40,315 nucleotides of DNA from Fibrobacter sp. (GTDB lineage: Bacteria > Fibrobacterota > Fibrobacteria > Fibrobacterales > Fibrobacteraceae). Below are positions 1-40,315 of this stretch, piece after piece (the first letter of the stretch is position 1; every line of letters begins with the position of its first letter). The notes below the pieces were generated by a model. It was given only the letters and a program-made list of their open reading frames with translations. It ran no database searches and was not told where the DNA came from. Location: contig JAFVGH010000015.1 in assembly GCA_017475045.1 (NCBI GenBank), positions 1 through 40,315 of the forward strand, written 5' to 3'. Made by a program: the position numbers and the translations under genes.

Positions 1-1700
1 ATGGTGGTGCCAGATTCGCCCGGCTTGTGAGAGTCCATCCAAGCCTTGAGCTCAGCGGATTCACGGTTCTTGAAGTAGTCAACCACAGAGAGGAAGATCT
101 TACGGTTGTTCTGATCGATTTCGGTCACAACGGCCGGAACTTCGTCGCCAACCTTGAATGCATCGGCAGGAACCTTGATGTATTCAGCGGTGAGCTTAGA
201 AACCGGGATGAAGCCTTCGATACCGTCAGCGAGCTCAACCACGACACCGCGGTCCAGCATGCGAACGATCTTGCCCTTCACTTCGGCGTCCACGGGGTAT
301 GTGGTTTCCACAGAATCCCACGGATCTTCGGTGAGGTGCTTCATGGACAGAGAAATGCGACGCTTTTCCTTATCGACGGCGAGCACGACGCATTCAACCT
401 TGTCACCCTTCTTGACCATTTCGTTGGGGTGAGTGATCTTCTTGGTCCAGGACATGTCAGAAACGTGGATGAGGCCATCAACACCTTCCTTGATTTCGAC
501 GAAGGCGCCGAAGGAAGCGATGTTGCGGATTTCACCAACCACGCGGGCACCCGGGGGAAGTTCGGTTTCGATAGAATCCCACGGATCGGATTCGAGCTGC
601 TTCATGCCGAGAGAGATACGTTCTGCATCTTCTTCAACCTTGAGAACAACAGCTTCGACTTCCTGACCAACGGTGAGGATTTTGGACGGGTGCTTGACAT
701 GCTGAGTCCAGGACATTTCGGAAACGTGGATGAGGCCTTCAACACCGCTATCCAGTTCAACGAATGCACCGTAATCGGTAATGGAAACAACCTTACCCTT
801 AACGATAGCGCCTTCCGGATAACGTTCGGCGATATCCTTCCACGGATGGGGCTTAAGCTGCTTCATGCCGAGAGAGATACGTTCCTTCTTGTCGTTGAAG
901 TCGAGAACCATAACTTCGACTTCCTGGCCGAGCTGGAGCAATTCGGTCGGGTGGTTGATGCGCTTGTAGCTCATGTCGGTGATGTGGAGGAGGCCGTCTA
1001 CGCCGCCCAGGTCAATGAATGCTCCGAAGTCGGTGATGTTCTTGACGATACCCTTGCGGACCTGACCCTTCTCGAGAGTTTCGAGAACGTCGCCACGTTG
1101 CTTGTTGCGTTCTTCTTCGAGAACTACACGGCGAGAAACGACGATGTTGCGGCGGGCCTTGTTGACCTTGATAACCTTGAGGTCGAATTCCTGACCGATG
1201 AGGGCGTTGATATCCGGGATCTGACGGAGGTCGATCTGGGAACCCGGGAGGAAAGCGTCGATGCCGAACAGGTCGACAACCACACCGCCCTTGATACGCT
1301 TGGTGAGCGTACCGCGCACGACTTCGTTGTTTTCGAAAGCGGCGTGGATGCGGTCCCACACGCGCACGAAGTCGGCCTTCTGCTTGGAGAGGATGAGACG
1401 TCCGTCCTCATCTTCCAGCTTTTCGACAAACACTTCGATTTCGGAACCGATTTCGAGGGAGTCCGTGTCCTTGAATTCAGCACGGTCGATGACACCTTCG
1501 GACTTGTAGTTCACGTCGATCAAGACTTCCTGGTCGTTCACCTGGCTAATCTTACCGGTGACCAGCTTGCCCTGTTCGAGGCAATCCATACCGGCATAAA
1601 CGTCGGCGTTCTGCTTGCGGAAGTCGGGGCTGCATTCGCCCTGAGCGGCGAGGATTTCAGCGAGATCTTCTTGAGTTCCGAATTTGAGATTTTGAGACAT
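1..1700 (-). CDS. rpsA: 30S ribosomal protein S1 (3' end cut by the window edge)
   Basis: Ribosomal protein S1 binds mRNA on the 30S subunit and helps load transcripts, especially those with weak Shine-Dalgarno sequences. The visible 566 residues hold six S1 (OB-fold) repeats, starting near residues 45, 128, 213, 299, 386 and 472. The last four carry the typical FGAFV/LGGVDGL-IHVSDMSW pattern. The start is the ATG at 1698-1700, giving MSQNLKFGTQEDLAEIL; no strong Shine-Dalgarno is visible upstream. The C-terminus runs off the left edge after ...KPGESGTT, so the stop is not seen. It follows cmk by 35 nt on the same strand, and cmk-rpsA is a very common bacterial pair, so the two are probably co-transcribed. 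Identification is essentially certain. Confidence 0.97.
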   Translation of the reverse strand, partial: MSQNLKFGTQEDLAEILAAQGECSPDFRKQNADVYAGMDCLEQGKLVTGKISQVNDQEVLIDVNYKSEGVIDRAEFKDTDSLEIGSEIEVFVEKLEDEDGRLILSKQKADFVRVWDRIHAAFENNEVVRGTLTKRIKGGVVVDLFGIDAFLPGSQIDLRQIPDINALIGQEFDLKVIKVNKARRNIVVSRRVVLEEERNKQRGDVLETLEKGQVRKGIVKNITDFGAFIDLGGVDGLLHITDMSYKRINHPTELLQLGQEVEVMVLDFNDKKERISLGMKQLKPHPWKDIAERYPEGAIVKGKVVSITDYGAFVELDSGVEGLIHVSEMSWTQHVKHPSKILTVGQEVEAVVLKVEEDAERISLGMKQLESDPWDSIETELPPGARVVGEIRNIASFGAFVEIKEGVDGLIHVSDMSWTKKITHPNEMVKKGDKVECVVLAVDKEKRRISLSMKHLTEDPWDSVETTYPVDAEVKGKIVRMLDRGVVVELADGIEGFIPVSKLTAEYIKVPADAFKVGDEVPAVVTEIDQNNRKIFLSVVDYFKNRESAELKAWMDSHKPGESGTT

Positions 1701-1735
1701 ATTGTTTAGTTGGGTTGTGGAACAAAAAATTCAGG

Positions 1736-2407
1736 CTACGCCACTACACCTACGTAGTCGAGAATCTTTTGAACCTGTTGTTGGATTGAGATGTGTGTAG
1801 TGTCAATTTCGATAGCATCATCCGCCTTCTTCAAGGGGGCGTTCGCGCGGGAGGAGTCCAGACGATCCCGTTCAGCGAGATTTTCCAGGACTTCTTCGTA
1901 AGTTACCTTTTCACCCTTTTCAAGGAGTTCCTTGTAGCGGCGTTCGGCCCGGACCTTCAGGTCCGTGACCATGAAAAACTTGTACTTGGCATCGGGGAAC
2001 ACCACGGTTCCGATGTCGCGGCCATCCAGAATGCAGCTCTGTCTCTTGCCGATTTCACGCTGCTGCTTGGTCATGGCTGCCCGGACAGACGGAAGGGCGC
2101 AGTAGACGCTCACGTTGCTAGACACCTTCATGCCACGAATCTCGGATTCCCGGGAAACCCCGTTAATGAGGATGTGGTTTTCGGAGTCGAACCCGAGGGT
2201 CAGGTTTTCAAGCAATTTATCCATGGCGGGGCCATCTTCAGCGGGCAAACCCGCATCCAGGGCCACGAGGGTCACGGCACGGTACATGGCACCGGTGTCC
2301 AGATAGGTGATGCCCAGGGTCTTTGCGACAATCTTAGCGGTAGTACTCTTGCCGGTACCCGAACCGCCATCCAGGGCTATCACAAAATTCTCGCCACTTT
2401 TAGTCAT
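1736..2407 (-). CDS. cmk: Cytidylate kinase
   Basis: Cytidylate kinase phosphorylates CMP and dCMP with ATP in cytosolic pyrimidine nucleotide salvage and synthesis. The 223-residue product has the P-loop GGSGTGKST at residues 14-22, then the family signatures YLDTGAMYRAVT, ILDGRDIGTVVFPDA (CMP-binding region) and the lid-like RRYKELLEKG followed by ERDRLDSSRANAPL. Length is normal for Cmk. The start ATG (2405-2407) gives a short MTKSGENF lead into the first beta strand. It sits 35 nt before rpsA and 73 nt after the stop of the FISUMP lipoprotein gene, so it probably heads a cmk-rpsA unit, although I could not identify a convincing promoter in the gap. Confidence 0.96.
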   Translation of the reverse strand: MTKSGENFVIALDGGSGTGKSTTAKIVAKTLGITYLDTGAMYRAVTLVALDAGLPAEDGPAMDKLLENLTLGFDSENHILINGVSRESEIRGMKVSSNVSVYCALPSVRAAMTKQQREIGKRQSCILDGRDIGTVVFPDAKYKFFMVTDLKVRAERRYKELLEKGEKVTYEEVLENLAERDRLDSSRANAPLKKADDAIEIDTTHISIQQQVQKILDYVGVVA

Positions 2408-2480
2408 AAGTGGCGGAAAATTTAGAAAATTCGGAGAAATGTCAGGAACAAAAGGACCAAGAAGTACGGAAAAAGCCGCA

Positions 2481-4151
2481 CTAATCCTTTAAACAACGTA
2501 CAGCGCGGGCGTTTGACTTGGTACCATAATACCTTTCATAGAAAGAATTATTGTCATAACGCAATCTCCAGAAGTTGACGACACTTGCCGCAACTTCCGA
2601 GGTACTCGTCATGTCAAGATTCAATTTCACGTCAGCAAAAGACCCCGATTCGTTTCTCTGGCCAGCAGGTATACCATTAAAGCCAAACTTATTCGTTATG
2701 GTAACACCGTCCTTTTTCTCCCACGTTCCACTCTTCAAACTAGAACCGACGCCTTCGCTTCCGTTATGAGCATTCACAAAGTCGTGCAAAGTTTGCCAGT
2801 CATTGTGAGAAGGTATATGCCAGCCAGAAGGACAAATACCACGATGCTTAGCGGCGACCTTGCCGTCTTCAGAAGCAAACTTTGTCAAATAAGTAGACGA
2901 AAGATTCATTGCTGCAGACCAAGTGTACAACCGGCCATAAGTTTTACAATTCGAACTTTGATTTGCATAACACCAGGAATTCTTTTTCAGATTCGGAGTC
3001 GTGCTACTGTCCGCATAATTCAGGTTCTGAGCGAACCACATCTGATTTCCAATACCAACGGTCTTGTAACTTTGGCCGGAATATGTCACCGTTGAAGTGT
3101 TGAGATGGCTAAAGTTATATGTCCAGGCAGAATTCTTGCACAAGTAATAGGAGTAGCCAATCAATTTCTCTGCATTGGCATTATAGCTTGTGCAGCCCAA
3201 ATTTGCCTGCTTCTCCAATGCTGTTGCCACTCGAATTTTTCCGTTATCACAAACATACTTGTTTGTGGGAACCGATACTCCCGACATAAGGGTCGCATCG
3301 GTCTTACATTCCAAGCCTTGGGTATCAACCTCAATAGATGTCGCTTTCACCCAGGTCTTATCCGTGCACTTGTAGTAGCTGCCTTCCGGAGACAAGGCCA
3401 TTTCACCTTCAATATCTTCCGTACAGATTTCAAATATTCCAAACTCTCCACACACCTGAGTTGCAGGATCATAGTGATCCTTGCCACAAAAGGCCTTGTA
3501 GAGGGTTACGGTGGTGGCATTCTCTCCCGTGCCGCATTCCACATCAAAAGACCCATCTTTATAATCGATTATTTCACAAAAGCCACTTTCCCCATCTTTA
3601 CCATTCGTTACAACATAACTTACAGGTTCACCTTCATCGGTATCGCAGGTGATTGTTATTTCAGTCATTTCATCATTCGGGGTTGCCCGGCAAGATTTGC
3701 CATCATTCCCTTTCAAACTCGCAAGCCACTCGGCCTCAGTTCCTGTAAAACCTGCATCTTTGGCCAACTCATAAGTACTCTTGCCATTAACGCCAACTCC
3801 ATCTTGCAATGTTCCAACGACCTTACCACCGCAGCTGACTTCAATGCCTTTATCAACTTTCTTTGCGGAACAACTTGTGCCTACTGCACCATTCGCCCCA
3901 TTTTGTCCATTCTTCCCGTTCTCCCCATTTTTACCATTGAGAGCCGCCCATTTACCATCGGCACAATAGTAAACAGCCGCGGAATCAGAAACAAAAACCA
4001 TCGTACCTTCATTTTCTTTGGTACATGGATCCATATTCTGCCCTGCAGCAACCATCTGCAGAGCCGGTTTTTCAACAACATTCGTTGTCGTTTCATCGCC
4101 GCAGGCGATCATAAGGATTGCACTCAACGAAGCCGCGTAAATTTTCTTCAT
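2481..4151 (-). CDS. FISUMP-domain lipoprotein with collagen-like segment
   Basis: The 556-residue protein begins MKKIYAASLSAILMIACGDE, a lipoprotein signal with the acylated Cys in the LMIAC lipobox. The ATG at 4149-4151 is preceded by a G-rich Shine-Dalgarno-like stretch; an in-frame extension upstream would spoil the signal peptide. After a CTKENEG..YYCADGKW module come Gly-x-Asn repeats (GKNGENGKNGQNGANG, about residues 75-90) and the phrase AKDAGFTGTEAEWLASLKG, which often accompanies collagen-like repeats. The last ~190 residues carry GIGNQMWFAQNLNY, CYAN, YGRLYTWSAAM, GICPSGWHIPSHNDWQTL and a final RAVRCLKD, the hallmarks of the FISUMP paralogous domain (TIGR02145). Cysteines are frequent, suggesting disulphides on an exported protein. 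Function is unknown; FISUMP proteins are an expanded surface family in Fibrobacter. This gene is the main taxonomic marker in the window. Confidence 0.93.
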   Translation of the reverse strand: MKKIYAASLSAILMIACGDETTTNVVEKPALQMVAAGQNMDPCTKENEGTMVFVSDSAAVYYCADGKWAALNGKNGENGKNGQNGANGAVGTSCSAKKVDKGIEVSCGGKVVGTLQDGVGVNGKSTYELAKDAGFTGTEAEWLASLKGNDGKSCRATPNDEMTEITITCDTDEGEPVSYVVTNGKDGESGFCEIIDYKDGSFDVECGTGENATTVTLYKAFCGKDHYDPATQVCGEFGIFEICTEDIEGEMALSPEGSYYKCTDKTWVKATSIEVDTQGLECKTDATLMSGVSVPTNKYVCDNGKIRVATALEKQANLGCTSYNANAEKLIGYSYYLCKNSAWTYNFSHLNTSTVTYSGQSYKTVGIGNQMWFAQNLNYADSSTTPNLKKNSWCYANQSSNCKTYGRLYTWSAAMNLSSTYLTKFASEDGKVAAKHRGICPSGWHIPSHNDWQTLHDFVNAHNGSEGVGSSLKSGTWEKKDGVTITNKFGFNGIPAGQRNESGSFADVKLNLDMTSTSEVAASVVNFWRLRYDNNSFYERYYGTKSNARAVRCLKD

Positions 4152-4200
4152 AAGACCCACCCCTGTTAAAAATTCTGCAATTTTCAAGTTTTCAGTTCAC

Positions 4201-4629
4201 CTACCACACATCGTAGGTGTAGTGGTGTTCCACCCCTGTAAAGCCATCGGTATAAATAGCCTCAGCACCGGAAACATAGACAGTCAGGCTGTAATTTCCA
4301 TCAAAAACGAACTGATAGTAATCTTCTCCGTATTGAGGATCTCTGCCATAAATGTATTCCCCCTCGCTAAAATAATAGGGACCATTACCATCATAATAAA
4401 CGGTTGCAAAGCCGCTCCAATCCACCTTCACATATATAACCAAGCGCGATGACAAAGCATAGGCATCACCACACAGGTAATCGTTGCCCATCCAAGAACA
4501 ATCTCGCCCATAATAGTAGGGGAAATTAAAACTAGCGTGATAACCATGATCCGGGCCGTCAGTACCCCAGTCACCGCAACCTACCAGTGCCCCAGCCAAA
4601 GCAAACAAAACAATTAATAAACGCTTCAT
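4201..4629 (-). CDS. Small tyrosine-rich predicted lipoprotein
   Basis: I do not recognise a family. The 142-residue product starts MKRLLIVLFALAGALVGCGD, a lipoprotein signal peptide with LVGC lipobox, so it should be membrane-anchored in the periplasm or at the outer membrane. The mature part is rich in Tyr, Gly and Asp (FNFPYYYGRDCSW, YYDGNGPYYFSEGEYIYG) and has alternating hydrophobic/polar stretches (LVIYVKVDWSGFATVYY, YQFVFDGNYSLTVYV) that suggest a single beta-sandwich. Two further Cys residues could form a disulphide. It lies 49 nt upstream of the FISUMP gene on the same strand and downstream of another lipoprotein gene, so the three may form a surface-lipoprotein cluster. Start and reading frame are clear; function is unknown. 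Confidence 0.8.
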   Translation of the reverse strand: MKRLLIVLFALAGALVGCGDWGTDGPDHGYHASFNFPYYYGRDCSWMGNDYLCGDAYALSSRLVIYVKVDWSGFATVYYDGNGPYYFSEGEYIYGRDPQYGEDYYQFVFDGNYSLTVYVSGAEAIYTDGFTGVEHHYTYDVW

Positions 4630-4645
4630 GTCTCTTTACAAGAAT

Positions 4646-4665
4646 CCCCCGACATCTGTCGAGGG
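4646..4665. repeat. Intergenic hairpin between two lipoprotein genes
   Basis: CCCCCGAC and GTCGAGGG (one G-U pair in the transcript) form an 8-bp stem with loop ATCT. It sits between the stop of the 4693-5295 gene and the start of the 4201-4629 gene. The T-tract on the minus side is poor, so it could be a weak terminator, a pause or an mRNA-stabilising hairpin. Confidence 0.45.
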
Positions 4666-4692
4666 AATCCTAACTTTTTGATTCATCTAGAA

Positions 4693-5295
4693 TTAGTCAG
4701 ATTCGTAGTCGCCGTGAAGTTCCTCTTCGGCTTCCTGAGTATTTTCATCATTGAGCTTTTCAGGAGCCTGCAGGTCGCGGGTACTACCATACTTACGCTT
4801 TTCTTCGTCGGTCAGCTTGTTGGAATAGACGATGTCTTCCTGTTCCTTGTTAGCCTCTTCCTCTTCTTGCTTCATCACGCGCTGGCCTTCTTCCAGACGG
4901 CGACGGATATGTTCCTTTTCCATTTCTTCGAGGTTGGAGCCCACCTTGGCCTGTTCTTCAGACATCTTGTAACGTTCGTTGGCCTCGTCCATGGCATCCT
5001 TGATGCCAATCAGACGACCCTTGCCATCCACCTTCAAACCAGCTTTACGGAGGGTGGAAAGAGGCAGACGACGTGCCGCAACCTTGTACTCTTCCTTAAA
5101 TTCGTCACCATCGCTAATATCGCTGGCCTCATCCGCAGAAACATAGTCCAGAGCTTCGCTCCAGCGGGAACTCTGCACGCAAGACGTAAAGCCGACCAAT
5201 GCCGTATCAATCTTCTCGGGGTCGTCCGAAACCGTACCGGCACAACCGGCAACAATCATCGCCAAAAAAGAAACACCCATCAATAGTTTTTTCAT
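4693..5295 (-). CDS. Predicted lipoprotein with charged coiled-coil C-terminus
   Basis: Family not recognised. The 200-residue product begins MKKLLMGVSFLAMIVAGCAG, a lipoprotein signal with VAGC lipobox. Residues ~30-100 form a small helical region (ALVGFTSCVQSSRWSEALDYV..). From ~105 onward the sequence is strongly charged and Glu-rich (NLEEMEKEHIRRRLEEGQR, MKQEEEEANKEQEDIVY), which looks like a long helix or coiled coil before an acidic tail. A good Shine-Dalgarno (CGGAGG) sits about 8 nt before the ATG at 5293-5295. Further upstream, TATATT on the minus strand (5329-5334) could be a -10 box, but no good -35 lies at the right distance. The gene is first of three lipoprotein genes in a row and divergent from the TraB-like gene at 5432. 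Confidence 0.82.
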   Translation of the reverse strand: MKKLLMGVSFLAMIVAGCAGTVSDDPEKIDTALVGFTSCVQSSRWSEALDYVSADEASDISDGDEFKEEYKVAARRLPLSTLRKAGLKVDGKGRLIGIKDAMDEANERYKMSEEQAKVGSNLEEMEKEHIRRRLEEGQRVMKQEEEEANKEQEDIVYSNKLTDEEKRKYGSTRDLQAPEKLNDENTQEAEEELHGDYESD

Positions 5296-5431
5296 AGGAA
5301 TTGCCTCCGGAAAAAATTATCCATCTAAAATATACACATTTTTTTGCCCAAAATGCTCTTTTTACCTTTTTTTTGCATTTCTAGCGGTTTTTCACAGGAA
5401 TTGGGCCCCGTTTTTCTATTTTTTGCCCATT

Positions 5432-6604
5432 ATGAGCGAAAATGCGGATATCTATCGAATTTCCACTAGCGACAACAGAGAAATAGTCCTTGTCGGTACG
5501 GCCCACATTTCCCAAGTTTCCAAGGAACTGGTCAGGGAAACCATCGAAAACGAGAAGCCCGATACCGTGTGTGTGGAACTGGATGCAGGCCGCATGCAGT
5601 CCCTCAAGGAACCAGATCGCTGGAAAAACACCGATCTGAAAGAAGTCATCAAGAAAAAGCAGCTCGCCACCCTCATTGCCAACCTGGTCCTGGGATCCTA
5701 CCAAAAGCGCATGGGCGCCCAAACCGGAGTCAAACCCGGGGCAGAACTCAAGGAAGCCGTCGACAACGCCGAAAGCAAGGACATTCCCGTAGTACTTGCG
5801 GACCGAGACATCAAGATTACGCTGAAGCGAGCTTGGGCCTGCACCCCTTGGTACCGCAAGTTAAGCCTCCTGGGCGGCCTCTTCGGAAGCATTTTCGACA
5901 AGACCCAGGTCAGCGAAGAAGAACTGGCCAAAATCAAGGAACAAGATTCCTTGAGCGTCATGATGCAAGAATTCGGCAAGACCTTCCCCGAAGTCAAGCA
6001 GGTCCTCATCGACGAACGTGACCAGTTCCTGGCCAGCAAGATCAAAGGTGCCCCAGGAAACAAGGTAGTGGCCGTCGTCGGTGCCGGACATGTCAAGGGC
6101 ATTGCAAGTATTATCAGCGAAAACAAGGAACTTCCCAGCGAAGAATCTATCTCCGTCATTCCTAAGGGCTCTCCCATCTGGAAAATCATCGGATGGGCCA
6201 TTCCCGTAGCCATCATTGCAAGCATTGTCTATATCGGATACCAGGCCGGCATCGAAAAGGCAGGCGAGCTGAGCCTCCAGTGGGCCATGCTCACCGGTGG
6301 CGGAGCCATGCTGGGCGCCATCATCGCAGGCGGCCACCCGCTGACCGTTCTTGTTGCATTGATCATGGCGCCATTCACTGGACTTACGCCCCTTATCGGC
6401 GTCGGGTTCTTTACCGCCCTCACCCAAGTCTACATGCGCCCGCCAAGAGTCCAAGAAATGGAAACTCTCAGCGAAGACATCTGGCAGGTGAAGCACTGGT
6501 GGAAAAACCGCGTCACCCGCGTTATCCTTTGCTTCTTATGTCCGGGAATCCCCGCCATCATCGGGAAGATTCTCGCCATATTCAAGATCTACCAGGCGAT
6601 ATAA
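5432..6604 (+). CDS. TraB/PrgY-family membrane protein (GTAH motif)
   Basis: The 390-residue protein resembles the TraB/PrgY (pheromone shutdown) branch of the TraB/GumN superfamily, proposed to be metal-dependent peptidase-like. The N-terminal domain has the conserved GTAH at residues 22-25, VCVELDAGRM near 48-57 and GAGHVKGI at 217-224, where the His residues are candidate metal ligands. The C-terminal ~140 residues contain about four hydrophobic segments (near 255-272, 285-305, 305-335 and 365-385), so the catalytic-type domain is probably anchored in the inner membrane. I chose the ATG at 5432; a TTG three codons upstream is possible but has no better ribosome site. It is monocistronic, divergent from the lipoprotein gene at 5295 and convergent with glgE. 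Substrate unknown; the pheromone role is known only from enterococcal plasmids and should not be transferred. Confidence 0.88.
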   Translation: MSENADIYRISTSDNREIVLVGTAHISQVSKELVRETIENEKPDTVCVELDAGRMQSLKEPDRWKNTDLKEVIKKKQLATLIANLVLGSYQKRMGAQTGVKPGAELKEAVDNAESKDIPVVLADRDIKITLKRAWACTPWYRKLSLLGGLFGSIFDKTQVSEEELAKIKEQDSLSVMMQEFGKTFPEVKQVLIDERDQFLASKIKGAPGNKVVAVVGAGHVKGIASIISENKELPSEESISVIPKGSPIWKIIGWAIPVAIIASIVYIGYQAGIEKAGELSLQWAMLTGGGAMLGAIIAGGHPLTVLVALIMAPFTGLTPLIGVGFFTALTQVYMRPPRVQEMETLSEDIWQVKHWWKNRVTRVILCFLCPGIPAIIGKILAIFKIYQAI

Positions 6605-6664
6605 TTAGACCGCTCGCGCCCAATCAACTATCGAGTCTCCGAAAGGCGCTCGCTCTCGCCCCCA

Positions 6665-6684
6665 CGACTCGTTCATACGAGTCG
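6665..6684. repeat. Inverted repeat in the convergent intergenic region 6605-6727
   Basis: CGACTCG and CGAGTCG form a perfect 7-bp stem around a TTCATA loop, with a looser CCAC/GTGG outer pairing. It lies between the converging stops of the TraB-like gene and glgE. There is no U-run on either side, so it is not a classic intrinsic terminator. The flanking text (CTCTCGCC, then ACTCG) resembles the repeat found in the tRNA region at 37642-37994. Confidence 0.5.
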
Positions 6685-6727
6685 CTTGTGGCTCACGAAG
6701 TCCGCCCACGTGTGTCGCCAGCGGCCT

Positions 6728-8458
6728 CTAGATCCGCTTCACAATGAACATGTGGCCGGGAGCCCGTGCCGGGTCGAGGCGCACAAAGTTCTTGCTGCCA
6801 CGCCACACAAAGCTGTCTCCGGTAATCACGTCCTTCAAGAAGTAGAAAGCGTCTTCGGCCATGCCGAGCTTCGACATGTTGATTTCCACCAAACCTTCTT
6901 GCGGGTGATCCATGTCCATGTTGCACACGCACAGGATAATGTCATCGCCAGTCTTCTTGGAGTACACCATCAACTGGTCGTTCTGGGCGTAATGGAAATC
7001 CAGGTTGTCGTATTCCTGCAGGGCCACATGTTCCTGACGGGCGGTATTCACCCGACGGATAAAGTCCTGAATGCCCGGGCCACTCCAGTTGTGAACCTTG
7101 TACTGGTACTTTTCACTATCGGCCAGTTCTTCCTTTACAGGAGAAGGAATGTTCTCGCACAGTTCGTAACCGTTGTACATGCCCGTAAGGCTCGAAAGGG
7201 TCGCCGCCAAGAAGTAGCGCTGCTTAAAGGCATTGGGGCCCTTGTAGGCCAAGTACTTCGGGAAAATGTCCGGCGTTGTGGGGAAGAAGATTCCGCGCAT
7301 GTATTCCTTGGCGCCACTCTGAGTCAACTCCTTAAGGTACTGCTCGAATTCCCACTTGGCAGAGCGCCAGGCAAAATAGGTGTAGCTCATGTCAAAGCCG
7401 GACTTGGCCAGGCGATGCATCATCTTCGGGCGTGTAAAGGCTTCGGCCAAGAACACCAGCTCCGGACGCTTTTCCTTCACGTCGGCGATGAGCCACTCCC
7501 AGAAGGGGAACGGCTTGGTGTGGGGGTTGTCGATACGGAAAATTTCCACACCCTTGTCGGCCCAGAACAAGATAATGTTCTCGATTTCTTTCCACAGGGC
7601 CTTGTAGTTTTCATTGTAGTAGTCGAAGGGGTAAATGTCTTCGTACTTCTTGGGAGGGTTTTCCGCAAACTTGATGGAACCGTCCGGTTCGTGGTAGAAC
7701 CATTCCGGGTGGCTCTTCACGTAGGGGTGGTCCGGGCTGCAGTTCAGGGCGATGTCCAGTGCAAGGCGCAGGCCCTTATCGCGGGCGGTCTTCGCAAAAT
7801 GCTCGAAGTCCTTCATTGTCCCCAGTTCCGGGTCCACGTCGTAATGACCGCCATTCTTGTTACCCACAGCGTAGGGGCATCCCGGTTCAAGGGGCTTGCC
7901 CTTCTTGTCCACTTTGGCATGGAGCGCATTGTTTGCGCCCTTGCGGTTGGTGACTCCAATGGGGTGAATAGGAACCAGGTACACCGTATCAAAGCCCAGG
8001 TTCACAATGTAGTCCAGCTGCTTCTCGCAATCCTTCCAGGTAGCGCTCTTTTTCGGATCGGTACCCTGGCTCTTGGGCCACATTTCGTACCAGGTGCCTA
8101 CACGGCTATAGGTGGGGTCCACACGGAGTTTCATCACGGGAGATTCAGTGGGTACATCCTTGGGAGCCACAGTCCAGGCGCAAATCTTGTACTCGTAATA
8201 ACCGATGTTGTTGACCGTAAAGGAGCCTTCCCACTGGTCGTTGTCCACAAAGTGCATGGGAGCCTTTTCCCACTTTTTCTTGGACACATGACGGTAGAAA
8301 ATCGCTGCGTCATACTTCTCGTGACTATGGCGGAAAATATCCGCCGTGAGGGTCACGGTGTCACCGGGCTCACGCTTGAGCATAAAACGGCCCCCTTCGA
8401 TTTGGGGGCAAATGTTTTCGATAACCAGATTGTCTTTGAGAGTAGGAATAGTAGCCAT
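6728..8458 (-). CDS. glgE: Alpha-1,4-glucan:maltose-1-phosphate maltosyltransferase (GH13_3)
   Basis: GlgE transfers maltosyl units from maltose-1-phosphate onto the non-reducing end of alpha-1,4-glucans and builds glycogen-like polymer in the cytosol. The 576-residue protein has an N-terminal beta-sandwich (to ~115) and the GH13 barrel. The GlgE hallmark EIFRIDNPHTKPFPFWEWL places the nucleophile at Asp310; FLAEAFTRPKMM gives the acid/base Glu339. Other diagnostic stretches are ALDIALNCSPDHPYVKSHPEW, ENPPKKYEDIYP and SYTYFAWR. At 576 residues it is shorter than actinobacterial GlgE (roughly 650-700), mostly at the N-terminus. Its ATG lies 16 nt after the rodA stop, so it appears to be the last gene of the mre operon. 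No maltokinase, TreS or GlgM partner is visible. Fibrobacter is known to store glycogen and release maltodextrin phosphates, which fits this activity. Confidence 0.93.
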   Translation of the reverse strand: MATIPTLKDNLVIENICPQIEGGRFMLKREPGDTVTLTADIFRHSHEKYDAAIFYRHVSKKKWEKAPMHFVDNDQWEGSFTVNNIGYYEYKICAWTVAPKDVPTESPVMKLRVDPTYSRVGTWYEMWPKSQGTDPKKSATWKDCEKQLDYIVNLGFDTVYLVPIHPIGVTNRKGANNALHAKVDKKGKPLEPGCPYAVGNKNGGHYDVDPELGTMKDFEHFAKTARDKGLRLALDIALNCSPDHPYVKSHPEWFYHEPDGSIKFAENPPKKYEDIYPFDYYNENYKALWKEIENIILFWADKGVEIFRIDNPHTKPFPFWEWLIADVKEKRPELVFLAEAFTRPKMMHRLAKSGFDMSYTYFAWRSAKWEFEQYLKELTQSGAKEYMRGIFFPTTPDIFPKYLAYKGPNAFKQRYFLAATLSSLTGMYNGYELCENIPSPVKEELADSEKYQYKVHNWSGPGIQDFIRRVNTARQEHVALQEYDNLDFHYAQNDQLMVYSKKTGDDIILCVCNMDMDHPQEGLVEINMSKLGMAEDAFYFLKDVITGDSFVWRGSKNFVRLDPARAPGHMFIVKRI

Positions 8459-8474
8459 AGTAGTCCAAATATAA

Positions 8475-9728
8475 CTACTGACGATGGCCCTGGAACCTCA
8501 TGCAAAGAATCGCACCGACCAAAACCATGCAAGTGAGCGCAAAGGACCCTCCATAGGAGAGGAACGGCAGGGGGAGTCCCGTCACGGGCATAAGCCCGAT
8601 AGTCATGGCGACATTCACAAGAATATGGAATAGGAATATGGTAGAGGCCCCCATGGTAATCAAAGTGATAAAGGGGTCCGAGAAAAGCTTACAGGTAGAA
8701 GTGGCTCGCCAAAGGAACAAGAAATAAAGGACGAGTATCACGGCGCAGCCCACAAAGCCGAACTGTTCACCCAGCACGCTAAAGATAAAGTCCGTGTGTT
8801 CCTCGGGCAAGAACGCCAGGTTGGTCTGGGTACCATTTCCAAATCCCTTTCCCTTGAGACCGCCAGAACCGATTGCCGTCAGGGATTGCAGAACCTGATA
8901 TCCATCGCCCAGGGGGTCGCTCATGGGGTCTAGGAATGTGTTCACGCGCTTCTGCTGGTGGGGCTGTAACATGTTCCACGCCATAGAGCTCGCGTAACCC
9001 GCAAAGATGTTCACCACCAAAAAGACAATTGTCAGAACCTTGGGCAATCGACGACGTACCAAGGAGAACACCACCGCACAAATCAAAAGACCCCAAAGCA
9101 CCTGGTAAAGCGTCGTCTGGGAATGGGAGAACAGCACCGACAGAAGCGGGCTGGCCAACAAGAACATATCCGTCAAGGTTAGCCCAGCAAAGAAAAATCC
9201 CACATAGGTAACCGCAATAAACACCAGGGCCGTGCTCAAGTCAGGCTGCTTCAACACCAAGGCAAAGGGAACAATAAACAAAAGCATAGGCACCACAAAG
9301 CTCTTCAGCTTGAACAGGCTCACCGGATGTCTGGACAGCCAATAAGAAATCGTAAGCAGGTAAGCAATCTTTGCAAACTCCGAAGGCTGCAACTTGAAAA
9401 TACCAAGATCAATCCAGCGGCCGGCCCCCTTCACCACATCGCCAGCAAAGAAAAGCACCACTACAAGCAAAATCAGCGACGCCACATACATAGGCACCAC
9501 CATCCGCTTGAGCCAATCCAGTCTCAAAAACACAATGCCTGCTGCAATGGCACTTCCACATACAAAGTAAATAATCTGTCTAAACCAGAACGTTTCGTAA
9601 AAAGCGACCTTCTCGTTGTTTGTAGCCGAGTAGACCAGCAACACTCCACAGACAATAAGGCAGAGTGTCAAGAAAAGGAAAAACCAGTCTATTTTCAAGG
9701 ACTTATCCAAAAAACGGCCGGAGCTCAT
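8475..9728 (-). CDS. rodA: Rod-shape SEDS peptidoglycan glycosyltransferase RodA
   Basis: RodA polymerises lipid II glycan strands for lateral wall growth, working with PBP2 in the elongasome. The 417-residue protein has about ten transmembrane segments and the SEDS signatures FLDPMSDPLGDGYQVLQSLTA (extracellular loop with the conserved catalytic-region Asp), GGLKGKGFGNGTQ, FLPEEHTDFIFSVLGEQFG and the C-terminal GLPLPFLSYGGS. GRWIDLGIFKLQPSEFAKIA near residue 105 is also typical of RodA/FtsW. The ATG at 9726-9728 overlaps the TGA of mrdA by 4 nt (ATGA), a sign of translational coupling. Neighbours mreBCD and mrdA favour RodA over FtsW. Confidence 0.96.
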   Translation of the reverse strand: MSSGRFLDKSLKIDWFFLFLTLCLIVCGVLLVYSATNNEKVAFYETFWFRQIIYFVCGSAIAAGIVFLRLDWLKRMVVPMYVASLILLVVVLFFAGDVVKGAGRWIDLGIFKLQPSEFAKIAYLLTISYWLSRHPVSLFKLKSFVVPMLLFIVPFALVLKQPDLSTALVFIAVTYVGFFFAGLTLTDMFLLASPLLSVLFSHSQTTLYQVLWGLLICAVVFSLVRRRLPKVLTIVFLVVNIFAGYASSMAWNMLQPHQQKRVNTFLDPMSDPLGDGYQVLQSLTAIGSGGLKGKGFGNGTQTNLAFLPEEHTDFIFSVLGEQFGFVGCAVILVLYFLFLWRATSTCKLFSDPFITLITMGASTIFLFHILVNVAMTIGLMPVTGLPLPFLSYGGSFALTCMVLVGAILCMRFQGHRQ

Positions 9729-11566
9729 TTCTTGTCCTCCTTTCCGAAATAGGCCATCAAAACCTTACGGGCAATGGGGCCCGAAACGGCACCACCACCA
9801 CCAGCCGCTTCCATAATCACGGCCACCGCAATTTCAGGATTATCAAGGGGCGCCACCGCCGCATACCAAGCATGGGTCTTTTCGCCCTTCTTCCATTCGC
9901 CAGAACCGGTCTTTGCGCCCACACGGATATCGGGCACTCGTCCGCGCTTTCCCGTTCCTCCGGGGTGGTTCACCACAGAATCCATGGCGGCAGTCAAAAT
10001 GCGATGTGTCTCGGCCTTCATCTTACCGGAACGCACGATTTCCGGTTCATACCTCCGTACCACATTTCCTTCACTATCCCGCAGTTCCTTCATAAAGTGG
10101 GGGCGGTACACACCCTTGTTGGTAGCAAGAGACCCCACCAGAACAGCCTGCTGCAAGGGTGTCACAATCTGACCCTGCCCAATAGACAAGTTCAAGATAA
10201 GTCCCCTAGCCCAACGCCAACCCAAGCGCTTGTTGCGCTGGTTGAAAGAAACAGAATCCGGAAGCCAGCCGCCCTTTTCACCGGGAATATCTACGCCCAG
10301 GGGTTTTTCTCCCAAGCCAAAGCGCCTACCAAATTCGTTGATACGGGCCATATCGATATCCAGGCCGGCCTGGTAAAAGAACACATCACAACTCAGACGA
10401 ATGGCGTTTACCACGTTCAGGTTCCCATGGGTTCCCCAGCATTTCTGATAGCGGGCGCCATATTGGAAGCCTCCCGTACAAGCCTTGGGATAATGCTTAA
10501 ACTCAGAAAGTACACCATATTCCAGCCCCGCTCCCGCCGTTACAAGCTTAAATACAGAAGCAGGTGGGTAAGTTCCCGAAATGGCACGGTTGGTAAGTGG
10601 GCGCAAGGAATCCAGAGCTACTTGGGCCCATCCTTTATTACGCTCCCTTTTTTTCAATGAGAAAATATTCGGGTCCAGTCTCGGTGAACTCACCATGGCA
10701 AGAATCTCACCATTCCTTGGGTCAATGGCCACCAAGGCCCCACGAGCAGTATCCGGAATAGCTTCTTCTGCAACCTTCTGCAATTTCAGATCGATAGTCG
10801 ATACTAGGTGCAGTCCTGGAACCGGAGCCTTGCTATCCACCCCTTTCACCAGACCGATTTCACGGCCAGAGGCATTCACCTCCACTACCTTCACACCGTT
10901 CGTTCCTCGGAACTCCTGGTCATAGAACTGCTCAAGTCCCTTCTGACCGATACGGTCCCCCTGAGAATAATTTTCATACTCAGGCAACTTCAGCTGTTCT
11001 TCAGAAATCTCGCTGGTATACCCCAGCACATGGGATGCCAACGTTCCGTAAGGATAGTCCCTGCGGGATTCAATCAGCGTTACAACACCTGGCAGACTTT
11101 CGGAATGTTCCTCTATAATGGAAACCTGTTCCGGCGAGGCATCTTCCAATATACGGATAGGCCTGTTCTTGATCCAGCGAGTACGTTGAAAAGCCGTGTC
11201 CAGAGAAAGGGAATCAAATACCCTCTTACCTTCACTATCCACAATGCTAAGCAAAGCGTTAAATATGGAATCACGACCCGCCTTTTTCCTAGGCAAGCTC
11301 AAGGCAGACAGAGCTATTTGGTAAGAAGGCCGGTTTCGTACCAACACTTCGCCATTCCGATCATAGATAAATCCACGCTCCGCCACCAGTTCCACACGAC
11401 GCAGGCGGTTATTCTCCGAACGTTGAAAGTTCTCGTCGTAGTGGGTGTGCTGCAAGGAGTAAAGTCTAAAAAGGAGAATAACAAAAAGCACGAATACGGC
11501 GGTCATGTAGACCAGCACGTTCCAGTTCCGATTCTGAACACCCTCGTTATCGGACTTGCTAAACAT
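9725..11566 (-). CDS. mrdA: Penicillin-binding protein 2 (elongasome transpeptidase)
   Basis: PBP2 cross-links peptidoglycan made by RodA during rod elongation. From the ATG at 11564-11566 the product is 613 residues (MFSKSDNEGVQNRNWNVLV...), with one N-terminal membrane anchor at about 16-36, a dimerisation/pedestal region, then the transpeptidase domain. Active-site motifs are SVFK (Ser337, Lys340), SCD (392-394) and KTG (552-554). RRVELVAERGFIYDRNGEVL and DYPYGTLASHVLGY are typical class B PBP stretches. A longer reading from an upstream TTG would extend into mreD and was rejected. The start overlaps the end of mreD by 8 nt and the stop overlaps rodA by 4 nt, so the cistrons are likely translationally coupled. 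Confidence 0.95.
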   Translation of the reverse strand: MFSKSDNEGVQNRNWNVLVYMTAVFVLFVILLFRLYSLQHTHYDENFQRSENNRLRRVELVAERGFIYDRNGEVLVRNRPSYQIALSALSLPRKKAGRDSIFNALLSIVDSEGKRVFDSLSLDTAFQRTRWIKNRPIRILEDASPEQVSIIEEHSESLPGVVTLIESRRDYPYGTLASHVLGYTSEISEEQLKLPEYENYSQGDRIGQKGLEQFYDQEFRGTNGVKVVEVNASGREIGLVKGVDSKAPVPGLHLVSTIDLKLQKVAEEAIPDTARGALVAIDPRNGEILAMVSSPRLDPNIFSLKKRERNKGWAQVALDSLRPLTNRAISGTYPPASVFKLVTAGAGLEYGVLSEFKHYPKACTGGFQYGARYQKCWGTHGNLNVVNAIRLSCDVFFYQAGLDIDMARINEFGRRFGLGEKPLGVDIPGEKGGWLPDSVSFNQRNKRLGWRWARGLILNLSIGQGQIVTPLQQAVLVGSLATNKGVYRPHFMKELRDSEGNVVRRYEPEIVRSGKMKAETHRILTAAMDSVVNHPGGTGKRGRVPDIRVGAKTGSGEWKKGEKTHAWYAAVAPLDNPEIAVAVIMEAAGGGGAVSGPIARKVLMAYFGKEDKK

Positions 11567-12050
11567 GACTCTTTTTCTTTTTTCCAGTAGATAGATGGAG
11601 ATAGATAGCTGCGACAAACAGCGTGTAGGCGCATTCCGGAAGCGTCTTGGAAAGGAACAGGTTGGTTATCACGTCCTTCTCCAATCCCGTCAAGAAGAAA
11701 TAAATCATGTCGCACACAAAGAATCCAAATCCAAGGACACCCAACTTCATGGGCAGATTCAAAGTCAAGAACCGTTCTTCCAGCTGGCCCACCAAAAAGC
11801 CAAGTACCGTCATGGAAATCGTATTGGCGCCAAGCCATTCCGTAGGGCCGTACACATCTTGGGTAAAGCCTGCAAAAAAGCCCCAGAAGCATCCTGCCGC
11901 AGGTCCGAACTTGATAGCGATAGTCACAATCATGATGACAATGATATCAGGGCTTGCTCCGAACAGCTGAATCCATTCGGCAACAGTCGTCTGCAAGATA
12001 AAGCAGCCGATAAATACCAAAAGAACTTTTATCCATCTCAAGTTATTCAT
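11559..12050 (-). CDS. mreD: Rod shape-determining protein MreD
   Basis: MreD is a small inner-membrane protein of the elongasome. The 163-residue product has about five hydrophobic segments (KVLLVFIGCFILQTTVAEWI, DIIVIMIVTIAI, GCFWGFFAGFTQDVYGP, GVLGFGFFVCDMIYFFL, CAYTLFVAAIYLHL). The GFFAGFTQDVYGPTEWLGANT stretch matches the conserved MreD core, and the short Lys-rich tail (GKKKKSHV) is cytoplasmic. Its ATG overlaps the mreC stop by 8 nt and its TAG overlaps the mrdA start by 8 nt. MreD is poorly conserved in sequence, so the call rests on topology, the core motif and the mreBCD order. Confidence 0.9.
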   Translation of the reverse strand: MNNLRWIKVLLVFIGCFILQTTVAEWIQLFGASPDIIVIMIVTIAIKFGPAAGCFWGFFAGFTQDVYGPTEWLGANTISMTVLGFLVGQLEERFLTLNLPMKLGVLGFGFFVCDMIYFFLTGLEKDVITNLFLSKTLPECAYTLFVAAIYLHLSTGKKKKSHV

Positions 12051-12870
12051 CTAAAAGTTCCCGTACAACCCATTCTGCTTCCTTACCCATCACAAAGACT
12101 TCTTCTAAAGAAGAAAATTCCTGAAAAGGCACCACGTCCATCAGCTGCACCACGTCCAAGTCGGCTGGGCGAATCCGCTCCACCGTTCCCACGGGAATTC
12201 CCTTCGGGAATATACCGCCCAAGCCAGAGGTAATCAGGGTATCCCCCACCTTCACACCGGCATGGGTCGGAATCATGGCCGAAAGGGTTCGGCCATCTAC
12301 AGATTCCAAAAAGCCGACAACACGAGTCCTGCGCTCCAATACGGACAACTTAAGGTTTGGATCCACCAACAGCTGAACTCTGGAATGGGTCAGCGTTGTC
12401 TTGGACACCTTTCCCACAAGTCCGTTCATAGAGAACACAGGCATGTCTTCCTTGATGCCTTTAGATGTACCACGGTTGATAACAATCGTAGTGAGGAATC
12501 GCCCCGGGTTATGACCAACCACGCGGGCTGTGACAATTGGGTAATCCCACTTGTCATCAAAACGCACCAGGGCATGCAGTCGAGCCAGTTCCTGCAGGGC
12601 CTCGCTAGCATAATACGTTTCTTGCCTCAGCCTGGCATTTTCTTCTTTAAGCATTTCGTTTTCGTGAACTACAGAACGGAATTCATCCACCGACGAAATC
12701 ACCATCTGTGCCGGATAAAACACCGAAACAAGGGCTGTCGACACAATACCCTTCTGCGTAGCCTCAGGGGCCTGACGCATAAGTATTCCGAGCAGTAGAA
12801 AGAATGCAAAGGCAATTATGCCATGCTTCTGCGAAAACAAACCGACAATAAAGCGAAACGCTCTAAGCAT
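12043..12870 (-). CDS. mreC: Rod shape-determining protein MreC
   Basis: MreC is a bitopic periplasmic scaffold that activates PBP2-RodA. The 275-residue product has a short cytoplasmic N-terminus, one transmembrane segment (about 18-34), a coiled coil (about 62-95; DEFRSVVHENEMLKEENARL) and two beta domains containing TARVVGHNPGRFLTTIVINRG, GKVSKTTLTHSRVQLLVDPN and ITSGLGGIFPKGIPVGTVE, all typical MreC phrases. Length is normal. It begins 21 nt after the mreB stop and overlaps mreD by 8 nt at its end. Confidence 0.95.
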   Translation of the reverse strand: MLRAFRFIVGLFSQKHGIIAFAFFLLLGILMRQAPEATQKGIVSTALVSVFYPAQMVISSVDEFRSVVHENEMLKEENARLRQETYYASEALQELARLHALVRFDDKWDYPIVTARVVGHNPGRFLTTIVINRGTSKGIKEDMPVFSMNGLVGKVSKTTLTHSRVQLLVDPNLKLSVLERRTRVVGFLESVDGRTLSAMIPTHAGVKVGDTLITSGLGGIFPKGIPVGTVERIRPADLDVVQLMDVVPFQEFSSLEEVFVMGKEAEWVVRELLDE

Positions 12871-12891
12871 CGAGGACCGTTTTCAAAGGTG

Positions 12892-13914
12892 CTAGTTCGA
12901 CGAGGCAATCAACACCGGACGATACTTGTCCAAATCTTCGAGAATTCGGGCGGCACCCTTGCAGACGCACACCAAGGCTTCGTCGATGACATTGACGGAA
13001 AGACCCGTTTCCTTGCGAATACGTTCGTCAAAACCGCGGAGTTGAGAGCCACCGCCAGTCATGATAATACCCTTGTCATAAATATCTGCAGAAAGCTCTG
13101 CAGGGGTCATGCTCAAGGCCTGCTTCACGGCCTCAATAATCGCCGTCACAGGTTCATTCAAGGCTTCGCGGATTTCCGTGCTATTGATGGTCATGGTACG
13201 GGGCATACCAGCAATAAAGTCATGACCACGCACTTCCATAGTAAGCTCTTCTTCTAGAGGGCTTGCCGAACCAATCTGAATCTTGATCTGTTCGGCAGTA
13301 CTTTCACCCACATGCAGGTTGTACATGGTGCGCAGATAGCGGACAATGGCTTCATCCATTTCATCACCACCAACACGTACAGAAGCATTACAAACAGTGC
13401 CATTCAAAGCAATCACGGCAATGTCAGAGGTTCCACCGCCGATATCCACGATCATGTTACCTACAGGGTCCTCAACCGGAATTCCCATACCAACAGCGGC
13501 AGCCATGGGTTCGTGCACCAGATGAACTTCCTTTGCACCAGCCTGCTTTGCGGCGTCAATCACGGCGCGCTTTTCCACTTCGGTAATACCGCTGGGCACA
13601 CCGACCACCACACGAGGTTTCACCATCCACAAGGGGTATTTCTGCACACGCTTGATGAATGTCTGCAGAAGAGTTTCCACCAATTCGAAATCGGCAATCA
13701 CGCCATCGCGCATGGGGCGCACGGCACGGGTCTCGCCAGGCGTACGGCCAAGCATCTTCTTGGCCTCAAAGCCGATGGCAGACACCCTGTTGTTCTTGCT
13801 GTCCACAGCAATCACGGTGGGTTCATTGATTACAATTCCTTGACCTGCAACGTGAACCAGGGTGTTGGCGGTTCCAAGGTCGATACCGATATCGCAAGAA
13901 AATAATCCGAACAA
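12892..13914 (-). CDS. mreB: Rod shape-determining actin homologue MreB (TTG start)
   Basis: MreB forms membrane-associated actin-like filaments that orient lateral wall synthesis. The 340-residue protein has the actin-fold nucleotide motifs IGIDLGTANTLVHV (phosphate 1), VDIGGGTSDIAVIAL (phosphate 2) and IIMTGGGSQLRGF (adenosine), plus the MreB block VHEPMAAAVGMGIPV. No ATG lies at the expected N-terminus. The codon at 13912-13914 is TTG, and AGAGGG sits about 7 nt upstream, giving MFGLFSCDIGIDLG, which matches the conserved MreB start. I therefore call a TTG start. TATATT on the minus strand at 13948-13953 could be a -10 box for an mreB promoter (weak -35, TGAAGA, at 17 nt). The gene heads mreBCD-mrdA-rodA-glgE; a small lipoprotein gene ends 51 nt upstream. 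Confidence 0.96.
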   Translation of the reverse strand: MFGLFSCDIGIDLGTANTLVHVAGQGIVINEPTVIAVDSKNNRVSAIGFEAKKMLGRTPGETRAVRPMRDGVIADFELVETLLQTFIKRVQKYPLWMVKPRVVVGVPSGITEVEKRAVIDAAKQAGAKEVHLVHEPMAAAVGMGIPVEDPVGNMIVDIGGGTSDIAVIALNGTVCNASVRVGGDEMDEAIVRYLRTMYNLHVGESTAEQIKIQIGSASPLEEELTMEVRGHDFIAGMPRTMTINSTEIREALNEPVTAIIEAVKQALSMTPAELSADIYDKGIIMTGGGSQLRGFDERIRKETGLSVNVIDEALVCVCKGAARILEDLDKYRPVLIASSN

Positions 13915-13965
13915 AATGAGTCCCTCTATGTGAAAATTTTGTTAATAAATATAGTATTTAGATGT

Positions 13966-14331
13966 TTAGTTCTTCAGAGTATCGGCTCCGAAGAACAGCA
14001 CCTTGTAATACCGGTCCCATTGCCTGGCAGATACGTCATAGCGGTACTTCCGCTTTTCATGAAGGGCCATGTCCTTGTAAATAAAATAATCCACTTCAGC
14101 ATAGGCAGAATAAATTTCTGCCTCAGCCCCAGAGAACAACCGGAAGTCTTTGACCCGGTAATAGGGAGTGTCCAACAGGGCTTCCCGGCTTCCTGCCTTC
14201 ATAGTCTCCGCCACCATAAACTTCAGGTCCTCCTGAAGGTAGGCCTCTAGCTTTTTCTCTATCCGGTCCGTACGTTCAGAGCAGCCGGCAAACAGTAATG
14301 CGAATGCGAAAGCAGCGAATAAAAATCTCAT
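13966..14331 (-). CDS. Small predicted lipoprotein upstream of mreB
   Basis: Family not recognised. The 121-residue product begins MRFLFAAFAFALLFAGCSER, a lipoprotein signal with FAGC lipobox. The mature part is charged and mixed alpha/beta: a helix around RIEKKLEAYLQEDLKFMVAETM, then strands such as AEIYSAYAEVDYFIYKDMAL and KYRYDVSARQWDRYYKVLFF. It lies 51 nt upstream of mreB on the same strand and 46 nt downstream of the terminator of the barrel-protein gene, so it may be first in the mre transcription unit. Whether it contributes to wall growth is only a guess from position. Confidence 0.75.
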   Translation of the reverse strand: MRFLFAAFAFALLFAGCSERTDRIEKKLEAYLQEDLKFMVAETMKAGSREALLDTPYYRVKDFRLFSGAEAEIYSAYAEVDYFIYKDMALHEKRKYRYDVSARQWDRYYKVLFFGADTLKN

Positions 14332-14346
14332 GCCAGAAATTTAAAA

Positions 14347-14376
14347 ATTCCACACTTCACATTCCCCATTAGTCAC
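14347..14376 (-). repeat. Heptamer-phased intergenic repeat, copy A
   Basis: On the plus strand four 7-nt units follow each other: ATTCCAC, ACTTCAC, ATTCCCC, ATTAGTC. Read on the minus strand it begins TGACTAAT and continues with ATGTGA-like heptads. Related copies lie at 27986-28006 and 39931-40015. Function unknown. Confidence 0.45.
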
Positions 14377-14404
14377 AAAAAAACGCTCCCATTGCGGGAG
14401 CGTT
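14377..14404 (-). terminator. Rho-independent terminator of the 14437-15729 gene
   Basis: AACGCTCCC (14382-14390) and GGGAGCGTT (14396-14404) form a perfect 9-bp stem around ATTGC. On the minus strand it is followed by seven U residues. It lies just after the stop of the outer-membrane protein gene. Confidence 0.88.
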
Positions 14405-14436
14405 GCAAAGTCCTGTTGCAAACAAACTAACAAATA

Positions 14437-15729
14437 CTAGAAGGAATACGTTGCAGAAATTCTAGAGAAGATCCTGCCTTCACCCTGGAAGGGGTTGCGG
14501 AACAACAGGTCTTCAGCAACGGTCACGTCGATCTTCAGCTTTTCTTCGATATTGATACCGAAACCAAAACCTACATGGTCATCGGCAGTGCCGTCGGCCA
14601 GGGGGTTGGTGCTGAAGAAGTTGCCATCTTCACGGCAAATGCCCTGACCGCTTGTGTTCCTGGAGTCTACGTCACACTTGGTATAGAGGATAGACTTCTG
14701 ACCACCCACGCGGATTACGAACCAATCCCACCAGATGTTACGTTCGATACCGAAGGTAATCATACCGCCAATGTCGGAACGCTTATCCCAATGAGGATGA
14801 TCTTCGCCCTGAGAGTCATAAACAGATTCACCAGTCTCATAATCATAGTACCAGTCGTGAGCCTTCAGCTTATTCCAGACAAAGTCAGCACCCATCCAGA
14901 AGAAACCGCGATCCAGGGCCACATTGATACCAAGACCAGCCTGTGCGTGCTTGTCTTCGATACCAGGAGCCTGAATCAACTTCATAGAGAAGGCAGGCAC
15001 CAGTTCGCCATCCAGGGCATCCAAAGTGAAGAATGCACGGGACTTGGCCAAGAAGGAGAAGTCTCCATCATCAAAGAAGTTCAGGTGTTCCGGACCATAC
15101 TGGATACGGGCCAAGCCAAAGCTGAATTCAAAGTCGATATTGCTACCGAACTGCAGGTTCAAGCCACCATCAGCCTGTACGGCAGAAGCGTATGCATCAT
15201 GTTCTACCTGATAATCGCCAGCTTCAGTCTTGTCACCACCGTCCTGGTGGGCAATGTAGATATGCAAGCCCCAAGCGTCGCCGTTAGAAAGGGTGCCGCC
15301 CAAGAAGCCATCGAAGTTGGTCACCGTTTCAGGAACCGCGGTGGTGTCGCCAGAGGTTTCGCCCACAACCTTCGTGGGGAAATAACGCATCAGGTCGTTG
15401 TTGATACGACCGAACAAGCCACCGATAGAAAGGCGCGGATCCGGATTGTTCTCGTCGCCCAAGGACAGCGAGAATATACCACCGAAGTTCGGGTGCTGCG
15501 GGTCCATATTCGTTCCCGTAGGTACATCCTGGGTATAAGGTCCGAATTCACCGATCAAGTAGTTCGGATACAGGTTGATGTTTGCAGCATTGTCGAAAAT
15601 GCTTACGTCATCCATGATGTAGGTAGTGTTCTTGCCCATGGATTCCACGCGGGCGAAGGTTGCAAATGCAGACCCTACACCGAGGACACCGAAGGAAAGA
15701 CCTACTGCCGCAGCTGTTCTAAAGTTCAT
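14437..15729 (-). CDS. Predicted outer-membrane beta-barrel protein
   Basis: The 430-residue product starts with a signal peptide (MNFRTAAAVGLSFGVLGVGSAFA, cleavage near residue 23). The mature chain is a run of amphipathic beta strands rich in aromatic and Gly residues (SNIDFEFSFGLARIQYG, GFFWMGADFVWNKL, IWWDWFVIRVGGQKSIL, DHVGFGFGINIEEKLKIDVTV) and ends with ...RISATYSF, the C-terminal Phe typical of BAM substrates. There are two Cys residues in CDVDSRNTSGQGICRED, probably in a loop. GGAG lies about 8 nt before the ATG. A TATATT box at 15766-15771 on the minus strand has only a poor -35 at 17 nt. The gene is bounded by terminators on both sides, so it is probably monocistronic. The specific porin or transport role is unknown. 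Confidence 0.82.
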   Translation of the reverse strand: MNFRTAAAVGLSFGVLGVGSAFATFARVESMGKNTTYIMDDVSIFDNAANINLYPNYLIGEFGPYTQDVPTGTNMDPQHPNFGGIFSLSLGDENNPDPRLSIGGLFGRINNDLMRYFPTKVVGETSGDTTAVPETVTNFDGFLGGTLSNGDAWGLHIYIAHQDGGDKTEAGDYQVEHDAYASAVQADGGLNLQFGSNIDFEFSFGLARIQYGPEHLNFFDDGDFSFLAKSRAFFTLDALDGELVPAFSMKLIQAPGIEDKHAQAGLGINVALDRGFFWMGADFVWNKLKAHDWYYDYETGESVYDSQGEDHPHWDKRSDIGGMITFGIERNIWWDWFVIRVGGQKSILYTKCDVDSRNTSGQGICREDGNFFSTNPLADGTADDHVGFGFGINIEEKLKIDVTVAEDLLFRNPFQGEGRIFSRISATYSF

Positions 15730-15796
15730 TACAGGACTCCTGTTGAAATATCTGCCTTAAAGTTAAATATATTCTTCGAAAAACGCAACAGAAAAA

Positions 15797-15831
15797 TAAA
15801 AAAAGACCGTGCTTTTCGCACGGCCTTTTTT
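15797..15831 (-). terminator. Terminator after the ExbB-ExbD-TonB operon
   Basis: GACCGTGC (15805-15812) and GCACGGCC (15818-15825) form a stem with one mismatch around TTTTC. It is flanked by an A-run on the left (a U-run on the minus strand) and a T-run on the right, so it could act in both directions. It lies 22 nt past the stop of the TonB-like gene. Confidence 0.85.
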
Positions 15832-15852
15832 AGCGTATCGCTAAGCCCTGGA

Positions 15853-16788
15853 TTATTCAGAGAAGGTGAACGGAATGGTTACCGTGGTGTTACCGGACTT
15901 CACCTTGCTGAACTTCCAACGGCTAACGGCAGTCTTGATTTCGCCATCAAATTCGCCGTAACCAGTAGTAGAAGAAGCAATAGAAATGCTGATAACTTCA
16001 CCACCCGGAGCGATCGTGAACTTCAGGGTAACCTTACCCTGGAATCCCGGTTTCTTCTTCAGGAACTTGTTATAGATGTGGCGCAGACCCGGAGTACGCT
16101 GACGCACAACCTTCATGATGTCTGCAGCGGAACGAGATCCACCACCGGCACCCATGTCGATATCGCGTTCAGACGGAGTCTTGATGGAGCCCTTAGCCTT
16201 GGTAGCGATACCACCGCCACCACCGCCAAGGAGGCCAGCCAGGCCGTCACCGATACCACCGGAACCGCCTTCAGCGTAACCTTCGTTAAAGCCACCATCA
16301 GCCTTACCGCGACGACCACCGAGAACGGTCTTACCCGTAGTCTGGAGGCCAGCCACGTCCTTCAGAACCTTATCGATGTCCTTAGTGAACTTCTGGTTCT
16401 TCATCAGGTCGTAGGCAGCGGCACTAGCATTCTTGGTCTGAGCAGTGAGGAGCTTAAGCACACCGCGAGTCTGGGGAGCGTTGGGCTGACCCTTACCACG
16501 GGGCTTGCCACCGCCACCAGCCTTCTTACGAGGCTTCTTGGGCTCTTCTTTCTTCTTCTCTTCTTTCTTTTCTTCCTTCTTTTCGTCCATCACCATGGAA
16601 GCGGAAAGGTCGGCAGCTGCAGATTCTTCGAAGATCACTTCGTCAACCACAGCTTCGTACATGGAAGCCCACAGGGAGAAAGCAAGAGCAACGATCAAGG
16701 AGATACCGGCGATAGCGCCCATCTTCTTGTCGGACTCCGGCATCAGAGACGCTACTAACGGATCTATAGGAGCTTTTTTCTTAGCCAT
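15853..16788 (-). CDS. TonB-like energy transducer with AgmX/PglI-type C-terminal domain
   Basis: The 311-residue protein likely couples an inner-membrane ExbB/ExbD motor to the envelope. I chose the ATG at 16786-16788 because GGAGG lies 7 nt upstream. Order of parts: short Lys-rich cytoplasmic end; one membrane segment near residues 22-42 (MGAIAGISLIVALAFSLWAS); Lys/Glu/Pro-rich linker (~65-85); Gly-rich low-complexity regions (GGGGKPRGKGQ, LAGLLGGGGGGIA); and a C-terminal TonB-fold domain with LRHIYNKFLKKKPGFQGKVT, FTIAPGGEVISISIASSTTG and a final TVTIPFTFSE. This pattern matches the AgmX/PglI C-terminal domain named from Myxococcus. It is the last gene after exbB-exbD-exbD, with only 2 nt between it and the ExbD stop. 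Confidence 0.88.
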   Translation of the reverse strand: MAKKKAPIDPLVASLMPESDKKMGAIAGISLIVALAFSLWASMYEAVVDEVIFEESAAADLSASMVMDEKKEEKKEEKKKEEPKKPRKKAGGGGKPRGKGQPNAPQTRGVLKLLTAQTKNASAAAYDLMKNQKFTKDIDKVLKDVAGLQTTGKTVLGGRRGKADGGFNEGYAEGGSGGIGDGLAGLLGGGGGGIATKAKGSIKTPSERDIDMGAGGGSRSAADIMKVVRQRTPGLRHIYNKFLKKKPGFQGKVTLKFTIAPGGEVISISIASSTTGYGEFDGEIKTAVSRWKFSKVKSGNTTVTIPFTFSE

Positions 16789-16790
16789 AG

Positions 16791-17285
16791 TTATTCCTCC
16801 CCGCCGTTCTTTTCCATCACGGCAAATGCGATGTTCGTATAACCGGCAAAGCCACAAGTGGCCATCACCTTATACATGGCATCGTACGGGATGTTCTTGT
16901 CAATCTGGACAATGATATGGCCAGCTTCATCAGCCGGGAGGCCCATCTTCAGGTTGTGTTCCTGTTCGATAGCGCGACGGTCTTTCAGAACGTCGTTCAC
17001 CTTTTCGACCAAGAGGTCTTCCTGACTGAGGACATCGGGTGTCGGCACCACCTTTTCATTATCCACGATAACGTACGCATTATCGACCACCACCGTCAAG
17101 GACACTTCCGTAGGCTGAACCTTGGAGGTAGAGATCGGAAGAATCAGGTTTTCGGCCTGAGTCAAAAGCTGACCTTCAGCGTCCAGGTTCTTAATCATGA
17201 ACACCAGAATGATGGTCATCATGTCCATCATGGACGTGAGGGAGAAAGGTACGTCTTCGCTAAACTTACGAGTTCTTCTAGCCAT
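16791..17285 (-). CDS. ExbD/TolR-family biopolymer transport protein
   Basis: ExbD/TolR proteins sit in the pore of the ExbB/TolQ pentamer and use proton flow to drive work in the periplasm. The 164-residue product has a short basic cytoplasmic N-terminus (MARRTRKFSEDVPFSLTSMMD), one membrane helix (MMDMMTIILVFMIKNL; the Asp at position 21 is the candidate proton-carrying residue of the family), and a periplasmic alpha/beta domain with HIIVQIDKNIPYDAMYKVMATCGFAGYTNIAFAV, the conserved ExbD C-terminal block. The start follows GGAGG that overlaps the end of the upstream gene; the gaps to the neighbouring genes are only 2 nt each. Together with 17288-18184 it gives this operon two ExbD paralogues. 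Confidence 0.93.
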   Translation of the reverse strand: MARRTRKFSEDVPFSLTSMMDMMTIILVFMIKNLDAEGQLLTQAENLILPISTSKVQPTEVSLTVVVDNAYVIVDNEKVVPTPDVLSQEDLLVEKVNDVLKDRRAIEQEHNLKMGLPADEAGHIIVQIDKNIPYDAMYKVMATCGFAGYTNIAFAVMEKNGGEE

Positions 17286-17287
17286 GA

Positions 17288-18184
17288 TTAACCTCCCAAC
17301 TTAGCAAGTTGAATCTTCACGAAACCGGCTTCCTTGGAGCGGTCCATGAGCTGGATGATCTTGTCAAATTGAGTATCGTCGTTTGCCACGATGATAATGT
17401 TATCCACGTCTTCGAGGTCGATAAACTGAGTGTGAATTGCAATCAGGTCCTTCGCAATCAGGTCGTAGGCAGAAAGCGGATAGATCATGGTCTTGGCGGC
17501 CACGTCCGGCTTGAGCGTACGAGCGGAGTTAGGCGTAAGGGTTGCAAGGGTCACACCTGCACCGGGCTTCTTGAGAGCCGGCGGCGGGGTAAGCCCCAGG
17601 TTGCCTTCGCCAGGGAGAGCGAGGAAGCTGTTGTTTCCATCGACATATGCACTGTCGGCAATAGGTTCTTCGGCAGATCCACCATTGGTGTAAAGTGCCC
17701 AAATAACCTTGCCGGGATCTTCTTCAGATTCCTTCTGGATTGCCCAAAGTTCGATGTTCTCGATTTCGTAAAGATACTTTTCTTTATCCATCTCAGAACC
17801 ATCTTTGCACTTGGGTCCGTGTCCACTTTCCACTGTCGCCTTAACGTCATCCATGGCGTAGGTAATCAGTTTAGCATCGGACTTGCAGCGGAACGTCCAC
17901 ATTTCCTTGAAATAGACGTTGGGCTGGAAACCACCACGAGCACCGATCACGAGATAATCGCTGGTAATCGCGAGGGAAAGGTTCAATGCCTGCTGGTCGG
18001 GCTCCGGAGGAGTGTCGTTGTCCATCTGCATCATAGAACGTTCAGGCAGATTGACTTCGACAATAGCCAGCTTGGAGAAAGCGGTCATAGACAAAAGCAT
18101 AGGAATCAGAATAGTAAACAAGCCCATGGCCGGCAACAGGTCCGGTTCTTCAGGCTTGGCTGGTTTCTTTAATTCTTTTGCCAT
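17288..18184 (-). CDS. Long ExbD/TolR-like protein with periplasmic insertion
   Basis: The 298-residue product has the ExbD plan, but about twice the usual length. Residues 1-18 are basic/Pro-rich and cytoplasmic (MAKELKKPAKPEEPDLLPAM), one membrane segment follows (GLFTILIPMLLSMTAFSKLAI), and the C-terminal ~50 residues (LIAIHTQFIDLEDVDNIIIVANDDTQFDKIIQLMDRS) resemble the ExbD periplasmic fold ending in ...KIQLAKLGG. Between them is an insertion of about 100-150 residues with Cys, Gly and Pro-rich parts. No acidic residue is obvious inside the membrane helix, unlike the partner ExbD at 16791, so this may be the structural rather than the proton-carrying subunit. It follows the ExbB gene by 37 nt. 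Confidence 0.82.
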   Translation of the reverse strand: MAKELKKPAKPEEPDLLPAMGLFTILIPMLLSMTAFSKLAIVEVNLPERSMMQMDNDTPPEPDQQALNLSLAITSDYLVIGARGGFQPNVYFKEMWTFRCKSDAKLITYAMDDVKATVESGHGPKCKDGSEMDKEKYLYEIENIELWAIQKESEEDPGKVIWALYTNGGSAEEPIADSAYVDGNNSFLALPGEGNLGLTPPPALKKPGAGVTLATLTPNSARTLKPDVAAKTMIYPLSAYDLIAKDLIAIHTQFIDLEDVDNIIIVANDDTQFDKIIQLMDRSKEAGFVKIQLAKLGG

Positions 18185-18221
18185 GTTTTATAACTCCGTT
18201 TAATTAAACTCTCAGTCGAAA

Positions 18222-18842
18222 TTAGGAGAGGGAGTTGATAATCTTGAGGCCCTTTTCTTCCATTTCCTGGATCAGGCGTTCGGAGTTCATGTTGAGAAGA
18301 CCCACAATGACCAGAAGAGGCACAGCGGAGAGAAGTCCAAGGAGCGTCGTACCCATAGCGATAGCGATACCGTCGGAAAGAGCCTTGGCACGTTCAGAAG
18401 CGGGTTTGTTAGCCACAGCATCGAATGTGAAGATCAGACCGTAAATCGTACCCATCAGTCCGAGCAAGGTGGAGATGGAAGCCATAACCTGGATAATGCT
18501 GATATAACGGGTAAGACGAGGAGCTTCGGTCAGGAACACGGCGTCGCATGCGGCCTGCATCTGTTCGCGGCCACCGGCACGGGTGGAAACGATGGAAGCC
18601 ATGATACGGGCAATGGGAAGATTGGTCTTGTTGGCAAGGCTAAGTGCTTCGTCAAACTGCTGAGAGCTGATGAGCTTACCGAAGTCGGCCAGGAACTTGG
18701 CGCGGCCCTTGGAGCTCTTCACCATGATGTAGACGATACGTTCGATAGAAAAGCCCAGACCGATCATGAACACGACCAGGATGATCCACATGAACTGGTA
18801 ACCATCAGATTCAGGGCTGAAGGATTGAAGCATTTTAGACAT
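18222..18842 (-). CDS. MotA/TolQ/ExbB proton channel family protein
   Basis: ExbB/TolQ proteins form the pentameric inner-membrane stator around ExbD/TolR. The 206-residue product has a first membrane helix at ~17-37 (FMWIILVVFMIGLGFSIERI), a cytoplasmic loop with the TolQ-like RIMASIVSTRAGGREQMQAA, then two long C-terminal helices: ISIIQVMASISTLLGLMGTIYGLIFTF, with the signature GLMGTIYGLI, and GIAIAMGTTLLGLLSAVPLLVIVGLL. The expected MotA/TolQ/ExbB Thr/Gly patterns are intact. A Shine-Dalgarno AGGAG lies just before the ATG. It heads the four-gene motor cluster exbB-exbD-exbD-tonB and is separated from the upstream TPR gene by 188 nt containing two hairpins. Confidence 0.94.
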   Translation of the reverse strand: MSKMLQSFSPESDGYQFMWIILVVFMIGLGFSIERIVYIMVKSSKGRAKFLADFGKLISSQQFDEALSLANKTNLPIARIMASIVSTRAGGREQMQAACDAVFLTEAPRLTRYISIIQVMASISTLLGLMGTIYGLIFTFDAVANKPASERAKALSDGIAIAMGTTLLGLLSAVPLLVIVGLLNMNSERLIQEMEEKGLKIINSLS

Positions 18843-18932
18843 TAGTGTACTCCTTTAGAGTTGTTTTTTGGTTTGTTTTTTGAATTCCTGCGTTCATATT
18901 TATTTTTTTTAAAGCGTTTTAGGGGCGTCAAG

Positions 18933-18954
18933 GCTGTAAAACTTTATTTACAGC
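18933..18954. repeat. 8-bp hairpin upstream of the ExbB gene
   Basis: GCTGTAAA and TTTACAGC pair perfectly around ACTTTA. It lies 91 nt before the ExbB start. A minus-strand TTGACG (18926-18931) abuts it, but no good -10 lies at 17 nt, so I do not call a promoter. It may be a regulatory hairpin of the 188-nt leader. Confidence 0.4.
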
Positions 18955-18986
18955 GCCCGAATTGCCCCAAAAGCTCTAAAAGGCGA

Positions 18987-19010
18987 GGGAACCCTATGAA
19001 CAAGGTTCCC
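18987..19010 (-). terminator. Hairpin after the giant TPR gene, possible terminator
   Basis: GGGAACC (18987-18993) and GGTTCCC (19004-19010) form a 7-bp stem with a 10-nt loop, 21 nt past the stop of the 19031-22870 gene. On the minus strand it is followed by TCGCCTTTTAG, a weak U-tract. It could partly terminate the TPR transcript before the exbB cluster. Confidence 0.45.
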
Positions 19011-19030
19011 GTAAAAATGTTTTTACCGCA

Positions 19031-22000
19031 CTACTTTTTCTTCTTTCCCTTCTTTTTCGGGGCAGGAGCAGCAGCCGGTTCGGCTTCGGGTTCAGCGGCA
19101 GATTCAGAAGCGCCTACTTCTTCACCTGTAGCACCAGCAGCGGAGGGCGCCGGAGCCATCTGAGCCTTCAGTTCAGCCAGTTCAGCCTTCAACTTTTCGT
19201 TTTCAGCCTTGGCTTCCTTGATAATGTCACGATAGGTAGCGAGCTTCTCTTCCGGAGTCATGACTTCGGACTTGGAGATCTGCTCGATACGAGCCTTGGT
19301 CTTGAAGTATGCCGGGTCGGCAAACAAGGTAGACGGGTCAAACTTTTCGATCTTGGTGTTCAAGGTCTCGTTGGTTTCATCCATCTGCTTCAAGAGTTCG
19401 AACAGCTTGGCAGTCCACTGGTTATCGATACCATAGTGGGCAGAAGCCTTAATACCGGTGGCGCACACGGGAACAGCGGCTTGCTTTGCAGCGTCGGACT
19501 TATTGTTAAGTTCTTCGCGGTAAGCTTCCAAGTCTTCGTGAGCCATTTCAATAGCGTCTTCCTTGACGGCGCCTTCGTATTCCACGTATTCCTTCACGAT
19601 GGCTGCGGAGTCAGGCAGAGGAGCATTGGCGAAGGCATCGGCCACTTCGGCGAACACAGCGCACTGCTGGTAGTACATCTCAATGTAACCTTCTTCAGCC
19701 TGGACCACATCCTGGTTATAGAAACCCTGGTCACGAGCAAGGTCAATGTTCTTCTGGAAGATAGGACGTGCCTGGTCGTAGTAAGGAGGCAGCTGCTGCA
19801 CGATGGTGATACGTTCAGCAAACATTTCTTCTTCGCCCTTGGCGCTCTTTTCCTGTTCACGGACCTTGGTGGCCATGACCACGAAGAGCATACCCATCTT
19901 GTTGGTGGCGCGGAAGGTCCACTTTTCAGATGCGTAAGACGCAGACTTAGAGTAGTGGCCCATAGCGGCCTGCAAGATTTCCACCAACTTCTTGATGGTA
20001 GCGGCCTTTTCCTTTTCCTTGCCCTTCAGAACATAGGGTTCCATCTTGTTGTATTCATGTTCGCCCAGGTAGAAGGCAGCTTCAGCAGGAACACCCGGAT
20101 CGGCGTTCTTAATCTGCAGACCGTACTTATCGTAGTTCTTAAGGGTCTGATCATAATCGGCCACAGCCTTGTCTTCTTCCTTAAGTTCCATGTAGGCACG
20201 AGCAGCACCGATGTAGGCAGCAATCAGCTTTTCCTTATCTTCGGTGTAGTTCTTGATGAAGAAGTGGTATTCCTTGGCGGCATCTTCCCACTTCTTGGCG
20301 TTACCATAAGCCACAGGAATGCTGAAGGCAGCATCGAGGGCGTAGGTGCTCTTCGGATAGTCGTGGACCAGGTCCTTGGAGCAGCGGATGGCTTCGTCGG
20401 TCATCTGGGCTTCGTCATAGCTCAAGCAGGCGCTATACAGGAAGCTCGGAGTGCGTTCATCCTTCGGATAGCGCTTGTAAGCCAGTTCGTAAGTCACAGC
20501 AGCCTGCTTCTTATCCGGAATGGAGTCGAAGGTCTGGGCAGCGAAACCGATAGCCTGGAAGGCCATAGAATCTTGCGGGAAGTTGTTGGTGATGAACAGG
20601 AAGGTCTGGGCAGCCTGGCGCGGGTTACCGGCCTTCTTGTAGTTGCTAGCGGCACGCAAGATACCCTTGATGGTAAGGGAAGAAGATGCATACTGCTTGG
20701 GAAGCATCATAAAGGTTTCGGCAGCCTGTTCGTTCTTGTTAGCCTTTTCGTAGGCAACACCAGCTTCGAACACAGCCTTGTCGGCGAAGGAAACCAGCGG
20801 ATAGCGCTTCACGAGGGCCAAGTAAGCGACAGCACCTTCTTCGAAACGCTGGGCCTTAACAGCCTTTTCAGCCTTCTGGAAGAGCACGGCTGCAATAGCC
20901 TTTTCAATTTCTTTCGCCATGGAGTCGTTCTTGGTGGCCTTAACTTCGTGGTACTGCTTGTATAGCCATTCAAATTCCACCAAGGCTTCATCCAGCTGGT
21001 CAGATTCCAGCAAGGACTGAGCCAACATACGACGAATCAGCAAAATGTACTGGTGATCCGGATAACGCTGAACCAGGTCGCGCAACACGGTCACGGCAGT
21101 CTTATACTGCTTAGCTTCGTAATGAACGATGGCTGCGTTGTAGGCAAGTTCTGCGGCTTCCTTGTTCTGACCGAACTTAGCCATATACTTGTCCACCTGA
21201 GCGAAGTAAGCCTTGGTCTCTTCGCCCTTATAAGCCTTCACTGCATCACCACCATACTTCTTGGTCTTGGCAGCCTCACGAGACTGGTCCATCATAAGAA
21301 CAGCGTTGTAAGCAGCTTCTTCTTTCTTCAGGAGTTCCTTGTCACCCATGGGACGGCGTCCGTAACGGGTAGTATCGGAATCCACAATCCAGTTGAACAT
21401 CTTGGCAGCGTTTGCAAACTGCTGCATTTCCTGGTAAACCAGAGCCAAGTTGATATGGACTCTGTATTCATCCCAAGAAGGTTCCTTGGCATAGCGCTTC
21501 AGGAATGCTTCGTAAGCCTTGATAGCTTCGGCATACTGCTTCTTACCGGCTTCCAGGTCACCTTCCTTGGTGAGCTTGGCAGCGCGAGCATGGTGATACT
21601 GCGGAATGTCGAGCATAGCGCCACGAATCGCCGTTTCAGCGTTCTTCACCGATTCGGGATACTTCTGGTTCTTCTTGTACCAAGAGGAATTACGGTCATA
21701 GCGCTTCACCACGGTATAGCGGTGCTGCTGAGCCTCTTCGAACTTCTGCTGGATGATGAGGATTTCAATCATCGCAATATCGGCCAGAGGAGCGTCAATG
21801 TAGTCCGGGTTAATGGACATCAAGCGCTTGAAGGACTGCACGGCTTCTTCGTTACGGTCATGGTCCTTGTTCTTCATACCGATACGATAGTATACGGAAT
21901 CCTTGAAGGGAACCTTCTTGTCCTTCAAGAAGGCTTCAGCTTCGGCGACACCACCACCTTCCAAGTCAGAGAAGGAGGCTGCCATAAAGTCCATAGCTTC

Positions 22001-22870
22001 AGCACGGAGGTCGTTGGGATATTTACCCTTATCGGCCCCGATGATGTAGTCATAGTACTTGACGGCTGCAGTTTCGTATTCAGCAATGTTGTAGTAAGAT
22101 TCTGCCAAGTGATACATGGCAAGGGCAGCTTCCTTACCCGTCAGGTTCTCGAAGCCGGTCACCTTCTTATAGGCGTCAATAGCGTCACGGAACTTGCGGT
22201 TCATGAAGTGGTATTCAGCAATACGGAGCCATGCCTTAGGCACAAGACCGTTGTCCGGGAAGTTGCGGACCAGACGTTCACGAAGGCGGTATGCCTTTTC
22301 GTCTTCACCGCTAGCTTCTTGCACGGCAGCAGCCTGGTAAAGGACCATAGGAGTCTTGCTTTCCTTGGGATACTTATCGATGTATTCCAAGAAGTAACCC
22401 AGAGACTTCTGGTGGTCAGCCTTGGGGAACTTGTCGATGTCAGCGCACTTTGCCGGCTTATTATCGCGGTCAGCGCACCATGCCACATCTTCTTCGTACT
22501 GGGCCTGCTTATCCAAGAAAAGCTTTTCTTCCAACTGGAACTGGTAGTGACCCAACTGCTGAAGAGCAGAAGCGCAACGGGCATTCTGCTTACCCTTACA
22601 GTTGTTTACCTGCTTTTCCCACTGCTTAATTGCAGAGCGCATGCCTTCTTCGTCAAGTCCGCCAGAACGGCATGCCTGGGCGGCCTGGTTCTTAAGGAGC
22701 TTGTAAGAGTTAGCGCACTCCTTATATTTTGCAGAGCCCTTTTCCATGGCCTTGCACTTAGTATAGAGCTTTTTAGCTTCTTCAGTTTTATCCTTACATG
22801 GATCGGAAGCGGCAAAGGAGGTTCCCACCAGGGAAAGGACCATTGCCGTTAAGAGTAAGATTCGTTTCAT
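19031..22870 (-). CDS. Giant exported TPR-repeat protein
   Basis: The 1279-residue protein starts with a signal peptide (MKRILLLTAMVLSLVGTSFAASD, cleavage near residue 20), so it is periplasmic or surface-associated. Almost the whole chain is a helical solenoid of TPR/Sel-like units with recurring patterns such as AYRLRERLVRNFPDNGLVPKA, AVQSFKRLMSINPDYIDAPLA and AVTVLRDLVQRYPDHQYILL, the YPxxx..A spacing seen in YbgF/CpoB- and BamD-like TPR proteins. Near the C-terminus is a Glu/Lys/Ala coiled coil (EAKAENEKLKAELAELKAQ), then an Ala/Pro/Glu linker and a basic end (KKKGKKKK). It lies in a same-strand series after the OmpA-like and barrel-TPR genes and before exbB. A role as scaffold of the envelope motor is inferred from context only. 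Confidence 0.87.
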   Translation of the reverse strand: MKRILLLTAMVLSLVGTSFAASDPCKDKTEEAKKLYTKCKAMEKGSAKYKECANSYKLLKNQAAQACRSGGLDEEGMRSAIKQWEKQVNNCKGKQNARCASALQQLGHYQFQLEEKLFLDKQAQYEEDVAWCADRDNKPAKCADIDKFPKADHQKSLGYFLEYIDKYPKESKTPMVLYQAAAVQEASGEDEKAYRLRERLVRNFPDNGLVPKAWLRIAEYHFMNRKFRDAIDAYKKVTGFENLTGKEAALAMYHLAESYYNIAEYETAAVKYYDYIIGADKGKYPNDLRAEAMDFMAASFSDLEGGGVAEAEAFLKDKKVPFKDSVYYRIGMKNKDHDRNEEAVQSFKRLMSINPDYIDAPLADIAMIEILIIQQKFEEAQQHRYTVVKRYDRNSSWYKKNQKYPESVKNAETAIRGAMLDIPQYHHARAAKLTKEGDLEAGKKQYAEAIKAYEAFLKRYAKEPSWDEYRVHINLALVYQEMQQFANAAKMFNWIVDSDTTRYGRRPMGDKELLKKEEAAYNAVLMMDQSREAAKTKKYGGDAVKAYKGEETKAYFAQVDKYMAKFGQNKEAAELAYNAAIVHYEAKQYKTAVTVLRDLVQRYPDHQYILLIRRMLAQSLLESDQLDEALVEFEWLYKQYHEVKATKNDSMAKEIEKAIAAVLFQKAEKAVKAQRFEEGAVAYLALVKRYPLVSFADKAVFEAGVAYEKANKNEQAAETFMMLPKQYASSSLTIKGILRAASNYKKAGNPRQAAQTFLFITNNFPQDSMAFQAIGFAAQTFDSIPDKKQAAVTYELAYKRYPKDERTPSFLYSACLSYDEAQMTDEAIRCSKDLVHDYPKSTYALDAAFSIPVAYGNAKKWEDAAKEYHFFIKNYTEDKEKLIAAYIGAARAYMELKEEDKAVADYDQTLKNYDKYGLQIKNADPGVPAEAAFYLGEHEYNKMEPYVLKGKEKEKAATIKKLVEILQAAMGHYSKSASYASEKWTFRATNKMGMLFVVMATKVREQEKSAKGEEEMFAERITIVQQLPPYYDQARPIFQKNIDLARDQGFYNQDVVQAEEGYIEMYYQQCAVFAEVADAFANAPLPDSAAIVKEYVEYEGAVKEDAIEMAHEDLEAYREELNNKSDAAKQAAVPVCATGIKASAHYGIDNQWTAKLFELLKQMDETNETLNTKIEKFDPSTLFADPAYFKTKARIEQISKSEVMTPEEKLATYRDIIKEAKAENEKLKAELAELKAQMAPAPSAAGATGEEVGASESAAEPEAEPAAAPAPKKKGKKKK

Positions 22871-22915
22871 TATTCTCTATCCACCTATAAATTCTATGAA
22901 AGGGATAAACCCGGA

Positions 22916-25147
22916 TTACTCCAGGTCATCCAATTCCTCCAGTTCCTGTGCAGCGCCAGAGCCACCAGCACCGCCAGCCATCTTGGTCTTCACAGTAGCC
23001 AGAGTAAAGCCTGCGTCATCCAAAATGCGCTTACGGTTGGATTCGAAGCGGTCACTCTGGATAGATCTCTGCGTAAACGCAGCATAATCTTCAATAGCCT
23101 GGTTGGCCTTGTCGAAATCGGGCTTCAAAGCTTCACGCTTGCTTTCCACACGAGGCGTGGGCAGCTGACGAGCAAGGTCGAGGGCCTTAACCTGAACAGA
23201 GTCGAAATCACTCTGCATGGCTTCGTATGCCTGGCGGGCGCTATCACGGGCGGCCACAGACACAACCGGCTGTTCCGTACGCTTTTCGGCCTGTTCCAGG
23301 GACTTCACGGCCTTGTTGTAGTCCTTCTTGATGAAGTAGCAGTAACCCTGAACCAGGTAGGCTTCGGATACCAGGAAGGATTCCGGAAGGTTGCTGATAA
23401 TCCACTGAGCGGGCTTCAGGGCTTCATCGGGCTTGTTCACCTTGAGGAAGGACCATGCAATACCCAGCATAGCTTCGTCATACACGGGAGAACCCGGTTC
23501 CACCTGGCCGTACATCTGAGCAGCGGCAGCCACATCGGGCTTTTCGCCAGAGAAGTAGATATGGCCGAGTTTCACCTTAGCGGCATCCTGCAAGTCGCGT
23601 TCAGACTGGTTGGAAACCGGCTGTTCCGTAATGTCACGGAAGCAGTTTTCAGCTTCTTCCCACTTGCCCATGCGGCTGTAGGCGATACCCATGGTATAAC
23701 GGGCGTAGAAGTAGTTAGCGTTACCGGGGAGAATTGCAGCGAGCAGGTCTACAGATTCCTGATAGAGGCCCTGTTCGAACTTGATCTGACCGGCAATATA
23801 GTCAGCGTCCGCCTTCACGTCGCTCTTACCGAATACCTGAACAATGTTCTGATACTTGGCCATAGCGTCAGTGTACTTGCCTTCCTTATAGTCGATGTTC
23901 ATCAACTGGAAGTGGTACTTGGCGTTCTGTTCCGTTCTCGGATAGCGCTTGATAGCGTCTTCGTAAACGGCACGGGCAGCCTTGTGCATGCGGAGGTTTT
24001 CAAAGGATTTTGCCTTGTAGAAAGCAGCCTGGTCCACCAAGTGGAATGCGGGGTACTTGGTCTGAACCTTACCGAAGGCATAAGCAGCTTCGAGGAACTG
24101 ACGGTTCAAGTACAGACGCATAGCGGCACGGTAGTCGTTTTCAGGTTCAATCTTCAAGCGACGATAACGCTCTTCACCAATCTTCTCTTCACGAGTGTCA
24201 CCGAAGCGGGTAGTGAGCTTCACAGCCCAGATAAAGCCACGGTTCTTCTTGGCATAAAGGTCATCGTGAGACATTTCCAAGTCAAGCTGCAGGTAACGGA
24301 AGAAGCTCACGTCCTTCACGTTAACAGTAGCACCGGCAACAGGGTAGCCTTCCTTGGTAAAGCGGAGGCGAACACCCAAGTGCGGGGACAGGTAATAGGT
24401 CAAAGTGAAGCTTTCTTCCAGGTTCATGCCCTCGCCACCTTCTTCATCGTCGTGCATCACGTCGATAACAGAAAGTTCGGCCTTAGCTTCGAGAGCGCGG
24501 TTGAGTCCGCGGTAGAACAAGGAGAAGTTCAGGTTGGCAGGAATCTTGTATGCTTCGCTTTCCGTGAAGAGGACCACCGTAGGGGCATCCTTTTCAGCGG
24601 TGCTGATTGCAGGCTGCAGAGCGTTCTGCAAGGCAACGCCCACAAACAAGTCACCATACTTGGAAGAGGAAAGCGGGTTCCAGCTCACACCCACATCAGC
24701 ACCGAAGGTCATATGCTTCACTTCGTCGAACTGATTGATGTAGAGCACAGAAATGTCAAGACCCACCGCAACGCAGTGCATCAGGTTATATGCATAGCCC
24801 AGCAAGAAGGCGAATTCGTCGTAAGACTTGCCACCGTCAATGGAAGCACCGTTCTCGAAGAAAGAGAAACCGATAGTGTGCTTATAATCCATGGGGTAAG
24901 CCAAGCTCACGTATTCCTGGCTAGCTTCGCCACTGATGGAACTAAAGAATGCGGCGCTAACTTCCAGCTGGTCCGTCATAGCGATTCCAGCGGGGTTCAC
25001 ATACATAGCCGTGTTGTTACTACCAAATTCACCGAACCAGTCGTTCTGCTGGTACTTGTGCGGGGAGTAGACTGCTTCAGCATACAGAGCGCTGGCAGCC
25101 ACTGTAAGTCCGAGGACTGACGTTTTGATGAAACTAGTACGCATCAT
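22916..25147 (-). CDS. Outer-membrane barrel plus TPR fusion protein
   Basis: The 743-residue protein starts at an ATG (25145-25147) 6 nt after GGAG; a second ATG follows at once, and a GTG precedes. After a signal peptide (cleavage near AEAVYS), residues ~20-315 look like a PorV/PorQ-type barrel: NTAMYVNPAGIAMTD, AFLLGYAYNLMHCVAVGLDIS, MTFGADVGVSWNPLS, YYLSPHLGVRLRFT, GFIWAVKLTTRFGD. From ~330 to ~640 come TPR units (EAAYAFGKVQTKYPAFHLVD, AVYEDAIKRYPRTEQNAKYH, ENCFRDITEQPVSNQSERDL), followed by a helical tail ending in an acidic LEELDDLE. The barrel would anchor the chain in the outer membrane with TPRs in the periplasm. It is 11 nt from the OmpA-like gene and 45 nt from the giant TPR gene. 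Confidence 0.83.
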   Translation of the reverse strand: MMRTSFIKTSVLGLTVAASALYAEAVYSPHKYQQNDWFGEFGSNNTAMYVNPAGIAMTDQLEVSAAFFSSISGEASQEYVSLAYPMDYKHTIGFSFFENGASIDGGKSYDEFAFLLGYAYNLMHCVAVGLDISVLYINQFDEVKHMTFGADVGVSWNPLSSSKYGDLFVGVALQNALQPAISTAEKDAPTVVLFTESEAYKIPANLNFSLFYRGLNRALEAKAELSVIDVMHDDEEGGEGMNLEESFTLTYYLSPHLGVRLRFTKEGYPVAGATVNVKDVSFFRYLQLDLEMSHDDLYAKKNRGFIWAVKLTTRFGDTREEKIGEERYRRLKIEPENDYRAAMRLYLNRQFLEAAYAFGKVQTKYPAFHLVDQAAFYKAKSFENLRMHKAARAVYEDAIKRYPRTEQNAKYHFQLMNIDYKEGKYTDAMAKYQNIVQVFGKSDVKADADYIAGQIKFEQGLYQESVDLLAAILPGNANYFYARYTMGIAYSRMGKWEEAENCFRDITEQPVSNQSERDLQDAAKVKLGHIYFSGEKPDVAAAAQMYGQVEPGSPVYDEAMLGIAWSFLKVNKPDEALKPAQWIISNLPESFLVSEAYLVQGYCYFIKKDYNKAVKSLEQAEKRTEQPVVSVAARDSARQAYEAMQSDFDSVQVKALDLARQLPTPRVESKREALKPDFDKANQAIEDYAAFTQRSIQSDRFESNRKRILDDAGFTLATVKTKMAGGAGGSGAAQELEELDDLE

Positions 25148-25158
25148 CACCTACTCCT

Positions 25159-26676
25159 TTACTTGATATCCGTGCGCTTGAATTCAATACGACGGTTCTG
25201 CGCACGCCCTTCGGGGGTTTTGTTGGAGGCCACCGGCTTGGTATCACCCATACCGGATGTTGTAATACGGCTTTCGGAAATGCCCTTTTCGACAAGGAAG
25301 TCCTTCACAGCTTTTGCACGATCTGCAGAGAGCTGCATGTTCTTGGCCTTGTTACCCTGGTTATCCGTGTGGCCTACGATTTCAAATGTAGCTTCGGTAA
25401 AGGTTTCCATGATGTCCACCACCTTCAAGAGGGAGATGTAGGAATCTTGAGTAATGGTCGCCTTACCGGATTCAAAGTTCACACCTTCGAGCACGAACAC
25501 CTTCTTGGGCGGCTGCGGCACTTCATCCGGGCATCCGTCATCGTCCTTGAAGTCGTTGATGGTTTCGGGCTGTTCGGGGCAAAGGTCAACTTCTTTACAG
25601 ACGTGAGCAAAGTTGGCCTGCATAGCCTTGGCTTCAACCCAAGGATCGCAGATACCGTCACGGTCGTTGTCGGCATCCGGACAACCGTCGTCATCCTGGT
25701 AACCGTCAAAGTCTTCGCCTTCTTCGGGGCAGTTATCTACACCGGTACAGACCGATGCGTATTTGTCTGCAAGACCTTCTTCGGAGACCCAAGGATCGCA
25801 CATGCCATCGGCATCGGAGTCCGGATTACGGGTCTCTTCCACTTCCTCTTCTTCTTTCTCAATCTCAGTAGCAGTAAGGCCGATATCCAACTTACCCTTT
25901 CCACGCTTGAGCATCGGCGAGGTGGACTGGCAGTAGAAGTTCGGCTTCGAAAGAGAGTGGTTGATGAACTTCGGATCAAGGGAAACGTTGGTGCGGTTCA
26001 CCTTGATGAACTGGTTGAAGGGGTAGTAGTTCTTGTAGATGTTGTTGTACTCCACCTTGGTCTGACCAGCAGCAGGGTCGGCAAACACACCGTAGTAGTG
26101 GTTTTCCATGAAGATGTTGTTGGTGGCGATGACGTTGGTGGGGCCCTTCAATGCAAGGCCGGAGTAGCCATTGCGGAGCACCACGTTCTGTTCGATGGAT
26201 GCATCCAGCGCCTTAGCACCCCAAGCAAGGATGCCGGACCAGCGGTTGCCGTACACCACGTTATTGCGGAGGTGAGGAAGCGAGATGAACGCACCGATAC
26301 CCGTGGCCTTGTTATCCAGCACGTAGCAGTGGTGGATATAGGGGGCAGCGTTTTCACAAAGGATGCCTTCGAGGCCGTTCCTGATGGTGAAGTGCGACAT
26401 CTCGGCGCCCGAAGTACCCATGACGGTCGGACCATTTCGACCACCATCGATAATCGTCGTGAGAGGGTCTTCACCTTTCAAGACCACGTCCATCACCAGG
26501 GTAATGTTTTCGTTATAGGTGCCACGCTTTACCAAGATGGTATCACCGGCATCCGCGTTGCCAAGAGCGTCAGCAATCTTAGAGTAATCGCCAGGCACGT
26601 TGATATTCTTTGCCATGGCGGTTCCAGAAAGAAGCATCGCCCCGGCCGTGATTAAGACCAGTTTCTTTAGGGTCAT
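25159..26676 (-). CDS. Beta-helix / TSP3-repeat / OmpA-domain outer-membrane protein
   Basis: The 505-residue protein starts at the ATG 26674-26676; an upstream in-frame TTG is less likely. Order: signal peptide (1-~22, ending GTAMAK); right-handed beta-helix of the NosD/pectate-lyase type (~24-255; repeats such as PYIHHCYVLDNKATGIGA, PHLRNNVVYGNRWSGIL); an acidic linker (EKEEEEVEE); calcium-binding thrombospondin type-3-like repeats (~284-385; DSDADGMCDPW, DNCPEEGEDFDGYQDDDGCPD, DNDRDGICDPW); and a C-terminal OmpA peptidoglycan-binding domain (~392-505; FEIVGHTDNQGNKAKNMQLSADRA and NRRIEF, with the diaminopimelate-binding Asp and Arg). It should bridge peptidoglycan and the surface. A consensus promoter lies about 86 nt upstream, making this the likely first gene of the envelope locus. 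Confidence 0.93.
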   Translation of the reverse strand: MTLKKLVLITAGAMLLSGTAMAKNINVPGDYSKIADALGNADAGDTILVKRGTYNENITLVMDVVLKGEDPLTTIIDGGRNGPTVMGTSGAEMSHFTIRNGLEGILCENAAPYIHHCYVLDNKATGIGAFISLPHLRNNVVYGNRWSGILAWGAKALDASIEQNVVLRNGYSGLALKGPTNVIATNNIFMENHYYGVFADPAAGQTKVEYNNIYKNYYPFNQFIKVNRTNVSLDPKFINHSLSKPNFYCQSTSPMLKRGKGKLDIGLTATEIEKEEEEVEETRNPDSDADGMCDPWVSEEGLADKYASVCTGVDNCPEEGEDFDGYQDDDGCPDADNDRDGICDPWVEAKAMQANFAHVCKEVDLCPEQPETINDFKDDDGCPDEVPQPPKKVFVLEGVNFESGKATITQDSYISLLKVVDIMETFTEATFEIVGHTDNQGNKAKNMQLSADRAKAVKDFLVEKGISESRITTSGMGDTKPVASNKTPEGRAQNRRIEFKRTDIK

Positions 26677-26761
26677 ACTGCTACGTTTCTCCAATCATAG
26701 AACACATAAATTCGTTTAACTTTATCATTTGCCAAAGCTGACAAACATAAACCCAGATGGG

Positions 26762-26790
26762 AATATACCTCAAAAATCGGGTTTAGTCAA
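26762..26790 (-). promoter_or_regulatory. Sigma-70-type promoter of the envelope locus
   Basis: On the minus strand TTGACT (26785-26790) is followed by exactly 17 nt and TATATT (26762-26767). Predicted transcription starts near 26755, leaving a leader of about 80 nt before the ATG at 26676. The same architecture is found upstream of rpsU. Confidence 0.72.
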
Positions 26791-26860
26791 ACCAATTCCG
26801 CGAAAAAAGCCGATTTTTCGCAGATAAAGGACTTAATGTCAGCCTTATGCAAAGCAAAAA

Positions 26861-27061
26861 TTACGATTCAGGGGCCTGGGATTCCTTCCCTTCCTCCTTC
26901 TTCGCCCCCTGGATGGACACGCGAATTTCCTGGCAGGTCTTCTTGATGTCCTGCAGGACCTTGCGGGCACGGGTGCCGGCGGATTTGTTACCGCGCTCGA
27001 ACTTTTCGTACTCGCGCTTGAAGTTTTCGACTTCCTGTTCAAGGTCATTTACTAAGCTCAT
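26861..27061 (-). CDS. Hc1-like (histone H1-like) small basic protein
   Basis: The 66-residue product MSLVNDLEQEVENFKREYEK... contains FERGNKSAGTRARKVLQDIKK, which matches the conserved GNKxAGTRARK core of the Hc1/histone-H1-like family found in Chlamydiae and in the Bacteroidetes-Chlorobi-Fibrobacter group. It lacks the long Lys/Ala tail of chlamydial Hc1 and ends with a short charged tail (KKEEGKESQAPES). A DNA-binding or nucleoid role is expected from the family but not shown. GGGAG sits about 8 nt before the ATG at 27059-27061. It is a single gene, 127 nt from mqnD and 184 nt from the OmpA-like gene start. Confidence 0.82.
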   Translation of the reverse strand: MSLVNDLEQEVENFKREYEKFERGNKSAGTRARKVLQDIKKTCQEIRVSIQGAKKEEGKESQAPES

Positions 27062-27188
27062 AATAGAACTCCCATAAAAAGATGCTGTACGGAAAATAAA
27101 TAAAGTTTTTGATAAAAATTCGCCATTTTGTAAATTTTACGATACATTAACGAATTATTACACGTTTTTTTCGCTTTTCAACACCTTA

Positions 27189-27980
27189 TCAACAATCTGA
27201 CAACAGCCACAATCGATCCAAGGCGGCCTCGCCTTTTTCGCCAATTGACTCAGAAAAGTCATTTACAAACATTTTTATGTGAGATTCTATAACATTTTTT
27301 TCTTCTATTTGAGCTTTTTCCTGAATAAAAGGCGTCACCATTTCACACCTCGCCCACGCCATTTTAAGACTCCTACGAATTTCCGATTCGACCCCCTCGA
27401 TTACTTCTCGAGAAAGGCCCTTTCGAGCAACGGCAATTCCCAAGGGAATCGGTGTTCCTGTTTCCTGCTCCCAAAAGGCACCCAAATCTTGCAATAAATG
27501 CAGACCATCCCGTTTCCAAGTGAAACGATGTTCATGGATGGTTACCCCCTGAGAAATCGAGCCTGCAAGCAGCCCCCGGTACACTTCATCGAAAAACGCA
27601 TAACGAAGTCGTGGCGCCCCACCTATTTTCTTTTCGTACCAAAACTTGAACAAGAGCGCCGCAGTTGTATTTTTCCCAGGAAGCGTGGTAAAATCTTCTG
27701 AATTAAAGTATTCTCCCGTGCTCGAAAGCAATAAGGGGCCACACCCGTAACCGATGGCGCCGCCACAACCGAGAACCCGGTAATTTTCTCGAACTGCCGG
27801 GAAAATTTGAGCGCTAACCTTTGCCACATCCAATTTACTGGCCATAACCATCTCGTTTAAGGTTTGGACATCGGCATAATGGACATCCCACTCAAAAGGG
27901 GATTCCTTTAACCCTTTGATAAGATTTTCGTAGATGAAGGTGTCGTTAGGACAAGTGGAAATGCCGAGGGAAAGACGCAT
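27189..27980 (-). CDS. mqnD: 1,4-dihydroxy-6-naphthoate synthase
   Basis: MqnD converts cyclic de-hypoxanthine futalosine to 1,4-dihydroxy-6-naphthoate in the futalosine route to menaquinone. The 263-residue protein has the periplasmic-binding-protein-like fold and the family start LSLGISTCPNDTFIYENLIKG, then ADVQTLNEMVMASKLDVAKVS, LGCGGAIGYGCGPLLLS, GKNTTAALLFKFWY, ISQGVTIHEHRFTW and IPLGIAVARKGL, all typical of MqnD. I chose the ATG at 27978-27980; a GTG three codons upstream is possible. It is 21 nt after mqnB. The steps MqnA and MqnC are not in the window. Confidence 0.94.
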   Translation of the reverse strand: MRLSLGISTCPNDTFIYENLIKGLKESPFEWDVHYADVQTLNEMVMASKLDVAKVSAQIFPAVRENYRVLGCGGAIGYGCGPLLLSSTGEYFNSEDFTTLPGKNTTAALLFKFWYEKKIGGAPRLRYAFFDEVYRGLLAGSISQGVTIHEHRFTWKRDGLHLLQDLGAFWEQETGTPIPLGIAVARKGLSREVIEGVESEIRRSLKMAWARCEMVTPFIQEKAQIEEKNVIESHIKMFVNDFSESIGEKGEAALDRLWLLSDC

Positions 27981-27985
27981 AGGAA

Positions 27986-28006
27986 CCACATCTCACATTA
28001 GTCATT
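27986..28006 (-). repeat. Heptamer-phased repeat, copy B, over the mqnB stop
   Basis: Plus-strand units CCACATC, TCACATT and AGTCATT follow in 7-nt phase. On the minus strand it reads TGACTAATGTGAGATGTGG, and the first TGA is the mqnB stop codon. It matches copies A (14347) and C (39931) in its TGACTAAT start. Confidence 0.4.
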
Positions 28007-28655
28007 GTATCAGTTGGTCCAAGACTTGTTTTTTGAGGGCTGCGAGGGCCTTGGGAATGTCCCAGCTTGATTCGTCACGGTCGGAGGCCATGTTGCTTAC
28101 CGCCCGAAATTGGTAGCCGGACACACCAAAAGCCTTGCACACCGCAAAGAAAGCCGCTCCTTCCATATTTTCAACTTGAATCTGGAAAATAGATTCCCGA
28201 CGGTTTCCCAAATACTGGGTACCCGTACAGCAGTTGACCGTTCCGCCCGCAACCTCGGGAATGGCAGCAAGGCACAGAGGCAAGTCGCGGGGAGACGCAC
28301 CCTTGTAAAGGGTTTCCGCCGAAACCACAGTTTTCCATGGGATAAAATGACCTTCTCGACTTTGAGCCCCCATGTCAGCCACGACTTCAGTACCAACACG
28401 GACAACATCGCCTAGCTGGAGCCCACTATTCGGGTACGCCCCGCAAATTCCCAGCAGGACAGCCTGTTCATACTTTTTTTTGCTAAAAAAACGGGCCAGA
28501 CTTGCAGAAAAATCTACAATGCCAACCCCGGCAATTCCCGCATCAACGGAAGGTTCAATCAACGCCGGAGTGGAAGACGCCACTACCGCAGAAATGTTCT
28601 TGAAAAAAAAGTTGAATTCTTGCTTAGACGCAAAGACCAACAGGGTTCCTGCCAT
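28002..28655 (-). CDS. mqnB: Futalosine hydrolase
   Basis: MqnB removes hypoxanthine from futalosine to give dehypoxanthine futalosine in menaquinone synthesis. The 217-residue protein is of the nucleoside phosphorylase/MTA-SAH nucleosidase fold: VFASKQEFNFFFKN at the N-terminus, VLLGICGAYPNSGLQLGDVVRVGTE, VENMEGAAFFAVCKAFGV (substrate-binding MEGA block) and FRAVSNMASDRDESSWDIPKA (catalytic Asp region). The close match to MqnB rather than MtnN, and the neighbour mqnD, settle the assignment. It begins 16 nt after pfkB and ends 21 nt before mqnD. Confidence 0.93.
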   Translation of the reverse strand: MAGTLLVFASKQEFNFFFKNISAVVASSTPALIEPSVDAGIAGVGIVDFSASLARFFSKKKYEQAVLLGICGAYPNSGLQLGDVVRVGTEVVADMGAQSREGHFIPWKTVVSAETLYKGASPRDLPLCLAAIPEVAGGTVNCCTGTQYLGNRRESIFQIQVENMEGAAFFAVCKAFGVSGYQFRAVSNMASDRDESSWDIPKALAALKKQVLDQLIQ

Positions 28656-28671
28656 AAAGCCTCCGCAAAAA

Positions 28672-29628
28672 CTATTCCAACTTTTCGATTGCGTCCTTGA
28701 ATTCCGCTTCCAGTTCGCTTACACGGGCAAGATCCAAGTCCCAGGGCTTGTCCACTTCACAGCGAGACACTGCCACAGCGGTAGCCTTGACAAGGCATTC
28801 CTCGAAACTCATGCCCTCACCATCGGCATAGAGCCAGCCAGCAAAGAAAGAATCTCCAGCGCCAATATTGTTTTTCATAGTAATGGTAGGGGGCTGCAGC
28901 TGCATACCCTGGAACTTCTTTTCCACAAAGCGGAACGCACGGACCGGAGAGTCGCCATCGGTCACCACCAGGTTCTTGATGGGGAGGCGTTCCAGGACAG
29001 CGGTAGCGGTCATTTTCCAGAACTGGGGGCTAGAAGTGACCTGCGGAATACCTAGACGAGTCAAAAGCTTGCAGTATTCCTGCATGTTGATTTTCAAAAG
29101 TTCCACGCCCTTAGAAAGCCAGGTGTCAATACCTTCAATGGCATCGATAAACACACGTTTTCCTGTAAAATCCAGGGCATTTATCATTTCTACATCAAAA
29201 GACTGCGGGAATGAACCGCAAAGAGCCACACACTGAGTAGATGTCCAATGCTCATTCAACGTTTGAAGAAAATCTTCATTCTCGTTACCAAACAAAACAG
29301 GAGACGGTTCTATAAGCTCTGTGGTATTTCCACCACTTACAATGGTGGTGCATATGCGGGTCGGCTCCTTGATCCACACAGGAGCCTGCTGAATCCCGCA
29401 AGTAGACAGTTCATCAAAAATCTTTGAACCATTCTCGGCACCCAAGAAATGCATCAACAGAGGAATCCCACCCAAGCGTTGCAGTACACGGCCGCAGTTA
29501 ACACCCTTGCCCGAAGCATACTCCTCAACCTTGCCGATGCGATGAACATCGCCAGGAGTGAACTTATCCAAGAAGAACAACCGCTGCCAGGCGGGATTGA
29601 GACCGAGAATGAGGATTTCCTGAGCCAT
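28672..29628 (-). CDS. PfkB-family sugar kinase (1-phosphofructokinase/hexose kinase type)
   Basis: The 318-residue protein belongs to the ribokinase/PfkB family. ILGLNPAWQRLFFLDKFTPGDVHRI at the N-terminus and YASGKGVNCGRVLQRLGG are the 1-phosphofructokinase/LacC-type signature. The C-terminal NNIGAGDSFFAGWLYADGEG carries the catalytic Asp and anion-hole motif. The exact substrate (fructose-1-phosphate, tagatose-6-phosphate or another sugar) cannot be decided from sequence alone. It lies 9 nt after tyrS and 16 nt before mqnB, so it is probably in the same operon. No phosphotransferase genes are nearby. Confidence 0.88.
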   Translation of the reverse strand: MAQEILILGLNPAWQRLFFLDKFTPGDVHRIGKVEEYASGKGVNCGRVLQRLGGIPLLMHFLGAENGSKIFDELSTCGIQQAPVWIKEPTRICTTIVSGGNTTELIEPSPVLFGNENEDFLQTLNEHWTSTQCVALCGSFPQSFDVEMINALDFTGKRVFIDAIEGIDTWLSKGVELLKINMQEYCKLLTRLGIPQVTSSPQFWKMTATAVLERLPIKNLVVTDGDSPVRAFRFVEKKFQGMQLQPPTITMKNNIGAGDSFFAGWLYADGEGMSFEECLVKATAVAVSRCEVDKPWDLDLARVSELEAEFKDAIEKLE

Positions 29629-29637
29629 GGTTTTACC

Positions 29638-30855
29638 CTAGAAATTCACCTTGTAGAACTTGCGCTTACCAACCTGAACAACCAACTGGTCGGCACCCTT
29701 AATTTCAATCTGGGACTGCGGATCAGCAAGCTTTTCACCGGCAATCTTCACGCCGCCGTTCTGGACCATGCGACGGGCTTCGCCTTTGCTTGCAAAGGCC
29801 TTGATTTCTACGAGCAGGTCCAGGGCACCATAGGTGCCGGCCGCCACGCTGCACTCGGCAGCATCGCTGGGGATGGCGTTACCGCTATGGATTTCCCGTT
29901 CCTTGGCAGCGGCGGCCTCGGCGGCGTCTGCACCGTAGTACTGCGTCACGATGTCGATAGCCAGACGGTGCTTGGCGTCGTTGGGGTTCATCTTGCCCGC
30001 GGCAATGTCCGCCATCATCTGCTTGATTTCTGCAAGGGGAACATTGGTCAAAAGTTCAAACCAATTCTCTACAATACTGTCGGCCAGACTGTAAATCTTG
30101 TGGTACATCACGTCGGCAGGTTCATTGAGGCCCACGTAATTACCGATGGACTTACTCATCTTGACCTTGCCATCGGTACCCAAAAGAATCGGCATAAAGA
30201 GACCGATCTGCGGTTCCATGCCTTCAAAAAGCTGCAAATCGCGACCGCGAAGCACGTTGAACTTCTGGTCGGTGCCGCCCAGTTCCACATCGCTGTTGAT
30301 GGCCACGGAATCGTAGCCCTGCATCATGGGATACATGAATTCGTGGAGGCTAATGGGCGTATTGGCAGCATAACGGTTATGGAAGTCTTCCCGTTCCAGC
30401 ATCTGGGCCACGGTGAACTGGCCCATGAGTTCGGTCACCTTGCTGAAGGGGAGCTTGGAGAACCATTCGCCGTTGTAGTGGATTTCCACCTGATCGCGGC
30501 GAACCACCTTGAAGAACTGTTCCTGATACTCCTTGGCGTTTTCCAGAACCTGTTCGTGACTGAGGCGGGGGCGGGCCTTGTTGCGGCCGCTGGGGTCGCC
30601 AATCTGGGCCGTGTAGTCACCCACGATGAGGACGACCGTATGGCCCAAGTCCTGGAACTGGCGGAGCTTGCGCATCACCACCGTATGGCCGAAGTGCACG
30701 TCCGGAGCCGTAGGGTCCACCCCCATCTTGATACGGAGAGGTACGCCTGTGTCATAGGACTTCTGGAGTTTCTTTTCGAGTTCATCTTGCGGTACGATAT
30801 CGACTACACCGCGCATCAAAATTTCAAGTTGTTCTTTAACAGGACGGAATTGCAT
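29638..30855 (-). CDS. tyrS: Tyrosyl-tRNA synthetase
   Basis: TyrS charges tRNA-Tyr in the cytosol. The 405-residue class I enzyme has the HFGH motif at 54-57 (PDVHFGHTVVMRKLRQFQDLGH), the KMSKS loop at 232-236 and a C-terminal S4 RNA-binding domain (about 340-405, RRMVQNGGVKIAGEKLADP). YTAQIGDPSGRNKARPRLS and SDVELGGTDQKFNVLRGRDLQ are the Tyr-binding blocks of the TyrRS group with HFGH/KMSKS. Length is normal. It heads the tyrS-pfkB-mqnB-mqnD unit. A TATATT box at 30894-30899 (minus strand) sits upstream, but has no good -35. Confidence 0.96.
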   Translation of the reverse strand: MQFRPVKEQLEILMRGVVDIVPQDELEKKLQKSYDTGVPLRIKMGVDPTAPDVHFGHTVVMRKLRQFQDLGHTVVLIVGDYTAQIGDPSGRNKARPRLSHEQVLENAKEYQEQFFKVVRRDQVEIHYNGEWFSKLPFSKVTELMGQFTVAQMLEREDFHNRYAANTPISLHEFMYPMMQGYDSVAINSDVELGGTDQKFNVLRGRDLQLFEGMEPQIGLFMPILLGTDGKVKMSKSIGNYVGLNEPADVMYHKIYSLADSIVENWFELLTNVPLAEIKQMMADIAAGKMNPNDAKHRLAIDIVTQYYGADAAEAAAAKEREIHSGNAIPSDAAECSVAAGTYGALDLLVEIKAFASKGEARRMVQNGGVKIAGEKLADPQSQIEIKGADQLVVQVGKRKFYKVNF

Positions 30856-30905
30856 GATTACCAGTAGTTAGTGGTTGAGATCTTTCAACGGAAAATATAG
30901 AATTA

Positions 30906-30961
30906 GTAGACAGCAGGCAGTAGGACGTAGAAAGTAGATAAAGGGTCGTAAAACGTAAAAA
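30906..30961. repeat. Eight tandem degenerate heptamers upstream of tyrS
   Basis: The 133-nt gap between the activator gene and tyrS holds eight 7-nt units in phase: GTAGACA, GCAGGCA, GTAGGAC, GTAGAAA, GTAGATA, AAGGGTC, GTAAAAC and GTAAAAA. It overlaps the place where a -35 would lie for the TATATT at 30894. The role is unknown. Confidence 0.6.
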
Positions 30962-30988
30962 TGGAAGATTTAGACAAAAACTAATAAT

Positions 30989-32518
30989 CTATTTAGCAAA
31001 GGTGCTCAAGTCTATACCGAGTTGGTTTATTTTGTATGTAAGAATACGCGGAGTCGTGGAAAGGCTGCGGGCAGCAGCGGCCACCTTTCCCTTGCTGCTC
31101 TTGAGGGCGTCAGAAATAATGTCCTTTTCATAGGCTTCCACCATGCGCTTCAGGTTGCCCGACACCGGAGTGCCACTGGTTTCGGCAGTCTGGAGTGTAG
31201 TCGGGAAATGGTGGGGGTAAATGACGTCTTCGTCGGTCACAAGAACCGCGCGTTCAATACCGTTTTCCAGTTCCCGAACATTTCCAGGCCACGGATAGCT
31301 CATAAGCATATTGATGGTAGTACGTGCCAGGCGGCGCACATTCTTGCCAACGATGCGGCAGTAGTGTTCCACAAAGTGGTCCGCCAAGAGGACAATGTCT
31401 GTCTTACGGTTGCGCAGCGGAGGAACATAAATCGGAAAAATGTGCAGTTGGTAATAGAGGTCCTCGCGGAAGGTTCCCTCTTCCACCATCTGCTGCAAGT
31501 TCTTGGTGGTGGCCGCAATCACGCGGACATTCACCTTCTTGGCGATGCGGGCACCAATGCGTTCTACTTCGCCCTGCTGCATCAAGCGCAAAAGCTTTAC
31601 CTGCAGGTTCGGCGAAAGCTCCCCCACCTCGTCCAGGAACAGCGTGCCGCCCTCGGCCTGTTCCACGCGGCCCGGCGTCTCGGCAAGTACACCTACCAAG
31701 GCGCCACGTTCGCTACCAAAGAGTTCGCGGTCCAAAACCGATTCCGGCATAGATGCGCAATGAACGCGGACAAACGGGCCCATGTTGCGGTCGGAGCGGT
31801 AGTGGATTGCCTCTGCCACAAGCCCCTTGCCAGTTCCCACCTCACCCACAATGAGTGCCGGCAGCGGGCTGCGAGATACCTGATCTATCTGGGCATAAAC
31901 ACGCTGCATTTCGCTGGAGCGCCCAATGATGTTGTCGGGTTGAAAACGATCCTTGAGTTCTAGCGTCAAGCGTTCGTTTTCCGCCTTCAGAAGTTCGTTT
32001 TCTTCGCGAGCCTCACGGCGGAGTTTCACCGCAGCAGCAAGCATCTGTGCAATAATTTCCAGCAGACGAAGTTTTTCAGGAAGTTCTTCTTCTACCGGAT
32101 TCTGAACGTCGGCACTGAAGGCTCCGATGACCTGGTGCTCCATGATAACAGGTACGCAGAGGAACGCCTTGTCTTCCGTCTTGCCACGACCCGTTCTATC
32201 CAAGAAGTTTGGATCTTTTGCAACGGAGGGAATGATAATGGGCTTACCCGTCTCCACAACGCGACCGGTGATACCTTCGCCCACCTTATAGCGGCCCTTG
32301 CGTGCCTGGCGACTGCTCAAGCCTTCTGCAATTTCGATGGAGATTTCGCCAGTATGACGATTGTATAGCGTAAGGGTCGCATGCTCCACGGCCATAGTGG
32401 ATTCCACCACTTCCAGAATCGGATGCGCGACGCTCTCGAAGTCCAGCGTCTGGTTCAGAATAGAACTGATCTTATAGAGCAGTTCCAGTTCCTGGATTTT
32501 GGATTGGGAGGTAGGCAT
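30989..32518 (-). CDS. GAF-AAA+-Fis transcriptional regulator with degenerate GAFTGA loop
   Basis: The 509-residue protein has the NifA/NorR plan: GAF domain (about 10-165), coiled linker (168-190), AAA+ domain (about 195-425) and Fis-type helix-turn-helix (about 475-500). The ATPase parts are present: Walker A GEVGTGKG (225-232), Walker B GGTLFLDE (290-297) and an arginine-finger region FREDLYYQL (350-358). The loop that contacts sigma-54, normally GAFTGA, reads GALVGV (272-277), so the essential Thr is Val. It may therefore not activate sigma-54 in the usual way, or may act with another polymerase form. The acyltransferase gene ends 14 nt upstream on the same strand. Ligand of the GAF domain is unknown. 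Confidence 0.88.
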   Translation of the reverse strand: MPTSQSKIQELELLYKISSILNQTLDFESVAHPILEVVESTMAVEHATLTLYNRHTGEISIEIAEGLSSRQARKGRYKVGEGITGRVVETGKPIIIPSVAKDPNFLDRTGRGKTEDKAFLCVPVIMEHQVIGAFSADVQNPVEEELPEKLRLLEIIAQMLAAAVKLRREAREENELLKAENERLTLELKDRFQPDNIIGRSSEMQRVYAQIDQVSRSPLPALIVGEVGTGKGLVAEAIHYRSDRNMGPFVRVHCASMPESVLDRELFGSERGALVGVLAETPGRVEQAEGGTLFLDEVGELSPNLQVKLLRLMQQGEVERIGARIAKKVNVRVIAATTKNLQQMVEEGTFREDLYYQLHIFPIYVPPLRNRKTDIVLLADHFVEHYCRIVGKNVRRLARTTINMLMSYPWPGNVRELENGIERAVLVTDEDVIYPHHFPTTLQTAETSGTPVSGNLKRMVEAYEKDIISDALKSSKGKVAAAARSLSTTPRILTYKINQLGIDLSTFAK

Positions 32519-32532
32519 GCTGAAAAAGACTT

Positions 32533-34110
32533 TTACGGAACGACATTCCGCACAATTGGGATTTTTCTAAGGGCCCATGTAAAAATCATGATGATAGGAA
32601 TCATTATGAACGGGGCCCCCAGTCGGTACACCATCGAAGTCCGGTCAATAGCAGGAACAGAGACAACCCAATCAAGTAGAATAAATTGCAAAAGATAAAT
32701 TTCAAACGCATATTTTCCCAGCACCTTCACAAACCTGGATATGCATTCTTTTTTCATTAGCCATGTTCCAACATCTTTGAGCAGGACAAACACACCTATA
32801 GCGTACAATACTGACGGAACATTTTCATACCCTTTGAATGTTTTATCGATATGACCAGCATCAACAGACAATACATAAGAACCGCATATATGTAGCATAA
32901 GGCCTAACAGTCCCAAAACATATATGATTATTTTCTGCCACTTTTTTATTTCGCAATTATGCAGAAGCCATCCCAGCAGAGGCCATATCAAACAGTTCAC
33001 TAAAACCGGGACATAAAAGAATGTATTCAAATCGGAAGAAAACAATTTTTTCAAAAAAGGAAGAAGAATGTTAAATATAAAGGCAAAGACGACTAAATAC
33101 GAAAATACCAGCTTCCTCTTACTTTTCTCAACAGCTGCAAAAAGAGGCATACAGATATACAAAGTAAACAACGCCCCAAAAAACCAGAATATGCCAACGC
33201 ATCTATTTCCTGTAATGTCTTGGAAAACAGACCTAACGCTAATATCCGACCAAAATCTCTTTCCCGTATATAAATCAATCCCTATGGCAACTAAACTCCA
33301 CACCAAAAAAGGCAACATCGTTTTCATGAACCTTTTGGAGAAGTAAGTCTTCATGGAATATCTGTCAAAAAAATCCATCAACGTTATACCGCTCACCATA
33401 AAGAATAGCGGCACAGCAAAATAAAACACACATTCAATAATGTTGGCCGAAAACCAATAATCTTCTTTTCCAGTAAAGCGCCAAAAACAGCCATTCGTAT
33501 GCAACAGCAATACGGCAAAAGCAGAAGCCACTATGACGAAGGTAATGTAATCTGTCGCCCTTTTGCATTCCACATTCCGGGCCATTTCCTGCACAAACAG
33601 TCTACGTATCAAGAAAACACACAACAGTGCCAAAAGGGTCAAGATAAAGTACCATGTCACATTGAGGTATAGGGCCTTTTCTTCCAACGAAATATTGATT
33701 CCCCCATTTCCCCCTCCATTCCGTATCTTAAAATCAAAATGATTTATTGAACCATTTCGATATTTTGAAATCGTACTGTCGGATATGACAAAGCCTCTTG
33801 AGTAATCGCAATGTCCATCAACATCTGCTAAGGACATCTTTTTCCCATTTATTTCTACAGACTCTGCGCAATCATCGGGAACCACCCGCATTTCAAACGG
33901 GCCTTCTATTTTTTGCTCTACATCGAAGGATACATTGAATATTGCCCCATCCCCAATTTTTTCAGCAAAGGGCAAAGAAATTTCTCGCTGAACACCATTC
34001 TGGGTTAGAACAACATTTCTTATTTTGGCCGGGCAATACAGAAAAAGCAGCACGCCCGCCAACAGCAACACACAATACAGTTCTGGAATCTTGGCGATTT
34101 TCTTTATCAT
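32533..34110 (-). CDS. Acyltransferase-3 family membrane protein with N-terminal extracytoplasmic domain
   Basis: The 525-residue product has a first membrane helix (about 11-26), a ~115-residue extracytoplasmic beta-rich domain (30-145; SLPFAEKIGDGAIFNVSFDVE, PFEMRVVPDDCAESVEINGKK), then ten or so membrane helices. The acyltransferase-3 (OafA/NodX-like) core is suggested by VLLLHTNGCFW near residue 200, the site of the usual catalytic His, then FYFAVPLFFMVSGITLMDFF, YFSKRFMKTMLPFLVWS, IFWFFGALFTLYICMPLF and YAFEIYLLQFILLDWVV. Such enzymes O-acetylate or acylate surface sugars. Base composition is clearly more AT-rich than its neighbours, hinting at transfer. No strong Shine-Dalgarno is seen. 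Target sugar unknown. Confidence 0.83.
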   Translation of the reverse strand: MIKKIAKIPELYCVLLLAGVLLFLYCPAKIRNVVLTQNGVQREISLPFAEKIGDGAIFNVSFDVEQKIEGPFEMRVVPDDCAESVEINGKKMSLADVDGHCDYSRGFVISDSTISKYRNGSINHFDFKIRNGGGNGGINISLEEKALYLNVTWYFILTLLALLCVFLIRRLFVQEMARNVECKRATDYITFVIVASAFAVLLLHTNGCFWRFTGKEDYWFSANIIECVFYFAVPLFFMVSGITLMDFFDRYSMKTYFSKRFMKTMLPFLVWSLVAIGIDLYTGKRFWSDISVRSVFQDITGNRCVGIFWFFGALFTLYICMPLFAAVEKSKRKLVFSYLVVFAFIFNILLPFLKKLFSSDLNTFFYVPVLVNCLIWPLLGWLLHNCEIKKWQKIIIYVLGLLGLMLHICGSYVLSVDAGHIDKTFKGYENVPSVLYAIGVFVLLKDVGTWLMKKECISRFVKVLGKYAFEIYLLQFILLDWVVSVPAIDRTSMVYRLGAPFIMIPIIMIFTWALRKIPIVRNVVP

Positions 34111-34168
34111 AACAGAGTCGGTGCAAACAAATTTATCGATACACCCTAGTCAAAAGAACTGTAAGTCT

Positions 34169-34639
34169 CTATTTCAAAATTTCTTGAACCAACGCACTAG
34201 CACGTTTGGCATCAAAGCGGCCCTTGACCTTCGGGGAAAGCTCCTTCATGATCTTGCCCATATCCTTGGGACTAGACGCACCAGTCGCGGCCTTGATTTC
34301 TGCAATGAGGGCCTTGACTTCGTCCTCGGTCAGTGCTGCCGGCATATACTTGTGGTAGAGAGCGATGCACGCTTCTTCAGCGGGAATCTTGTCTGTAAAG
34401 CCACCCTTCGTGAGGATATCAATGGCTTCCTGTTTCTGCTTGACGCTGCGGGCAAGAACATCGACACACATTTCGTCGGTGATGGTTTCTTCGATCTGGG
34501 CCGGGGTCGCACCAGACTTCATGGCTTCGTTCTTGATGTCTGAATGGAGGGTACGGAGCGTTCCGAGGGTTTCGGAATCGTGGGCCTTCATGGCGGCCTT
34601 GATATCATCCTTAATCTTGGTCAACAATGCACTACTCAT
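34169..34639 (-). CDS. yqeY: GatB/YqeY domain protein
   Basis: The 156-residue product starts at the ATG 34637-34639, with GGAGG 6 nt upstream; an upstream in-frame start is ignored for this reason. It matches YqeY: LLTKIKDDIKAAMKAHDSETL, LRTLHSDIKNEAMKSG, VKQKQEAIDILTKGG, YMPAALTEDEVKALIAEI and GKIMKELSPKVKGRFDAKRAS. These proteins share the tRNA-binding helical domain of GatB, and may bind tRNA or modify amidotransferase function, but the role is not firmly known. It follows rpsU by 125 nt, a common gene pair (rpsU-yqeY-dnaG). Confidence 0.93.
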   Translation of the reverse strand: MSSALLTKIKDDIKAAMKAHDSETLGTLRTLHSDIKNEAMKSGATPAQIEETITDEMCVDVLARSVKQKQEAIDILTKGGFTDKIPAEEACIALYHKYMPAALTEDEVKALIAEIKAATGASSPKDMGKIMKELSPKVKGRFDAKRASALVQEILK

Positions 34640-34691
34640 ATTTTCCTCCGGGCGGCTTATGCCCCGCACCAGGCATTTTGGTTAAATCTCT

Positions 34692-34731
34692 AAAAACACG
34701 CAACGAGCCACCGGTGGTGGACCGGCGACTC
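34692..34731 (-). terminator. Probable terminator after rpsU
   Basis: GAGCCACCGGT (34705-34715) and ACCGGCGACTC (34721-34731) pair at nine of eleven positions around GGTGG. On the minus strand a run of five U residues follows about 8 nt after the stem (34692-34696). It lies between rpsU and yqeY and could separate them in part. Confidence 0.5.
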
Positions 34732-34764
34732 ATTTCAAATCAAAACCCTTTAAAACCGCTACAA

Positions 34765-34974
34765 TTAGTAGAGGCGCTTGCGGTTCTGGTCAGCGATTTC
34801 CTTAAGACGCTTGCGACGAGCGGCAGTTTCGATACGCTTCTTCTCTTCGGAAGGCTTTTCGAAGCGCTGGCGCTTCTTGACATCAGAAATGATGCCGTTC
34901 TTTTCGCAGGACTTGGTAAAACGCTTGAGAGCGCGTTCAAAAGGTTCGTTAGACTTTACAATTACGCCGATCAC
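34765..34974 (-). CDS. rpsU: 30S ribosomal protein S21 (GTG start)
   Basis: S21 binds near the anti-Shine-Dalgarno end of 16S rRNA and is involved in initiation. The 69-residue protein MIGVIVKSNEPFERALKRFTKSCEKNGI... matches S21, with the basic C-terminus (RRKRLKEIADQNRKRLY). No ATG is available; the GTG at 34972-34974 is preceded by AAAGGA about 7 nt upstream, so I call a GTG start, which gives the usual S21 N-terminus. A strong promoter lies at 35018-35046. Confidence 0.96.
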   Translation of the reverse strand: MIGVIVKSNEPFERALKRFTKSCEKNGIISDVKKRQRFEKPSEEKKRIETAARRKRLKEIADQNRKRLY

Positions 34975-35017
34975 GATGATCCTTTGGTTAAGTTGGTAAT
35001 TCGTTTTTGGATAGCCA

Positions 35018-35046
35018 AATATATTTAACTAGCCGTAATTCGTCAA
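35018..35046 (-). promoter_or_regulatory. Sigma-70-type promoter of rpsU
   Basis: TTGACG (35041-35046) and TATATT (35018-35023) are separated by exactly 17 nt on the minus strand. Transcription would start near 35011, about 37 nt before the rpsU GTG. It is the best promoter in the window together with the one at 26762. Confidence 0.75.
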
Positions 35047-35084
35047 GGGAAAGGGTATTTTTGGCCATTTTTCATATTTATAAC

Positions 35085-35113
35085 TTGCGGATTGTCAAAG
35101 ACTTATGTATATT
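35085..35113 (+). promoter_or_regulatory. Probable promoter of the SPOR lipoprotein gene
   Basis: On the plus strand TTGCGG (35085-35090), a 17-nt spacer and TATATT (35108-35113). Start of transcription near 35120 gives a ~55-nt leader before the ATG at 35175. It is divergent from the rpsU promoter 40 nt away. Confidence 0.5.
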
Positions 35114-35174
35114 ATGGCAGAGCACAGCCAAAAGGTTACTTTTGGACTTTTTAACAAGAAAAACGGAGATTTCA

Positions 35175-36248
35175 ATGAAATCACTCTCGATTTCCACCCT
35201 GATTACCGCAGCTTTCGCCTGCTTTATGCTGACGGCCTGCGGAGGCGGTGAAGATGACGTTGTCCCCCAGATGACCATCAAGAAGCCTGCCAAGACCACC
35301 GAAGCCAAGTCTACGGCAGCAGACGAACCTGAACTGGTGCCGATCCAGTCTCTTTCTGCAAAGAAGGCCAAAGCCGCCAAAGCCGAAAAAGTGCAGCTTC
35401 CGCCCGGGAGCGTCAAGCCTGAAGAAGACGGCCAGTACGTGATTCAGGTCAGCATCCAGTCTTCTAGGAAGGCTGCCGAGGCTATCGTCAAAAAACTTGC
35501 AGATCAGGACATCGAAGCCTACATTGCAGAAGTTGAAAATCCGGGTGAACTGGAAGGTACTTTCTACCGTGTCCGTATCGGCTATTTCTCCACAATTCAA
35601 AGAGCCCAAGCCTATGGCCAAGACGTTTTGGCACAGCTGAACTTCGGCTGGTGGGTCGACAACAGCAACAACGACGAAGTCGGTAAACCTGGTTCTGACG
35701 ACGAGTCCGCAGCACCTGCACCCGCAGCCCAGCCTGCTCCTCAGCCCGCTGCCGCTCCGGCGACCGCTCCTGCCGCTAAGCCTGCTCCTCAGCCCGCTGC
35801 CGCTCCGGCGACCGCTCCTCAGCCCGCTGCTGCTCCGGCACCGGCTCCTGCCGCTAAGCCCGCTCCTCAGCCTGCTGCCGCTCCGGCTCCGGCCGCCAAG
35901 CCCGCTCCTCAGCCTGCTGCCGCTCCGGCACCGGCTCCTGCCGCTAAGCCCGCTCCTCAGCCCGCTGCCGCTCCGGCTCCGGCCGCCAAGCCCGCTCCTC
36001 AGCCTGCTGCCGCTCCGGCACCGGCTCCTGCCGCTAAGCCCGCTCCTCAGCCTGCTGCTGCTCCGGCGACCGCTCCTGCCGCTAAGCCCGCTCCTCAGCC
36101 TGCTGCCGCTTCGGCACCGGCTCCTGCCGCTAAGCCCGCTCCTCAGCCTGCTGCTGCACCGGCACCGGCTCCTGCCGCTAAGCCTGCTCCTCAGCCTGCT
36201 GCTGCTCCAGCGGCAAAACCAGCTGCTGCTGATGACGACTGGGAATAA
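35175..36248 (+). CDS. SPOR-domain lipoprotein with long Ala/Pro/Lys repeat tail
   Basis: The 357-residue product has a lipoprotein signal (MKSLSISTLITAAFACFMLTACGGG, lipobox LTAC), a charged spacer, then a SPOR domain at about 85-160 (YVIQVSIQSSRKAAEAIVKKLADQDIEAYIAEV, FYRVRIGYFSTIQRAQAYGQDV). SPOR domains bind denuded peptidoglycan at division sites. The rest (from about residue 180) is a repeat tail with ten PAPQPAAA units, closed by an acidic DDDWE end. SPOR usually lies at the C-terminus, so this order is unusual. The ATG 35175 has GGAG 7 nt upstream; an in-frame region before it lacks a signal peptide. A terminator follows at 36274. Confidence 0.9.
   Translation: MKSLSISTLITAAFACFMLTACGGGEDDVVPQMTIKKPAKTTEAKSTAADEPELVPIQSLSAKKAKAAKAEKVQLPPGSVKPEEDGQYVIQVSIQSSRKAAEAIVKKLADQDIEAYIAEVENPGELEGTFYRVRIGYFSTIQRAQAYGQDVLAQLNFGWWVDNSNNDEVGKPGSDDESAAPAPAAQPAPQPAAAPATAPAAKPAPQPAAAPATAPQPAAAPAPAPAAKPAPQPAAAPAPAAKPAPQPAAAPAPAPAAKPAPQPAAAPAPAAKPAPQPAAAPAPAPAAKPAPQPAAAPATAPAAKPAPQPAAASAPAPAAKPAPQPAAAPAPAPAAKPAPQPAAAPAAKPAAADDDWE
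35719..36228 (+). repeat. Tandem repeats encoding Ala/Pro/Lys-rich tail
   Basis: Imperfect 42- and 48-nt units encode PAPAAKPAPQPAAA or PAPAPAAKPAPQPAAA. PAPQPAAA occurs ten times. Nucleotide copies are close to identical and GC-rich, so copy number is likely variable between strains and hard to assemble. Confidence 0.9.
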
Positions 36249-36273
36249 GTTCTTTTCGTAGTTTTTCTTGTAG

Positions 36274-36305
36274 AATTCCGCGGCAAAACCCGCGGAATTT
36301 TTTTT
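36274..36305 (+). terminator. Terminator of the SPOR lipoprotein gene
   Basis: AATTCCGCGG (36274-36283) and CCGCGGAATT (36290-36299) form a perfect 10-bp stem around CAAAAC, then a run of eight T (36298-36305). It lies 25 nt after the stop. Confidence 0.93.
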
Positions 36306-36333
36306 GTAAAACTATAATTCTAAATTTGGCAGT

Positions 36334-37644
36334 ATGCCTACTAAAAAGCCAAAAGTTTTTGTTGTCCACTTAGGATGTGCCAAGAACCAGGTCGATGCGG
36401 AGAACCTGGTCGGCGAGATGTTGCACGCCGGTTTTGCCACCTGCGACACGGCCGCCAACGCCGACTACATTCTGGTGAACACTTGCGGATTCATTGAAGC
36501 CGCCAAGGAAGAATCCATCAACGCAATCCTCGCACAAATTAACGGCAAGAAACCCAGGCAGAAGCTGATCGTTTCGGGCTGCCTTTCGGGCCGTTATGAC
36601 GACGAACTGGTGAAGGAATTGCCCGAAGTCGATTACTGGGTAGGCACCTACAAGCCGGGCGAACTTTTGAAAAAAATGGGAATCGTGGCTCCGCAAACTT
36701 GCGATGCCGAAAACCTACCGCGCATGAACCTGGGAGGATTCAAGCACCACGCCTACCTGAAGATTGCGGAAGGCTGCAACCGCCGTTGCGCCTACTGCGC
36801 CATTCCGCTGATTCGCGGCAAGCAGGTTTCACGCAGCATCGAAGACATTGTAGAAGAAGCCAAGGAACTCGAAAGACAGGGTGTAAAGGAAATTACGCTC
36901 ATCGCCCAGGACACGACCTACTTCGGCCGCGAAAAGGGCAAGAAGGGAGGCACGCTTGCACAGCTTTTAAAAGCGATTCTTGACAACACGAACATCCCGT
37001 GGATCCGTACGCTTTACTGGTACCCGATGTTTGTGGACGATGAACTTTTGGACCTGATGGCAAACGAGCCTCGCCTGGTGAAATACGTGGACATGCCCAT
37101 ACAGCATGCCAGCGACAATGTGCTCAAGAACATGAAGCGCAACTATCGCAAGAAAGAACTTGTCGACATTTTGCACAATATTCGCGAGCGCATCTCGGGC
37201 GTTACGCTGCGCACTACGGTACTTGTGGGTTTCCCCGGTGAAACCCACGAAGACTTTGAAGAGCTGATGGAACTCTTGGAAGACATCCAGTTCGATCACT
37301 TGGGCGGATTCGTATTCAGCCCTGAAGAAGGCACTCCCGTAATGGAAATGGACTTGCCCTCCGTCGACGAAAGCGAAGCCCGCGCAAGGCTCGATGCCGT
37401 AAACGATTTGCAAGAAGAATTGGATGCCGAACATGCCGAGGCATTGATCGGTAAGACCGTTCGCGTCATCATCGACCAGGTTGCCGAAGAAAGCGAATAC
37501 CACTTCTACGGACGCACCGAAGGCAACTCCATGGAAAACGACGATATCGTGAAAGTCTTGGAAGGTGACGCCGACGTGGGCGAATTCCGTGACGCCATTG
37601 TTGTGGATGCGGAACCGCATGAATTAATAGTTAAGCTAATATGA
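36334..37644 (+). CDS. rimO: Ribosomal protein S12 methylthiotransferase RimO
   Basis: RimO adds a methylthio group to an Asp of ribosomal protein S12. The 436-residue radical-SAM enzyme has the N-terminal UPF0004 cluster cysteines C15, C51 and C83 (VHLGCAKNQVD, LVNTCGF, VSGCLSG), the radical-SAM CNRRCAYC (C148, C152, C155) and a C-terminal TRAM domain (about 370-436). The VDAEN-LVGEML and KIAEGCNRRCAYCAIPLIRG phrases fit RimO better than MiaB. The ATG lacks a clear Shine-Dalgarno. A TATAAT at 36313-36318 would give a leader of about 9 nt, so the message may be nearly leaderless. The stop TGA (37642-37644) overlaps the repeat element described next. Confidence 0.95.
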   Translation: MPTKKPKVFVVHLGCAKNQVDAENLVGEMLHAGFATCDTAANADYILVNTCGFIEAAKEESINAILAQINGKKPRQKLIVSGCLSGRYDDELVKELPEVDYWVGTYKPGELLKKMGIVAPQTCDAENLPRMNLGGFKHHAYLKIAEGCNRRCAYCAIPLIRGKQVSRSIEDIVEEAKELERQGVKEITLIAQDTTYFGREKGKKGGTLAQLLKAILDNTNIPWIRTLYWYPMFVDDELLDLMANEPRLVKYVDMPIQHASDNVLKNMKRNYRKKELVDILHNIRERISGVTLRTTVLVGFPGETHEDFEELMELLEDIQFDHLGGFVFSPEEGTPVMEMDLPSVDESEARARLDAVNDLQEELDAEHAEALIGKTVRVIIDQVAEESEYHFYGRTEGNSMENDDIVKVLEGDADVGEFRDAIVVDAEPHELIVKLI

Positions 37645-37704
37645 TGCGATTAAATTTAATCTTTGATTAAATTTCCACCTCTCGCCTTACTCGGTGGTCG
37701 AACG
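37642..37704. mobile_element. Short hairpin element, copy 1, flanked by tRNA T-arm half-sites
   Basis: A 47-nt insert (37651-37697) lies between TGATGCGAT (37642-37650) and TCGAACG (37698-37704). These flanks are the two halves of the T-arm of the neighbouring tRNA-Arg. The insert has a perfect 10-bp hairpin, AAATTTAATC/GATTAAATTT around TTT, then CCACC...GGTGG. Its first TGA is the rimO stop. It is the same element as 37910-37994, minus a 38-nt internal segment. No open frame or transposase is present. Mobility is inferred from the two copies. Confidence 0.6.
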
Positions 37705-37736
37705 TTGCATTCTCTTCTAAATCGCAGGTATTAGAA

Positions 37737-37755
37737 AGGGCCCCGTAAGGGCCCT
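37737..37755 (-). terminator. Hairpin after the intact tRNA-Arg gene
   Basis: AGGGCCC (37737-37743) and GGGCCCT (37749-37755) form a 7-bp stem around CGTAA. It lies 6 nt past the tRNA 3' end. The minus-strand U-run is short (TTTC), so termination strength is uncertain. Confidence 0.55.
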
Positions 37756-37761
37756 CTCTTA

Positions 37762-37836
37762 TACCTGTGATGCGATTCGAACGCATGACCTCTTCCTTCG
37801 GAGGGAAGCACTCTATCCAAACTGAGCTACACAGGC
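37762..37836 (-). tRNA. tRNA-Arg (anticodon CCG)
   Basis: The minus-strand cloverleaf is complete: acceptor GCCTGTG/CACAGGT (first pair G-U), D stem GCTC/GAGT, anticodon stem CTTCC/GGAAG with loop CTCCGAA (anticodon CCG, reading CGG), T stem ATGCG/CGCAT with loop TTCGAAT, discriminator A. CCA is not encoded. A conserved TTTTACTAT block about 16 nt upstream is shared with the second copy and may be part of the promoter. Confidence 0.93.
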
Positions 37837-37894
37837 CTAAGTGAACTCAATAATAGTAAAATTACATCACCTAGTAAATACCCGCGGCAACCAT

Positions 37895-38054
37895 TACCTG
37901 TGATGCGATCAAATTTAATCTTCGATTAAATTTCCACCTCTCGGCTCGGAAATGGACAAACTAGTTTGTCCACTTCTCTCGCCTTACTCGGTGGTCGAAC
38001 GCATGACCTCTTCCTTCGGAGGGAAGCACTCTATCCAAACTGAGCTACACAGGC
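37895..38054 (-). pseudogene. tRNA-Arg (CCG) interrupted in the T loop by 85 nt
   Basis: The two exons, 37995-38054 and 37895-37909, together are identical to the intact tRNA-Arg at 37762-37836. Between T-loop TTCGA and ATCGCAT an 85-nt insertion is present with no loss or duplication of tRNA bases. The acceptor, D, anticodon and T stems would all be intact after excision. Upstream, TATATT (38066-38071) and TTTTACTAT resemble the intact copy's promoter region. No known bacterial splicing signal is recognised, so I call a pseudogene, but a spliced or processed tRNA cannot be excluded. It lies upstream of the intact copy in the same direction. Confidence 0.85.
37910..37994. mobile_element. Hairpin-rich 85-nt element inside a tRNA gene, copy 2
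   Basis: Same left part as copy 1 (AAATTTAATC/GATTAAATTT hairpin, then CCACCTCTCG) and same right part (CCTTACTCGGTGG). An additional 38-nt segment (37944-37981) is placed between two CTCTCG repeats and contains a 20-nt perfect palindrome, TGGACAAACTAGTTTGTCCA (37953-37972). No coding capacity. Ends are not simple inverted repeats and no target duplication is seen. Confidence 0.65.
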
Positions 38055-38073
38055 AAGCGAGAGCAAATATAGT

Positions 38074-38107
38074 AAAAAGAAAGCCCACATTATCGTGGGC
38101 GTCTTTC
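38074..38107 (-). terminator. Terminator of the 38108-39016 gene
   Basis: GCCCAC (38083-38088) and GTGGGC (38095-38100) pair around ATTATC. On the minus strand TTTCTTTTT follows. It begins within the few bases after the stop codon and may also insulate the tRNA genes. Confidence 0.8.
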
Positions 38108-39016
38108 TTACCTGCTTGCGCGATCGCGTTCTTTTTCACGCTCGCGACGACGTATTTCCGTATCGTCCGGGAAGAACTCCGGAAGTGCATAACCAATCAT
38201 GATACCAAACACGATACCAGTCTTGCTCATACCATCCTGATTAACAACCTTGGATACGTACTCCTTGTTGATCTTGTCGTAAGTAAAGCTGACGTTTTCA
38301 TCCTTAGGCTTTCCCAGCTCGGGGGCGTAATACATACCAACAGAGAACTGCAAGTAATACCATTCGTTCGTCAGGTATGTAATAAGGGCGTCAAACTGGA
38401 AACCATTCACCTTGATAAGCGGACGAATCTTATCTTCATCAGGTTTTACGTCGTGATCAAAATATACCGTTCCATAAGAAACAGACAAGCCTAAATGAAG
38501 CGGATTCTTGGGGAACAGGTAATAGTTCAAGCCGACCTTATAACCCGTACCACCTTCCAACTCAATATCATCGAAATCATTGTCTGTTCCCTTAGGCAGG
38601 AATCCGAAAGAACCGTATGCACCGATATGCCAGCGAGTAATATATTCAACGCCAGCACCGAAGCCCATGCCCATACCGGTTTCACCCATAAACGGAGCAC
38701 GAGAGCCCATACCTATTTCCAACATTAAACGATCTTTGAGCCAATCTCGACGACGCAACGAGTTTGCGTATTCATCTGCTCGCTGGTCCTCTTCAAACTT
38801 TTTACGAGCAGCCATATCTTCTCTCTTAGAGCGGCTCACATAAGAATCCTCAGCATCGTCAAATTCGTCATCCGACCCAGATCCAGATTCAGAAGATGCT
38901 TCGGTAGCCGTAGCAGAATTGCCTGCAGAAACAAAATCGCTATCGTCAAATTCGTCATCCTGTGCCCACGCAAGAAACGCCGTCAAGCACAAAGTCAAAC
39001 ACATTTTTTTTAGCAT
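38108..39016 (-). CDS. Predicted outer-membrane protein with acidic N-terminal region
   Basis: Family not recognised. The 302-residue product has a signal peptide (MLKKMCLTLCLTAFLAWAQDD, cleavage near 18), then an acidic, Ser-rich stretch with a repeated DDEFDD motif (about 20-60), a charged helical part (REDMAARKKFEEDQRADEYANSLRRRDWL) and a beta-barrel-like half from about 95 (MLEIGMGSRAPFMGETGMGMGFGAGVEYITRW, IGAYGSFGFLP, GYKVGLNYYLF, LHLGLSVSYGTVYFDHD, YYLQFSVGMYYAP, TGIVFGIMIGYALPEFF). It ends in a strongly basic tail (RRREREKERDRASR), unusual for a barrel, which normally ends with Phe. A TATATT at 39045-39050 could be a -10 box with a weak -35. Confidence 0.78.
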   Translation of the reverse strand: MLKKMCLTLCLTAFLAWAQDDEFDDSDFVSAGNSATATEASSESGSGSDDEFDDAEDSYVSRSKREDMAARKKFEEDQRADEYANSLRRRDWLKDRLMLEIGMGSRAPFMGETGMGMGFGAGVEYITRWHIGAYGSFGFLPKGTDNDFDDIELEGGTGYKVGLNYYLFPKNPLHLGLSVSYGTVYFDHDVKPDEDKIRPLIKVNGFQFDALITYLTNEWYYLQFSVGMYYAPELGKPKDENVSFTYDKINKEYVSKVVNQDGMSKTGIVFGIMIGYALPEFFPDDTEIRRREREKERDRASR

Positions 39017-39145
39017 AACGCCTCTGATTATAAATCGCCTTTGGAATATAACTTTTTTAACCGAGTTTTTCCATTCAACAAGTGTAAAAGTTGCTTTATC
39101 TTTTATTTTTCGCGCAAAAAACGAACTTTTTGAGGCAAACTCCCT

Positions 39146-39925
39146 TTATTTTTGCTCTATTAGGCGGGCTTTTATCGATCCCAAAGCAATCTCGCACTCC
39201 ATCAAAACCGGAATCCTTCGATCGTCGTCAGTAAGCCAAATAAAGATTTTTCCCTTTGAATTAAAAATGCCGTCACCATCGAGCATCGGTTCAACTTTGA
39301 TGGTCTGGAATTTACCCATATCCGTTTTCAGCGATTCCCGACCATGGACCACCACCTTCAGTTCGTATCTCTTTTTCCCACTAACTGCAGAAAAATGACT
39401 TGTATCACCTACAGCCAACGGCATGGTCCGTACATAATAAAATGCAGACATGATACTATGCTCCATGCCCTGAATAGCAACAGCCGTATCAGCGGACCGT
39501 TTGACCTTACGGGTTTTCATATCTGTAAACACCGTATCAGAAAGCCAAGCCTTTTCACCTTTACGGTCAAACCGTATCACAGACTTATTGTGAAACGACC
39601 CCTCATGAAGCTGCTTGCGGAACACTTCCGTCATTAGCCCCTTATTACGTACACGGGTATAGATTGTATCAGCTACAGGATAAATCTTGTTGATGGTCTT
39701 GTTACCCGTTGCAAACGTCAGGAACTCAGTCTTGTTATCCGCTATGGGCTTAACTTCAAGCGTAGCATAACCCGCAGTAACGAAACCCCAGCTAAGGCTA
39801 AACGTCAACTTTTCGCCCTTCATCCAGGGAGCTTTCACTTCGGGAAGATTAGGCTCACCGGCAAAAGACACGGTCACGAGAAATGCCGCAAGAAAGACGA
39901 ATATGCGTATGGAACAAAGGCGCAT
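39146..39925 (-). CDS. DUF3108-domain exported protein
   Basis: The 259-residue protein has a signal peptide (ends near VSFAGE, residue ~23) and the DUF3108 pattern: WMKGEKLTFSLSWGFVTAGYATLEV, then DTIYTRVRNKGLMTEVFRKQLHEG, TVFTDMKTRKVK, HSIMSAFYYVRTMPLAVGDT, YELKVVVHGRESLKTDMGKFQTIKVEP and KIFIWLTDDDRRIPVLMECEIALGSIKARLIE. The fold is a lipocalin-like or LolA-like beta structure in the periplasm; function unknown. It lies 83 nt downstream of purE on the same strand, across a heptamer repeat, and 129 nt upstream of the outer-membrane protein gene. Confidence 0.87.
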   Translation of the reverse strand: MRLCSIRIFVFLAAFLVTVSFAGEPNLPEVKAPWMKGEKLTFSLSWGFVTAGYATLEVKPIADNKTEFLTFATGNKTINKIYPVADTIYTRVRNKGLMTEVFRKQLHEGSFHNKSVIRFDRKGEKAWLSDTVFTDMKTRKVKRSADTAVAIQGMEHSIMSAFYYVRTMPLAVGDTSHFSAVSGKKRYELKVVVHGRESLKTDMGKFQTIKVEPMLDGDGIFNSKGKIFIWLTDDDRRIPVLMECEIALGSIKARLIEQK

Positions 39926-39930
39926 AAATA

Positions 39931-40015
39931 GATGTGAGATGTGTAATGTGTGATGTGAGGTGCGAAATCTCTAATTACACATTTCACACTCCACATTACA
40001 CACTATAATTAGTCA
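39931..40015 (-). repeat. Heptamer-phased inverted repeat, copy C, between purE and the DUF3108 gene
   Basis: Eleven 7-nt units run in phase: GATGTGA, GATGTGT, AATGTGT, GATGTGA, GGTGCGA, AATCTCT, AATTACA, CATTTCA, CACTCCA, CATTACA, CACTATA. The two halves are inverted, with an 11-bp perfect arm TGTGTAATGTG (39940-39950) against 39992-40002. On the minus strand it begins TGACTAAT and overlaps the purE stop. It may act as a large hairpin at the purE 3' end. Confidence 0.6.
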
Positions 40016-40315
40016 ATGTCTCCAAGGCCCTTGCGATAAGCGACGAGCTTTTCGCGGACAGAGGCATCAGAGAGGGCGACGATGTGGACGGCGAGGAAAC
40101 CGGCATTCTTGCCGTTGCCGATGCCGACCGTGGCCACCGGGATTCCCGGGGGCATCTGCACGATAGAGTGCAGAGCATCGACGCCGTTGAGCGGGCCGCC
40201 GGCGCAGGGCAGACCGATAACGGGAAGGATGGTGTGCCCTGCGAGCACGCCCGGAAGGGCTGCAGCGAGGCCAGCAACACCGATGAGGACCTGGAGGCCT
40301 CGCCCGGCGGCTTCG
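40009..40315 (-). CDS. purE: 5-(carboxyamino)imidazole ribonucleotide mutase PurE (N-terminal part outside window)
   Basis: PurE converts N5-CAIR to CAIR in purine synthesis. The visible 101 C-terminal residues, starting [22 protein letters not shown], include [41 protein letters not shown] and the final [20 protein letters not shown], a good match to class I PurE. The active-site N-terminal SGSDSD motif would lie beyond the right edge, so the class cannot be fully confirmed. The stop TAA is at 40009-40011. Confidence 0.93.

What the first reader, a model, noticed from the sequence alone, without database searches (positions are those of the whole stretch)
37895..38054. tRNA-Arg(CCG) gene split in the T loop by a clean 85-nt structured insertion
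Both exons together are identical to the intact tRNA-Arg 59 nt away, and the insertion (37910-37994) sits between T-loop TTCGA and AT without gain or loss of tRNA bases. Known bacterial tRNA interruptions are mostly group I introns of a few hundred nt in the anticodon loop; 85 nt in the T loop does not fit that. Phage and island integrases also use T-loop sites, but they normally restore the tRNA end. The perfect exons imply either a very recent insertion or selection to keep the tRNA functional.
Basis: partly seen in the sequence, partly recalled or inferred. Interest (0 to 1): 0.88.

Follow-up and report, generated by a model that had tools for sequence, protein, structure and literature searches.

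The report
Palindromic repeat in a spare tRNA
In a Fibrobacter genome, one of two neighbouring copies of an arginine tRNA gene is cut in its T loop by an 85-base, two-hairpin repeat of a family found in every genome of the genus examined; it likely arrived as mobile DNA and is probably tolerated because the other copy is intact, and nothing seen here shows that the cut copy is spliced.

Summary
In detail: on the minus strand tRNA-Arg(CCG) is interrupted between T-loop TTCGA and ATCGCAT by 85 nt (37994..37910), and the joined exons equal the intact neighbour 75/75. The insert belongs to an apparently undescribed two-hairpin repeat family: its core pattern is in 80 of 80 genomes of the genus and 0 of 56 phylum genomes outside the family. 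Stems co-vary strongly, without the G-T over A-C excess expected of selected RNA (small numbers). T-loop-type copies lie beside tRNA-Arg genes in at least 33 of 80 genus genomes. Four held genomes and contig L054 carry a full-length interrupted tRNA-Arg(CCG), each beside an intact copy; G072 lost 31 nt of the 5' exon; G031 shows an empty single-copy locus. Best reading: REP-like non-autonomous DNA in a spare tRNA. Against simple decay: the 5' exon is unchanged (0/60) in four lineages whose upstream flanks differ by 26-35%, which needs gene conversion or selection. Also open: in the window's own draft genome the only thrS found is a 3' part carrying an element.

The parts
37995..38054 (-). 5' exon of the interrupted tRNA-Arg(CCG), 60 nt, ends in T-loop TTCGA
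   Evidence: identical to the first 60 nt of the intact copy (D1)
37910..37994 (-). 85-nt insert, member of the two-hairpin repeat family
37934..37994 (-). HP1 of the insert: basal stem CCACC/GGTGG around the core box at 37985..37942
   Evidence: fold; core pattern match 37942-37985
37910..37933 (-). HP2 of the insert: AAATTTAATCGAAGATTAAATTT hairpin with C-GAA-G loop, plus one base
   Evidence: fold; GNA loops frequent in the family
37895..37909 (-). 3' exon of the interrupted tRNA, 15 nt
   Evidence: D5
38064..38074 (-). TACTATATTTG upstream of the interrupted copy, -10-like (inferred); TACTAT is kept in all five aligned loci
   Evidence: alignment; promoter function not tested
37762..37836 (-). 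intact tRNA-Arg(CCG)
   Evidence: ARAGORN; Rfam 63.8 bits
37651..37697 (-). second, shortened copy of the insert (47 nt; HP1 interior missing)
   Evidence: longer counterpart in L026, L049, L017
37642..37729 (-). tRNA relic holding the second copy: ACCTG.. to GTTCGA, then the element, then ATCGCATCA
   Evidence: read; alignment

Best explanation
The 85 nt are one copy of a family of short two-hairpin repeats dispersed through Fibrobacter, and this copy likely entered the T loop of a redundant tRNA-Arg(CCG) gene as mobile DNA and is probably tolerated because an intact copy stands beside it. Shown: family membership, two predicted hairpins with co-varying stems, a clean junction without duplicated target bases, shared presence in relatives, an intact neighbour, an empty locus in a relative (G031). 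Inferred: the element moves as DNA folded into hairpins, as REP and IS200/IS605 ends do, by an enzyme not identified here. Inferred: the exons stay identical through gene conversion with the neighbouring intact gene, or through weak selection. Inferred: the interrupted transcript, if made, is not spliced and gives no normal tRNA.
For: Family: the 85 nt match 55 of 111 family genomes at E<=0.1. The core pattern is in 80 of 80 genus genomes and, slightly stricter, in 88 of 167 genomes of the phylum sample, 0 of the 56 outside the family; the reversed control pattern hit once in each of 3 of 80 genus genomes. Structure: among 110 distinct cores, two stem pairs not fixed by the search pattern are Watson-Crick in 100 and 102 of 110 (highest of 1000 shuffles 56 for each); HP2 was found in 99 of 110, 58 of these with a C-GNA-G loop. 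Basal HP1 stem of at least 5 bp in 65 of 110, re-dealt mean 9.8. No RNA-strand bias: stem mismatches G-T:A-C are 18:14 in HP1 and 4:3 in HP2 (small numbers). Mobility: G029 has six nearly identical cores on six contigs. Redundancy: an intact tRNA-Arg(CCG) is beside each interrupted copy seen; G098 and G048 have an uninterrupted thrS besides their element-bearing thrS pieces. Decay: L017/G072 lost 31 of 60 nt of the 5' exon, and after CACAGG the split copy reads AT or TT, not TA, in L026, L017, L054, L049. Empty locus: G031/L330, a single identical tRNA next to rimO.
Against: The 5' exon is 0/60 different in all pairs among window, L026, L049 and L054, while the upstream flank differs at 19-28 of 73-87 positions in those pairs; a plain pseudogene should have drifted. 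T loops are over-represented: 39 of the 51 places listed show the element between GTTCGA and a tRNA-like tail, 30 of the 39 with at most 2 mismatches in 12 to the neighbour's own tail; a generic A|A target does not explain this. In the window's own draft genome (G000, 93.5% complete) the thrS search found no intact copy: only a piece of 288 codons at the start of contig C137, with an element and an in-frame stop inside it and otherwise open to its end, and nothing for its first 206 query residues; G044 and G084 likewise show only parts. An assembly broken by the duplicates would explain this, but it is not shown. No mobilising enzyme was found: Y1_Tnp is in 27 of 80 genus genomes and an element lies near 1 of 30 Y1 loci.
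Confidence: 0.68

Rival explanations
1. The interrupted gene still makes a working tRNA: the insert lies between T-loop bases 58 and 59 (numbering recalled), leaves the T stem and loop fold intact, and is carried as a branched T arm or cut out by an RNase so that a nicked two-piece tRNA remains.
For: MFE keeps acceptor stem, T stem and the two inserted hairpins as separate domains. 5' exon 0/60 different in four lineages with diverged flanks; TACTAT kept upstream in all five aligned loci.
Against: An identical intact copy is adjacent, so there is no need. G072/L017 lost the anticodon arm of the split copy; [quoted passage not shown] No RNA-strand bias in the stems. No transcript data.
Confidence: 0.13
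2. The 85 nt are a very small intron of a new class that splices itself, or is spliced, out of tRNA and mRNA (or, in mRNA, is bypassed).
For: Clean junctions, sense orientation in the tRNA and in the thrS pieces L095-L097, L099, L100, L256, L247, several positions in one gene. In G000 the element-bearing thrS part is the only thrS found.
Against: G098 and G048 have an uninterrupted thrS as well. 42 of 65 elements overlap no ORF of 120 aa. No excess of G-T pairs. Group I rules fail: the base before the insert is A, and no Intron_gpI match at E<=1.
Confidence: 0.05
3. The element is the end or attachment site of an integrative element that uses tRNA T loops; the copies are what is left at attL/attR after loss of the island.
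For: T-loop position; displaced tRNA 3' tails downstream of intact tRNA-Arg(UCU) in many genomes; 3' duplicates of thrS.
Against: The same element is scattered through DNA away from tRNA genes, alone or in tandem. No integrase search was made. No island lies between the copies here: the two tRNA copies are 58 nt apart.
Confidence: 0.12

Closest known systems
REP sequences and REPINs mobilised by TnpA-REP/RAYT (PMC8266576, passages; PMC3733652, passages)
   Same: Short imperfect palindromes, often between genes, with conserved mismatches or bulges in the stem; scattered and tandem copies.
   Different: No GTAG or CGTC tag as a rule (5 and 7 of 125 elements have one within 24 nt upstream of the box). 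Two unlike hairpins, about 85 nt. No flanking RAYT found. 'Fibrobacter' occurs 0 times in PMC3733652.
Group I introns in the tmRNA T loop (PMC11915505, passages)
   Same: Interruption of a T loop in a bacterial tRNA-like gene.
   Different: Those introns lie at loop positions 2, 3, 7 or 8 and average 414 bp in the 40 newly found genes; this insert follows loop base 5, is 85 nt, follows an A, and has no intron core match.
Rickettsia palindromic elements (PMC6649704, passages)
   Same: Palindromic repeats that enter genes.
   Different: Those persist inside coding sequence without abolishing the enzyme (PMC6649704); here 42 of 65 elements overlap no ORF of 120 aa, and the thrS pieces carrying elements are broken by stops or frame changes.
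IS200/IS605 ends and their non-autonomous derivatives (recalled; IS608 and ISDra2 contacts mentioned in PMC8266576)
   Same: Two hairpins with unpaired bases; insertion next to fixed bases without target duplication at the T loop.
   Different: No transposase tied to the element: Y1_Tnp in 27 of 80 genomes, 1 of 30 Y1 loci with an element nearby.

Membership tests
REP (GTAG/CGTC) | terminal GTAG or CGTC tag | tested here: not met
   5 and 7 of 125 elements within 24 nt upstream of the box
REP (GTAG/CGTC) | dispersed imperfect palindrome, mainly outside genes | tested here: met
   80 of 80 genus genomes; 42 of 65 overlap no ORF of 120 aa
REP (GTAG/CGTC) | RAYT gene flanked by the repeats | tested here: not met
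   1 of 30 Y1_Tnp loci has an element; Y1_Tnp in 27 of 80 genomes
IS200/IS605 derivative | hairpin at each end and insertion without target duplication | tested here: inconclusive
   clean T-loop junction, but direct repeats of 7 nt or more flank 22 of 110 elements, re-dealt mean 4.5; 2 of 33 T-loop ones
IS200/IS605 derivative | movement by a Y1 transposase | not testable with these tools
   needs a transposition assay
Group I intron | U before the intron and a catalytic core | tested here: not met
   A precedes the insert; no Intron_gpI match at E<=1
Rickettsia palindromic element type | insert read as part of an open coding sequence | tested here: not met
   thrS pieces carrying elements show stops or frame changes at them; other genes not tested
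Integrase attachment site | linked tyrosine or serine integrase | not tested
   no integrase search was run

The most novel reading that the evidence does not exclude
Fibrobacteraceae carry their own class of hairpin-borne mobile DNA that repeatedly homes to tRNA T loops (Arg-CCG, Arg-UCU, perhaps Pro-CGG), entering after loop base 5 so that the T-loop fold survives; in at least one clade the split tRNA is kept under selection and works as a tRNA with a branched or nicked T arm.
Probability: 0.12. Interest if true: 0.8.

Novelty: new variant of a known kind. Interest (0 to 1): 0.52.

Why it matters
It turns a puzzling 'split tRNA' into one case of a widespread, apparently undescribed repeat family of a fibre-degrading gut genus. 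The family has an unusual two-hairpin anatomy and a marked liking for tRNA T loops. If the split copy is expressed, it is a natural test of how much a T arm can be extended; if not, it is a marker for finding the enzyme that moves the repeats. It also warns annotators against reading such loci as tRNA introns. Paper searches: held 0 papers; one search held 306 with three of four terms, of which I saw the 15 listed, none on such a family in Fibrobacter.

Tried and rejected
Intron reading: judged unlikely on the adjacent intact copies, the distribution of copies, lack of RNA-strand bias and the group I rules.

tmRNA: GTTCGA...CTCCCGCC flanks looked like an interrupted ssrA; ARAGORN and Rfam show they lie just downstream of intact tRNA-Arg(UCU) in the loci tested (tmRNA hits lie elsewhere).

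Interrupted essential thrS: L095-L097 first looked like thrS with frame-breaking inserts; G098 and G048 have an uninterrupted thrS elsewhere. For G044 (83% complete) and G000 only parts were found, so this stays open there. On re-checking for this report that fact moved my confidence from 0.70 to 0.68 and the intron rival from 0.04 to 0.05.

General hairpin-loop target: outer stems of at least 4 bp around 39 delimited non-T-loop elements number 7, re-dealt mean 6.6, so not supported. At the junctions A precedes the element in 34 of 39 and A or C follows in 36 of 39; part of this depends on how I delimited the stems, and 50 of 109 elements were dropped because both hairpins could not be delimited.

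RAYT link: not supported.

Limits: the core searches fix part of the box, so conservation of those bases is by construction; only the free stem positions count as evidence. The ORF test used 120-aa ORFs, some of them shadow ORFs. One search listed 51 places; 12 were not used: seven look like coding matches by eye (G024, G031:C14, G053, G064, G065, G072:C26, G090:C4), three had no tRNA on the same strand nearby (G027, G048, G051:C13), two were not examined (G051:C37, G079:C20). judged 'full-length' by a 5' tRNA motif.

Full report
What is there. On the minus strand, 38054..37995 is the first 60 nt of tRNA-Arg(CCG), 37994..37910 is an 85-nt insert, and 37909..37895 is the last 15 nt; joined, the exons equal the intact tRNA at 37836..37762 in all 75 positions. 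The insert folds into two hairpins inside the T loop while acceptor and T stems stay paired. ARAGORN reports only the intact gene. Downstream of the intact gene, at the end of the rimO-like ORF (36334-37644; the name RimO is recalled), lies a tRNA relic with a 47-nt version of the same insert (37697..37651).

The insert is a repeat-family member. In the window's own genome the two copies at this locus are the only close ones, but the structured core recurs: eight matches of the core pattern there. With the 85 nt as query, 55 of 111 family genomes match at E<=0.1, mostly over positions 9-54. The core pattern AAGGCGAG..CCGAGCCG is in 80 of 80 genus genomes; its reversed control hits once in each of 3 of 80. 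In the phylum sample a slightly stricter pattern is in 88 of 167 genomes: 80 of 80 of the genus, 8 of 31 other members of the family, 0 of 56 beyond it. Rfam gave no match other than tRNA to the insert at E<=1.

Anatomy. From 110 distinct cores: a GGC/GCC helix, a tandem G-A/A-G mismatch (fixed by my search pattern, so not independent evidence), a G-C or A-T pair, one bulged base (T 53, A 34, C 22, G 1), a G-C pair, two freely co-varying pairs (Watson-Crick in 100 and 102 of 110; highest of 1000 shuffles 56 for each), a G-T then C-A mismatch step (93 and 88 of 110), then an inner palindrome. Twelve cores have the second helix pair turned from G-C to C-G, all 12 on both sides. HP2 follows in 99 of 110, with C-GNA-G loops in 58. 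A basal HP1 stem of 5 bp or more occurs in 65 of 110 (re-dealt mean 9.8, highest 18). Mismatches in stems show no clear preference for G-T over A-C (18:14 in HP1, 4:3 in HP2), which does not fit selection on an RNA of that strand, though the numbers are small. That GNA loops are very stable in DNA is recalled; I saw only a search listing on it.

Where copies sit. Of 65 elements in loci L095-L149, 42 overlap no ORF of 120 aa and 23 overlap some ORF, several of them shadow ORFs. Tandem copies occur (L104, L135, L136). In G029 six nearly identical cores lie on six contigs, a sign of recent spread. At the junctions, A precedes the element in 34 of 39 delimited non-T-loop cases.

T loops are a favoured place. 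Of 51 places listed, 39 show the element between GTTCGA and a tail like the 3' end of the adjacent tRNA, 84-90 nt apart in 38 of 39; 30 of 39 tails have at most 2 mismatches in 12. Twenty-nine are beside tRNA-Arg(UCU), eight beside tRNA-Arg(CCG), two beside tRNA-Pro(CGG), the last two with weaker tails (3 and 4 mismatches). By genome, at least 33 of 80 genus genomes have such an element beside tRNA-Arg. Most are relics near an intact tRNA. A full-length interrupted tRNA-Arg(CCG) is in G000, G023, G067 and G032 and in contig L054.

History of this locus. L330 (G031) shows rimO followed by one uninterrupted tRNA-Arg(CCG), 75/75 identical, and no element: the empty state. L026, L049 and L054 have the interrupted copy followed by the intact one; L017 (same coordinates as the G072 contig) the same with 31 nt of the 5' exon deleted; L010 a more decayed form. 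The 5' exon is unchanged in window, L026, L049 and L054 (0/60 in all pairs), HP1 differs at 3-5 of 58 among these, and the upstream flank at 19-28 of 73-87, that is 26-35%. The intact copy is also unchanged (0/75). In the window HP2 of the interrupted copy resembles HP2 of the relic, not HP2 of the interrupted copy in relatives, and the relic's HP1 resembles the interrupted copy's HP1; this points to exchange between the copies (inferred). So the insertion is not very recent, and the exons were kept by gene conversion, by selection, or by both; these data do not separate them.

Is it spliced or needed? Nothing shows it. An intact copy is adjacent in each case seen. After CACAGG the split copy reads AT or TT instead of TA in four relatives. 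thrS pieces that carry elements looked at first like a strong case for splicing; in G098 and G048 they are duplicates, since an uninterrupted thrS lies elsewhere. In the window's own draft genome, however, only one thrS part was found: residues 207-494 of the query at the very start of contig C137, with an element near residue 362 that brings an in-frame stop, the rest being open, and no match for query residues 1-206. A broken assembly at a duplicated 3' end is the likely reason, but it is not shown.

Comparison. It works like REP elements and the hairpin ends of IS200/IS605 transposons, whose enzymes read bulges, mismatches and loops in folded single-stranded DNA (PMC8266576, passages). It is not a REP by the tested marks: GTAG or CGTC within 24 nt upstream of the box in 5 and 7 of 125 elements; Y1_Tnp in 27 of 80 genomes and an element near 1 of 30 Y1 loci. 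It is not a group I intron: those in tmRNA T loops sit at other loop positions and average 414 bp in the 40 newly found genes (PMC11915505, passages). Paper searches for such a family in Fibrobacter: held no paper; of 306 I saw 15 listed, none describing it.

Verdict. A real and unusual insertion, explained as a lineage-specific palindromic repeat in a redundant tRNA copy. What remains open is the T-loop preference, the unchanged exons and the thrS part in the window's own genome.

Noticed in passing
L291, L301, L169, L281 (downstream of tRNA-Arg(UCU)): After many tRNA-Arg(UCU) genes an inverted copy of part of the T arm and tail, often closed by a GAA loop, precedes GTTCGA and the element: in 8 of 28 relics a stem of at least 6 bp pairs the tail with upstream DNA, and in 15 of 28 a hairpin of at least 4 bp ends at GTTCGA, though the 4-bp ones arise in 10-18 of 100 shuffles (L295 dropped, tail not found). 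Looks like fold-back copying of the tRNA end; unexplained.
   Followed up: partly
G000:C137:1-945 (L247): thrS of the window's own genome: the only part found starts at the contig edge and carries an element with an in-frame stop at the same place as one in G098:C10.
   Followed up: partly
L098, L099, L100 and G048:C27, G098:C10: The 3' end of thrS is duplicated, sometimes several times, with elements between or inside the copies; thrS may be an integration target in this family.
   Followed up: partly
L285, L289, L299, L301, L302: Chimeric elements whose HP1 arms do not match each other, as if neighbouring copies had recombined inside the core (read by eye).
   Followed up: no
L120, L126, L129, L133, L141: In several copies the flank CAAATTTAGTAA (reverse of the TACTAT-like motif) or a near form is repeated after HP2 and its complement lies between the hairpins; direct repeats of 7 nt or more in 22 of 110 against a re-dealt mean of 4.5.
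   Followed up: partly
G028:C23 and G046:C17: Three and two tmRNA-family matches over the cut-off lie within about 1.5 kb of each other, possible tmRNA duplications.
   Followed up: no
window 35007-36248 +: ORF with a long, degenerate proline-alanine-lysine repeat (PAPAAKPAPQPAAAP units) after a SPOR-like stretch (domain name recalled).
   Followed up: no
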